Origin: Onthophagus taurus
Taxonomy: Eukaryota > Arthropoda > Insecta > Coleoptera > Scarabaeidae
Reading direction: 5' to 3'
Length of the DNA: 64,000 nt
Assembly (NCBI RefSeq): GCF_036711975.1
Contig: NC_091972.1
Coordinates: 22,697,001-22,761,000, forward strand
The notes under the pieces are model-generated. The model was not told where the DNA came from, did not search any database, and saw only the letters and a list, made by a program, of their open reading frames with translations. This document shows, piece by piece, positions 1-64,000 of the stretch; position 1 is the stretch's first letter, and every line of letters begins with the position of its first letter. The position numbers and the translations under genes are program-made.

Positions 1-1700
1 TACTTATTAAATAATAATGTAATATTCACAACATACAAAAGAATACATTAAATATTTGTTAATGAAAAAAAATTTGAAGTTTAGATATAGTAGTTAGTGT
101 TTGGTTTGTATAGCTATTATGGTAATGTAATTGAACGCTACAGGAGGTACGCAATTGGGGACGTGAATCGAGCAGCAAAGTGAGAGGAGTCGTTGTACTT
201 TACGTACGCCAGAATAATTCAATTAGGACGTCGGCGAGTACCACAACGAGTTGCAGTGTCCAAACGGCTAAATCGGTGCAATGTTCATCTCGGGTAACAT
301 GCAAATTAACCTCTTCACCGGGGAACTTTGACGCGCAAGGACCGCATAAGTGAACCCCTCTGCACACACGAACAAGTTGTAACACGGTGATGATGTTAAC
401 TCATCCGACGCTTGTAGCTTCGGCTGTAACCGTATTTAACTTGATCGCCCCGATTGTTCGTCGTTAGGATTTCATTGGACCCCTAAGCGTTGTAGTACTG
501 CATTAAGTTGTTTTGACGAATTAGATTTTCGGAAGAGTTAAGTAAAGAAACAAGACCTAAAGGGGGTTTAGTTATGTTGTCGTCTGACTGTCGAATCTAC
601 CATATCCACCTGAGGGTATTAAACCGGCCGGCCTTACTTATTAAAGCGCCTCCGTTGTGCTTTTAGACGCCTTCTCTTTCCACCTAGGGGCTTATAGACG
701 GTAAATAATTAAGAGGGACTGCGAGCAAGATGAAGAGGTGGCTGTGAAAATCAGGGGGCGGAAAGAGGGCTGCACGTCGAAAACAGAACAAACCGGTTAT
801 CAACGCTCGAGACGATTATCAGAATGTGCTCAGTTCCCGCGATTCATAATTTATCAGCCGGCCCTGGTTATAGATTTGAAGGAATAAAGCGTTCCTCGGC
901 AAACAAATGGAGCGAAGTGCTTGTCGTTGTCATGGATGAATAGCAGATGAACGTGGGAAAGTGGCTGTCGGCTTTTATACCTCGTCATCCGCGCTCATTG
1001 TCGCCGAGAAGAGCGTCAATCGCGCGATTTTAGACTAACATTTATTAATTCCTACCGATCCCATTGTGGCGCCGCGCCGCGGAAACGGTGATAGATGGCT
1101 CCGGGAACACAAAGAGGCCTCCGGATCTCCTTGGCGAGCTTAAAGGACTCCAAATTATTTGTTGGCTTTATAATTGCGCAACGGTGAAACTGCGCGTCGG
1201 TTTCCTGCGGACCTATTGTTTCTGATGTCTCGGAGCCGCACGTGGTTTCTCGCCAGTCATTTTAGAGTTCATTATCTATTATAATACCTAGACCCTAGAA
1301 AACCAGACCATCCTCCAGTTCTAAGTCAAATTTTAATGAGATTCTTTCTATTCATATATAACTTTACAACAAAAATTAACGAAGTTTCTAGGTCGATTAA
1401 GATAAATCTGGTTAAATTAATCTGATCTATATTACGTCACCCACAAACATTTTAACACCCATAAATCTTTCCCGCTTATTTTATCCTTTAAAGTGCATCA
1501 CAAAAAATAAGGGAAGTAATATATTAACCCGAATTACATGACGGCACTCGACCCCGAACGTTGACTCACACATATAATAACTTTTTTATGATTCGTTAGA
1601 AAACAGCACGGATATATTCACTACTTAATCATACTCATTGTTTCCAAGAATAATTGTTAATAACACCTTATGCTTGGAGACAAAACTTACCTTCCCGAAC
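1..1700. other. no gene recognised
   Basis: I see no convincing coding region, RNA gene or element terminus here. Positions 120-1260 are richer in G+C and CpG than the flanks, similar to other gene-free islands in the window (8.2-10.0, 14.0-16.3, 23.7-24.2 and 27.4-28.0 kb). Short open frames exist but look random. Confidence 0.5.
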
Positions 1701-1742
1701 ATTCTTTCCTAGGATGATTGACATTCAAAAGACAAGTAATCT

Positions 1743-1852
1743 TACCCAACAGTCTTAAAACGACCCAACTTTGTTAAAATAATTGTTTTTAAAAATTGAT
1801 AAATCAGTCAACTTAGACTTAAATTATTACTCAATCTTTATGGATAATTTGT
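1743..1852. repeat. tandem-repeat copy A (left of pogo-like insertion)
   Basis: This stretch carries the CCCAACTTTGTTAAAAT block, the TCAACTTAGACTTAAATTA block and the CTCAATCT block, in the same order as two copies to the right (3453-3935). It stops at 1852, where the pogo-like element begins. The matching right-hand part resumes at 3450 (CTTGTAGTATAAGAGATATG). Confidence 0.6.
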
Positions 1853-1856
1853 AAAA

Positions 1857-3437
1857 CAGTGTTTAACCGTTTTTGTAAAAAAATGTAAAAATGAGGTTCC
1901 AAGGAATATCTAAAAAAAAATAAATCTGTCCACAAATAGCCACCAGTCTCTTCTCCACCTCCTACTACGCAAAAAGTCTACGACCATACCGTTCTTGAGT
2001 TCTTGTTGTTTAATTTGCGCTAACTGCCGGCCTACTCACATCGTGCTAAAAATAGTAATTTTTATGTTTAGAAATTCGCCTAAACAAGGTCGTATTATTC
2101 CGAAGTTTTTGCATGTATGGTGTTTTTTTTTTGTTTGCCAGTGATCTAACAATATTTTCTATTGGTTGTATTAAGAAATTACCGCTTTAATTAATTATTT
2201 GTGAAAATAAAGGCGGTCAAAGACTAGTAGTTCTAAATTTAATTAAAAATTAGTGTTTGACCAAACGGTCAAATACTAGACGAATTGGTTGTGGTATAAT
2301 CTCACAAGTATTTATATTTGATTAATAAAATGGAAAAATGTGTAATACCTGTTTTTAAAACTTATATCTTCCTGTTTAAACTGTTTAGTATTTGACCAAA
2401 ACTTTTATACTTTAAAACTAAGATACAATCAGTTTAAATATGCGGTCAATTACTGATTCTTCTTTTGGTCATTTATAGGACATAAACACGTCAAACACTG
2501 AGTTTTTTAACCGATTTTTAATTTTATAAATATTTAAGCCTAATATAAATATAAGTGTAAATGTTTGGTTCTTTTCTATTTTTTTAAGCCTTTTTTATAA
2601 CAATAAAAGTAATTGAACACACTTAAACAGTAATGAATCTGTAAAATTAAAAGGATAAAAGGTAGGTCAAACACTGACTCTTATAGTGGTCAATTATTAT
2701 CAAAAATGGAAAATCTATATGGAAAATTTAGCAAATATGAATCAGGTTCACTTTTTTCAGTACCAATATGACAACGAAGCCTAAGTTTAAATATAGTGAA
2801 GAAAATCTTCAAAAGGCTTTCGATACAAGAAGTAGGGGTTTATCTTGTGAAAAAGCAGCCAAGATGTTTAATGTACCAAAGTCAACTCTTATTTATAAAG
2901 AAAAATTAAAAACACCAATGCAATTTGAAAATGGACCCACCAGCATTTTTAAATTCTGATGAAGAAATACTACTGGTTGAATGGTTGTTTCATTCAGTAG
3001 TCCTGTTATAAAAACCAGTTGGAAAACACAAAATTTGGGTGAAAAGTTAAGTCAAGAACATTTTGCTCCATTTAAAGAGTCAAAAAATATAAACATTTTT
3101 TTGTGAACAAAATAGTATGGAAAAATAATGAACATGAATATTATATTAAGAATCGGTCAAACACTTACGGTTTTAAGGTCAAAGACTAGATATTATTGGT
3201 CAAATAGTGTAATCAAAGTGGTCAAACACTGAAAGCGAAATACAGTTATTCTTTTTAATTTTAAAAAAATATTACTTTATGATGTTATATTTTATATGTA
3301 GGGTAACTTTAAATGAATCAGATGTGTATTTGATCATATTTTGATCATTTTATGTAAAGGCAGAGGGATCTACAAGAAAAATAATATGACTCGTTCAAAC
3401 ACTGACATTAAAATATCCTTAACAGGTCAAACACCGG
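1857..3437 (+). mobile_element. pogo-like DNA transposon with iterated subterminal motif
   Basis: The two outermost repeats are inverted: CAGTGTTTAACC at 1857-1868 and GGTCAAACACCGG at 3425-3437. Between them about 15 versions of GGTCAAACACTGA flank a psq-domain ORF at 2768. Copies sit at 2215, 2251 (minus), 2267, 2386 (minus), 2444, 2489, 2665 and 2688 on the left, and 3156, 3178, 3199, 3221 and 3393 on the right. None lies inside the coding part. The element interrupts a tandem repeat. Known: pogo/Tigger elements have short CAG-type ends and insert at TA. Inferred: the motifs are transposase-binding sites. Exact ends are uncertain by a few bases, and about 22 bp of target appears lost on the left. 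Confidence 0.65.
2768..3010 (+). pseudogene. pogo-like transposase N-terminus (psq HTH + start of CENPB-type HTH), frameshifted
   Basis: The ORF opens with ATG at 2768 and encodes a pipsqueak-type helix-turn-helix, with KYSEENLQKAF near residue 9 and EKAAKMFNVPKSTLIYK near residues 28-44. That is the DNA-binding arrangement at the N-terminus of pogo/jerky-like transposases. A one-base excess near 2935-2940 throws the frame. In the shifted frame translation continues GPPAFLNSDEEILLVEWLF, which fits the start of the CENPB-type domain, and then stops. The DDE catalytic domain is absent. The relic is non-functional as a transposase and is flanked on both sides by the iterated motif of its host element. 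Confidence 0.75.
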
Positions 3438-3452
3438 TGCGTTTACCCTACT

Positions 3453-3947
3453 TGTAGTATAAGAGATATGACTTCTTAAAATACAAACAACCCAACCCAA
3501 CTTTGTTAAAATCATCCTGATCAGGAAGAAGATTATCAATTTAAAACAGATTTTAAATTGATAACCTTCTTCCTAATTAAAATGGAGCAATCAACTTAAA
3601 CTTAAATTAATGCTCAATCTACATACAGAATTTGTGGTTATATACGTTTCTTTAATATTTGTAGTATAAGAGATATGATTATTTAAAATGAAAACAACCC
3701 AACTCAACTTTTTTTAAAATCACCCAATTTTTTCAAAATTGATTACCTTCTTCCTATTTAAGATGAAGCAATCAACTTAGGCTTAAATTAACACATTAGC
3801 TGCCACGTCATTCATAAATGAATGACATTCATTTATAAATGTCATTCATGACGTCATCACGTAGCAGCCAATGTGTTAATGCTCAATCTCTATAAAAAAT
3901 TTGTGGATATTTTCGATTCTTCAATACTTGTAGTATAAGAGATATGA
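3453..3947. repeat. tandem-repeat copies B and C (~181-207 bp)
   Basis: TGTAGTATAAGAGATATGA recurs at 3453, 3660 and 3929. The unit between the first two is 207 bp; the second spacing is 269 bp, or 181 bp once the inserted 84-bp MITE and one TTAA are removed. Copy B is longer partly because of an internal palindrome at about 3530-3570, where TTATCAATTTAAAA faces its complement. Confidence 0.75.
3792..3875. mobile_element. 84-bp piggyBac-type MITE with TTAA duplication
   Basis: The element is bounded by TTAA at 3788-3791 and TTAA at 3876-3879. Its ends are inverted (CACATTAGCTGC on the left against CACATTGGCTGC read from the right), and the middle is AT-rich and palindromic (ATTCATAAATGAATG). 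The sister repeat copy at about 3600-3620 shows the unoccupied site, CTTAAATTAATGCTC, with a single TTAA. TTAA duplication is the hallmark of piggyBac-type transposition. No coding capacity. Confidence 0.85.
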
Positions 3948-4264
3948 CTTGTTACGTGAAAATTCCAATGAAAATGATATATTTTTCTTTATGTTCGTAA
4001 CATCAATAACATCGGTCTGTTAGATCGAACCACCAAAAGTGTTTTTTCTTCGTTTCTTTACATTTACAAGATAATTTTATGTACATTAGATGTTAAAACA
4101 TACGGATACTATGTTTGGATGATAGGTAATACATAGTCAGTAGATCTAAAGTGCTCCATAACATAATTAGGTTCTGTAATAACTATTTATTAAGACATTT
4201 TAAAACACGTAACATTTTATTAAATAAACTTAAAGTAAATCTTTTTCAAAGTCAATACTATATT

Positions 4265-4500
4265 AATGTCTAACACAATCACTGCACATTGCAGTAACAT
4301 GCTCTTAACATAAACTTTTTTTACATCCAGTACACTTATATTTCATTTTGCGATATTTTTTGCACTGCATAATTTACATCTACCATACTCTGTGTTTTGC
4401 TCTTGGGCAACAGTTTCAGGTCCCATGTTGCAGATTTGTTTTATCCGCATTCGGGTTAAATATGGCACTTGTTGTTACACAATTGCCAAACAGTTTCAAA
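4265..4500 (-). pseudogene. piggyBac-like transposase, C-terminal cysteine-rich domain
   Basis: On the minus strand this piece reads GRCKLCSAK and, after a one-base frame change, KMKYKCTGCKKSLC, then a stop and EHVTAMCSDC. The CxxC spacing matches the C-terminal cysteine-rich (RING/PHD-like) domain of piggyBac transposases. It completes the gene whose body lies at 6470-7700; the PLE in between accounts for the roughly 2 kb separation. Confidence 0.75.
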
Positions 4501-5843
4501 AATTCCTATACAACAATTTTAATAGTGATATAAAATATAGTGTTAAAAACTCAAAACAATTAATTGATTCTCTTCAAGATATCCAAATCAATAATAACTC
4601 CATCCTCATCTCTTTCGATATTAAAAACTTATATTCTAATATTCCTATAAAAGATTCTTTAAAAATAATCGAAGCCCACCTTTGTAATAACATATGCAAA
4701 TATGACAGTATTCAATACCAAGACATATATAACTTCATTTCCTTGTTGGAATTGGTATGCAATCAGAATTTTTTCATTTTTGATAACAAATTTTACCAGA
4801 TGAAGGATGGTCTCCCCATGGGTTCACCCATTTCAGGGATAATTGCTGATATTTTTGTTAACCACTTCGAAGGGATTCTGTTCTCGGAGAAATACGAATT
4901 TATTACTAAAAATATTATTTTTTATAAAAGATACGTTGATGATATCCTTCTGATATACAACGGTAAAAGATCCCACATTATAGTTCTTAATAACATTTTT
5001 AACAATATTAATAATCTTCAATTTACTTACGAAGTAGAAAAATGTTCATCTATTTGCTTCCTTGATCTTACTATAACAAAGTGCACCTCCGAGAACAAAA
5101 TCCTATTCGACATATATAGAAAACCTACTACTACCAATACCTTGATCCCAAAAAATTCATTTACATCATTTCAACATAAATACGCATCTTTTCGTTTCTT
5201 TTTTGATAGAATTTTAAATTACCCACTTTCACGTGCTAGTTTTAACAAGGAAATTAATACTATCATCAAGTTGGGCTTCGACAATGGTTACTCCCTTCAG
5301 GAGCATCAACATTTATTTTTCCGCATTCATCAAGCTAGAATTAATAATCTCATATATCATCACTTTTCCAACCCCGGCGTTTTTGTCTCTATACCTTTCC
5401 ACCCTTTAATCCAAAAACAATTTTCCGATATTTTCAATAAGTTTAATGTCACACCGGTATACCGTGCTAATGCTAAATTGGGCCAATTATTAACTAATAA
5501 TAAACACATATTCGATGATAAACTTAAAAGTGGGATTTACAAACTTAACTGTAACGATTGCGATTCCTTTTATATAGGACAAACTGGAAGGAATATCAAT
5601 ACTAGATTCAAGGAACACTTAAATAAAGAAAATTCTACTTTTTATAAACATTTAAAAGAACATAAACATAAAACTGATATATCCAAAATTAAACTTCTAA
5701 AACATCTTAATAAATCCAGAAAAATGGACCTATATGAGGAATACTATATAAAATCATACCACAATAAAAACCCTGAACATATTTTGAATGAAATTACTGA
5801 TTTTAACAATTATAATAGATATTTTACACCTTTCTATATATAA
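4500..5843 (+). CDS. PLE reverse transcriptase with GIY-YIG endonuclease (5'-truncated)
   Basis: A frame open from 4392 to the stop at 5843 encodes a Penelope-type protein; numbering here is from 4392. Motif A is SFDIKNLYSNIP (near 73), motif B is GLPMGSPISG (near 140), and the catalytic YVDD box follows at about 180 in FYKRYVDDILLIY. A PLE-type linker runs to a GIY-YIG domain with GIY at about 381-383, YIG at about 394-396, the following arginine in NTRFKEH and a late glutamate. Known: in PLEs the GIY-YIG nuclease nicks the target for primed reverse transcription. The first ~35 codons derive from antisense piggyBac, and the N-terminal part of the normal protein is missing. No internal stop or frameshift is seen. 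Whether it is expressed cannot be told. Confidence 0.88.
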   Translation, partial: KFLYNNFNSDIKYSVKNSKQLIDSLQDIQINNNSILISFDIKNLYSNIPIKDSLKIIEAHLCNNICKYDSIQYQDIYNFISLLELVCNQNFFIFDNKFYQMKDGLPMGSPISGIIADIFVNHFEGILFSEKYEFITKNIIFYKRYVDDILLIYNGKRSHIIVLNNIFNNINNLQFTYEVEKCSSICFLDLTITKCTSENKILFDIYRKPTTTNTLIPKNSFTSFQHKYASFRFFFDRILNYPLSRASFNKEINTIIKLGFDNGYSLQEHQHLFFRIHQARINNLIYHHFSNPGVFVSIPFHPLIQKQFSDIFNKFNVTPVYRANAKLGQLLTNNKHIFDDKLKSGIYKLNCNDCDSFYIGQTGRNINTRFKEHLNKENSTFYKHLKEHKHKTDISKIKLLKHLNKSRKMDLYEEYYIKSYHNKNPEHILNEITDFNNYNRYFTPFYI

Positions 5844-6397
5844 TTTCAAACTCACCGCTCTTGCATTTGGCTTGTCACATCCTAATACCAATTTTTCATT
5901 TTCTTAAGTTGTCATATTACTTACTTCCTCTTTTAACTGACCTCAGTCCGTTGTAACCAGTCGATATGTGCACACGACTCAAGTTTTTCGGTAACACTTA
6001 ACGTTATAATACGCTTTCAATAATATTAATACCCTTTTTCTTTTAGATTTTTAACGATAAATTCCCTTTTATAACACGCCTTCAGCTTTTACAGTTTCTT
6101 TTACACCTGCCTTCAGCGTTTCAAAACTTTATTAACCTATCACCCGACGTTGGAGTTTTTAACCTGACATGGTAAACCCACGCCGTTTTCAAAAATTTCA
6201 CTTTTTTCTTTAATCCAAAATTATATTTTTAATCATCGGTCCGTCGTAGTTTTTTGTAAGAGAAAGTTTTCCACATGATCATTTTTTCACGTGTCCATCA
6301 TTCTTAGTTTTTGACGGTAAGAACTTTTTATAATTTTAATTTTATATCACCAACATAAAAAACCCGTCAACTAGTAATAACTATCTTCCATATTATT

Positions 6398-6454
6398 CTA
6401 GTCGTACCTGAAGACGCTTTTAGAAAAAGCGAAACATTGTTGTACCGAAATTAG
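6398..6454 (+). ncRNA. hammerhead-ribozyme-like motif at PLE 3' end
   Basis: The core CUGAAGA is at 6408-6414. Stem II is GCUUUU 6416-6421 with AAAAGC 6425-6430 around a 3-nt loop, followed by GAAA at 6431-6434. A minimal helix III can form from A6434-C6435 with G6439-U6440. The expected cleavage point is after U6441. Stem I is GUAC 6404-6407 with GUAC 6442-6445, extended past an internal loop by CUAG 6398-6401 with UUAG 6451-6454. One unpaired C (6415) sits before stem II. PLEs are known to carry minimal hammerheads with very short helix III; activity is inferred. Confidence 0.7.
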
Positions 6455-6469
6455 AAAAAAATAATAAAT

Positions 6470-7700
6470 AATCATCGTGGACTTATTCTTTTTTATCCTA
6501 TTAATAATTATTTCAGATTTTTTTTGTAATTTCCTCAATGCTATCATCGTCATGCATAGCGGATACGAGCAGGACATTTTTTCCTTTTTTTTTAGAACGT
6601 ACGACACTAATGTACAATTTTCTGCAAATCCAAACATACTTGTACCTGTTGGTCTTACACCAATTATAAACTCACGTGGCAGTTCTCGCTTGTTCTTTTT
6701 TATGGTGCCCACTATCGTTAACTTTTTTTTCAACAGGCTTTCGCATAATAGTATACTAGTGAACAAGTTATCTATGGTGTTATGTTTTCACCGTTCACTA
6801 TTGGTTTTACAAGACGCTCTACAACTGCTTTTCCGTTGTTCTCGCCACAGAAGTGACCAGAGGGTTGTTTTCCAACGTAAACCTCCATATTCACTGTATA
6901 AAAAGCATCAACTAATTAGGTTTACTCTAATTAGGAATATACTGCCGAAAATTACATTTTCCCGGGAGCATTTCGTCGACAGTAGTGTACACTGATGGCG
7001 AATAATTTTTCTTGCAGTTAGAAATAAACACTTCGAACAAATCTAGTATGGCTGCTACTTTATTAATTTTTATCCTCTCAGATTAAGTGTTTTTATTATC
7101 AAAACTCAAATGTTTGAATAAAAATCGAAATCTTTCTAACGACATCGTTAGTCTGAACATTTCTAAAAAAGTGCCGTTAGTTTTCCATAAATCTTCTACA
7201 TTCAAACGATTGACTTTACGCTCGGCGGAAAAGTAAAGGAGTCAGAGCAATGCTTTTATTCCAATTATGTCGGCGGTAGTTGCTGTTCGAGATTCACTAG
7301 AATACTGATGTTGATTTATGGATAAGTTAGTACATTCAACAAGAAGATTTATGATCTCATCGGTAAAAAAGCATGACCAAATATCCAAAATATTTGATGA
7401 ATTACGTGCTGGTTCTTTTACGCCTGCTGAGGCTGTAATTATATATTTCACTAGAATTTTTAACCTTTTATTAGATGGATGCTTGTTCCATTTTGTTAGG
7501 TTGTCTTTTCCGATAAAGAAAGATTCCTTCATTTTTACCTTTTTGTTCGGTGTAGGAGAATCATAAGAAGTATTGTCCTCCAATTCTGATTGAAGTTCTT
7601 GCTCGGACTTAGCATCTTCTTCGCGTTCCTCTATATTATCATCCGCCCTAGAATCATCTTGATCATGTTGAGCACTATTTTCATTTTCTTACTCCTCTAA
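6470..7700 (-). pseudogene. piggyBac-like transposase, N-terminal and catalytic part
   Basis: Reading leftwards from about 7700 there is an acidic N-terminus (many D/E residues, about 7690-7585). A block GKDNLTKWNKHPSNKR follows and leads through NILDIWSCFFTDEIINLLVE, the DDE_Tnp_1_7 entry region of piggyBac transposases. TTVDEML (about 6975) carries the expected catalytic aspartate; VDAFYTVNMEVYVGKQP and LTIVGTIKKNKRELPREF follow down to about 6660. Several stops and frameshifts separate these blocks. The 3' part of the gene lies at 4265-4500, beyond the inserted PLE. It is inactive; the family call is firm, the precise subgroup is not. Confidence 0.85.
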
Positions 7701-8039
7701 TTATTCCCAAATTCTCCTTAACCGTTGGTGATCTTTTTCATAACCCATATCTAACAAACTATAATTTACTTAAACATTTTATCAAAATATAACACAATAA
7801 TCAAATAAGGGTAAATATTAAACTACGACTGACTTATTTACTTCTTTGGAGTCGATTCATACTTTTAAGGCTGTTCTTTTTTGCTTAAGTATTACACATT
7901 GGAAATCAAGAAAATTGATTGGCAATTAAGTAAAGTAAAGATGGCCAGACGCGCGTTTAACAACAATGCCGGATTCGTCATTATTCTGGTATAGTAGTGA
8001 AGAGTCGGTCTGTTAGACCGATGTTAGTACTGGAGGGTT

Positions 8040-10420
8040 AACAAATGTAATTTATTAATTTAAATCTAACTAAATTCTTGTCAATTGGATCCCTTTTGCT
8101 ACCTTTTTGAGATATGATAAGTATTCGTGAATGTTTAAAATTTGAAGACATAATTGTACAGAGATCAATACAGAAAACCATGACGGTGGCCACGAATACA
8201 ATCATTATTATTATTGCGGGAAAAGCCATTCAGAGTAGCCGGATTCCCGAGTTAGTGTGGCGTAACAACTTTAGAGCGGAATTCCTCTCCGCCGGAACAA
8301 TTAAATCGGCCCGGCTTTGATTTACGGAGGGGTCCCGTGTTCTTGGTTAACAAGCGTGGGGCGGCATGGTCATTCTCCGGCCCATTCAATAAGTTGCCAA
8401 GTTCCGTAGTTCAGCCGTTACCGTGTTTACGGGATGCTCCTTTGCAGCAACGTTCGCGAAGTACTCGAGCCTTCGAAGAGTTCGAGGGTTCGAGGCGATG
8501 TGATTAACTCCCATCCCGTTCGAGATTACTAACCCTAATTACGTCACTGGTGTTTCCGGGAGATCTGAAGGCTTCGGCTCCACCTTTTTAAAGCCGGTCA
8601 TTGAGTTGCGCAAGTCGACATGTTTGCTCGAGGTTGATCTTTTAAGACGACCATGATCAACTTCGACACGAAAAATTTCGTTCCGGTTTTTGAGAGTTTA
8701 AAAAGTTTTATCGGCAATATTTTAAGACCGAGTAGTGGGCAACAGTTTCGACACTTCCGAAAAAAAAAGAAGGGTCACCGCCTTAACAGAACAGAAGTTT
8801 ATGACGGTAGATATAAACGTTGGGGTCGTCTTCCAGACTTTGCTAAGAAAACTGCATACTTTAGAGAAGTCGTTTGAATCCATCGGGACTAACTTGTCAC
8901 TTTGCCGCTTCGTCTGTATTGACAGCCGGGTTTTATCTACTTTAGCCCGTAAACAGTTGTTACGTCTGTTACAAACTTACCAAGACGTTAAGTCAATCAA
9001 TTAGAATAAAATAGAACAAAAACATCTCTCAAATATATTTTATCTCCAAGGCTTCATAAAATAAAGCCTTTGTCAAGTACAATTAATTTTCCACTCATTA
9101 AATATACAATTTCTAATTGCTATATTCATATTGCTATATTTTGCATCAACCATTACATCAAAAGGTTCATACAAGTTATTTAACTACAAAAGGTCGTCGA
9201 CCTTGTATAACACGGTCTCTAATTAAATTTGCCTTAATTACAGCAAACTACCCAATTATAGGAGTCGGCAATTCACCTAACGACTTAATATAAAACAGAA
9301 ATGGTCGGGATCCCCCGACGTTCGTAACGTACGAACGACGGCGTTTGTGTACGAACAATAAACGCTGAGTAACGCGTTACAGTTTTAATTACGCTGAAAC
9401 AAGGCGTACATAAAAACGTTAATTATAACGAGGGACGACAACGCGACGCTAAAGCGCGCCAAGACGCACACAATACAAGCCTTCGGCAACTCACCTCCAG
9501 GTGTTATCTCAACGCGTCGCCCACCGAGAGGAGTAATAACTTTGCGGCTGAATTGTTACTGTCGGTATTTAAGTTGAGTTATCTTGAAGTTTCTTTGTTG
9601 TAGAAGACCCCTCAATCCGCGAGGTCAGAGTCCTGTTCGCCTGCATCACGTCACCCGTGATGTATCATCCGCATACATCTCGGTAATGGACTCATTCCGG
9701 AACCGCTGACTTCACCACTATTACAGTTGCCTTTCAACGCGTTTCCCCCTTTTCCCTCGTTTTTCCAACCGGTACATAGGGCGTTAACTGCCTGGCACAA
9801 GTGGACGCCACCCCCGTCGTCCCATCTTTAATGTACCATGAGACTCTGAGAAGTGTCACCTTAGTGGCATCGTAATAGCACGGTGAACATCGTTCGCCTA
9901 AATATACGACGTAGTTTATGGAAGTATTTATTACTAGGACTAAGCGATGATTTACAGTAGGCACAGAATTTAGCGACAAAAATTCATAATCTCACATTCT
10001 ATTCTTTAAAATATATGAGGGTGATTTCATGAATAGCTTTTTGAGTTAATTCCACAACAAAGAGTCTCTTATGTACGTGACGTCTCAGAATTACGAATAA
10101 AGATTCACCACCTGCTATCTTATTCATAAAACTTTGTAAATTACCACTGAAGCTTTAGGTAACCTTGTAATATGAATATCTCGTCAACGTAAAGGTAAAA
10201 AAGTTCCCTATTTTTAGTAAATCTTCAAAATCACATTCAAGTGGATCTTTCGATGCAATTGTCACAGTCCACTTCGCAAAAAGAATTTTTTCCTTTAAAA
10301 ACGTTCTAGTTATTTCCAGTCGTTCTATTACTCTATTAAAAATTATTTAGAATTATACTCAGATATATCAGGAACAGTAAGTAAATATAATTTGGGTACA
10401 GTAAACAATATTTAAAAATA
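8040..10420. other. no gene recognised
   Basis: No coding frame here resembles a known domain. The stretch 8230-9000 and 9180-10000 is CpG-richer than its flanks, like the other unexplained islands. Tandem repeat begins at about 10420. Confidence 0.5.
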
Positions 10421-10865
10421 TTAGGGACGAAATTCGTTAAAATTTTATCATGAACGATGTTGAGAGACACAGGGTACTACATTTTAAGATGTAAAAAGAG
10501 ATGTTAATAGACGATGGAAAAGATATTGAGGAAAGGCGCAGACTGTGTTGAGTTATGTTATGAATTATGATGAAATATATCAAAAACGATTTTGATGTAT
10601 AGACTATTTTCCAATATTTTAGGGAAGATATTGAGAGGTATTAATATTCAGAAATAATATTTTGAGAGATATTAAGAAGTTGAAGTAAACAGCGACGAGA
10701 TTGGAAGTTGTTACGGACAATGTTGAGAAATATCCGAGATGATTTTGAAGAAAGAGGCTGATAGATAAACTCAACAGTGTTGAAGTGTATGTAGACAATG
10801 TTGAGTAATGTCGAATATGTCAAGAAGCATGTTGATAGCTACTGGGAAAGGTCTTGTGAAAGGCT
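10420..10865. repeat. degenerate tandem repeat (GATGTTGAGA-type), left block
   Basis: Variants of GATGTTGAGAGATATCA, TTAGGGACGA and GATATTGAG recur every few tens of bases with heavy divergence. The same repeat resumes at 11115-11200 and 12535-13720, so the MITE and LINE between are later insertions. Short open frames on the minus strand are by-products of the repeat. Confidence 0.65.
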
Positions 10866-10869
10866 AGGT

Positions 10870-11114
10870 CACAGTATAAAGTAAATCAGTAGTCTCACTT
10901 GCCTTATATGGCGTCCTGAGTTTTGCTACAGCGCACACGCTGCTCGCATTCATGCCACGTTTGCTACCTTATGAGTGATCTTTATCATCGACATAAAAGT
11001 TTGTTGTGACAATTATTTCAATGATGCGCGCAGCGGATGCGCAGTAAAAAATGTACGGACACGACGTCAAAGGTGCCGACACGAAGTGAGACTACTGCTT
11101 TACTTTATACTGTG
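10870..11114. mobile_element. 245-bp MITE with 31-bp terminal inverted repeats
   Basis: The left end 10870-10900 (beginning CACAGTATAAAGTAAATCAG) and the right end 11084-11114 are inverse complements with a single mismatch. Flanks are GCTAGGT on the left and GCAAGGT on the right, a plausible imperfect 7-8 bp target duplication as in hAT elements. There is no coding capacity. It is inserted in the degenerate tandem repeat. Confidence 0.85.
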
Positions 11115-11167
11115 GCAAGGTATTCAAAAAGTTTAGAATTACTCAATGATGTTAGGAACGATATTTC

Positions 11168-12530
11168 ATGATATCAGTGACGTTGAGATATATCAGTAAC
11201 TATATTGCGAGATATGACAAAGTATTATGCTGTGGCGATTTTAACATTAATTTGTTGAAATCCAATAGTAAATGTACAGATTATATTTTGTCTTTCTTTG
11301 AGTCTTTGGGAGGCATTCAGTTGATAGATGATCTCACCAGACTTACAATGACAATATCAACACTTTTATACCTTATTTTTACGTTTGATTTGTCAATGGT
11401 AGATTGTAGTGGTGTATTTCCTTACGATTTTCAGATCATGATCTGGTATTCTGTGATTGCAAATATGGTCGCAATCTGAACCAATGTTTAAATTTGTTAG
11501 ATCATTGAATAATATTGATCAATTATCTTTCATTTCTGGTTTGGGTAATTTGGCTTTCAATAAAATATCAGTATTTTACTCAACAGATAGTTAATCTGTT
11601 TGACGTTCATGCTCCTTTAAGGCTACATAAGTGCACAAAGCCTAATGCTCCTTGGCTAACGGATAACATTAAATTCATGATGCGCTTAAGAGACCAGGTG
11701 AAATCAAAATTCAGAAAACCAGGCAATATTTCCCACTGGAACTATTATAAAGACTTGGGTAACTTCACTAATGTCATTAAAAACGAATAAAGAGCCTATT
11801 TTAAGTATACCGCGAGTGAACGAGATTCTAAGAAGAGTTGGAGGAGGGTTTAAAGCATTTACAATTTCAATCAAAGAATAATAATAATAATAATTGTAAC
11901 CAATTACCTGAACAATAAAATTGCAGGATCCTGAAGGTACTAATACTTCTTTTACTCAAAGTGTTCAGGATATTCTTGATGAAATTAAGTCAGACGATTC
12001 TGATGATTTTTATGGAGATTTTCCTGCTATCACTTCTTATGTATTTACATTTCAATCGGTTACCACGTCTGAGCTATTGCAGGTTATTTGGGTGATAGAT
12101 TCTCCATCGATAGGAGTGGATTCGGTTGGTATTCATATGTTGCGAATGTGTTGCCCCACAATATTACCCTATTTGACGCACATATTGAATTCTTGCTAGG
12201 TTGAAAATATCTTTCCTAATCGGTGGAAGCAAGCTGTCACACTTCCTTTATCAAAAAAAGAACCCAGTTGATTATATAGATCTGCGTCCGATCAGTATTC
12301 CACCAACTATGTCTAAGATTTTAGAGAAAATTATGAAAAAACAGTTAGTTGCTTATGCTGAACAGAACAACTTGTTACCTGTCCAGCAATCCTGGTTTCG
12401 TGCAAATCATAGTTGTACTACAGCTATGCTGGGGCTCACGGATGATGTTTTGAGTGCGTCCGATAAGGGCATGCTGACTGCGGTGGTACTCTTAGACTTT
12501 TCTAAGGCCTTTGATAACATAAAAAGTTAA
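11168..12530 (+). pseudogene. non-LTR retrotransposon (Jockey/CR1-type) endonuclease + RT fragment
   Basis: The 5' part (to about 11800) encodes the end of an APE-like endonuclease with the signature CCGDFNINLLK near 11240, then a linker. An in-frame AAT run lies at 11877-11895. From about 12065 the RT begins (VDSVGIHMLR; NPVDYIDLRPISIPPTMSKI). RT motif A appears as VVLLDFSKAFDNI just before the repeat resumes at 12530. Frameshifts occur near 11780, 11920 and 12200. The RT resembles that of the LINE at 55.5 kb. It is truncated at both ends. Confidence 0.8.
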
Positions 12531-12534
12531 AGTT

Positions 12535-13720
12535 GGAGATCAAGTGTCGCGGAGGTTGGTGTAAGACTGTGCTGATATATGACGAAGACGATCTTTAGAG
12601 ATATCAAGAATGATATGTACAGCTATTATGGACAATATTGAATGAAATCAGAAAAGTATTAAGAGATATAATGGGCTGACAGAATAGATTTAAATTGCCA
12701 TAAACGTTTATTCGAGGATATTAGGGACGATACTTCATGGTATCAGAGATTATATTTGAGAGTATAATACCATTTTTAACGTGGTTGACGATGTTGAGAA
12801 TTATCAGAAATACTGCTATATTAGACTAGAGTCTAAAGACATCAAGGACCATATTGATCCACGATAGGAAAGAAATTGAGAAAGACAGTGATGATATTGG
12901 TGGATGATGGGACAATGTTGAAGCACGATAATTAAAGATAATAATGACGATATGGATAGATGATATTGACGGTGATGAGGATTGTAGTGACAGTATTGGA
13001 GGATGACAGGAACTATGTTGAAAAATGTTGGGGACGATGTTTACAGATATCAAGACTTAAGATGATATAATGTTATGAAATGATACGGATTGCGTTGAAA
13101 TGTATCAGAAATGATTTTGATGCCTTAGATAATTATTCGAGAATATCAGGGTTTATCAGACGCGAGATTTAATAATATAATGACCATATTGAGCAAGATC
13201 AGATATGATGTTTAAAGATATGAGGAACTGTTGAAGAAGACACTAAATACATTGGTGGATAATTGGGATTATGCCGAAAAACGGCAATTTGAAATATAAA
13301 GATAATGAAGACGGTAATGATTAATCATGAATATGCCATAAACGTTTACTAAGAGACGATGTTGAGAAATATCAAAAATTCTACTAGTTTTAAGACGATA
13401 TTGAGTGGTGATGATGATGTTTAGTGATGCTAGGAACGTGTTGAATAATGTTGAGGCTGAAATATGTTATAAACGATGTTGAAAGATTCAGTAAAGAATG
13501 TTGACAAATGCTGGGGATGATTATGGAAGAAATCATGGAGGATGTTTAGAGATATCAAGACGGAAGATGATACAGTGTTAATGTTAAAGATGATATTGAT
13601 CGGTGATGAAGTCGATGATGGGGACAGCAGTGAAAATACTGGGAGTTGGCAAATATGATTTTGGAATATGTAAGGGAGAATAATAGAAATAACGACGACG
13701 ATATTGATGGATTATGATGA
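12535..13720. repeat. degenerate tandem repeat (GATGTTGAGA-type), right block
   Basis: This continues the repeat of 10420-10865, with many copies of GATGTTGA, GATATTGA and ATATCAAGA at irregular spacing of about 25-45 bp. No coding signal is credible, and spacing and divergence exclude a CRISPR-like array. Confidence 0.65.
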
Positions 13721-13767
13721 AGACCTTCTACGGCTAAACCCGAATGTTTAACCCAAAAAGTATACAA

Positions 13768-14010
13768 CAACCTAGAGCTGAATAACAACTAAAACCAGAA
13801 TTAACACTAGATCTAAAACTAGAAAGTTTCGAGTGTAGCCGTGAGTCTTCAGGGTAACTCCGAATATTTCTAGTTCTAGGTCTAGTTTTAGTTCTAGTTT
13901 TAGTTCAATTAAAATATACAACCAACTAGCGCTAAATAACAATTAAAACTAGAACTAACACTAGCACTAGAACTAACACTAGACCTAGAAAGTTTCGGGT
14001 TTAGCCGTCT
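13768..14010. repeat. ACTAGAACT-type repeat, duplicated block
   Basis: Two related blocks start near 13768 and 13920. Each runs through AATAACAA(C/T)TAAAAC and ACTAGA(A/T)CTA steps into CTAGAAAGTTTCG(A/G)GT and TAGCCGT. Between them an inverted stretch TCTAGTTCTAGGTCTAG (about 13870-13905) can pair with either block. Such ACTAGAACTA arrays are common in insect genomes; the origin is unknown. Confidence 0.6.
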
Positions 14011-16950
14011 TAGGGGACGCAAAATGGCGGCGAAACACAATTACAAATAACTCACTGAGGCCTTTTTTAACTAAACAAAACAATGCGGTTTCGTTGAAAT
14101 TAATAATAAAATATCAAAATAACTAATAAATTTTGAATGTGACGAGATTTTTTATGACTGGAATATTAAGCTCAGTCACCGTATAAAATTTACACTTTTA
14201 ATCAGAAAATTAGTTCGCATCCATGACGAGGTTTTCAACAAGCTTCCGCGCCGTATATTCGATATGAATGGGACGAGAATATTGGTCCAAAATGATATTT
14301 TTTATATGCGGTTATTTTTGTCGCCATATTTATTTATGCAAGCGGCGTTTATTTTCGCACAAACTAGTCAAAACCCTACTTTTAATTAATTTAATGTCGG
14401 GGTATTACATGAGCGGTAATTGGCGGTAGCTAAACGAAAATTAACATGCGGAATTTTCAATTTCCACCTATGTTCGACCATTCAAATTGAATCGTGTTTT
14501 TCCCATTTGTTTATTTATGCAATTGCACCAAATTTTTACGCCCTGTTAGCAGCCATAGTAAAATAATGACTTTGAAAGGTGATCGATAACACTTTTTTGT
14601 ATTATTTTCTAATCCATTATGTTTGTATAATGAAATGAATAAACTGCTAAAATAAAAGATATCATCTGCACATAATTCTGTTAGTTATTTTGTCTGAAAT
14701 AGCAGACGTAGATTAGAAAGGGCCATTCATGGTAACGTTGCAGCATACCAGCGCAGTTATTTACCGTTATCTAGGACCATTTTAATTAGTGGGCCGCCAC
14801 CACAGTGCCTTAAGTAAAGGAAAACTCGCAAATGGAAAGCTGACGCAAAACAATTTCACACAGACAGATCAAACACGGCCGCAGTAATTTAAAATGCAAA
14901 CTTTCCGGGAAACAACTTCCGGATCAATCCCTTTCATCAACGCATATGCAATCTAATCTGTAACAAAAACTGGTGGCCGCTTTCCGACGCGAGGCCCGAA
15001 CTAAATAAACAAGCTAAAAGCGGCTGGCGTGCAGTTCAATCAGCCGGCGAGAACAGAGCCGGACTGTGCCGCCACCGGAATGTGTAATTTTGAAGTTTTA
15101 TCGGAATAATCCATTACCGTCGACTTAATAATACCGTTTAGAGAGAAAACCCCGAACTAGGTTCGCGTTCTCTAACCGGTACCCGGTTTTGAGCTACTCT
15201 TCACGTGCACGAGTGGTCTCTTGCTACTCTCATTGGCTTTTAGCTTCGAGTTCACGACCTAAATTCCCTCCAAATTAAATCAAAACGCACATAGTTCCTT
15301 GATAACACCATTCTACTTTACAGATTAAAATGTAATCCAATATAAACCATAACATAATAAAAAAGAACAATAAAGTGTCCGTATACTTCTTGTAAAGATT
15401 ATGATAGGGAAAGTATTAAGTATTGTTTATGGCCATTTCGAATGATACAGGTAAGTATATGACACGGGCCGTTAAATATACAGAGCGAGCAAATAACCAT
15501 CAACGTTTGACCATAACTTGTTATTGTACGTTATCTATGGAGATATGGGCAGTGAAGCGCAGTAAATATGGTGGCGGAGCCGGAGGTAATAAAGAAAACT
15601 TTTTATCTCCCACCGCGGCAGAAACAACAACGTAGTAGGCGTCGTTCTAACAGCATCTGGGCGCTTACCGCGATAAACAAATTCATAAATAACAGAATTT
15701 CAAGATAGAAATAAATCGGCTCGTAATGATCGTATCGGATCAATTTATGACGTTTATAAATTTGTCGACTCGTCGCGGGGACGAGTCGAAGTGGGCGCTT
15801 CGTGCGTTTCGTTTCCCGGTTATCGCGCGATTTATAGCCGCGTACTCTGTTTTTTGTTGTCAATTATTTCGGCGTCGATTGGGTTATTTATCTGGACCGG
15901 CGTTCGTACCCCATTTTGGGGCCGCGCGTATACGTTCACCCGGGCGAATGTCGACACTGATATATAGCAGTACGACCCGTCGGCCTCCAATGGACTTTAC
16001 CGTGTGTCTAACGAGCCCTTTAAAAGTCTGTCTTCTGGTATCCAGTGATTTAGGGCTAATGACGTATTGTGTACAGTTCCTAAATACGCAAACGCCATCT
16101 ACCAGACCGATATTTACTCGCCCGACTCGACACAGTTTCCTACCAGTTTTATGGCCAGATATACATTTCGAGTCATGTTTAGGACGTTTTATTGTTATGA
16201 GTACACGCCATTTACGAAAGCTTTAGACTTTATGGACATAATGAAAAATTTACGTTATGTCAACAACCGTCTATTAAAATCTCTGTTTATAAACGAATAT
16301 GCCCGGTATGTACTCACCTAAATATTGTAATTTCCAAACACTAATATTTAGCTTTATTAAGTACAACCATTAAATGTTTAGTACCTACTATATAATATCA
16401 TCCAGAAAGTCACAAAAATAGCTCAAACGTAAAGTAAATTGAGAGAGAAATAACAAGGCAGACAGACAGAAAGTGTATTATGCTACTTGTAGATTAATAT
16501 GGCAAAGAAACACCCCATAACAAGTTCAACGAAAGTAAAAAATGTTTAGTTGAAAATTAAAGTAGAGTAAAGTGGGAAAATATGCCGCGCTGGGTAATAC
16601 GCCGCAGTTGAGTAAGATTCGTCTAAATCGGCACTAAATGTCGGTGTTAACACCAAAACGTGTACATTATCCACAAATCAAATTAATCAAGTTATTAGTA
16701 GGTAACGTCAGTATAAAGGTAAGTACCCTTAAGAATCTTCTTATGTGAGGTTATATGTAGCGATGAAACCAATTCTAAATCTGTTTGATCTAATTTGAAT
16801 AGGGGTATGCCAAAGTAGGACTCATAACCACATAATAGTTTTATTTCAACAAGAAGAATTTCATGTTGCCCCAACACATGTTGCCATATTACCCAACTGC
16901 AAGTGGAATATAGCAATTTGATTTTTTCTGTTAATTTAATTCCTATTGAA
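14011..16950. other. no gene recognised
   Basis: No domain is recognised on either strand. Two CpG-rich islands (about 14740-15260 and 15560-16100) lack splice-flanked coding blocks that I can identify. A frame at 15726-16226 is open but its translation has no familiar motif and is probably chance. Confidence 0.45.
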
Positions 16951-16979
16951 TCTACAGTTAATTTAGCCTGGAGAGATGA

Positions 16980-19206
16980 TCTACTGCATATGCCTAAAAG
17001 CCTAAAGAACGGCTTGTAAACATTGTTTTCTGTTGCACTGTACGCACGTGATGAGTGAAGTAAAGTTACTCATCAGTTAAAAGAATTATTTGGTTTATCT
17101 AACTATGTCTTTTCCGTTAATTTGCCGATAATATGGCAAGAGGCACACGACAGAATAGACTTTACGATGTTAATAAAAACTGCAATAAACAATGAACCGA
17201 AAAAATTACTCAATACGCTTAATCAACTTAAAACAGAAGTTGCTGAATTAAAAAATCAAACGTGGAGCTTACTAATCTATTAAATAATAAAATCCTAGTA
17301 AATAATATTACTATAAAGAAGAATAACGAGAAAATCACCGCTGGATCGAGCGTAAACACAGAGAATATGTCATATGCGGGCGTGTTGGACGGTATTAATA
17401 TAAATATTCCAATTCAAGATCGAAAAAATGGAAAAAATGATAATAAGAACAAAAACGAAAATTGGGAAATAGTTGCACCGAAATCCATACAACGGCGAGC
17501 CCCACAGCCCATAATTGGAAATGGAAAATTAAATTCCGGCATAAAACCGGCGGAAAAATTTGTGCATTTTCACATCAACCAATTAGCACCAGAAATCACT
17601 ACTGAAGAATTGGTAAATTATGTCATAAAGAATGAAATAGATGCAAAATGCGAGCAAGTTACATCTAAGCATCCAGATCTCTACTCATCGTTCAAAGTGA
17701 CTGTACCAGCGAATTATGAGGAAAAAATTAAGGTACCTGAACTCTGGCCAGAAAACAAAAAAAAACAGAATAACATAGACAAAAACGTCAGTTTTAATAA
17801 TAACTCAGCTATACTGTATCATCAGAATGTGCAAGGAATAACTACAAGCGTTAATCTTCTGGAAACTCAAGTGAGTTTGTTAAAAAGCTGTAAGTTCCTC
17901 TGTATAACTGAGCATTGGCAATCACAACAAAATATGAAGACAATTCAATTTGCGGGCTTTCACCTAGTATCATCATACAGTCGAATAACGGGCAAATGTG
18001 GAGGCTCAGCCGTCTATATTTCGCTAGCTATAAGCGCCATCTCAAATAAACACATTAATCAGCTATGTGAGGACTTTACTTTTGAATGTGCAAACGCACA
18101 ATTCACCTGGGACAAAACTAGCTACATAATAGCGACTATATATAGATCTCCGAAAGCTCAATTTAAATCGTTTTTGCAAAAACTGGAGATGCTACTGCAT
18201 ATAATTAAAAGTTTGAATGTGGTGCGTCTGGTCGCAGGCGATTTTAACGAAGATCTGCTTACAGAGAATATCAATTCAAAACTATTTCGAAATGTTAATA
18301 TGGGGCAGAGTTACTTATATCAAAACCTATGATATAAGAAGAATATGTGAAACAACAGAAACATGCATCGATAATGTTATATTGATAAATCATGGTGGTA
18401 AGTGCACAGTAATAAAGGCGGAATGTATTAACACTGGGTTTTCGGATCACACGGCACAGTTGATACATTTTGAAAAATATACAGCAGACTCATCAAATGT
18501 TTATAAATTTGTCAGAAGTTTTGATGAAGGTAGTGTGGAGCGTTTTTGGTGGCTCTTGGTCAACAGGATTGGTCTGGAATGATCCCAACAACCAGTTCAC
18601 ATTTTTCCTAGGTATATTTCTTCTGCATTTCAACAACTACTTTCCTACCCGGAAAATGGCAGTTTCTGATAGAAAAGAATTGAGTCCAACTGAGTCCCTA
18701 AAACTACTGAAAAACCAAGTGTCAGCCCTTCAACTGGCCTCTTCCTATGATGGCGCGTGACGCGAACGTTATCTGCATTTGAAACAGGTTTATGATGCGG
18801 AGGTAACCATTTCGAAACGCAGTTACTTTGATCACCGTATAGAGACAGCAATTGCAGCTGATTAACAGCCATACAGCAAAGGTGAATCGCCATCTTCTAC
18901 CGAATTCAGACGATTGTAACCAACTGGCTAATAATTTTAATCGCGTTTATGTAAACAATATCGCAAACAATAATTATTCTGTAACACTAGGTTAGGCACC
19001 TCTATCCAACCTGTAAACAGGAAGTTCTTAATATGATAAACTCATTAAAAATGACCTCATCGGTAGGAACAGATGAGATTCCAACTCACTGTATAAAAAA
19101 GTGCGCTACTGTTATTGTACAACTTTTTACACATTTAATAAACAATTCCTTGTAAACCGGTATTTTTCCTGATTCGCTTAAGGAGGCGGTTGTATCGCCT
19201 ATACAG
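16980..19206 (+). mobile_element. Jockey/CR1-type LINE, 3'-truncated, with ORF1-endonuclease fusion
   Basis: The element starts around 16980 with a degraded ORF1, runs through the endonuclease, and ends inside the RT at PDSLKEAVVSPIQ (about 19165-19206). RT entry is recognisable as VGTDEIPTHCIKKC near 19060. Several stops and frameshifts follow 18330. Everything beyond the first RT blocks is missing. Confidence 0.75.
17262..18332 (+). pseudogene. LINE ORF1 C-terminus fused in frame to APE endonuclease
   Basis: A single open frame (non-ATG at 17262; first Met downstream) joins two proteins that are normally separate. Residues about 105-165 match a LINE ORF1 RNA-binding block (FHINQLAPEITTEELVNYVI; SSFKVTVPANYE; ELWPE). 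From about residue 185 an APE-type endonuclease follows: ILYHQNVQGI, LCITEHW with the catalytic glutamate, GGSAVYI, ATIYRSP and AGDFNEDLL. The frame breaks at 18332; downstream in another frame comes the conserved GFSDHTAQ (about 18437). The ORF1 zinc-knuckle end and the ORF2 start are absent, so an internal deletion most simply explains the fusion. Confidence 0.75.
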
Positions 19207-19449
19207 GGTGGTTCTCAGCCTGTACACATAAACTTGGGGATTTATTCCTCATGCCAAATAATGAGTAATAGGTAAAAAAAGTTGTAGCAAAAGCTTTTTA
19301 GTTTCCTAGATATCCGTGAAATTGACTTTGAAATCAAGAATACATATAAGATTTTAAAATGACATCAAAGTAAGTGTTCCAAATTGTTTCCAATATCTTC
19401 TATACACAATATTGGGCTCGCTGAATCGATGATGTTCCACTAGCGCAGG

Positions 19450-19790
19450 CTAAACTGTTGGCTGATTCTCTCTGTGGCAGTTTGTATCTGATCCTTGCTC
19501 AGTATTAACTTCCTCAATGTTCACTTCCTCAGCTGCAATGTTAAATGCCTGTGTTAACCACTGTATGCCATCCTCAGTATCAGCCAAGAGGACAACATCA
19601 TCTACATAGCACTCAACCTTGATTTTATAATCATTCATAGTGTAACCATAGTTTAGATTACATACTTTGTAATGTTTGCCCTGTTCTATTTCTTTTATCC
19701 TTACTTTGTCGAACATTTTGGTTAGATGAACGAAACAGAGGAAGCTTGTCTGACGTTTTTTCCCCGGTTTTCTACCTGAATTTTTTTGAT
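19450..19790 (-). pseudogene. LINE reverse transcriptase fragment (minus)
   Basis: On the minus strand the frame reads CFVHLTKMFDKVRIKEI (RT motif A with the usual first Asp replaced by His) and then, after a deletion that removes motif B, CYVDDVVLLADTEDGIQWL (motif C). The spacing between A and C is far too short for an intact RT. It resembles the RTE/BovB-like class of insect endonuclease-RTs; the clade is uncertain. Confidence 0.65.
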
Positions 19791-20022
19791 GCTCTCAACA
19801 TTTTCCTCAATATTGTGTGATCCGTACATGTCATTCTTTATCTCGGTACTAAATTTTAGCAGCATTTTTATATATTATTCATATTTTATAAAATTATTCA
19901 AAGAAAAACAGGAAGGAGTAAAATTTATTAAAGAGAGTACAAATAACAGTCTTATTTTTTGAATGCTATATCTAGTATTTCCGCATAAGAAGGACTAAGG
20001 GCCTCTAAGTTAGTAACGAAGT

Positions 20023-20484
20023 TCAGAACGTTAGGGGTGGTTTTCTTGATATGACTCTCTGACCAGTCATTCCAATGTAGGAAAAATGGCAGGAGGAGCA
20101 ATCAATGTTGTAAACTACATTGGACTTGATCTGTGTAGAAGTTGGGTCTTTTAAGTTCGAGAAGAAGTTATTAATTATATGTGTGCTACTGCTTACCAAT
20201 CTCAGCGAAAATTCGCTAAACAAGGCGACTAACTGAGAAGTAAGGCCCTTAATGTAAATTATTTTTTTGTATGTCTGGATGGGCTGACTAATAGTACCAG
20301 AAGAAGGTGGTGAATTGGTGCTGGCAATTCTGTTGATAGGAGATGAAGCATGAACTGCTTGTAAAAAACTGCGATCTAATACCTTCCTCAATAAACTGTC
20401 AGCAAAACCATTTAACTTAAATAACGTAAACAGGATGTTAAGATTTTGTTTTGAAAAATAAACAAAATTTATTTTTCTTAGCAC
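20023..20484 (-). pseudogene. PLE C-terminal part (linker + GIY-YIG start), minus strand
   Basis: The minus-strand frame covers the PLE linker and then SNVVYNIDCSSCHFSYIGMTGQ at about 20110-20045, the GIY-YIG core (GIY replaced by VVY, YIG retained). It ends just after that core. It lies next to the N-terminal half of a PLE on the opposite strand (20590-20908), an arrangement expected from a twin-priming inversion. Confidence 0.75.
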
Positions 20485-20589
20485 TTGAGCCCAAAATCTG
20501 GCTGCCTGATAGTCTTAACAGTAAGAAGTCCTTTTTTAATATATTAGCTGATAATATATTAGTCGGGAGTCGCATGGTTGATTAGTAAT

Positions 20590-20908
20590 TACACCACCAA
20601 ACTTCATTTCCCATCTCAGTTTGAATCTTTTATTAAAGCAGCTAAAGCCTTCTTAAGTAGCAACAAGGATCTCCTAATTACAAGAGCAGAAACCCACCTG
20701 CGTGTCTAGAAAACCCTGCATGTTTAGAAACCCTAGTAAGTGTCTAGACCTTTTAAATGACCCCATCACGTACCAACTCATCCCTAAGGACTCTACCACC
20801 ACAATAGAAAGGAAGCACAACAAACTCATTACCTCCCTCCAAGGTCTGAGGACCTACAGTTCTAATTGTCCCAAACTTTATGGCTTGCCAAAGATCCACA
20901 AGGAGTAA
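20590..20908 (+). pseudogene. PLE RT N-terminal part, plus strand
   Basis: The plus strand encodes the PLE block LHFPSQFESFIKAAKAFL and LLITRAET (about 20600-20690). A frame change at about 20695-20750 leads into DLLNDPITYQLIPKDSTT and ends with CPKLYGLPKIHKE, the conserved entry to the PLE reverse transcriptase. Motifs A-C of the RT are missing between this piece and the oppositely oriented C-terminal piece at 20023-20484. Confidence 0.75.
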
Positions 20909-21368
20909 TTCTTTAATTCTCAAAGAATAAAGTGTCCTTTATAGAGTTGTTCTAGTGAAAATAATAGCTGTTCCAGATTGCCTTAGGCATAATAAGTAAT
21001 ATGTAAGTAATATGTAATATGGAATTGAAAATAGAAAAACGATAGTCACAGCAATCAACTAGACATTTTGGCAGCTAAACCTATTTTTAGTTATAACTTC
21101 GTAGTGCTGTATCCCATAATTTTGATTTTCTGGAACAATAGCTACAACAACTAGACCAACCCAGAACAACATAGAACAACTGATTTTTCCAAAAATAGGG
21201 GGCTAGTCAAAACCCCTGTTTTTTCGGTTTTTCTCGCAAAGATTTTATTTTTTCTATTTGCCGCTTTGGAACAATGTAGAACAACTCTAGAACAATCTAG
21301 AACAACAATGAAATATTTAAAAATCAAAAAGTGGGGTGTTAATTTCCCGCACTCTATTTCATAAGCCA
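20909..21368 (-). repeat. GTTGTTCTAG-rich dispersed repeat, copy 1
   Basis: About 460 bp that matches, in reverse complement, the repeat at 51845-52290 from end to end. It includes clusters of GTTGTTCTAG, the CCCCCATTTTTGGAAAA block, the GGGATACAGCATTACGAAG block and the terminal TTTGAGAATTAAAG. A third copy is at 53085-53340. No TIRs or coding capacity seen; probably a non-autonomous element. Confidence 0.75.
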
Positions 21369-21590
21369 CAAGATCTGTTTCGTCAGCCAGTCACTGCTGT
21401 CACGGTTGCCGTTAGCAGGAACTAGTAGCTAGGAGTCATGGGGTCAATCAACTATTTTTCCGGAATTTCGGGACTTTTGAAATCCCAGTACTTTTTTGTG
21501 ATTCCGGGAGCATGCGAAAACCAAATACTAAGACTAGACAAGCTAATTTTGATAGATTAATCGCTTTAATCTATCTCTATTTTAGTTAAA

Positions 21591-23323
21591 TATGAGTTCT
21601 AGTAAGAAACGAAAATATCTTGATGAATACATCAAGTATGGCTTTTCAACGATAGTAATGAACGAAGTCGACTGTCCGCAATGTGTAATATGTTACGACG
21701 TTCTTAGTAATGACGATATGAGACCTACACGCCTTTAACGACACCTATTTTCAAAACAATGTTAATTAAAAGACAAACCAAAAGAGTTTTTCTAAGCTAA
21801 GCTTCAGCATTTAAAACACATAAACTTAGACAATACTGGTAAATTTTCTCAAACAAATCAAAAAGTTGTGAAAACCTCTTATGAACTCACCTTTCTCATC
21901 GCAAAAACCAAAAAGTCTCATAACATCGGTAAAACTCTAATTAAACCTTCTCTTTTAAAAGGTGCTGATATTCTAGTTGATACTGGAAGCAAAAGAAAGC
22001 TTTCCCAAATTTCACATTCCGATAATACAGTTAAGCGTCATATTGATCAAATAGCAGAAGATATAAAACTTCAAACGGTAGAAGCGGTTCGAAAGTAGCC
22101 TTTTTTCGCAATACAACGTGATGAAAGTACTGATGTTGCGCAATGTTGTATACTATTGGTGTATGTGCGATTTATTTATAACGACGCAATAACGGATGAG
22201 ATACTATTTTCACAGGAATTAAATAGTATATCAAAAGCTGCTGATGTTATGAAACCAATTACAAACTTTTTTGTTAAATATGTACTTTCTTGGGGTAAAC
22301 ATGTTGGTGTATTTTTATTTTTTATATATACAAACGTTTTAACCTCCGATGTGATACCTGTTTTCTTCGTAAGATTGTCGCGTTGTGATTTTATTAAGAA
22401 TTAAATGTTTTACAAACGGTTTTGAATGTTCAATTCCATCAGACAACCTAATTTTTGACGTCGTGCCAAAGAAGAAGAATCATTAGATTCGAAACATATG
22501 TAGCACCAAAGAAATTTATACATCGATTCAACTTATGAACGTTTATTCTATGTTGGTGTATGCCCAGACGGTGCTCCGTCAATGTTGGGATCACGGTCAA
22601 GTTAATAAAAGAAAAAAATGCTAACATAACTGGATTTCACTGTGTCATACAGTGAATTGTGTCATACTTCTTTCTTTGTTCGGATTTTGGTTCAGAACTC
22701 AAATAACGGGCTTTCGAAGGGAAATATGCTGTCCAAACTCTTTGAATTACGAATGGAAATACAGCGGTTTCACAAGCAGAATAAAAACTTGAATTATTTG
22801 ACGCATTTACTGATCAAACTTTTCAAATTAAATTGGCTTATCTAACTGATATTTTCAAGGTATTAAACATGCCTTGAAATATTGATGAATTTCAACGCTA
22901 TTTTCCCAATTTAGATGATAAAGAAGAACATAAATTTACACGTAATCAATTTCGTTGAAATTACGTCTTTTTGGATAAAATTTGAAATTTTACACACCTC
23001 TCTCGACCGCCTACTTATACGAGAAAGGGTTTTCTAGTTTAATGGATTTTAAGACCAAACAACGGAATAAACTTGATGTTGCTAGCGACCTACGTTATGC
23101 ACATTCAAAAATACAACCCAGAATTTCCCATCTTATGGAAGAAATTCAGTACCACCCTTCACGTTAATGATTTAATATTTAGATTTTTTGTTAAATAAAT
23201 TTGCATAAGTTAATAAAAAAGTACAAGTTATCAGTAAGCATTTTTTTCTTCATTGGTGGGGTGGCGTGAGCTTTATATGATGCCAGAAAGAGGCCGCTAT
23301 TGTAAAAAGTTTGGGAACCACTG
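21591..23323 (+). pseudogene. hAT-like (ZBED5/Buster-type) transposase and 3' end
   Basis: Translation starts at ATG 21591 (MSSSKKRKYLDEYIKYGF) with a degenerate BED finger (CPQCVIC). It continues through KGADILVDTGSKRKLSQI, a DESTD catalytic block near 22120 and VYVRFIYNDAITDEILF. A C-terminal dimerisation block closes the frame (YLYEKGFSSLMDFKTKQRN; SKIQPRISHLM) at about 23000-23160. At least five stops or frameshifts break it. The 3' terminus at 23291-23323 reads, inwards, CAGTGGTTCCCAAACTTTTT, a classical hAT end. I could not find the matching 5' terminus. Confidence 0.82.
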
Positions 23324-24230
23324 GTCTAGGTCGACTTTTTATTGAAGTTCTTGATGAAATAATTCACATTGCAGTTTCCATTTATTTTGAAATAACCCCC
23401 AAAATTACGGTTGTTTTCCTGTTTTGAATTTTTCGCGTTGTTCCAATACCGGGAATGTAAATGCTTAATTCCTTTGTCCGATGGAACAATACGCTCAAAT
23501 GATCGCTTCAATCGCTTAAAATTGTCAGTGTCGGTGAAACAAAGGTTATTTGACGATCAAGTTAAAACAGGAAGCGACACAAAAAATGCACATGTTTGAA
23601 CGGTATTATCGAAACGTGGAAATTCGCTTCTGGAATTAACCTTACGCAACCGTTTCAATCTGAACGTATACGTCAACAAGCACAGCACAATGAATTTAAT
23701 CAGCATGCGATTAATAATTCAAAACTCGGGTCATAAAAGGACCTTTCCAATACGCGAATAAATCGGGACGATGTTATTAATTCTTAATCCTACCTATTTT
23801 CCGCACATAAAACAACATCGATATTGTAATCCGTTTGCAATTAAAACGCGAGTAAGCGAAGTAGGCTTGTTTTTGGGTCCAACTAATCCAAACTGAACAG
23901 TGCGATGGTTAGTCAGAGTAAGTAGTCCCACGGCTGCCCTAAATCTTTTGAATCCGCGCTGTTGTTATGGCCAGATGTTCGCGAAGCGCGGATTAAACCT
24001 CGGCCTCATAACTCGGTGGCAATTTGTTCGTTTTTAGCCGGCCACAAATCTCCTACGAGCTTTACAGCGGCGTTTGCAGGTAACACAAGCAATTTGCCTA
24101 TGAGCTAAGCTCCAACAGAATCTTTCAGGGTGATCATCGCCCTTTCATGCCTTTTAAAGCAATCAACTTTACAAAGTACGTCCATCCTAAACTTTAAATC
24201 AGATTATTAATTTCTTCATTCGATTTAGAT
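23324..24230. other. no gene recognised
   Basis: After the hAT terminus comes sequence without recognised coding content; 23730-24150 is CpG-richer. Nothing supports a specific call. Confidence 0.45.
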
Positions 24231-24239
24231 ATTGAAATA

Positions 24240-24610
24240 TATGTATTATTAATTACTGTATCTTTAAAACGAATTAAGATATACTGATGAAATAAATAAC
24301 GTTTTAAAGCTAATTTTATGAGTATTTACTATACGAGTATAATTTCTTTTTTCGCATAAATATGGTTTTTATGCCTTTTTAAACGCAAATGTGGATATTT
24401 GATGGTTGTAGATATTAATAGTAAAACATAAATAATCGTATCTTAAGAACGAATTGAGATGTAGTGATGAAGCATTTTGAAGCTAATTTTATGAGTATTC
24501 AATGTACCATACATAATTTCTTATTTCTCGCAAATATGGTTGTTACGATTTATTATGTTTTAACTGTGCATATTTGATAGTTGTAGGTATTAACAATAAA
24601 ACAAAAATAA
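24240..24610. repeat. ~175-bp satellite, left block
   Basis: Two tandem copies share AAGCTAATTTTATGAGTATT, AATATGGTT and TTTGATGGTTGTAGATATTAA; the GTTGTAGATATTAA block recurs about 175 bp apart (24405 and 24580). The same satellite resumes at 26955-27345, so the sequence between is an insertion. Confidence 0.75.
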
Positions 24611-25719
24611 CACAGGCCGACAAAAATTTTAATGTTTTCTAAACCAACAAGTAGACTATACTATCCCGAAGGTTTTTCACGTTCTAAATCCAAATTTAAC
24701 CTCAAAAATACTTCATTACGTAAGGTTTTCAAAATATCTTAGCCAAAATATGTTTGAACGCGCAGTATAAGAAAAAAAAACTGGGTTTTAATAAAACGAT
24801 GCTGGTTCAGAGATATAAAAAATGAAATTAAAACGTAGAAAAATGTGGGAAAAAGTAGAATAAATTAAAGAAGGTGGTTAAATTAAGATTCTTACGTTAT
24901 ATTTTCACTTCACTAAAATGCTGCTTTTAAACAAATTCAACGATGTGCATGCTCTCGTGTTAAGATATCACAACCCAGTTAAGCGCACGCACATGCGCAA
25001 AATACGGTTTCTGGTCGTATTTGTGGTTATAATTCACCATGAGGGAATTAAAAAAAAAATTTTTTTGGAAGTTTTGATATAATTATCCTTTCCCTTTAAA
25101 ACTCTTTTTCAATTATTTAAATATCTTTTTTCTTCTTCGAGATATCATCTATTGAAATTAATAAGTGCATCGGTTTGCTCTGGCCTCGATAAACTGATGT
25201 TGACAAATATGCGAAACTGTGATCAAATATCTAAAAATGAAGCTTTAAAGTTGAAATTTTTAACCATGCATTTATCTTTTAACCAGGAGGTATTCAATTG
25301 AGAAACTGGACATTCAAATTCCAGTTAATTTTTATGAATTTATTTGGTTTGTTAGCAAAGTTATAGTTTTAATGGGAAAACTATAGCAGTATTTACAAAA
25401 ATAAAACGATTGTTTACGAGATTTATTCATTCAAAAAGAGACAATTTTCATATTATTTTTTATTTAAGCTCTATAGCGTTTTATAAGATGAATATCACAA
25501 CCATATTGGATTTTCTACAAAAATTTTTTAAAACGATGGAGTATTGATATAAAAAATATGAGTCGGAAAGCTTATTCTTTAATGAATTTTTTTCTTTTTC
25601 ACCTTGTTACACACGATTTACAGTTTTTGCGTAAAAAAATAGAATAAAGTTGGCCTGCCACTACACGACCGACATTTTTCTAAAATTTGTCCTCAAAGTT
25701 GGCTTGGTTTTTAAAAAAA

Positions 25720-26060
25720 CAATTGATTTTGTTTTAACGCGAACTGTCACTTATTTGGTTAATACTGCTATTTGCTGCTAATTGCTGTTAATTGGTTTTG
25801 GTTGTTGGTTTTGTCTGCAGTTGTTACTTGTTGTTGATTGTTTTTATTTATTGTCGATTGTTGTAAATTGTTGGTAACTGTTGTCGAGCGTTGTTGATTT
25901 TGTTCCTTGGTGTTTGTTCTTGATTGTTGTTGCTAATTTTTGTTGATTGTTGTCGTTTTTTTATTGTTGATTTGTACGTTTGTGTCAATTGTTCTTGGTT
26001 GTTATTAATTGTTACTTTTTATATATGAATATTGTTGACTGTTGTCCGTTGTTAAAAAAA
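25720..26060. repeat. TTGTTGATTG-type simple repeat
   Basis: An imperfect microsatellite-like stretch in which TTGTTGATTG, TTGTTGGT and GTTGTTACTTG variants follow each other for about 340 bp. It lies upstream of the ORF at 26236, inside the satellite insertion. Confidence 0.7.
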
Positions 26061-26106
26061 TTTTAAGATTTTATTGAATTTTATTGAAGACTGTTACTTC
26101 TGTGCC

Positions 26107-26132
26107 TATAACCTGTGTACCAACAGGTTATA
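26107..26132. repeat. 10-bp-arm hairpin
   Basis: TATAACCTGT at 26107-26116 and its exact complement at 26123-26132 surround a 6-nt loop, about 100 bp upstream of the ORF at 26236. Function unknown. Confidence 0.6.
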
Positions 26133-26235
26133 ATAAAAAAATATAAAGGAAACGTATTATATTCTAACGTACACAGCCAAGAAAGGAAAAATAGCGAGAT
26201 TAGACAAAGTACCACCTAATAAAAATGAATATTGT

Positions 26236-26932
26236 TTGGAAGAAATGAGTTCTGTTGAAAGTGAAAAGGACAGTGATTATGAGGATTCTGTTAGTGCCAA
26301 AGACCCTGAACTTTTTCATCAAGATTCATTAGATGATCTTATTCGCGATCTTAGTCTTTCTAAAGATTCAGCATTAATATTGGAATTAGAATTATTGGCT
26401 TCAAGACTTTGGGAGGAACAGGAGAGGAACATGTTGTTACGCGGAACAAAAATTACAGCGTACAGAAAAAGATATGAGGAATTTCTGTAATATTTTTCTA
26501 GTGAAAATTCCTTAGTTTATTTTAATGATATAGAAGGACTTATCAATACATATATCAAGTAGGTGTGTATAAGTCCGATGACTGGCGGCTCTTTATAGAA
26601 ACCTCTAAAGAAAGCCTTAAAGCAGTGTTGCTCCATAACGGTAATAAATACGCAGCAATTGTACCCTATTGGTCATTCCACCAGGCGAAAAGAATCATAC
26701 GAATACCTTCAATTTGTACTCGAAAAAATCAACTACAACATCCATAACTGGTTTATATGTGGTGACTTTAAAATGATCAATATTTTGGTTGATTTACAAT
26801 CCGGAAATTCAAAAAATCCTTGCTTTCTCTGCATTTGGGACAGTCGTGCCCGAGAACAACATTGGATTAAAAAAAAGTGGCCTGAAAGATTTGATTGGAA
26901 AGTTGGTTCCAACAATGTTGTATATACATGAG
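26236..26932 (+). pseudogene. uncharacterised TE-like protein (FLCxWDSRA motif), frameshifted
   Basis: The first frame (26236-26490) is acidic, with a leucine-rich block LIRDLSLSKDSALILELELL. After a stop, other frames continue YKSDDWRLFIETSKESLKAVLLHNGNKYA, then KESYEYLQFVLEKINYNIHNWFICGDFKM and PCFLCIWDSRAREQHWIKKKWPERFDW, ending at 26932. The order of blocks resembles a multi-copy protein family seen in many arthropod and cnidarian genomes whose function I cannot name. Conserved C, H, W and D residues suggest a metal-binding or nuclease fold, but that is speculation. Two or more frameshifts make it a relic. Confidence 0.5.
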
Positions 26933-26954
26933 ACAAAGTATTGTAATCGTGCAA

Positions 26955-27345
26955 AAATTATATTATAGTATAGCGATGAAGCGCAGTACATTTTCAAGCT
27001 AATTTTATGAATATTTAATGTGCCATACTTAAGTTGTTATTTCGCACAAACATGGTTGTTATGCTTTTTTAAACCCGACCACATATTTGATAGTTGTAGA
27101 TATTAATAACAAGACTTAAAAAGTTGTATCTTACGAACAAGTTGAGATATAACGATGAAACACAGAACATTTTAAAGCTAATTTTATCAGTATTCAATAT
27201 GCCATACATAATTTCTTATTACGCACAAACATTGCTGTTATGATTTATTAAGCTCAACTTGTGCGTATTTGATAGTTGTAGATATTAATAGAAAAACAAA
27301 AAAATTGTATCTTAAGAACGAATTGAGTTTTGAGAATTTAATATA
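26955..27345. repeat. ~181-bp satellite, right block
   Basis: Two further copies of the 24240-24610 satellite: GATAGTTGTAGATATTAATA recurs about 181 bp apart (about 27090 and 27272), with AGCTAATTTTAT and GCACAAACAT shared blocks. Continuity with the left block defines the insertion between them. Confidence 0.75.
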
Positions 27346-28490
27346 TTATTAATCTGCATAGCTATCGAAGATGTAGAGAAATCGTTGACCTTCGAAAATA
27401 AATCTTAAGGATTAACGTGACGTCGTGTAATTCAAATTTTGAATAATTAATTGTCAGGATCGAGTTGATGTATGGCCGGTAGTGTCACGAGTCCGTACTA
27501 TTATAATATAAATAGGAGGTGCGAGAAAGTAAGTGACCGTCCATCCATCATTGGAGACCATGATGAAGCGAGCTACCGACGACGTGACAGTTATATGAAC
27601 TGTCGGCCGAGGAACTTTCGGACCAGCCGAGGACAGGGTTTTTTTCCTTATTCGGGATAGGACACCACGAAACGTCTTCTTTTTGCGGTTAAAAAAGATC
27701 GCCCTACCCATTTTTCTTTTGCTCCCTCCTCATTGGAGATAACTCAATTTCTTTTCAGCAAAGAAACCTACAACGACAAGGACGAGCAAGGTGAAAGGAG
27801 AACAACTCGAATAGGTGTAATTATATCGTTAGATGGGATCCTCGATTCCTTTTGCAAACAACGTCAAGACACGAGCGACCTCCATCCGGCCACTAATTCC
27901 TAATATGAAGGGGAATTAGGGGTTTCCCCTTTAGTAAGTAAAACTTGGTGGATGGCCGGAACTGGTTATGTACTAAGCTGTGAGCATGCTACCATAATTT
28001 ACTCTTGTTGAATGTTGTAAGCTTAGCAATTAAGATTGAAAGTAACCTGGAAACTAGGTATAATAAAATATTTGTCCACATAAAAAAGGTATTGCTCGAT
28101 AATAAAATATATATCTAACCATTTCGTTGTGATGACAAGATTTATTGATCTTTCATTTATAGCTAAACGCACACCTATTAAATTATTCACCATATACTAA
28201 AACCAGATCACCTAAATTGAGGCCATATCCATATATAGTTCATTAAATTTAATATATTTACCCATTTATAAAATTAATTCAATCGTTTATTAGATTGCCC
28301 ACAAATATTCATTGAACCACGCAATTTCTATTTTTTTTGCTTTTTTTTATTTTGGAATGTGATTTGAATCCATTACCTTCTCTGTATGATCTCATACTCA
28401 TAGTAGGTGATGAGTATGAGATCAACAGGTGATCGATTTGGTTAATAGTTTTATCAACTTATGTATATGGCAATGTTGTAATTTTTACCA
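27346..28490. other. no gene recognised
   Basis: A CpG-richer stretch at 27430-27960 contains overlapping open frames on both strands with no familiar domain. The rest is AT-rich. A perfect hairpin lies at 28388-28423. Confidence 0.45.
28388..28423. repeat. perfect 14-bp-arm hairpin
   Basis: GATCTCATACTCAT at 28388-28401 is followed by an 8-nt spacer and its exact reverse complement at 28410-28423. It sits about 70 bp left of the copia LTR. Confidence 0.85.
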
Positions 28491-31400
28491 TGTTGCGTTG
28501 GAAGGAATAAAATAATTTAATACGTGTTGTGCCATCTAGTGGCTAAAGAAACAAGTTTTCTTTGAAGGATTTAACAAGTGATTTAGAAAAAATGAGTGGA
28601 ACCGTCCGTTGATAAAAAAATACTAATGCACATAATAACTTGTAAAACATCCGCAGATATGTATAAAAAATTATGTAACATACATCAAAAGGATAATGAA
28701 AAACAAAAATGTGCACTGTTACGAGAGCTTTTTAATTTCACATTTGAGAAGCCATCCGCAATGTCACTATACATAATTAAAATGGAAAACCTAGCTTATT
28801 GCTTGAATATTTTGAAACAATCGATTGATGACGAAATGTTGATGTCGAAAATTTTAACAACGTTGCCGGAAAATTACAAATTCTTCAGAACGGCTAGGGA
28901 ATCTACTTCCGTGCATGACCGAACCTTAACAAATTTAATCGCAAGATTGATATCAGACGAAATAATGATAAAAACTAAGGACACTGAGGAATCAACATCA
29001 TTTACGACAACAGAAAAAAAATTTTAGATGTAAGAAAACCAGGTCATATTGAGCGGTTTTGCAGAATGAAGCCAACAAGTAGGGATACTGATATTACATG
29101 TTATCGGTGTGGCATAGACATATTGCAAAAAAGTGCATACAACAAGTAGTACAGAAAGAAGACCATTCCGAAAAAGACTGCAATTTCAGAAATACAGAAA
29201 ACAAGAATGCGAAGGAATAAAGCAAAGGAAATATACAACCAAAAGGTGTTTATTGTGGATTCTGGAGCGTCGAGCTGGGAATAATGGCAGTTTATTGCAA
29301 AACTTGAAAAAGAACACAACGAAGGTTGGTATCGTAAAGAGGGACCAGGTGATTCAATCAGAGGGTTTGGGGTTAATAGAAGGAGAAATTTGTATTTTGG
29401 AAACATTATTTGTACCAGAACTGACTAAAAACTTGTTATCGGTAAATGCCATAACAGAAAAGGAAGATGAAGTCACATTTCAGAACAAGAAGGTGAAGAA
29501 AATGTCTACTATACTCAGTAGACATCATCAACACGTAGCAAAAAGAAGAACCTTATTGTGTAAATACTACTAACTTAGACGATTGGCATAGGAAATTGGG
29601 ACATCTCAGTTTGGAAAATATGAAAAAACTACAGAAAATAAGTAAGGGACTTAACCCCAAACAAAAGGATTATGACAAGTTTAAAAACAATGTTTGCGAG
29701 ATGTGTTTAAAGGCAAAACATGCAAGAAATCCATTTAACGAAACAAGATTTGTGGACCTACCGATCCTGCTACCTTTGACGGAATGAACTATTTTATTAC
29801 ATTTTTAGATGATTATACTCATTTCACAACAGTTTACTTATTGAAAGGCAAGTTTGAGGCTGTAGATGCGATCAAGAACTACATAAGTGAAGCTGAAAAC
29901 AGGTGGGGTCTAAAAACTCATAAAATAAGATGAGACAATGAACAAGAATACGTAAACTGAATTGGATAAAGAAAAAAGGTATAGTTTTGGACTGTACAAT
30001 TCCGTACACACCACAACTAAATGGAAAAGCAGAAACTAAACCAAACAATACTGAAGAGAGCAAGATCTCTTATCTTTGAAGCAAAAGTAAGGAAGGAATT
30101 ATAGGGAGAAGCAGTGAGAGCTTACTTACAGTGTCAGCTTACTTAATAAATAAATTACCAAAAGCAAATAAACAAAAAACATCATATGGAATGTGGACAA
30201 ATAATTACATACCAATTTTTGGAATTCCTGCTAAACTAGACGAACGAAGTAGAAAATATACAATATTCGTTGAATACGCACCAAATGGGTACAGATTGTT
30301 TGATAATGATCGTTGTGTCTAGGGATGTAAAGTTCGAAAATAGAGGAAAATGGATACTAAAGAACGGAGACGATTGACAGAAGAGGAATTGAAATCTGAA
30401 GAAGGAAAATCTGACACAGAATTTGAGAAAGAGAAAGACGAAGAAAAAAATATTGAAAAGGAAGAAGAAAATAGTATATCAAAAGAGGAAAACATACGAG
30501 GGGAATCGGAAAGTAATGAAAATGTTATAGAAGAAAAGAAAGATCAAACGAAAAGACATCAAAGTAATAGAAGACAACCAGAAAAATTGAAAGATTATGT
30601 TCATTTGACTTTTGAAGAAGCAACCCAAGGGAAAGATAAGGAAAACTGGAAAAAAGCCATAGAGGAAGAGAAAACATCTTTAAAGGAACACAAAGTTTGG
30701 ACATTGGTCGAAAGAAAGGATGCACACCAATTGATTTTTAAATTTAAAGAAGACGAATTGTACAATGCTATATTAGTGGTTAGAGGATCCGAACAAAAGT
30801 TTGGAGAAGATTTTAAAGAGACATACGGTCCGGTAATTGGAAACAATGCTATAAGAATGATTTTTGCAATAGCTGCACAAAAAACGACCAAATAATAAAG
30901 TTCGACATAAACACGGCATTTTTATATGAAGAGTTAACCGAAGATACATACATGGAAGTACCTCAAGGGTACAAACATGACAATAAAGCTAAATCGTGCG
31001 TTATATGGACTGAAGCAAGCACCATTGAAATGGAATGAAAGACTGACAAATTTCCTAAAAAGTGTTGGTTTAGAAACAATTAAAACAGAAAGGTGTAACC
31101 AGACGGGTTATTAATACGGCAAGACATAAATAAAATTAAAGTGATACTTAAAAAATGTAATGACGAATTTAAAATTAAAATAGGGGAAAATCCAAAGTCA
31201 TTCTTAAACGTTTTAATAAGGCCCGACGAAAAGATATTGTTTTTGTACCAAAATGTGACTGAAATATTAAATAAATACAACATGACCGAGACGCGAATAA
31301 AAAAAATGTCTTTAAGTAAAGGTGACGTAAGCGAAAAACAAAATTAAAAAGACATGAATGAACAACAAAACTATCCGTATCGTGAAATAGTTGGAAGTTT

Positions 31401-32110
31401 ACTTTACCTAACTCAGAAAACAAGACCAGATTTAACTTACTCAGTTAATTTTGTTAGCAGATTTATAAATAAACAAAAAACTATATAAATAACGTGAAAC
31501 ATGGTGAATTAAACAATGGTCAAAAGATCCGTGAAATTAAATATGATGTAAATACAAAGTATGACGAATAAACCGTGTATAGTGACTCTGATTTTGCAGG
31601 TGATATCAACTCTGGGAGAAGTACTACAGGGTATATAATATTTTTCAATGGAGGACCCGTTAGCTGGGCTACTCGAAAACAGCCAATGAACAGCACTGTC
31701 AACTACCGAGGCAGAATAAATTTCAGCAGCAGAGTGTTGCAAAGAACTAATTTATATAAAAACTTTCTTAAAGGAACTGTTAAACGTAGACATTAAGGCA
31801 ACATTGAAAGTAGACAACAGAAGTGCCATTACTCTTGTTAAAAATGGCATTGTAAATCGGAAAAGAAACCATATAGATGTTTGTTATCATTTTATAAATT
31901 AAAAAGTTAACAAGGGTATAATGAATATAGAATATATAAGTGCAGAAAAACAAATAGCTGATGTTTTTACTAAACCACTTGATTTTGTTAAGTTCAAGTC
32001 CTTTATTGATTCGTTTAAGTATGATTCAAATGATGTAAATGAAAAAACATATTTTCTTATTTAAGGGGAGGATGTTAGAAGGAATAAAATACTTTAATAC
32101 GAGAATGTTA
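28491..32110 (+). mobile_element. Ty1/copia LTR retrotransposon, decayed
   Basis: The 5' end reads TGTTGCGTTGGAAGGAATAA at 28491. A polypurine tract AAGGGGAGGA (32063-32072) is immediately followed by TGTTAGAAGGAATAAAAT at 32073, the start of the 3' LTR; the two starts align for about 30 bp. Between them lie gag, protease, integrase, RT and RNase H in copia order. The 5' LTR and leader look shortened because gag begins within about 100 bp. The 3' LTR end is not clear. Confidence 0.85.
28590..32035 (+). pseudogene. copia gag-pol polyprotein, multiply broken
   Basis: Gag (28596-29025) has the copia UBN2-type region (ILMHIITCKTSADMYKKL; LLRELFNFTFEKPS). A zinc knuckle remnant (CYRCG) follows near 29100. 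The pre-integrase block WHRKLGHLSLENMKKL is at about 29585, followed by a Cys pair (CEMC). Integrase reads FLDDYTHFTTVYLLKGK at about 29800. An acidic linker rich in E/K spans 30350-30560. RT begins with ATQGKDKENWKKAIEEE and includes AFLYEELTEDTYMEVPQGY near 30915. RNase H shows YSDSDFAGDINSGRSTTGY at about 31577 and IADVFTKPLDF near 31950. More than ten stops and frameshifts make it inactive. Confidence 0.85.
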
Positions 32111-32159
32111 TTAAACTATTTTTCTAAACTACAGCCAGTGCTCACTAAATTAAAAGTAA

Positions 32160-32600
32160 AACCCAACATACCACCATATATCTATATGCAGCAAATATAA
32201 TCAGTGTTAAAGAAGTGTCCTTATGTCCTACTTATGCATTGAAGTCCCTTGTAGCAATTGTAACGCCGCGCTCTATATCTGTTAGCGTCAAATTGGCGTG
32301 TAAACCGTCAAATACGTCTAACGTATAACCTATATAGAAAATAAAAATTTTTCTAACGATGGCAGTAGCTTTGGTAGTAGTCCATTACTATGGCAATAGA
32401 CATGTTACACGTAAATTTTGGAAATAACAGTCAAATCACGACCCTGCGTAGTTACTGCCATAGCAGTCGACTGCTACGTGTAACGTCGTCTTTACTTTAT
32501 ATCGGTTGCAAATTAAGCATTTGGTACAAACTTCGAAGTCGAATTTTTTCATATCTATATATAAAAGCTTGTAAACGCCCCAAGGGCCTCACTTGAGATT
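32160..32600. other. no gene recognised
   Basis: Sequence between the copia 3' LTR and the LINE 3' end. It contains several short CpG-bearing stretches but no recognised domain. Confidence 0.4.
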
Positions 32601-33345
32601 GTCCGTCATTTCATACCATTCCCATCTCTTTATCCTTATCGACACGTGTTAAATGCAGACAGTAAACAATTATTAACTGATGCATTGATTTTATCTCATT
32701 TTAAGCACTGTGACTCGGTCTATGGTCTCTGCTTAACTAAAGAGCAGCTAAGAAGGGTGTAGTATATCCAGAATAGTTGCCTCAGGCTGATTTATTGTAT
32801 TCAAAAATATCAGAGAGTTTCACATAAGTTGACGGAGTGTGGTTGGCTCAATATGCATAATAGGATGACTCTACATAGAGGAGTAATTTATTTCAAAATC
32901 TTAAAAGACAAAATTCCTGTTTATTTAAGTAATACAATAACCTATCGTACTGATGTACATAATGTCAAATTCGCAGAAAAGATGCACTTGCGGTGCCCCG
33001 TCACACGTCGACTGCTTTTCGGAGTTCATTTACATACGACTTCACAGTTTTTTGGAACACCCTTCCTCGCCCAATAAAAGTGTCAAATTTAAAAAATTAA
33101 ATACAGACGGTATATATGTGAGCGACAGACGAGATCGAATTAGTTTTTCTTTTTATACTTAGTTATATAATTTTTTGCGCTGGTACGAATTATTTGTAGT
33201 GGTACATAGGAGCCAGGGGAAGAGCAGGCCTCACCACCAAGGTGTTGCCTGACCTGGCAACCTAATTAACCTTCTTATTTTTCTTTATTATGTAAAGTAA
33301 TTTATATGTAAAAGATTTTTGAGGGTTAATAAATTGCATTATTTT
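32600..33345 (+). pseudogene. LINE RT C-terminal domain and 3' UTR fragment
   Basis: Translation in shifting frames gives VQYIQNSCLRLIYCIQKYQ and then HKLTECGWLNMHNRMTLHRG and YRTDVHNVKF. These align block for block with the C-terminus of the LINE at 55.5 kb (VQNACLRFIFGIRKYD; YKLTEVKWLNM; YRTDIHNLNL). It is therefore a 5'-truncated relative. A 3' UTR of about 200 bp ends near 33345 in ATT-rich sequence. Confidence 0.75.
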
Positions 33346-33399
33346 TATTATTTCTTTTTCTTATACTTACATTAATATTAAATGAAAGCTTTAAGTAGT

Positions 33400-33860
33400 T
33401 GCTCAGTATTTTCCAATTCTTTAATTTGTACACTTAACTCTGCTAACCATGCCTAGAGAAGAACCTCTCGGCTTTCATTGTTGATCGATTATATTCTTCA
33501 GAATATCTTGTCCTCAACTCTTTCGCCCATCATCCTTGTCGCGGCATCGCAATCCATGTGTGATGTTCTGGTGTCGCGAATGCAGTATTCTTCCAATACT
33601 TTCCAGCCCTCTATATGATCTTAAAAGTTAGATCGTGATGTAACGTTGCCTCTTGACGCCAGGACTAAGTTGCGACCTTTTAAATCTATTTTGCTGTCCA
33701 TTTGCTTGTTCCATTTGAACATTTTTGCGCTGAAATCACAAGCGACAACAATCCTTCCGTTTTCCATATTGCATTTTCCAATAGATTTCGTTTTCCCTAG
33801 AACTCCGAAATTATTTTCTTCGGTATGAAGTAGCAGGAGATGTAGTACCCTGAAGGATTA
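33400..33860 (-). pseudogene. unrecognised decayed coding remnant (minus)
   Basis: On the minus strand three consecutive frames join into protein-like text: RDTRTSHMDCDAATRMMGER (about 33560-33500), then EEYNRSTMKAERFFSR (about 33490-33440), then AWLAELSVQIKELENTEQLL (about 33440-33380). The last part looks helical or coiled-coil. The one-base shifts without splice signals point to a pseudogene or dead TE gene rather than exons. I do not recognise the family. Confidence 0.4.
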
Positions 33861-34499
33861 GAAACTCTTCTGTTAAGATTGCCATTCTTATTTCAAAAAA
33901 ATAAAGAATTATATAACTAAGGGTGACAAGACACTGATATAAGCTGGATACTAGATAAAGATTATAACATTGACCTTACTAATAAAACTGAATAAAAATT
34001 TAGATTTTTATATTAAGTAGAACGTTACATTACACCCAAAATTAACGAGAATTATCTGTAACATTAATATGTATTTAATAATAACACGTATCTGATAGAA
34101 CTTAATTACTTCATCAATTATATCAATTTAAACATATATAACTACTCTCTATTATTCTGTTTATGATTTGAATTCTTGCGATACTGTAATATTTATATCT
34201 AAAATTAATTGAAACGTAATTAAATTTTTAATCTATTTTAATTAAACTAATTGTGTTTGATTTTATTAGATTATAAACATGATAGCTGGTTTAGCACAAT
34301 GACATAGGAATATAATATAAACCATGCTACTGATGGTGCATTAATAATAGATAATTCCCACAAATTGACGTTAAACACCAGAAACCACATTGTAACAGAA
34401 ATTTTCCAAACTAAACCAGCTTATTTTGATGAAAACTGAGCGACTCAAAATATGTAAATGATTACATTTAAAAACATGCATGTATTAAAATAATTCTTT

Positions 34500-34505
34500 A
34501 TTATT
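34500..34505 (-). terminator. poly(A) signal of cuticle gene
   Basis: AATAAA on the minus strand, 57 nt past the stop codon of the cuticle protein gene; the only canonical signal in the first 100 nt downstream. Confidence 0.65.
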
Positions 34506-34561
34506 TTTGTTTCAAATATAAAACATGAATTAATCAAAAATATTTACGCAACTTTTGAACA

Positions 34562-35046
34562 TTACTCATCTTCGGTGGGTTTATGTTCTTCAATGAATTT
34601 CAGTGCACGAGCAATGATTGGAGATGGTTGTGGAGGAATTGGAAGTACATCTCCTTGCGCTTGAAAACCATTTTCGTTCGCAATGTATTCGATTTTAACC
34701 GGTGTACCATCAGGGGCTGTATAACTATAAGACCCAATTACTTCTTGAACTTGCCTCTCAATTTTATCGTCCACTTGATCTGGAATCGTCTTCAACACGG
34801 CACTTTGTTCTACGGTGATGCCATTTCCGGTTTCAAAATTATTGGTGAAGGTTCCATCGAAGCCGCTGTCGGTTAATTGGCTTACAATTAGAATTGGTTC
34901 TTCTGGAGAAGTATTCTTGCCATATTTTTGGTTTTCTGGTAGTGGAATTGAAAGAGCAATTCCAGAAAGAGCTAACACAAAAACCTGAAAAGAAAATGGT
35001 TAACGACAAAGTAAAATGAAGAAAGAGATGTTACCAGGGTCTTCAT
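34562..35046 (-). CDS. RR-1 cuticle protein (CPR family), two exons
   Basis: The CDS is complement(34562-34984, 35035-35046), giving 144 residues. Exon 1 encodes only MKTL; a 50-bp GT-AG intron (phase 0) separates it from exon 2, which is typical of insect cuticle genes. Residues 1-16 form a signal peptide (MKTLVFVLALSGIALS). The Rebers-Riddiford chitin-binding domain runs from about FETGNGI (residue 54) to GSYSYTAPDGTPVKIEYIAN at 88-107 and NGFQAQGDVLP. The short GFQAQG-D-LP form and the acidic, proline-poor body fit RR-1, as found in flexible or endocuticle proteins. The product is expected to be secreted by epidermis and bind chitin. There is no break in the frame. Family certain, individual orthology not. 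Confidence 0.95.
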
Positions 35047-35074
35047 TGTGGTATGAATGAATTTCTTCAGATCT

Positions 35075-35112
35075 ACTGATGATGAACTTGGAGTCGTTTC
35101 GGTCTTTATATA
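35075..35112 (-). promoter_or_regulatory. TATA box and TCAGT initiator of cuticle gene
   Basis: On the minus strand TATAAA lies at 35110-35105 and the arthropod initiator TCAGT at 35079-35075. The spacing of about 31 nt is right for TATA to start site. The predicted 5' UTR is about 30 nt to the ATG at 35046. Confidence 0.75.
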
Positions 35113-35149
35113 CGAATCAAGAGATCTGCAAAAAATAAACTTGAACAAT

Positions 35150-36800
35150 AAAAAACATTAAGAATAAAAAAATTACTTGAAAGGATGGAAGGTACAAAAA
35201 TTAATATTAATGATATGACATTTCCATCGAATTTCTGCATACTATTTCCTATCATCATTAAAAACACGTCTGCAGTTAATAATTCTTTTTTGTAACTGTT
35301 GTTTATCACTTTTTAAATTTGGATTCTTTTTAAACCCGAACAAAATCTTTATGGCACTTTAAGAAAAATGTCAAGGTTGAATCAAAATTGTTTTCGTTAT
35401 TTTTTAAATTCTCTTCGCCAAAAAAAAATAAACCATTAAAGCAGACAAAGAAAAAGAGAAAACAAAAAATTTTTACTTCATTTTCTAGTGACAAGTAATG
35501 GTATTGCTTGACAAGACTTTCCGTCTTTTATTATCATTTTTTCGTAGCCAGAAAGGGCATCTGCCTAAGAAAAAATAGCCTCTTCTCAGCTGTTAATAAA
35601 GAAAACTTTCCGCTCTAAACGGAATTAGTCCCACGGGCGGCTTTAGGTGATATTGCCCCGACAAGATTTAAAACGGTGACCTCGGGACAGGGGCCCATTC
35701 AAAAAGTTTCATTTGCGGGCGAAATTATGCCGCCAAGTTTTAGTCTTTCACGTGAGCCACAGCATTGTTACCCTCAGCCCAACTTCAGAACCGGAAATAT
35801 AACACCGGCTATACTCCGAGTTTTCTTTCCGAGCCTCGTAAATATTTATGTCCAACTTTAAATTAAATCCACCTTCTAATTGTTCTTTATAAAATTATAT
35901 CGACCCACATTATTGTTTATTCAATGTAATTATTTTTTCACCTGTAATATTTATAGAACCCGAAATAAGAAATTAAAATGAGGTACCTAAAAAAATATAA
36001 ATTAAAACACTTCAGTTCATATTACCATTTACATTTATCTTATTCGAAGCAAAATAATGGAAAGTTCACTTATCATCAGTTTTCCTAAGAGGTCTTTCAT
36101 TGCTTTCAATCATTTCTCAATCTCATTTGATGATTCATTTTATGAGTCATTAAACAAGTCTACACTTAACAAATAAGTTTTGAATATCTATTCACAACCA
36201 CAAAAAATAAACCTTTAAGCTTCAATGTTTTATTTGTTTCGGATGGAAAGCGAATCAAGAACGACAGATGGACTTAGATTGTGCCGTGATAGCTTTACTT
36301 TATAAGTTTATCTAATGCTAAAGCGTCAAATCTTCATTTTTCAATCAAAACCGTTTGCGCTACAGTTCTTCATCTTTTGAAAAATATGTTTAGAAAGTCT
36401 TTCCAGGGTTAAGTGCTTCCCGGCGGTATTCCTCAGAAGAACCCATCTTCTGCAGGCTCCAAACCCCTTGCGTGGGCGACAATGCGTCGGAGGTGTTAAA
36501 ACGATCGTAACTTTAATTTATTACAATAGTTGTTTACAATAGAACACGTTCTGTGACACATAAAAAATTGAGAAATTGTTGCTTAGCCCTACCAAAAACT
36601 TAACATGCCAAACTCTTCTGCACACAGCTCTCTGTATGTACTTGCATTAGTGGAAAATTTTGTATGATATTAACAGAAACCTTGTCAACACTGAAATAAA
36701 GCATTACACATACTCAAAAGTTGGTATTGATTTGATGTCCAAAAACAAATATGATGGGCCGGCTTGGGGGGGACGTACTGCTGTTGATATTGTAACAGAA
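35150..36800. other. no gene recognised upstream of cuticle gene
   Basis: The immediate upstream region of the cuticle gene is AT-rich, with no second cuticle gene on either strand. A frame at 36660-36857 is open but belongs to the internal side of a probable LTR fragment (36805-36965) and has no recognised domain. Confidence 0.45.
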
Positions 36801-36804
36801 CAGA

Positions 36805-36965
36805 CGTTGGGCGCCATGTTGATTCGGAATTTCGGGGTGACGTATTTTAGACAGTAACAAAATAAAATGACAATACCGTTGTGTCTTAAATAAAATAATA
36901 AAGATTGTATTGTGTTCAGATATAAATAAATTTTAAATAAATATAAATAACTAAAAAACGTTACA
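36805..36965 (-). mobile_element. probable gypsy-type LTR end with primer-binding site
   Basis: On the minus strand TGGCGCCCAACG (36816-36805) looks like a gypsy-class primer-binding site. It is directly preceded by ...TCAACA at 36817, and about 149 bp upstream a TGTAACG start lies at 36965. TG...CA ends plus an adjacent PBS support an LTR 36817-36965. No gag or pol is recognised downstream, so only the end survives. Confidence 0.45.
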
Positions 36966-36969
36966 ATTT

Positions 36970-39900
36970 GTGTCAGGTGTGGGTGGTGGTCGTTACCTTG
37001 GTCGGTCTTCACGCTCTCAGAATTCCAGTGGTCATCTACGACTGTTGTCCTGTAAACTTGAGCTTCCTTCCATTCTGTTCGTTGGCAATACTTGCAGTCT
37101 ACAGGATATGGCCTTCTTGATAGGGTATCAGCGTTGCAATGTACTCGGCCCGATCGGTGCTCTATATCAGAGTCGAACTCTTGGAGTCTCTCAATCCATC
37201 TCGCAATCTGACCACTGGGATGACTGAGGCTGACAGTCGCCCCGTCGTATCATCAGCTCCCGCGGCAATAAGCACCAAGAGCGTAAAAAGAGCGCCAGGA
37301 GTGAAACCCGGCCGAAGTACGATTTCCACACGTGCCGGGGTGACAACAGTGGGCGTCATGCTGGTGTTCGGTCAGCACCACGGAAAAGTGGAGGAAGAGG
37401 AAAGTCCTCGACTCCTGTCTGAGGCTCGACAGGGCGCGCTGGAATGAGAGAGGCCGGTGGGACGGCTGCTCCATCCCAAGCGAGAGGTAAGTAGGGGAAA
37501 CTGTACTCCGCTCAATGGATAAGTCTATTAACTGTTTATAGGTAAACCAGCAGCACGCTAGGGTGACTACGGCTGTCCTTAGCAGAACCTGGATGCTTAA
37601 CATTAATGCTTTCTTAATCTCATAGCGACCGCGATTGTGTGGCTGCGGTTCTGAAAATCCAAGGTGAGAAGGACTGGACAGAAATTGTCATCTGCTCGGC
37701 ACACTTCTCCGGAACGGATAGTGATCTTCCTGCGGCCGCTGTGCGAGACATAATTGCCTACAGCCGGAGGAATAACCTACAAGTGGTTGTTGGAAGTGAC
37801 GTCAATGCGCACCACACAATGTGGGCAAGCACCAACACAAATGAAAGAGAGGAGTTGCTTTTTGCCTACCTATTATGGGAGCGGCTTACTGTTAATAATG
37901 TAGGCGCCAAACCAACCTTTGTTGCCAGACATAGAGCAAAGGTACTTGACATTACGTTCAGATCAATTATATTAAGCTCCTAGATAATCTCTTGGAGGGT
38001 ATCCTCTGAACCGTCGTGTTCAGATCATAGACATATTCAATTTAAAATCGACCTAGGGATGAAATCCGACTGTACGTACCGTAATCCCCGTAGCACTAAT
38101 AGGGATCCGTTTAAGAGTTGCCTTGCAGATAACTTAACTAGCGTCATCGCTACCGTTAGGAACTGTGATCAGATTGAAATACCCACGGAGACTCTCTGTG
38201 GCAATTCGTTCTGCCTATCATAGTAGCAGTCCACTGAAGGTGAAAAGTAATAATCGGAGCACACCCTGGTGGAACGAATCTCTTAGCTCCGAAAGACAAG
38301 AGGTCCGGAGGCTTTTTAACTGGGCCAAGACATTAGGTGAATGGGAGAAATATAAACAAGCTCTAACGAATTACACCAAAAATATACGTAAGGCAAAAAG
38401 AGAGTCTTGGAGGAGGTTCTGTGAGGTAGTGAAAGACACACCCAGCAGTGCAAGAATTCACAAGATTCTCGCTAGAGATCCAGCACTTCCCCTGGGCCAA
38501 CTTAAACGGCCTGACGGTAGTTTTACGGACTCTAGTAGAGCCTCGTTAAAGCTTCTCATGCAGACTCAGGTTCCAGGAAATTTGATGATCAGGGTTGATA
38601 ATGCCACAGCGGGCTATTCCTGCAAGGCAAAGCGCCCCTCAAATACGGATTGGAGTATGGCTAGAAAAGTCGTCACTTGCACATCCGTCGACCAGGCGAT
38701 TCAAACGTTTAAGCCGTTCAAATCGCCTGGAGAAGACAACGTCTTTCTTGCTTTGCTACAGCAAGGAAAGTCACTGTTGTTGCCTATTTTGGTAAAAATT
38801 TTCAGAGCGAGTGTCGCCTGGAAATAAGTACCGGCAGAAAGAACTAAGGTAAGGGTAGCCTTTCGACCCATCAGCCTAACGTCATTTCTGTTGAAAACCC
38901 TTGAAAAAGTTCCATACGGATCCGTACGGTGCCATTGGTATCTGGTCCACTGAGTCGCCACCAGTATGCTTATCAAGCGGGAAAATCTACACAACTTAGT
39001 TGGTAGAGTATCCAGGACGCTGCAGGATAAAGAAATCTTGGTTTGTGCGATTCTGGATACAGAAGGAGCGTTCAACAACGCAATACCACAATCTCTTGAA
39101 AGAGCTGCTGTTAACAGGGGAGTGGAAGCAACTAAAGCGGGTTAGATCCGCGATATACTTGATAGTAGAATAGTTTCTACTTTACTCCACGGTGATACGA
39201 TAAGCTTCAGGCTGGGAGGTGGCTGCCCGCAGGGAGGGGTGTTATATCCCCTGCTTTGATCCCTCCTGCTTGACGATCTGATTGCGATAGTGGAAGCCGT
39301 TAGTGTAGAAATACAAGCTTACGCTGATGACATTGTCGTTATGGTCAAAATAACCTGTTTGTCGAGGATATCTAAAGTCTTCCAGGTGACCCTAGATACC
39401 ATTTGAGCTTAGTGTAAGGGAGAGAACCTCTCGATAAACCCGCAAAAGACAATTGTTGTGCCCTTCACCAGGAAACGAATGTTGGATGGACTAATCCGTC
39501 CAACTAGCCAAGGTGAACACATTCCTTTCTCTAAGGAAGTCAAATATCTAGGAGTAATCCTAGACAAAACCTTGTCATGGAATGGCCATTTGCAGGGAGT
39601 TTTGCACAAAGCTACAGTATCCTTGTGGACTTGTCACAGTCTTTGTGGCAAAAATTGGGGTCTTATCCCTGAAAGACTGTACTGGCTCTATGTGACTGTG
39701 GTTAGACCTGTGATCACATACGGAGCAGCAGCCTGGTATAGGAAAGTCCGACAGACTTAGTAAACTTTCACGAATTCAACGAGTAGCTGGATTGGCAATC
39801 TCTAATACGATAACCACAATGATGCTGCGCTATCAATGCCGTCAGATTTGGCGGGATCACTATCGGTGATTAATTGCCTAAGCGGCAATCCTGGATCGAA

Positions 39901-40060
39901 AATGAAAATTCTCTGGTTCAGGCAGATATTTGTATATTCACAGATGGATCAAAAACGCCGGAAGGGGTCGGAGCAGGAGTATATTACCAAACACCTAGAA
40001 GTAAGCAAGCTTACAGCCTGGGTACGTACTGTACTGTTTTCCAGGCGGAAGTATTTTTTT
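36970..40060 (+). mobile_element. I/R1-group LINE with RNase H, decayed
   Basis: The order is a basic/Ser-Thr-rich ORF1 remnant (about 37140-37445), endonuclease (37640-38040), RT (38280-39750) and RNase H (39935-40060), where the PLE interrupts. Presence of RNase H after the RT places it in the I/LOA/R1-like assemblage rather than Jockey/CR1. Confidence 0.75.
37640..40060 (+). pseudogene. LINE ORF2: endonuclease, RT and RNase H remnants
   Basis: Endonuclease: VVVGSDVNAHHTMWASTNTN near 37790, and CSDHRHIQF near 38020 with the catalytic SDH. Pre-RT: STPWWNESL at 38258 and a basic helical segment. RT: TFKPFKSPGEDNV near 38710, FRPISLTSFLLKTLE near 38860 and an altered motif A (AILDTEGAFNN) near 39055. 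Motif B GGGCPQGGVL is near 39220 and motif C AYADDIVVM near 39320; EVKYLGVILDKTLSWNGH is near 39540. RNase H: FTDGSKTPEGVGAGVYY near 39940. At least six stops and frameshifts are present. RNase H is cut off when PLE sequence starts around 40060. Confidence 0.82.
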
Positions 40061-40064
40061 TATT

Positions 40065-41103
40065 CTGTCGATCGTCGCCGATAACACGGTTTTCACTTTC
40101 GACATGAACATTTACAAACAAACCTTTGGTGTTCCCATGGAATCACCGATTTCACCCGTCCTAACCCTAATAACTATGGATTACATATATCCTATGATAT
40201 ATCATATGGACAAAGTTATACCAAGTTTGGGTTACCAACATGATTTTATAAGAAAATACGTTGACGATATCATCCTCGCGGTTCCGGTTGATAAAGTTGA
40301 TGACATCTTCTGACATCAACCAAATTTAATAATTACAACTACAACATTCAATTTACAATAGAAAGGAAAAACGAAGGTGGTTGGGTACCATTCTCGGACC
40401 CTAAGGTTATTTGAAACAAATATAATGTCATAGAATTCGATTGGTATACCAAACCGACTTTCTCTCTTTACACAAAACTAAACATAAAAATAACACCGTA
40501 CTTGCTGAATGAAAACACGAATAGAACGAATATGCAACAAAACTATTAAATAAGATCTTGTTTTCTATGCTGCATTTTAGGAATGTCAACCAATTGGTTC
40601 AGAATGACGACCCGATAAAATACACTAAATTACGTTATATTCCCAAATTAACAGACAAATTGATAAAAATTTTGAAAGACACCAGTAATATAAACATTAA
40701 AATTGTTGAACACTACCCGAATACAGTTAACAAAATTTTCACTAAAACTAAGGATAGAGAAGACATGTTTATTTCTGGAGTTGTGTACAAAGTGCCTTGT
40801 AAGGATTGTGATAGATGTTATATTGGTCAGACGGTTCAGTGGTTGAAAACTAGGTTGAGACAACACAAAAATGATATAAGAACAGGAAAAAGAGCGTGTG
40901 CGTTGTCACAACATAGTCTTGATAACGAGCATCAGTTTAACTTTAACGAAACACGAATACTGGACATAGAACGGAATTATTACAACAGACTATTCCTAGA
41001 AATGTACCATATAAACAACAACAAAACAGTTAACTTTAGAACGGATATAAACAACCTAAGCAACATCTATTCTTACATTTTCGCTGTTACAAAAAAATTG
41101 TAA
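40065..41103 (+). pseudogene. PLE RT and GIY-YIG, frameshifted
   Basis: The first frame gives NTVFTFDMNIYKQTFGVPME (motif B with G to E) and FIRKYVDDIILAVP (YVDD catalytic box) before a frame break at about 40315. Damaged linker sequence follows to 40557. The last frame (40558-41103) is open for 181 codons and carries the GIY-YIG domain: GVVYKVPCKDCDRCYIGQT near residues 80-98 and RLRQHKNDI after it. The stop is at 41101-41103. Confidence 0.8.
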
Positions 41104-41774
41104 TTTCTGGTTGAAATTGTTTTTAGTTTTTCAAAAATTATTGTATTTCGTGTTAATTAATTAAATCCGTAGGCGGAAGTACACGCGTGTGTCACTCGTA
41201 TTTTATTGTGTATTTCTTGTTTTTGGTATTTTCCGTAAGAACATTGATATTTTAATCACTTATGTCCCCGTTGTCGAACAAACAAAATGTGGTGTCGGAC
41301 AGGTTCTCTTTGTATAAGTTGGCTTAAGGGGGTATGCCACCTTTAAAATGAAAAAAAACGATTGCTTAAAAGTGTTCTTTATATACTGTCTAGAATGAGA
41401 ATCCATTGACAGAAAACATTTGCGGAATATTTTTCTGCCTAAAAAATTGATTTTTGTAACACACCTCACCGGAAATTCTAAGATTTCTGTAACCACTTTT
41501 AGTTTCATTTAGTAAGTATCAGTAAGTTTCATTTAGTAAGAGTATCCACTGTCTATGCAGGTATTTTGACCTTGTTGTACAAAAAAGTTAAAAAAAACAT
41601 AAAATATAATTTTTCAAAAACGCTATTGAAGGAAAAATGGAAGTGGACTCCGTCGTAGAGATGTTTCAACGATCCGAAGAAAAACATAATTTGAAGTACA
41701 GTTTTTACGTAGGAGACGGAGACAGCAAAACCTTCAAAGGTATTATGGACGCTCAGCCCTATGACAGTCTAATA

Positions 41775-44287
41775 CAGCCATACTCAACCTGCGGCCCGCG
41801 GGCCGCATGCGGCCCTGTCAACTGTTCCTTGCGGCCCGCAACACAATGTATAAAAGGTGATTTTAAAAAAAATAAATTTTATGGAATAATATACAGAATT
41901 ATTCGGACCACTCGTACCACCCTTTTTATACCGAAATGATAAGTCATAGAAAGTTGAAATAAAATATTCTTAATCTCCCTGTATAAATAAAAATATGCAA
42001 CGAAACAATAGATACGCTTCCTACGCTTGCTGTACGCAGGGACTTCCCCAACGACTGACTCCGCGCTGAGCTAGCATTAAGATGTTAGGTCTGTCCTAAC
42101 GTGTTGATTTGTTTAGTTGGGTAATACCTTTTATGCGTGGTGGTTTTGTTTTATTATTTGAAAGTGTTTATTACGGAAGACGAGTGTAACGTACCTTTGA
42201 CTGTTGTAACATATTGTTTGTTATAATTTTTAATTATAATAATGGCGAAAAAATCTTCAAAACGAAAAATTTTGGACGAAAATAGAGCGTTTCAAGACAA
42301 TTGGGAAGATGAATATTTTGTTGTTGCAAATAAACATGGTTCGGCAACATGTTTGATTTGTCGTGAAAGTATTATATTAAAAAAATATAATATTGTTCGT
42401 CATTATACTACGAAACACAAATCATTCGATGATACATTTTCTCACGGCTCTTTAATAAGATGCGAAAAGTTGACTTTTTTGAAAAAGTCATTGCAACAAC
42501 AACAAAATATGATATCAGTGACAATATCACAAGATACAGCAGTGACAAGAGCATCGTATGAAATTTGTTATATACTTGGTAAACACATGAAACCATTTAC
42601 CGATGCAGAGGTTGTGAAGGAATGTTTCCTTAGTGCTTCCAATATATTATTTGATAAGTTTAGTAATAAAAATCAAATAATATCTCAAATAAAAAACATG
42701 CAGCTCTCTGATTCTACCTGCGTTAGACGTATTGAAGATATTTCAAAATACATTTCTGATCGCGTCATAGAAAAAATAAAAAATTGTAAATATTTTAGTT
42801 TGGCTTTTGATTCTAGCACCGATATTTCATCAACAGCACAATGTTCCGTTTTCATTAGGTATTGTACTGAAGAAAATTATATATATGAAGATTTTTTTAA
42901 ATTTCTACCTATGAAGAATCAAACCAGAGGCACTGACTATCTCGATATTATTAGTACTTTTCTGGAGAACAATAATATTGATGTAAAAAAATTGGTTTGC
43001 GTGTGCACGGATGGATGCCCTTCAATGATAGGATCCGAAAAAGGTTTTGTTTCCCTATTGAAAAAGAAATACAATTTAACAAATCTCTTATCCTTTCACT
43101 GTATCATTCACCAAGAGAACTTAGCAGCACGTATCTTCATTGCAGAAATAGACGCCGTGATGAAGACCGTAATAAGTATAGTGAATTATATTCGAGCACG
43201 AGAACTGAACCACAGGAAATTTAAAAGTCTTTTAGAAGAAATGAATTGTAATTACAATGACATCCCTTTACATACCTCGGTGCGATGGCTAAGTAGAGGA
43301 AAAGTTCTGGAACGGTTTTTTTCTTTAAGGCAAAACATTATTTTGTTTTTGCAACAAAACAATAAAATTTACAATGAACTGGAAAATAATGGATGGTGGT
43401 GTCTTTTAGCTTTCCTGTGCGACATTACAGATAAACTTAATGAGCTCAATCGCAGCTTACAGGGGGAAAATAAAATTATTTCGCAGATGGCGAATAAAGT
43501 AATTGCTTTTGAAGAAAAATTAAAGATCTATTACGAAGAAATGCAGAACCAAATATCACGTAACTTTCCAACCATAATAAAAGCTGAACAAGATGGTATA
43601 CATATTTCTCAAGAAAATTATATGATGTTTGCTAATTATTTAGCTGCCTTATCCAATGAGTTTAAGAGCAGATTTCAGGATTTACGTTATATCAAGAATT
43701 CTCTGTTGCTTATGGAAAATCCTTGGCACTTAGAAACAACAAGTGTAACACAATTAGCATCTTTTGGATGTGATTATGCAAAGATATTTGATGAATATAT
43801 CGAATTTAAGAACGATACAAGTTTGGAAGCTATTTTTAAAGAAAAAAGAGAAGGTCAGGAGTACAATGAGTTTTGGAGAGTAGTACCAGAAAAATATAAA
43901 CATTTACAAAACTGTGCCCTTTTACTGCTCACGTTGTTCGCATCAACGTATATTTGTGAACCATCATTTTCAAAAATGAAATATGCGAAGAACATTTACA
44001 GAAATAGACTTACTGATTCTCATCTTGATGATGTATTGAGGATAGCATGTACCAATTACAAACCCGATTTGTCTCAAGTAGTAAAAAAATTGTCACAGTA
44101 TCAAAAATCACATTAATTATTTTTTGTGTAAAAATAATATTATAACGGTAACAAATAAATATTGTAAAAAATACATTCGTTTTTTATTGTGTAAAATACT
44201 ATTACATTATGTATATAATGTTGCGGCCCGCGTAACTTACCAAATATAGGTATGTGGCCCTAAAGAGAAAAAGGTTGAGTATGGCTG
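41775..44287 (+). mobile_element. complete hAT transposon with 8-bp target duplication
   Basis: GTCTAATA flanks the element on both sides (41767-41774 and 44288-44295, identical). The ends are inverted: CAGCCATACTCAACCT at 41775-41790 and its exact complement at 44272-44287. Subterminal GC-rich GCGGCCCGC motifs follow inside both ends (41791 and about 44223). The single transposase gene is uninterrupted. Total length is 2513 bp. An exact 8-bp duplication, exact TIRs and an open gene indicate a young, potentially active copy. Confidence 0.95.
42242..44116 (+). CDS. hAT transposase, intact 624 aa (BED-type finger, RNase H-like core)
   Basis: An ATG at 42242 opens 624 uninterrupted codons. An N-terminal BED-like finger has C37, C40, H54 and H59 (CLICRES...RHYTTKH). 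The RNase H-like core shows LAFDSSTDIS (first catalytic Asp, near 195), VCTDGCPSMIGS (second Asp, near 257) and FHCIIHQENLAAR (near 287). An insertion domain follows, then VRWLSRGKVLERF near 343. The C-terminal dimerisation segment, LLTLFASTYICEPSFSKMKYAK with the catalytic Glu and RNRLTDSHLDDVLRIA, ends the protein. It belongs to the hAT group related to GTF2IRD2/ZBED-type domesticated proteins. The gene lies centrally in a complete element with matching ends. It should act in the nucleus as the element's own cut-and-paste enzyme. Activity is inferred from integrity only. Confidence 0.95.
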   Translation: MAKKSSKRKILDENRAFQDNWEDEYFVVANKHGSATCLICRESIILKKYNIVRHYTTKHKSFDDTFSHGSLIRCEKLTFLKKSLQQQQNMISVTISQDTAVTRASYEICYILGKHMKPFTDAEVVKECFLSASNILFDKFSNKNQIISQIKNMQLSDSTCVRRIEDISKYISDRVIEKIKNCKYFSLAFDSSTDISSTAQCSVFIRYCTEENYIYEDFFKFLPMKNQTRGTDYLDIISTFLENNNIDVKKLVCVCTDGCPSMIGSEKGFVSLLKKKYNLTNLLSFHCIIHQENLAARIFIAEIDAVMKTVISIVNYIRARELNHRKFKSLLEEMNCNYNDIPLHTSVRWLSRGKVLERFFSLRQNIILFLQQNNKIYNELENNGWWCLLAFLCDITDKLNELNRSLQGENKIISQMANKVIAFEEKLKIYYEEMQNQISRNFPTIIKAEQDGIHISQENYMMFANYLAALSNEFKSRFQDLRYIKNSLLLMENPWHLETTSVTQLASFGCDYAKIFDEYIEFKNDTSLEAIFKEKREGQEYNEFWRVVPEKYKHLQNCALLLLTLFASTYICEPSFSKMKYAKNIYRNRLTDSHLDDVLRIACTNYKPDLSQVVKKLSQYQKSH

Positions 44288-45710
44288 GTCTAATAGTAAC
44301 CAAAAAAGAATGCGTCGATCACGTTCAGAAACGAATGGGCACACGGTTACGAAATCTAAAAAGAAACACCCGCGGATTAGGAGGCAAAGTAAAATTAACA
44401 GGAAAATTAATTGATGAACTTTCCTTATATTACGGATTGGCTATTCGCAGAAATTGCGATTCCGTGAAGGACATGAAAAAAGAGAACTGGGCTACTTTGT
44501 ATCATAAAATTTCAACAGATGAAACTCCAAAGCATGAAAATTGTCCAGTTGGTGCTGACTCGTGGTGTTCCTGGCAAAAAGCGTACGCTTTGTCAGAAAT
44601 CGATGAGTACACTCACAAGCCAGCAATCGGCAATGATGTTTTCAACGCAGTGAAACCTGTGTACGAAGAACTATCAAGGGAAGATCTTTTGACAAGATGT
44701 TTACGGGGATATACGCAAAACAGCAATGAAAGTTACAACGCCGCGTTATGGTCTATCGCACCAAAAACTAGTCATAGTGGCAAGAAAGTGGTTGACATTG
44801 CGTCTGATATAGCTGCTTGCAATTTTAATGACGGTCTTACAAGCATTATGGAAATAATGCAAGCACTGAAATTAACAACCGGAAGATGGTGCTTCGACTT
44901 TTGTCATGAAACGAATTTAAATCGCACTGAGGCTAAAGGTTAAAGAAGCTCGGGGAAGCCTACTGTCAGACAGAAAAGCTGCAGAAGATGAAAATAAGCT
45001 TCAGGAAGGACAGCTGTATGGTGCAGGAATCGCTGATTAGATGTATCTAGAAAAAATATACAATTTTTTACATTCGAAAACTTTAAATGCGTCTTTCTGG
45101 AAACTACATTTTTCAAATCTGTGCACACGATAACTTCCACATTTTTCAACGGATTTTCAAGATATTTTTTTTCAAAAGTTTGTATTATCTTATTCTAGGT
45201 AAGTAAGTAGCCCTTTTTCGATATGTCTCAGATTCTCTGTTTTACAACCATTTTTATGTAGGTTTTTTATCGATAAATACATTTCTTGTAAAATCGTCAC
45301 CATTTCGTCAAAAATGAATATTTTTTTAAAATCCTACGTAGTTCCCTAGTTTTTGAGTTTACTAAAGTAATCGTATTCAAGTTTTAATTATTCGACTTAC
45401 GCGTTAGGAGAAATCCTGCGCACAGTTTGACCTTGCACAATTTGCAAGCCTAACATTACCGATATGTAGCGGGTGCAATTTTAATAACTGTTAATAAATA
45501 AAATATGTATTTAAAACTAGAAAAATGGCTTATTCACACCCTGCAACCCGTTTTTAGAAAACTTCTTTCGTCTGATTGCAAAAAAATTTTAAAAATACCT
45601 ATTATTTTCGGATCTTCAAGGTGGCATACCCCCTTAATTGACTAAGTATTATTTTACTCTATTTGACTTTAAACATAATTTTTAATTGTTAATTCGTTGT
45701 AGAACCAAAT

Positions 45711-45751
45711 CATCCTGAAGAAGAAACAATAAAAGTTTCGAAATATTGATG
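45711..45751 (+). ncRNA. degenerate hammerhead-like motif at second PLE 3' end
   Basis: CUGAAGA lies at 45715-45721, stem II is GAAAC 45723-45727 with GUUUC 45735-45739, and GAAA is at 45740-45743. Stem I is CAUC 45711-45714 with GAUG 45748-45751. One unpaired base before stem II is shared with the motif at 6398. Helix III is reduced to a single possible pair, so this copy is probably inactive. Confidence 0.55.
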
Positions 45752-45872
45752 TTTTAAAAATTTAGTCCCTTTTTTTCATTACCTTACAACCTGAAGTTAA
45801 AGAAACTGATGTCGCCTCACACTTCGTTTAATACTATTGTATTTCCGATTTAGAAATAGTTTTAGTTGTAAC

Positions 45873-46099
45873 TAGTAATGTTACGGATGTGAGTTTAGCG
45901 GACGCGGAGTTATTGAAAAAAGTTACGTACTAAAATTTTAATGAAAATAATATTTTTATTGTAATTAATACTAATCAGTAATTATTAATTAGTATTTAGT
46001 AATTATTTATTGTAACGGAGCTCCGTTAAAATATATGCGGATGTGGATCCTCAAAACAATGCGGATTATCCGCAGTTGCGGATATCCGTTACATCACTA
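45873..46099. mobile_element. 227-bp hAT-type MITE
   Basis: The ends TAGTAATGTTACGGAT (45873) and, from the right, TAGTGATGTAACGGAT (46099 inwards) are inverted. The flanks GTTGTAAC (45865-45872) and GTTGTAAT (46100-46107) are an 8-bp duplication with one change. The interior is an AT-rich set of inverted repeats (ATTAATACTAATCAG / TTAATTAGTATTTAG). Non-coding. Confidence 0.8.
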
Positions 46100-46953
46100 G
46101 TTGTAATTTTACCAGAAAGACACCTGAAGGTTTAATGAAGTGCGAACCAACATTTAAAAATTTTTGAATTTTGTGTACAGGGTCCCTCTAATATCAAATC
46201 TTATAAACTGAGATAATTACACTCATTCGAGCAAAAAAGCTATGTGGTGTGACTCATTAGTATCACTTCATTAAGTTACATTAAAGTAACAAATATTTTA
46301 TGTACAGGGTGTCCCAATTTCGATGTCCGCATAGGCTATCTCCGAAACTAAAAGAGATAGAAAAAAAGTAGCTTACATGTCATGATCTCGTTTTTCGAGA
46401 AAATGCTAATGCCGAAAACTCCGAACAGCTATCATCTTTTGTTTTCGCCCTATCGGCAAAAACTGAAAATTCTGCGAAAACGACAATCGCAAATATCTCA
46501 CTTATTATTAAAGATGGAGTATTATAAATAAAACATTATATGGGCAACTTTTTACGAAGAATTCAGTGGCGTAGGTAGAATTTTTTTCCCAACTTTTATT
46601 TTCGAGATTTTAGACGTAACTTTATTTTTTTAAATGGAAACCATAGTTGGCTATGAGCTAAAATAATTTGGTATTTTCTCCTGATAACAAATATATATAG
46701 TTTGTGGGGTTTATTTCTTATAGCTATTGAATAATTAACAAAAATTCATTTTGTTCTATCTAAAACCAATGTATGTATTTAAAAGTTAATGTTGCTATGG
46801 TGACAACCATACATACTATGATGGAACATAATGTATCAAATAATTGCCAAAGTTTGTATTTAAAAATTCGATAACAACTCTGGCATTATGTGCTGGTAAG
46901 AAGCACCAGCATGTTAAGTGTCAAAGAATAACAAAACTGAATAAAACTTTACA

Positions 46954-47690
46954 ATGAATTTCGAAAATTATGAAAAATGTAACATGATGGAATTCTATAT
47001 GTTATCAGATAAGAATGCCACGTTAGCCGCGAAATTATATTTCACAAGGTATCCGGAAAGAAGACAACTGCACGTAAGAACCTTCAGCCGGTTAGCAGAA
47101 AATTTAATAGATTTTTGGTCCATCCCCAAACCACGTGCAAAAACATACCAAAATGGCCTGCAAGAGGATGAAGTCAATGTGTTGGCTTCACTTGCGATAA
47201 ATCCATCAACATCTTGCAGAGAAATTGAACAAGACGTCTGACCCAAAAACCGCTGCTTCCGAATATGAAAGAAAAATATGTATAAACCATACAAAGCGGG
47301 CCTAACTCATTATTTACGTGCAGGAGATGTTAATCTAAGATTAGAATTTTGTAGATGATATTTAGAAAAATTAAATAATCTGCTGTTTGTTCAAAATGTC
47401 ATCTGGACCAATGAAGTCTCTGAGTGTTCAAAGAAGATTGGGGTTCAATGTATGGTGTGCCCTTTTAGATAATAGAATTTTGGCATATAGTATCTACCAT
47501 AAAAACTTAAACTCAGGTAATACCTCAATATATCAAGGCAGCACATTGTGCCTTTGGTCGACAATTTGCCATTAAATAAGTCTCAAATGATATATTTTCA
47601 ATATGACGGAGCACCAGCACATAATGCCAGAGTTGTCAGTGAATTTTTAAATACTACTACAAACTTTGGCAATAATTGGAAACAATGGGC
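46954..47690 (+). pseudogene. mariner-like transposase (DUF4817 N-terminus), truncated
   Basis: An ATG at 46954 starts MNFENYEKCNMMEFYMLSDK, and AAKLYFTRYPERRQLHVRTF follows: the DUF4817 helix-turn-helix found in many insect mariner-like transposases. The frame breaks near 47240. Further blocks are YKAGLTHYLRAGDVNLRLEF (about 47290), a damaged WTNEV catalytic region (about 47403), and FQYDGAPAHNARVVSEFLN (about 47600), the conserved second catalytic Asp block. The C-terminal third is absent, replaced by the MITE and the right arm. Confidence 0.75.
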
Positions 47691-48105
47691 ACGTTCAGCC
47701 GGTGTCAACTGTTAAGTTGCTATATTAGCAGTCGCGGCTGAACGATATGCTAAGTCAGCGCTGTTACGCAGCAGTTTAGTAAATATCTCAGCGTAAGTAA
47801 TCTGCGCTTAGTTTGTCAGCGGTTGTGAAATTCTAGGTTAGGATTAATATTTTTTGTTTCTCCCCTTTAATTTTGAAAACTGGCAGAACTGTATAAAATG
47901 AAATGAGCCTTAAAATCAAGATCATCATCCATTATCTCTTGTAATAACACAAAATTTTCAAAAATATTATTGTTGGCCATAGTTTTAGGTTATGCTGAAC
48001 TGCTAATTCTCAATTGCTTGTTCAGCCGATTTCGTTCCGCTGTATTAAAGCTCATACAACTAGCTGACTGATTTAATTCAACTGTTGACACCTGCTGAAC
48101 GTACC
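47687..48105. mobile_element. Harbinger-like non-autonomous element, 419 bp
   Basis: Inverted ends GGGCACGTTCAGCCGGTGTC (47687) and, from the right, GGGTACGTTCAGCAGGTGTC (48105) are flanked by AAT on both sides. A GGG...CCC end with a 3-bp duplication is the PIF/Harbinger pattern. The interior holds a short minus-strand frame (about 47980-47880) beginning MANNNIFENFVLLQEIMDDD, possibly a transposase start. The target GGAAACAATGTTTTCC is palindromic, as Harbinger elements often prefer. Confidence 0.7.
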
Positions 48106-49890
48106 CAATGTTTTCCATCGTGGCATTGTTATCACCATAACAACATTAAGTTTTAAATACATACAATAGTTTTAGAAAGAACAAAAAAAATTGATACATT
48201 ATGTTCCATCATAGTATATATGGTTATCACCATAGCAACATTAACTTTTAAATACATACATTAGTTTTAGATAGAACAAAATGATTTTTTGTTAATTATT
48301 CAATAACTATAAGAAATATACCCCACAAACTATATATAGTTGTTATCAGAAGAAAATAACAAATTATTTTAGGTCATAGCCAACTATGGTTTCCATTTAA
48401 AAAAATAAAGTTATGTCTCAAATCTCGAAAATAAAAGATGGGAAAAAAGTTCTACCTACGCCACTGAATTCTTCGTAAAAAGTTGCCCATATAATGTTTT
48501 ATTTATAATACTCCATCTTTGATAATAAGTGAGATATTCGCTATTGTCGTGTTCGCAAAATTTTCAGTTTTTGCCGATAGGCCGAAAACAAAAGACGATA
48601 GCTGTTCGGAGTTTTCGGCATTAGCATTTTCTCGAAAAACGAGATCATGACATGTAAGCTACTTTTTTTCTATCTCTTTTAGTTTCGGAGATAGCCTATG
48701 TGGACATCGAAATTGGGACACCCTGTACAGGTGGGCAAATTTGGGTGTTATATTTGTCCCGGTCTCTTTATGTCCCGGTCTCTTTTTCCGAGACTAATCC
48801 AATCCCGCAAAGAACAAATCTCTATCTTCTTTTGTTTTTAAGTTATAGTCGAAAAGTCAAATTTTAGCGATTTCAAAAAATGCTCATATTTCGTTTATTT
48901 TTGAAATTAGAGAAATGGGGTTAATACATTCTACAAGCACTTTTTTGAGTAGAATATACTGTCGTTGAAAAATTTTAAAAATAGCTGATAATTTTTGAGA
49001 TATAACATAAAGTTGTATTTTTTTAAATACAAACTATAGTTGATTATGATGTTACTGAAAAGAGCATATTTTTAGCTTTCCAATGATGTATCGCACGCAT
49101 GATGTATCTGCAGAAAATAAGCGTTATTTTTCAATTCTAAAATATTAAAGATTAAAATTCAAATTTTTAATTATAGTAGGCGTGAAAAACGCTAAATGCT
49201 ACTTACAAGGGAAGTATCAGAACTGTCCCTCACCGATTTTGTTGAAATTTGGTACAGCGATAGTATGGCCAAAAATAAGGTTTACATATTTTTTTATACG
49301 TGCTAATAAAGCCCCTGGGCCGAGTTATAAGGGTTGGAAATCGGGGCGAAATATATATATTCGCTTATAGGCTGAAAACGAAAATAGCTATCGAAATGTG
49401 GTAAACGTAAACTGATATTCATTTTCTGAGGGCTTCCCTAAAAGTAAACTACCCCTAGTTTTTTGGAATATTTTAAAAACTACCTTGTCGATTTTGGCGA
49501 TATTATGTGTCCTTATAGTACGTTTAAAAATATTAATGACGTGTTTTTTCTTATTTGCCTCTGACCATCCCCTGCAAAGTTACGGGGTATGATAGATTAT
49601 CCCTTTCCTTAAGAATAATGTGATAATCAGTTACACTTTTGAACAATATTTTGAAGAAAACCATTAATGAGATGTAAATTAAGATTTACGCAGTAAAATA
49701 AACCCTATACGACATTAAGGGGTGGTTTTTTTCGCGATAATTGTTTGTCGATTTTGGAGCAATTTACCACGCTGATTTTTTTATACGTTAGTACTATTGT
49801 AAGAACTTACAAGGGTTAGAAGTTTGGGGTAGAAAATATATTTTCGCTAATAACTTTCATACTCCTACAGAAAAAGCTTTTTTATCCTTA

Positions 49891-50092
49891 TTCTATTTAA
49901 ATAACACAAAAGCTAGGATAATTATATAAATATTTATTAATAATGAGTTAAAAAGCAACTGAAAAAAAATGGTTAAATATCACAAATTGCATTCTATTTA
50001 AATAACACAAAAACTAGGATAATTATATAAATATTTATTAATAATGAGTTAAAAAGCAACTGAAAAAAAATGGTTAAATATCACAAATTGCA
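49891..50092. repeat. 101-bp tandem duplication in left arm
   Basis: Positions 49891-49991 are repeated almost exactly at 49992-50092 (I see AGCTAGG against AACTAGG). The corresponding place in the right arm (about 54300-54410) has a single copy. Confidence 0.9.
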
Positions 50093-50100
50093 TTCTACAT

Positions 50101-50664
50101 TGTTAGAATCCTCTGGTATGTTTGGACCGAGGGTAATAAATACAATGTTCAAAGCAGATAACATATTCGTTTTGGCATCAAAGTCTGGTAAACTGACTTC
50201 TGCTCATATGAAAAATTGGCTATAAAATGTCTATTTCCCAAACACCGGACCCAAATCATTACTATTACTGGATTCTTGGAGTGGCCACTGCCAACAGGTC
50301 AAATTCAACCCCTGGATGTATTTGGTTTTAGAATATAGAATAATTTCATTAGAAGATTTTCTGATCAAATTATTCTCTATCAGTACGATGTCAATTTGCA
50401 TCAGCGAGATAATATTTTAAAATTGCAATCCCTAACGCATAACCAGTTGTCTTCCCCACGGTTTATTAATGTTTTTAAATACGCGTGGCTTGCGTCTGCA
50501 TATATAGAGGAGAGACCAGAACAGTTAAAAATCTCGTGGAGGTTTGTTTTTTCAATGAAAAACCTACGTGCGATGTCTGTGGAGAAATAGCTGTTATAAC
50601 TTGTGCATGGTGTAAACAATCGTTGTGTTTAAAACATTCTTTCCATGATTTTCATTATTGTGCG
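50101..50664 (+). pseudogene. DDE transposase C-terminal half (DSWxGH / IQPLDV type) with zinc ribbon
   Basis: Translated blocks in order: ESSGMFGPRVINTMFKADN (about 50107), VLASKSGKLTSAHMKNWL, SLLLLDSWSGHCQ (about 50265, catalytic-Asp block), TGQIQPLDVFGFRI (about 50297), RDNILKLQSLTHNQLSSPRF and then EVCFFNEKPTCDVCGEIAVI followed by CAWCKQSLCLKH ending FHDFHYC at 50664. The IQPLD block recalls pogo/Tigger-type DDE transposases; the C-terminal CxxC..CxxC..CxxH..HxxC set is a zinc ribbon. There are two frameshifts and at least two stops. The N-terminal half is gone. It lies in the core of the long-TIR element and is its best candidate enzyme. Confidence 0.7.
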
Positions 50665-50728
50665 ACGACCTTTCCTGGTTCGGTCCTAGGAAAAGGGGTC
50701 TTGGTGCCCTGTTATGTGTTCGGGATGT

Positions 50729-51720
50729 TAACGGTCTCGGGCGCCACCTTATGTTTAGAGAGTTAAGGAACTCTTTCGCCTCCAGGTAACTTTTGGGGGT
50801 TACAGTCGGAGATCCAGGGATTCGGTATGGGAAAGAAGAAAACAAGAAAAATTCGGAAAACAAATAACTATCAACTTTATTAATAATTAAATAAACAAAT
50901 AGGAGGGCAGTTTATTGCTTTGTGACCACGGTCGGAGAATGGGGACGGTGGGAATAAATTGACAAGACTTTGACTTTATAATAAAAAAAAAGTTTGAATT
51001 AAACAAATAAAAAAAATGAGGCGGAGGTATGGGATACACCTGGAAACCTTCCTAAGGTGCAAAGGAACGGAATACTCGAAGAACCTTCCAAGAGTATTAA
51101 GGTTGGGACAAAATGTACAACAATTAATGAAAGTTAACAAAAATAAAATCAAAGTCTTTCAAAATAAATCGGACTTACGGTAAAATAGAAATGCGGATAT
51201 TTCTAAGAAAAAAAATTTAGCGGGTGTCTTCGGAACTGTTGTTGTAGATGGAACTGTTGAAGAACTGTTGTAGATCTGATGAAGAACTGTTGAAGATCTG
51301 ATGAAGAACTGTTGAAGATCTGATGAAGAACAGTTAAAAATCAGAATTTTGGCCCTCTATTTATACCATTTTGGGGCGAAAACTGGATTTTTCCGCGTGG
51401 GGGATCGTATCAGTACAAGTTATCAACGACTAATTTACAATGCGCGGCGCTAATTAACAAAAATAGCAAAATTCTGACGGCGCTATCGGATGCGGGACAT
51501 AAAATTACATAATTACAGTTTTTGAACGGGTAAAATCGGTTAAAGAACGGCGGAGTAATTAACAATTAATCAACAATAATTAACGGAAAAATTTATAATA
51601 CAAATCAAAAGATACCCTTACTTATACAGAAAATCACAAAAATATTTTTAACAAAATCGGCCACTGTTTACGGCACTTATATTCACAGACGTTTTCCCGA
51701 CCACGTGTTTCACGTTAACA
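50729..51720 (-). mobile_element. LTR (about 970 bp) with adjacent PBS, minus strand
   Basis: On the minus strand TGTTAACGTGAAACACG at about 51720 starts an LTR-like block that ends at about 50750, followed by TGGCGCCCGAGACC (50746-50733), which fits a tRNA primer-binding site. A TATA box, TATAAAT at 51365-51359, is followed by AGAGGGCC, consistent with a U3/R promoter. Inside the R/U5 side a ~20-bp unit (GAACTGTTGAAGATCTGAT) is repeated about four times at 51235-51335. Only about 65 bp of internal sequence remain. Confidence 0.6.
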
Positions 51721-51844
51721 CCAATTAATCGGTATTAATTTACGCGCACCTTAACACAAAACAAATCCAGCAGTTGGGTGATGTTCGGGGCAATCCTACA
51801 TGGGCAATATTTTCAACGGATGACCATCAGGAATGGAGTAATTT

Positions 51845-52290
51845 AAGAGTGCGGGAAGTTAGCCCCCCATTTTTTGATTTTTAAATTTTTTATTGTTGTT
51901 CTAGATTGTTCTAGAGTTGTTCTACATTGTTCCAAAGCGGCAAATTGAAAAAATAAAAACTCCACGAGAAAACCGAAAAAACAGGTTTTTTGACTAGCCC
52001 CCCATTTTTGGAAAAGTGAAATTTTCTTTGTTGTTCTGGGTTGTTCTAGTTGTTCTAGTTATTGTTCTAGAAAATCAAAATTGTGGGATACAGCATTACG
52101 AAGTTATAACTAAAAATAGGTTTGGCCGCCGAAATGTCTGGTTGATTGCTGTGACCATAGCTTTTCTATTATCAATTCCATATTACAAATATATACTTAT
52201 TATAGCTAACGCAATCTGGAACAGCTATTATTTTCACTAGATCAACTCTCTAAAGGGCACTTTACTCTTTGAAAATTAAAGTTTTTCGAA
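51845..52290 (+). repeat. GTTGTTCTAG-rich dispersed repeat, copy 2
   Basis: It begins GAGTGCGGGAAGTTAGCC and ends near GGGCACTTTACTCTTTGA. It is a full-length match, in the opposite orientation, to 20909-21368. Degenerate continuation of its 3' part appears again at 52380-52600. Confidence 0.75.
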
Positions 52291-53084
52291 GTTTCAGTCA
52301 GTAATTCTTGTGTCAGCGGTTTTATATTACACAATAAGAATTAAAAAATACAGAACAATCTAACATAACTCAAACTTTGCCGATTCAAATTGTTCTAGAT
52401 GTGTTTTGCGTTCAACACGAACATTAATTTTGCAAAATCACATATTTTTTGTTGCTCTAAATTGTTCTTGTTGTTCTAGGTACTTAAAATGTTTATTTAA
52501 TCACTGCGGTTTTAGTTCTTTTAAAGTTTCATATTAAAAATTACTACTTACAACAATTAAAACAATTCAGAACAGCTGTTATTTTCACTAGAAAAACCTT
52601 AAATTTTATTAGTTGTTGTGATATCGGATAGGTTTTGTTGAATCAGTGAACCCAACCTTTAATATAATAATAGTTTTAAAAAATTAAAAAAATATGGAAT
52701 AATCTGACCATCTAATTTTCTAAAAATCACCTTTCTATTTAAACTTATAATAATAAAACATAAGATGCGATTTAAAGTGTATTTTATTTTGTAAAACTAA
52801 GTAATAAATTAATAAATAAACTAAACTAACAAAACAATAACTATTCTTTCACAAAAACTGTACGAAAACTTATTCTAAAGTAAAGTATAACTAAATAAAT
52901 TAAATCATCTAAATAGACTAATATCACGGAACTCATTTACACACATATATGCTTGTATGGATTTTTTTCTTAAATCATTAAATAATAACCAATTGTTGGG
53001 TACAAATGCCTTCGTAGCTGATGATACTTGCGAGGATATAGACTTTGTTCTGGAGTTGTAAATTGCGGGGATAATCGAGTACGG
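52291..53084. other. degenerate repeat continuation, no gene
   Basis: Scattered GTTCTAG/TTGTTCT motifs and a second GAACAGCTGTTATTTTCACT (about 52570) show that this is decayed copy material. No coding region is recognised. Confidence 0.5.
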
Positions 53085-53340
53085 GAAGTTAGCTCCCTAT
53101 TTTTTGATTTTTAAATTTTTCATTGTTGTTCTAGATTGTTCTAGAGTTGTTCTACATTGCTCCAAAGCGGCAAATAGCAATAATAAAAACTCTGCGAGAA
53201 AAACCAAAAAAACAGGCTTTTTACTAACCCCCCATTTTTGGAAAAATGATTTTCTTTGTCGTTCTAGTTATTGTTCTAGAAAATCAAAATTATGGGATTC
53301 GGCATTACGAAGTTATAACTAAAAATAGGTTGGGCTATTC
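53085..53340 (+). repeat. GTTGTTCTAG-rich dispersed repeat, copy 3 (partial)
   Basis: It starts GAGTACGGGAAGTTAGCT at about 53077 and follows copy 2 to the AACTAAAAATAGGTTGG block, then departs. Its orientation is the same as copy 2. Confidence 0.75.
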
Positions 53341-54300
53341 ATTTAGAAATCATGTTGAGAATGTTTGCACAGATTGCTTTAGTTTCCTAAAATTATTTTC
53401 AAAAACCGGTTCTAGTAAAGCAACATATAAAAAAGAGCTGAACTATTAACAGGAATAAATTATTTTGGAAGCCAGAATATTGCTGGCGTGATAATAGTGA
53501 ATGCTATGTCAAATATTACGTTTCTTTGCACACAACTATTTAAAGAAGAATTTAGTTATTGTAGGACTAAAAACTGCAATAATGGTTTAAACGTTACTTT
53601 CCATAAAAACATAATTTTACCAATCGACATTGACATCGTAACAATATTTGGCTATGCATAGCTAAAGCAAGTAATAGCTGATATTTGTAAATGTTTGAAA
53701 TCGGTTAGATCGGTCTATGATTTCTAATTCCGCATCATAAAAAAAATAGTCGCTATACGGTAGCTCGACGGTAGCTCGCTGGCTGCTGAAACTTCCTCGG
53801 GACTGTCGGCTGGACTGATAGAAACATGTGGCTTGTCGTATCTTGTTTGGAAATTTGTTAGTTTCGGCATTATTTAATTATTTGATAATAATTTTTTGGA
53901 AAGCACATGTTTTCGTGATTCAGCAATTTTATTAATCACTTTCATTTATTGATGATTCGGTCAGGGAACGTTGTTGGAATTTAAGATAACGGTTTCGAAA
54001 TGGAAAACGGAGAAAATCAAAGTCTAATTAAGAAAATTATCAAAATTAATAAAATGTGAATTGGGTTGCATAAACGGGCGGTGATAAGGAGATAAGATAT
54101 CTTTTTCGGAATTTCTACAAATCGGGTGGAAACTGTAACGTTTCGAGGTAGTGTGGGAAGTATACTCGGATATATTTAATTTTCGGTAATTTTTCGGAAT
54201 ATTCGGTTTTTGAAAAATAAAAATAATGTAACTTCGTTACAATTGCCAACAATACATTGAATAAAAAAAGTAAAAAGAAAGAAATTAAATTAATAATGTA
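53341..54300. other. no gene recognised (core of long-TIR element)
   Basis: Sequence between repeat copy 3 and the right inverted arm. A GGTAGCTCG direct repeat (about 53760-53780) is the only local structure seen. Confidence 0.45.
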
Positions 54301-55165
54301 GAATACAATTTGTAATAGTCAACCATTTCTTTGCCAGTTACTTTTTAACTTATTATTAATAAATATTTATATAACTACACTAACTTTTGTGTTATTTAAA
54401 TAGAGTAAGGATAAAAAACGTTTTCTGTAGGATTATGAAAATTATTAGCGAAAATATATTTTCTACCCCAAACTTCTAACCCTTTTAAGTTCTTTCAAAA
54501 GTACTACCTAACGTATAAAAAATCATCGTCGTAAATTGCACCAAAATCGATTTTTTCGCAAAAAAATTTAATTTTTGGGGTGGTTAGGGTAGTTAACCCC
54601 AGCCACCCCTAAATGTCGTATAGGGTTTATTTTACTGCGTAAATCTTAATTTACATCTAATTTATGCTTTTCTTCAAAATATTGTTCAACAGTGTAACAG
54701 TGTATCACATTATTCTTAAGGAAAGGGGTTATCTATCATACCCCGTAACTTTGCAGGGGATGGTCAGAGACAAATAAGAAAAAACACGTCATTGCTATTC
54801 TTAAACGTACTATAAGGACACATAATATCGCCAAAATCGTCAAGGTAGTTTTTAAAATATTCTAAAAAACTAGGGGTAATTTACCCCCTGAAGCCCTCAG
54901 ATATATGTGTGATACATGAATGGAAAGCTCTTTGAAAAAGAATATCAGTTTACGTTTACCACATTTCGATAGCTACTTTCGTTTTCAGCCTATAAGCGAA
55001 TATATATATTTCGCCCCGATTTCCAACCCTTATAACTCGCCCCAGAGGCTTTATTAGCACGTATAAAAAAATACGTAAACCTAATTTTTGGCCATACTAT
55101 CGCTGTACCAAATTTCAACAAAATCGGTGAGGGACAGTTTTGATACTTCCCTTGTTAGTTACTAT

Positions 55166-55544
55166 AGCAACGTGAGTTTATTTGTCATTTCATTCATGAA
55201 TTTTACGAAACAAGTTTCTCGTTTTCGCATTATCTTTAAATAAAACGATAAAATTAAATATAGAATATATTGGAGTCCGCTTTGAAGATGATACATAAGT
55301 CATCATATCCCCATTGAAACGGTGTTTCAATGGAAAGTCCGCTCCCAGTTTATAATCCCTAATTTTCCTCTATCTCACCCAATTTCAAAAGAAAAGATTG
55401 CTGATATCAAAAAACTTCTAAATCTTATGTTTGGGGAAAACTGGGAAAATACTATGGAAGATTTCATTCATAGATTTCTTCGAACCTTACAACCAGTAAA
55501 TTTAGTAGAAGAAGATGACAGTTTGTGACTGTTAGTTCCTGAAG
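55166..55544 (+). other. foreign segment in right arm with small ORF
   Basis: This segment is absent from the left arm. It carries a frame (55322-55528) translating as HPISKEKIADIKKLLNLMFG and later LVEEDDSL, then in another frame LLVPEVVHI. It reads like the end of a TE-associated protein, but I cannot name it. LINE RT follows immediately. Confidence 0.35.
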
Positions 55545-57026
55545 TTGTCCATATTTAATTATTCATTTCTACTGCCGTATGTCACACATCTTGTTAATTT
55601 TTGTATTCAAAATAGTGTATTTCCTTCTTTGTGGAAAGTAGCAGTCGTGCGCCCGATTCCAAAAGTTGCTAATCCGATCCTCGTTTCTGACCTTCGTCCA
55701 ATAAGTATACTAACGGCAATGTCAAAAATCATGGAAAAAATTATTAATGGTCAACTGCAGCATCACCTGGAAATTAATAACATCCTTCCTTCGGTTCAGT
55801 CTGGATTTAGACATGGTCACAGTTGTACGACTGCTTTAACGTGTGTAATCGATGACATAATGGGTGCAACAGATAGAGGGTACATGACTGTACTTGTTCT
55901 ATTGGATTACACGAAGGCATTTGATACAGTAAATCACAACCTCTTACTAACTATTTTAAAGCACTATGGGCTGGAAGATTCAGCAGTTGCATTCTTTGAG
56001 AATTTCTTAAGTGGTCGTCAACAATACGTGCAGCTGTCTAACCATCAATCTAATGTACGCCTTCTTGGGTCGGGTGTGGCGCAGGGTTCTGTGCTCTCCC
56101 CAACCCTGTTCTCAATTTACACAGCACCTTTAAGTAATATTTTTAAGTACTGCAAAGTTCATTTTTACGCAGACGATACTCAGGTGTATATATCATATAA
56201 ACCTCAAGAACAACAACATTATCTGAATTTATTGAATATAGAATTGTCGGATCTGGTGTCTGCCGCCAACCATCACAGTTTAGTAATCAATCCGAATAAA
56301 TCAAAAGTTATGATATTTGGCCGAAAAATGGATATTTTGCGTTATGGTGGAGATGTCAGGGTAACGGTCAACGGATCAACGCTCCCCATTGTATCTGAAG
56401 CACGTAATTTAGGGTTGGTGATGGATTCGGATTTGAGATTCCGGAGTCACGTGTCAAGTATGCTTCAGGGTGCGTTTGGTAAACTAAAAGCTCTGTACCC
56501 CTCTCGCCATCTTCTCACTATCAACACTAAGACTCTACTTTGTAATGCGCTGATTTTATCAAAATTTAATTTTGGAGATGTGGTGTATGGGCCGTCTTTA
56601 CTTAGGGTCGATGAGCAGCGCATACAGAGGGTTCAGAACGCCTGTCTGCGATTTATTTTCGGGATTAGGAAGTATGACAGAATTTCATATAAGTTGACAG
56701 AGGTAAAATGGCTTAATATGGTCCGTAGGAGGCAGCTGCATTGTTGTGTGTTTTATTACAACATAATTCAGAGAGAAAAGCCTCAATATTTATGCCAAAA
56801 AATTCAATATCGCACTGACATTCATAACTTGAATTTGAGATTCAGGGGGGCTCTGTCACCTCCTAACCACAATACGGAGTTATTTAAACGGAGCTTCAGT
56901 TATCAGATTGTAAAGACGTACAATGATTTACCCACTGAAACGAAACTGCTTGCAAGCGTCTCCTCATTTAAAAAGCGAGTGTTTGGTTGCTTACTTGATC
57001 AACAGACGGCAATCCTATCTATTTAA
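55545..57026 (+). CDS. LINE reverse transcriptase, 5'-truncated, frame intact (493 codons)
   Basis: The frame begins mid-domain (non-ATG at 55545) and stays open to the stop at 57024-57026. RT blocks: VAVVRPIPKVANP (near 30), SDLRPISILTAMSKIMEKII (near 48), QSGFRHGHSCTTAL (near 87) and motif A VLVLLDYTKAFDTVNH (near 120). Motif B GVAQGSVLSPTLFSIY is near 173 and motif C FYADDTQVYI near 207, followed by VINPNKSKVMIFG. The C-terminal domain contains RRRQLHCCVFYYNII and YRTDIHNLNLRF, shared with the fragment at 32.6 kb. The endonuclease and the RT N-terminus are missing, so it cannot retrotranspose alone. Lack of any stop suggests a recent insertion. Confidence 0.9.
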   Translation: MSIFNYSFLLPYVTHLVNFCIQNSVFPSLWKVAVVRPIPKVANPILVSDLRPISILTAMSKIMEKIINGQLQHHLEINNILPSVQSGFRHGHSCTTALTCVIDDIMGATDRGYMTVLVLLDYTKAFDTVNHNLLLTILKHYGLEDSAVAFFENFLSGRQQYVQLSNHQSNVRLLGSGVAQGSVLSPTLFSIYTAPLSNIFKYCKVHFYADDTQVYISYKPQEQQHYLNLLNIELSDLVSAANHHSLVINPNKSKVMIFGRKMDILRYGGDVRVTVNGSTLPIVSEARNLGLVMDSDLRFRSHVSSMLQGAFGKLKALYPSRHLLTINTKTLLCNALILSKFNFGDVVYGPSLLRVDEQRIQRVQNACLRFIFGIRKYDRISYKLTEVKWLNMVRRRQLHCCVFYYNIIQREKPQYLCQKIQYRTDIHNLNLRFRGALSPPNHNTELFKRSFSYQIVKTYNDLPTETKLLASVSSFKKRVFGCLLDQQTAILSI

Positions 57027-57378
57027 ATGTAAGGCGAAGGTGGCATTTATTAAGTATTAGTTTTCTTTTTTTTTTACATTTTTTTTCCCGTTTCTGTCTG
57101 TACTGGCAGAGGTATTTCTTTAATTATTTTCTTTATATATCTAGTTTATTCGCTTGTTGCTGAACGTTTTGGAATTTTTTGAATATTATTATAATGGAAT
57201 TTAAGGTTAAGTTGAGCAGTGTCTCGGCACTGAACTTCGCCATTTCGTACTATTATAATTTACTAGTGAATTTAGTATTTTATTTTATTTCATTTTTTTT
57301 TGTTTTGTATAGAATATTTAATTTGTTAATTTGATGTTGGTACGAATAAAGACATTATTATTATTATTATTATTATTA
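55545..57378 (+). mobile_element. Jockey/CR1-type LINE, 5'-truncated, with (ATT)n tail
   Basis: The element consists of an intact RT frame, about 330 bp of 3' UTR and a terminal ATT repeat (57355-57378) preceded by ACGAATAAAGAC. It is truncated at its 5' end within ORF2 and inserted in the right arm of the long-TIR element. Confidence 0.82.
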
Positions 57379-57600
57379 ATTAATACATGTCTTGTATTTT
57401 TAATAAACAAACTTTACTTGCTAACCATTTTTTATTGGTGAACAAAGTTAGGGATATGATGCTAAGAAATTTAAATTAACTATTCAAAGTTTTTATTCGT
57501 TGGTTCAAAACCAACTTTATCCTGAATAATAATAATAATAGTAGTAGTACCTTTATTCTGCAAAACCATGTATTATAGCTTATAGCCACTAGGTAGTTTT
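57379..57600. other. LINE-tail-like sequence on minus strand
   Basis: An (AAT)n run at 57525-57545 followed by AGTAGTAGTACCTTTATTC reads on the minus strand as GAATAAAGGTACTACTACT plus an ATT tail, the same pattern as other LINE ends here. Only about 70 bp of body remain. Confidence 0.4.
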
Positions 57601-58230
57601 ATTGTCCGGACCCGCCTACTATAATAAAAATTTTGAACCATGGCGCTTGCTATTTTGGAATTGAAAATTAACACTTATTTTCTGCAGACACCATACATGC
57701 GATATATCATTGGAAAGCTAAAAGTATGCTCTTTTCAGTAACATCATAATCAACTATAGTTTCTAATGTATTTAAAAAAGCACAACTTTGTGTTGTATCT
57801 CAAAAATCATCAAGTATGTTTAAAATTTTTCAACGGCAGTATATTCTACTTAAAAAAGTGTCTTAAGAACGTATCAACCCCATTTCTCTAATTTGAAAAA
57901 TAAACGAAATATGAGCATTTTTTGTAATCACGAAAATTTGACTTTTTGGCTATAACTTAAAAACAAAAGAAGATAGAGGTTTGGTGTTTGCGGGATTGGA
58001 TTAGTCTCGAAAAAAGAGACCGGGACATGGCACCTACTTTTTTCGTATCTCTTATAGTTTCTGAGATAGCCTATAATAACACCCAAATTTGCCCACCTGT
58101 ACATAAAATATTTGTTACTTTAATGTAACTTAATGAAGTGATACTAATGAGTCTCACCACATAGCTTTTTTGCTCGAATGAGTGTATTTATCTCAGTTTA
58201 TAAGATTTGATATTAGAGAGACTCTTTTTT

Positions 58231-58692
58231 AGGACTTCTAAGAATGACCCTAATGATAACTTTAATTCTAATAAATTAACAAAAACTGTTATGTTGATAA
58301 CAAATATTGAATTAAAGAAAAGTAATTGTATTTATTAAGGTTTTTTTTAATAAAGCTAAATAGAATATCTGGAATGTTATACAGTTTTATTTGTCAATGA
58401 ACACATACACTTTTACTAATTTATGTACACATTTATAGTACAACACAGTTGAAACATCGCTTCTACAAAAACATGGCGATATACACAATAAAAACTTGGT
58501 AAGATTAACCTTATAAATAAAAAAGGTCATTTTATATCCTTTGTTTAACTAAAAAAAATATTAAATATATAAATTGGTTTTTATAAATACCAAGTTTTTT
58601 AATTATACAGAAAAAAAATAACATAAAATAACAAGAGCAAAACCTCTTTTTGTATACTTAGCACCTAAATTAAATTTCATACAGATTCAGTT
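58231..58692. other. AP2S1 downstream/3' UTR region
   Basis: AT-rich, no open frame. On the minus strand it is downstream of AP2S1 and should include its 3' UTR; I cannot fix the poly(A) site. Confidence 0.4.
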
Positions 58693-59322
58693 TTATTCAA
58701 GAGAGTTTAACATCAACAATTGCTTCAGAACTTTAGTTTGAGAAGTCTCTCGTATTTCCCCGGCCAAAAACATTTCATCTACTACAGTATAAACTTTGTA
58801 AAAGTTAAAAACTAAATCCAGTTCGCATACATTGTGGAAGTATTCATTTAAAACTTCAACAAAATTATGAATCGCCTCTAAATAGCACAGGTTATTGTCG
58901 TTAACATCTACACAAATACAAAAGTATAAACCAGCGTATCTTCTATAGACGATCTTAAAGTTCCTAAACTAAAAATATATCAAATCATTAATAAATTAAG
59001 ATAAATTAAAAAAAAATTAATACAAACCTCGACGAAATTGGTATGTTTAGCATCCCGAACTGTTACCACAGCATGTACCTCCTCTATTAATTTCTGTTTC
59101 TCATCATCGTCGAAATTCATGTACCATTTCGCTAATCGAGTTTTTCCAGCTCGATTCTGTATTAAAATAAATCGAATCTACAACAAATATAGATTAAAAA
59201 GTGGGTGTATCACTATAACCTAACTTTTTATTAAATTTCAAAAAAAAATCTAATATCAATTTAAACTAAATCAATCTAGATTTAATTCGAAATAACACCA
59301 GAAATAAACGCAACCATACCAT
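58693..59322 (-). CDS. AP2S1: AP-2 complex subunit sigma, three exons
   Basis: The CDS is complement(58693-58968, 59028-59177, 59320-59322), giving 142 residues, the exact length of animal AP-2 sigma. Exon 1 contributes only the initiator ATG (donor GTATGG). Introns are 142 and 59 bp, both GT-AG. Exon 2 starts [20 protein letters not shown] and ends HTNFVE. Exon 3 reads [20 protein letters not shown] and closes with [15 protein letters not shown]. This is the small chain of the clathrin adaptor AP-2, which recognises dileucine cargo signals at the plasma membrane. The sequence is nearly invariant among animals, and no broken residue is seen. It is transcribed away from TRAX. Confidence rests on end-to-end recognisable sequence and matching splice sites; the one-codon first exon is the least certain part. 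Confidence 0.97.
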
Positions 59323-59670
59323 TCTTTTATTATATTCTAAACTTAATAAATACTATACTATTATTATTAGCAAAAAAGCAATCTGTCAACTGTCAGATTT
59401 TAACTTATTGATTTTACAAGGTTCTTAAAACTAAAAGTCCCTAGATACATTATATTAATGTAAATAATTAATTATTTATTAAATTTTTTTGGTTAAAACA
59501 AATGAAATTATATCGATATTTAATAATAATTTCATATTTTATGTTTAAAATTTATTATTCTACATATTATTTTATGTGTGGTAGCACTGTTAAAAACAGT
59601 AAACAAACTTTTAGATAGGTTAGTTGTCATTAGTGTCAAATAACGAATCCGCATAATTTAAGTATAAAAA
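59323..59670. promoter_or_regulatory. shared intergenic region of AP2S1 and TRAX
   Basis: Only 348 bp separate the two start codons, which point away from each other. No TATA box at a sensible distance on either side; AT-rich. A bidirectional promoter is inferred from geometry, as is common for housekeeping pairs. Confidence 0.6.
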
Positions 59671-60547
59671 ATGCCTCACGACCATAATTATAAAAGAAAA
59701 TATTCAAAGCAACCTCAAGTGAAGCCTGAAACGTTAGATGAAGTGGAGCAAACACCAACAATGCAGTTATTTCGCCAATACGCTTCAGAATTGGACGATA
59801 AACACGATAGATATGAAAGAATTGTGAAAATCAGCAGAGATATTACAATAGAAAGCAAAAGAATAATATTTTTATTGCATAATGTCGGCGTTGATCTGGA
59901 TTCTAAACGAGAACAAATACATAAAGAAGCCGAAACAAGATTAAATCAATTATTGTCTAAATTTAAAGCAATAGCTTTAGAATTGGAGGGACATGAACAT
60001 TATTTGTATTTGAGAGCTTATGCTGCTGGTTTGGAGGAATATTTAGAAGCGTTATATTTCTACGAATATCAAACAACTAATAAACTTCCTTTTATAGAAG
60101 ACATAACATCAAGATTCCATTTTTCGATTGAATCAGAAAACGAAAGAAAAGAATTAACTCTTTTAACTCCTATAGTTGAAATGTTACTTGGTATTGGTGA
60201 TTTTACGGGGGAAATGATGAGAAAATGTATTAATAACCTTGGGAGTGGAAATTTGGAAAATTGTTTTAATTTATGTTCATTTGTGAGACAAATTTATGTG
60301 GGATTTATGGGTAAAATCTAAGTAAATAAAAAGGAAGTGATTAAATAATTTAAAATTGATTTTAGGTTTGAATTGGATTGGGCACAGTTTTATATCTAGA
60401 AAGTATCATACACTGCGGGAGAGCTTGTATAAAATGGAATTGGTTTGTTACAACATTAAAGTGAGGGGTAGTGAAGTTCCTAAACATATGTTGGATGTCG
60501 GTTTAGCATCATATCCTAACTTAGATGATGATGAAGGATATTATTAA
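59671..60547 (+). CDS. Tsnax: translin-associated factor X (TRAX), two exons
   Basis: The CDS is join(59671-60310, 60366-60547), 273 residues. The 55-bp intron is GT-AG (donor GGGTAAAA, acceptor TTTTAG) in phase 1; reading through it would give a premature stop after FMGKI. A basic N-terminus (YKRKYSKQPQ) is followed by the translin-family helical fold: FRQYASELDDKHDRYERIVK, SRDITIESKRIIFLLHN and RAYAAGLEEYLEALYFYEY. The Glu-rich helix around 119-127 bears the acidic residues used for metal binding. GIGDFTGEMMRKCINNLGSG follows, and the C-terminus has NIKVRGSEVPKHML. TRAX pairs with translin to form the C3PO endoribonuclease, in which TRAX supplies the catalytic site that helps activate RISC. 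It is divergent from AP2S1. No defects seen. Confidence 0.95.
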
Positions 60548-61092
60548 AATTATTATTAAGATTAATTTTGTTTCTTCACAAAATATATCTTCTTTTAATT
60601 TAACAATAATTGAATCGGTGAGTAGAAGAAGGGTCCATGTGCAGATTAATTAATTTTACAGGAGATAGAAAAAACTATTTATATCAAAAAGCAACAACAC
60701 TGCAATGTTCGTTCACAAAGAAGTTGTTCATATTTTTCCATAGAAATGTTCTATGGAGAAAAAAAATCAAAATTTGTTTTAAAAAATGTCTTTCTTTTCA
60801 AAAATCTTTCATACACTTGGACTCTTTTTCCACTCATTTCAGTTCTCATCTTTTTTATTATTATTTTTGATGTCTCATGGATAAATTGTTTATTTTGTTC
60901 CACAGAAATGTTTTGTAGTGAAACAAAATCTACATTTTTATTGTTTTGTAAAAATAAATACCATACATTTCATAAAAAAACTTTATTCTGTATTTTCAGT
61001 ACTTGTAACTTTCCAAAACAATATGGTAGTTAAACTCCAAATCTTCACCCATGGAGTATTGCAAAATGTTCCTCAGGTCCTTAACTTTCTTT
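60548..61092. other. TRAX downstream region, no further gene
   Basis: AT-rich with T-runs; open frames on the plus strand are low-complexity. No recognised domain. Confidence 0.45.
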
Positions 61093-61371
61093 TCATTTAG
61101 AGGTATTTATCAGTAGTTGTAGTTTACTCAGTCTAAATGTTGGGAAAGACGCTCCATCCATAAACTGGTAGACAGTTACAAAGCCTTCAGTGTTAGCATC
61201 AAAAATAAAATGACGGTATCTAGAAACGCTAAACATTTCTTTACTTTTCGTTTCAACAGACCTGCAAGGCTTCTTATAATATTTGGCCCACCAGTCTTTG
61301 TAATTGGTAATATCGTTATAAGTGATTCTTTTTAACTGAAATTGTCTACTGATTCTGCATTTCAATTTAAT
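61093..61371 (-). pseudogene. unrecognised coding fragment (minus)
   Basis: The minus strand is open for about 90 codons with protein-like composition: RITYNDITNYKDWWAKYYKK, then KEMFSVSRYRHFIFDANTEG and FMDGASFPTFRLSK. Aromatic and basic residues alternate as in a folded domain, and the frame ends at a stop at about 61093. It begins abruptly where an (AAT)n LINE-type tail lies (61370-61383). It is probably part of a TE protein; I cannot name it. Confidence 0.4.
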
Positions 61372-61384
61372 AATAATAACTTTA

Positions 61385-61696
61385 TTCAGGCTTCATCAAG
61401 TATAAAGAAAACTTAAAAAAGAAAATATACATATACAAAGTTCACAGAACAGAAAAATAAAAAGGAAAATGATAAGTACAGTCATGTTCACGGGAAATGC
61501 ACACTCAAGGTCAAGCGCTGTTGTGAGATCCGACATGCCGCTGACCGAGCGCACACTAAGCTCGTGGGCATTCGGCTCAGCCCGTTTAACCAGCGGCATG
61601 TCGGATCTCACAACAGCGCTTGACCTAGAGTGTGCATTTCCCGTGAACATGACTGTACATGCCTAAGTAAAATAAAATACATTAAGCCTGAATTTA
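61385..61696. repeat. large palindrome (68-bp arms) within wider inverted repeat
   Basis: Positions 61476-61543 and 61591-61658 are reverse complements with one mismatch in 68, around a 47-nt centre that itself can form small hairpins (GAGC...GCTC). Further out ATTCAGGCTT (about 61385) and AAGCCTGAAT (about 61686) are also inverted. The arms are GC-richer than the surroundings. The same open frame seems to occur on both strands simply because of the palindrome. Confidence 0.92.
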
Positions 61697-61832
61697 GGCG
61701 GAGTTCAGGTAACACCTGTTCTTCCACTCAAATCAAAAACAATATTAAACTAAAAAATTCAATGACAACCGAGCACCGCCATAGGCTAATGTCGAACATG
61801 TACAATAGTTAACCACACATACTATACTATAC

Positions 61833-63370
61833 CGGGTGTCCTTCAAAAGTGGCTCACCCCCATATTTTTTTTATTATTAGTGATATAAGAAAACCATTTG
61901 GAATGCATAATTAGGCCGTTAAAACAGGAAATCATTTTCTTTGTGCTTCCGGTTTTACCAGAAGTGAGTACTAATTTCGCCATTTTTTTAAATCTATAAG
62001 TTTTTTTTCTTCAGTTGGGCAGACAGCATAATTTCACATAACTTTTACATGAAAAAATTTTCACGATCGCTTATAATTTTTGAAAAAAGAATTATTTTCA
62101 TTGTTTTTTAACGTTTTAGTACCTTCGGAAAATGTATTACAACATTTGACGCATAGTAACTAGGTTAATAGTATAAACTACGTTATGTTCCTCGTGATTT
62201 ACTATTTCTCGAGCAGTGATCATTGCTATGCTTTAGTCAGTGGTTCTTTTTTAATAATAGTGTAAATTAACAGTTCTATTAAATTAGTTTTAAAAGAAAA
62301 ACTCGAAACAACAAGTAAATTTAATTCAATTATAAGGACAAAAAAACTCGAAAGCCTCGATTTTGACACAATTGTATCTTCCGTATTGTCGATCTAACAA
62401 CTCGACGTAATTCCTGCGGAGATATTTGGGTAACACGATTTTCTAATACCTCACGAGACCTTACAGGTGTATTATACACCTCATTCTTGATTTTGCTCCA
62501 TAAAAAAAATCTAAAGGTGTGAGATCAGGTGATCTGGAAGGTAAAAAGATAGGAATAAGGAGAAATGTGAGAAAGAACCAGTTTGTTCTCACCGTGGTGG
62601 CCACTTTATTGGTCCATTATTACCAATTCAATCGTTATTGTACTTTCTGCTTAAAAAATCAGTAACCACTCTGCTGTTGTGGGGCGCCGTTTTGTTGGAA
62701 AATTAGTCCATTATAAGTTCCAACTCGTAGGTCTTCCAGCAAATCCTCAATTCCATTATTAAGGACGTTGAGGTATCTTTCCCCTGTAAGATGACCATCA
62801 AAAAATATTTGGACAATTAAAACCAAATCTTTCTTGGAAATTCCCTTCCTCCATCAAATATACATTTTCTTATGCCCAATACCTTTTATTATTTCGATTA
62901 AACATACCCAAGTTAGTAAATCGACTCTCATCTGTATACAGAATTTTGAAGGGAAATGCATTATCGTTTTCATATCTTTCTAAATACCAATTACAATACT
63001 GGAGTCGTCTTTCATAATCATTCTCGTACAAATGTTGATGTAATTGGTATTTGTAAGAACGAAGTTTATGTTTTTTTAAAATCCTCCACACCGATGTTTT
63101 TGAAATTTCGCACTGTATTGCAATCTCCCTAACTGATGCACTGTCGTTATTTTCGATACATGCCAAAACATTTCGTTCCGTATCGCCACTTACAATGTAT
63201 CTAAGGTTTCCATTATTGACCGGCTCTGTTTGCATTTTCGCCACAATTTTTGGAATGTAATGCCTTGTTGGGTGGCGACGACCAGGAAATCTCTGCGCTT
63301 AAAGTCTAGCAGCAGCAACTGCGTTTTTTCTGCATTCTCCAAATATTAGACATATTAGAAATATTAGAAT
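61833..63370 (-). pseudogene. mariner-like transposase relic (DUF4817 type), minus
   Basis: Reading leftwards from about 63370: IFGECRKNAVAAARL, a stop replacing Tyr, AQRFPGRRHPTRHYIPKIVA (DUF4817 helix-turn-helix). Then ERNVLACIENNDSASVREIA, KTSVWRILKKHKLRSYKYQL and ILYTDESRFTNLGMFNRNNK (first catalytic Asp in TDE, about 62940). After frame breaks come FDGHLTGERYLNVLNNGI, LIFQQNGAPQQ (Asp of QDGAP replaced by Asn) and SPDLTPLDFF (about 62490). The left terminus near 61833 reads ACCGGGTGTCCTTCAAAAGT, a typical end for this group. The matching right end is not found in the window. Clearly inactive. Confidence 0.8.
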
Positions 63371-64000
63371 GTTAAAAATTAGAAAAACTTTAAGAGAAAG
63401 CGTCGGTGGGATGAGATGAGTCTCGACGAGAGATATCCATTTTGATATCCATCAGATAGCAAAATGCTTTATTATTATTTGATTTCCAGTCTACACTTAT
63501 AGCTTCATTGACTTTGTCGCTGATGATGGGGTAACCCGAAACTAGTACGACTTTATATAAATAAATGCAAGTTAGAAGTTTTTACATGGTTTTTACAAAG
63601 CATTATGTTTTCTTTTTGCCATAATGACGGTAATAGTATATTAAAAAACAAGTTTCGTAAGACACGCTTGAAATGCACGAATTCAAGTTGAAAAACGAGT
63701 GGCGAAGCCACGAGTTTTTTGATGAATGAGTGCTTTAAGTCTTATGAAACGTGTTTTTATGCTATTTTTTGTAATACCCGTTTTTATCCTTTTTTTTTAA
63801 CAAAAATAACATAAATTTTGACAATGTAGGGAAATAGGTACGTAGCGGTTGGTAACACCGTAACACTTGAAAATAGAAATTGGAATTGACAATTAGAAAT
63901 TGTGAAAACACAAAATGTATTCACCTGAAAAAAATGTTTCATGTACACCTCCTAAAATAAGAGAAATTGCTCAGATTTCAATGTCCTCATCATTGTGGAC
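63371..64000. other. no gene recognised
   Basis: AT-rich sequence with a probable foldback repeat at 63641-63762. An open frame runs off the end on the plus strand near 63915, but is too short to judge. Confidence 0.4.
63641..63762. repeat. small foldback repeat
   Basis: GTTTCGTAAGAC (63652-63663) and GTCTTATGAAAC (63739-63750) are inverted with one mismatch, with weaker pairing inwards and a GTGGC-GAA-GCCAC hairpin at the centre (63700-63712). This is probably a MITE-like repeat; no target duplication was identified. Confidence 0.5.

Follow-up and report, generated by a model that had tools for sequence, protein, structure and literature searches.

Drosophila pogo inserts at TA and carries two transposase sites at each end. 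Its transposase reportedly binds a 12-bp sequence in the terminal inverted repeats, to judge from the title of a 1999 paper by Wang, Hartswood and Finnegan. Pogo-like transposons are also said to have given rise to MITEs in Arabidopsis (Emigrant/Lemi1; Feschotte and Mouches, 2000). In another superfamily, the hAT element Tol2 has subterminal repeats. The element that we describe here lies near the start of the window, by which we mean the whole 64,000-nucleotide stretch of Onthophagus taurus DNA analysed, C7:22697001-22761000. It resembles Drosophila pogo in its N-terminal HTH-type DNA-binding domain, in a 12-13 bp site slightly inward of each end, in its TA target and in having more than one putative transposase site per end. 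In the layout of its sites it differs by their number, about 13-15 over arms of ~0.9 kb and ~0.3 kb as against two per end. The Emigrant/Lemi1 elements, too, are non-autonomous and derived from a pogo-like transposon, but the dense motif array and the leftover psq fragment set the present element apart. With Tol2 it shares repeats at the ends, but not the superfamily.

Galileo, of the P superfamily, has multiple THAP-domain sites in its long terminal repeats (PMC3688188, in excerpt). Like our element, where the sites are putative, it has several sites for an N-terminal DNA-binding domain deep within its ends, but it has a P-element-related transposase and long terminal repeats. In piggyBat, motifs are repeated beyond the terminal repeat, as they are here, and subterminal sequences alter activity; unlike the present case, piggyBat belongs to the piggyBac superfamily and its subterminal DNA has been shown to inhibit (PMC11707139, in excerpt). 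Sleeping Beauty and Bari have bipartite repeats (excerpts of PMC3688188) and likewise secondary transposase sites at their ends, but these are tandem repeats within the bipartite terminal repeats. Passer pogo elements mostly have very short repeats of <30 bp, and the excerpted text of PMC9976928 uses 'subterminal' only in a reference title. Tigger elements of bees have repeats of 10-33 bp in the excerpts of PMC8472432, where the word 'subterminal' is absent, and the terms 'psq' and 'sub-terminal' are absent from PMC7325037. Among the matches listed in open-licence literature on pogo or Tc1/mariner subterminal repeats, consulted in excerpt, there was no such array. The earlier, sequence-only reading of this DNA did not know such arrays as a standard feature of pogo-like elements. 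A dense array like this one is indeed absent from the literature matches listed, but repeated sites as such may not be foreign to pogo, given the two sites at each pogo end. We regard the array as a site-rich version of an arrangement that other transposons also use, unusual in density compared with pogo and known in principle.

The stretch at 1853-3450 (+ strand) is one of dozens of interspersed copies that a non-autonomous DNA-transposon family has in the 290.8-Mb genome. Its left terminal repeat is lost, and its right end is intact, with the right TA at 3449-3450. A DNA search of the animal's own genome returned at least 58 matching pieces (40 of 119 candidates scored), and 40 genomic places were retrieved and aligned. 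Two of these, L047 and L048 (on C20 and C11), have identical flanks and are probably the same insertion on two contigs, an assembly duplicate. The alignment defines a common stretch of 1857-3450, with the left limit at 1857 in most copies and the right limit close to 3450, and complete copies extend ~31 bp further out on the left. The earlier reading had placed the element at 1857-3437; the element is real, but its true right limit is 3450 and the window copy is missing its left inverted repeat.

Full copies start, after a TA, with GGGTAAAACGCCAGTAATTGACCGTTGGTCAGTGTTTGACCG and finish with GGTCAAACACTGGTGCGTTTACCC before a TA. Their terminal inverted repeat is imperfect, of ~24 bp with small gaps, and reads GGGTAAA(A)CG(CA)CCAGTNNTTGACC; the motif forms its inner half at both ends, in mirror orientation, and the outer half is GGGTAAACG. 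TA stands at 35 of the 39 aligned left ends, the exceptions being the window copy, L015, L028 and L035, and in the right flank of 28 of the 29 copies with both ends found, for which the left search itself demanded TA. Genome-wide, end patterns at up to three mismatches gave 72 left and 70 right ends, and reversed controls gave 0. A right end lay within 9 kb of 54 of the 72 left ends (strand ignored), and 38 of the 54 distances fell at 1278-1683 bp. Of the features that define the pogo superfamily within the IS630-Tc1-mariner group, the family shows a TA target on both sides, short terminal inverted repeats and an N-terminal psq/CENP-B-type HTH. Assignment of the element to the pogo type is supported by the TA flanks, the short inverted repeat, the psq-domain transposase remnant and, in a long copy, a DDE_1 match below threshold. 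A Helitron-like reading, prompted by the missing left repeat of the window copy, was dropped since complete copies show TA flanks and inverted repeats.

The window copy is inserted in a ~210-bp tandem repeat (TTGTAGTATAAGAGATATGA...ACCCAACTTTGTTAAAAT...), within a single unit; the repeat spans window positions 1741-1852 and 3451 to ~3960. To the left of the element, flank homology with the adjacent unit breaks off at 1852; to the right it picks up again at 3451-3452, and ~20 bp of the tandem unit are missing together with the left inverted repeat. The neighbouring tandem unit reads ...TTCAATACTTGTAG..., so that TA is the likely target. In one repeat unit a ~92-bp palindromic stretch with ends TTAACACATTRGCTGC is inserted at 3788-3879, and the TTAA at both of its ends suggests a small TTAA-targeting MITE. 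Further along, at 4314-5843, lies a 509-aa ORF with matches to RVT_1 (5e-14) and GIY-YIG (1.4e-6), which we take to be a Penelope-like element. Elsewhere in the genome, the family copy L080 holds at 2136-4223 a reverse-transcriptase-like ORF followed by a GIY-YIG-like ORF, both recognised by eye; on its sequence this is a predicted nested Penelope-like insertion.

Within the window copy, 14 sites with up to three mismatches to GGTCAAACACTGA start between 1856 and 3425, 11 on the + strand and three on the − strand (1856, 2250 and 2385). This agrees with the earlier description of copies mostly in one orientation, with the outermost left copy and two others inverted. A scripted count, which covers 1857-3437 and is therefore without the site starting at 1856, gave 9, 13 and 17 sites at up to two, three and four mismatches, respectively, and the earlier figure of about 15 copies holds at three to four mismatches. 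In 200 first-order Markov sequences of the same composition the corresponding means were 0.03, 0.42 and 3.65 sites, with maxima of 1, 3 and 9, and a few of the weakest window sites, at three to four mismatches, are expected at chance level.

The leftmost of these sites, 1856-1868 (−), is the second left-end site of complete copies. Inward of it the left arm holds GGTCAAAGACTAG at 2215-2227 (+), a head-to-head pair with a 4-bp spacer at 2250-2262 (−) and 2267-2279 (+), GGTCAAATACTAA at 2385-2397 (−), GGTCAATTACTGA at 2444-2456 (+), CGTCAAACACTGA at 2489-2501 (+) and GGTCAAACACTGA itself at 2665-2677 (+), ~90 bp upstream of the ORF. The pair had been noticed before as a near-palindrome at 2251-2279, and its commonest form is retained in 23 of 30 copies at either site; the position of CGTCAAACACTGA in the family consensus, 656, has four mismatches and is a poor motif there. 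No site at up to three mismatches falls in the ORF (2768-2956), which bears out the claim that copies stand on both sides of it and none inside. In the right arm, four same-orientation copies start at 3155, 3177, 3198 and 3220 (3155-3232, +; steps of 22, 21 and 22 bp), and GTTCAAACACTGA at 3393-3405 (+) lies 32 bp inward of the terminal copy, which starts at 3425 and is included in the right terminal inverted repeat GGTCAAACACCGGTGCGTTTACCC (3425-3448, +). The right arm also contains an internal TAGGGTAA at ~3299-3307, made up of the bases of the element's left tip plus the target TA, perhaps a vestige of an inner end.

A family consensus was built from 30 copies, and we used 15 sites in it: 13−, 31−, 391+, 426−, 443+, 561−, 620+, 780−, 839+, 1353+, 1375+, 1396+, 1418+, 1595+ and 1627+. 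Sites 780 and 1396 have four mismatches each, and sites 13 and 1627 fall in the terminal repeats, mirrored. The core GGTCAANNACTRR occurs 11 times exactly and 13 times at up to one mismatch, and 300 shuffles of the consensus gave means of 0 and 0.09 (maxima 0 and 2). Single copies, 30 in all, have 5-12 exact sites and 6-14 at up to one mismatch. The sequence around individual motif copies is unrelated and forms no tandem units. Neighbours in the same orientation are spaced by 22, 21, 22 and 32 bp on the right and by 18 bp on the left, and a Rayleigh test on nine non-independent distances (p about 0.007) is no more than suggestive of helical phasing. The left end exists in one- and two-unit forms, the former in 4 of the 40 places (L040, L043, L047, L048) and the exact two-unit string in 17 of 40, further places matching with variants. 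Units have therefore been gained or lost, which fits recombination between sites. A satellite or chance array was ruled out, given that shuffles yield almost no sites, that the element is interspersed with defined ends and that the flanks are unrelated; the motif is thus part of the element and not of a flanking satellite, as the earlier reading had allowed it might be.

The 63-aa ORF at 2768-2959 (+) contains an HTH_psq domain (Pfam E 5.4e-6; 26.5 bits against a cut-off of 20.4) and a CENP-B_N match below the cut-off (0.16); single-sequence structure prediction gave three helices for this peptide, at a mean pLDDT of 68.6. It had been called a psq-domain transposase ORF. An HTH_psq remnant is there, but only as this 5' piece of the transposase gene, and the next piece, GPPAFLNSDEEILLVEWLFHSV at 2933-2998 (+), is in another frame; in the long copy L079 an almost identical peptide comes after psq without a change of frame. 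A short piece from further down the gene, NLGEKLSQEHFAPFKESKNINIFL at 3032-3103 (+), adjoins the internal deletions on the deletion map.

L079 (C1:15739500-15746000), a decayed long copy of the autonomous type, has both ends, ~6.2 kb apart. Its sense strand carries a 152-aa ORF with psq near the start (HTH_psq E 3.5e-8, above the cut-off) that continues GPPAFLNSDEEKLLVGWLFHSADRGFPVTK, and further transposase pieces follow in other frames. A piece of a second long copy, L084, matches DDE_1 at E 4e-4 (20.4 bits, under the cut-off of 22). The piece FKDERPGNTWFKGFLSQHP resembles by eye a second HTH (HTH_Tnp_Tc5 type), and a Pfam search of the long-copy pieces gave no match to that type. No intact transposase was found; in the two long copies read, L079 and L084, stops and insertions interrupt it. 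L079 also holds, in its left arm, a nested ~2-kb insertion (3966-5718) with a 428-aa ORF that is hAT-like by eye, for which Pfam returned a single weak match below the cut-off. The arms, with much of the array, are common to window-type copies and L079, and the right arm is also present in L084, which holds the 3' part and, in the stretch retrieved, showed no left arm. In L079 several of the consensus sites have disappeared or changed, and its nine sites at up to one mismatch are all in the arms, with none in element positions 2868-5971, which span the transposase remnant. Aligned with L079, the consensus lacks ~1.2 kb at its position 1203 and ~1.4 kb at 1271. Given these gaps and the confinement of sites to the arms, internal deletion from the autonomous form is the best account of the common ~1.6-kb form, and the two deletions make the psq ORF a transposase remnant.

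The start of the psq frame is recognised in 20 of the 30 aligned copies, and the psq part is broken by a stop, frame shift or deletion in 15 of these 20, the exceptions being L009, L010, L014, L039 and L042. The majority consensus of the larger subfamily is interrupted by an in-frame TAA within the psq region. The frame of the window copy stops after 63 aa, and those of the related L050 and L052 end at the same place or near by. Among 97 matches to the 63-aa peptide listed, other pogo families included, four are full-length and stop-free (the window, C6:18107936, C1:13098186 and C11:18690372), and C2:19952079 is full-length with one TAA. The consensus stop and the broken frames speak against the ORF being a functional gene of the family. 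That it is a chance neighbour was ruled out, given that the frame recurs in many copies and continues into transposase in L079, but association is not universal: L085 (~0.6 kb, TA-flanked, retaining eight sites) and L086 (~0.9 kb) are without the psq part.

The exact motif occurs 155 times in the genome, as against four for the reversed control. Among 100 of these 155 matches that were listed, 93 have an end match within 2.5 kb and five more lie inside L079 or at most 0.9 kb from a psq match, leaving two unplaced (C7:20215674 and C7:1243785). With 98 of the 100 listed matches in or beside family copies, spread of the exact motif beyond the family finds no support here, and neither does the suggestion that it seeds new regulatory sites. 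A diverged relative at C7:27224485-27224589 matches psq at 60% identity over residues 8-43 (E 7e-4). An exact motif at C7:27224688-27224700 lies ~80-90 bp upstream of its expected start, much as consensus site 839 stands ~90 bp upstream, and C7:27220334 carries a right end, GGTCAAACACTAATGCGTTTACCCTA. This relative hints that the motif site is old.

Among the 30 copies, divergence was 0.034 in motif columns, 0.038 in other non-coding columns and 0.048 in the ORF remnant. Extra conservation of the motif was not found, 26% of circular shifts being equally low. The array thus recurs in every copy compared, but with no significant excess conservation, and its persistence may reflect shared descent only. 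Between subfamilies A (n=6) and B (n=19), with the outliers L018, L025, L032, L039 and L042 left out, fixed differences fell at 2/135 core, 6/60 degenerate and 50/1097 background sites. The core changed less than the background, but not significantly so (Fisher p 0.11), nor in a McDonald-Kreitman style comparison with private changes as yardstick (p 0.31); core and degenerate differed at p 0.011, for positions that had been picked by inspecting the copies. Against the consensus, L079 differs more often in motifs, at 11/169 positions (+21 gapped), than outside, at 47/1043 (41 gapped), and L084 equally at 4/78 and 14/274. The 30-copy, subfamily, L079 and L084 comparisons do not establish selection on the array.

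Since the motif is part of the element and makes up the inner half of the terminal repeat, subterminal sites for the element's own psq/CENP-B-type protein are the best reading, and here the sequence-only reading anticipated our own. From their position and orientation, the motif copies are most likely subterminal transposase-binding sites. We put at roughly 70% the probability that the window copy is an internally deleted, non-autonomous pogo-type cut-and-paste transposon whose motif is the putative primary DNA-binding site of the family's transposase. The array could instead be a by-product of sequence turnover, through slippage or end-repeat recombination, with no function in current elements. 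The coexistence of one-unit and exact two-unit left ends and the lack of significant excess conservation would both be expected of such turnover, but internal copies have unrelated flanks rather than tandem units, and between subfamilies the core changed less than the degenerate positions picked by inspection; we consider this unlikely.

Two further explanations appear less probable still. If the motif were the site of a host transcription factor, hitch-hiking in the element as a regulatory array, dispersed copies in the 5' arm upstream of a gene would suit an enhancer, as would a head-to-head pair with a 4-bp spacer. The outermost copies, however, belong to the terminal inverted repeats and are mirrored, the densest cluster is in the 3' arm, and, among the matches listed, the exact motif is hardly seen beyond family copies, all of which makes a host site improbable. 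We give equally little credence to the idea that, in the subfamily to which the window copy belongs, the psq-only ORF encodes a small DNA-binding protein that occupies the array and represses transposition, on the model of KP, the repressor of P elements. The four stop-free matches among the 97 listed and an HTH_psq score above the Pfam cut-off are in keeping with such a protein, but they have to be set against the in-frame TAA of the majority consensus, the 15 broken frames among 20, a remnant whose rate of change is no lower than that elsewhere in the element (0.048 vs 0.038) and the survival of nothing but the psq HTH.

If the motif copies are transposase sites, the psq domain of a full-length transposase, supplied in trans, would bind GGTCAANNACTRR. 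The outermost site in each terminal repeat would place the transposase for cutting beside GGGTAAA. Inner sites would recruit further transposase, probably cooperatively, the 21-22 bp steps corresponding to about two helical turns, and may help in locating or synapsing the ends, or may restrain transposase. The same sites would serve to mobilise non-autonomous copies, and the psq ORF of the window copy would be a relic with no needed function. A more speculative extension, which we hold only as a tentative possibility, is that in this pogo family the ends have become extended arrays of more than 12 transposase sites, in part helically phased. The abundant non-autonomous copies would then compete for transposase as docking sites, or sponges, and so set its dosage.

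As it stands, this is a well-defined, decayed transposon family that calls for no new mechanism. CENP-B-like proteins are related to pogo transposases, and the family bears on how such proteins locate repeated short sites. If the motifs do bind transposase, pogo would take its place alongside P/Galileo, piggyBac-type and hAT elements as a user of many subterminal sites, and the family would lend itself well to asking whether additional sites promote or restrain transposition.
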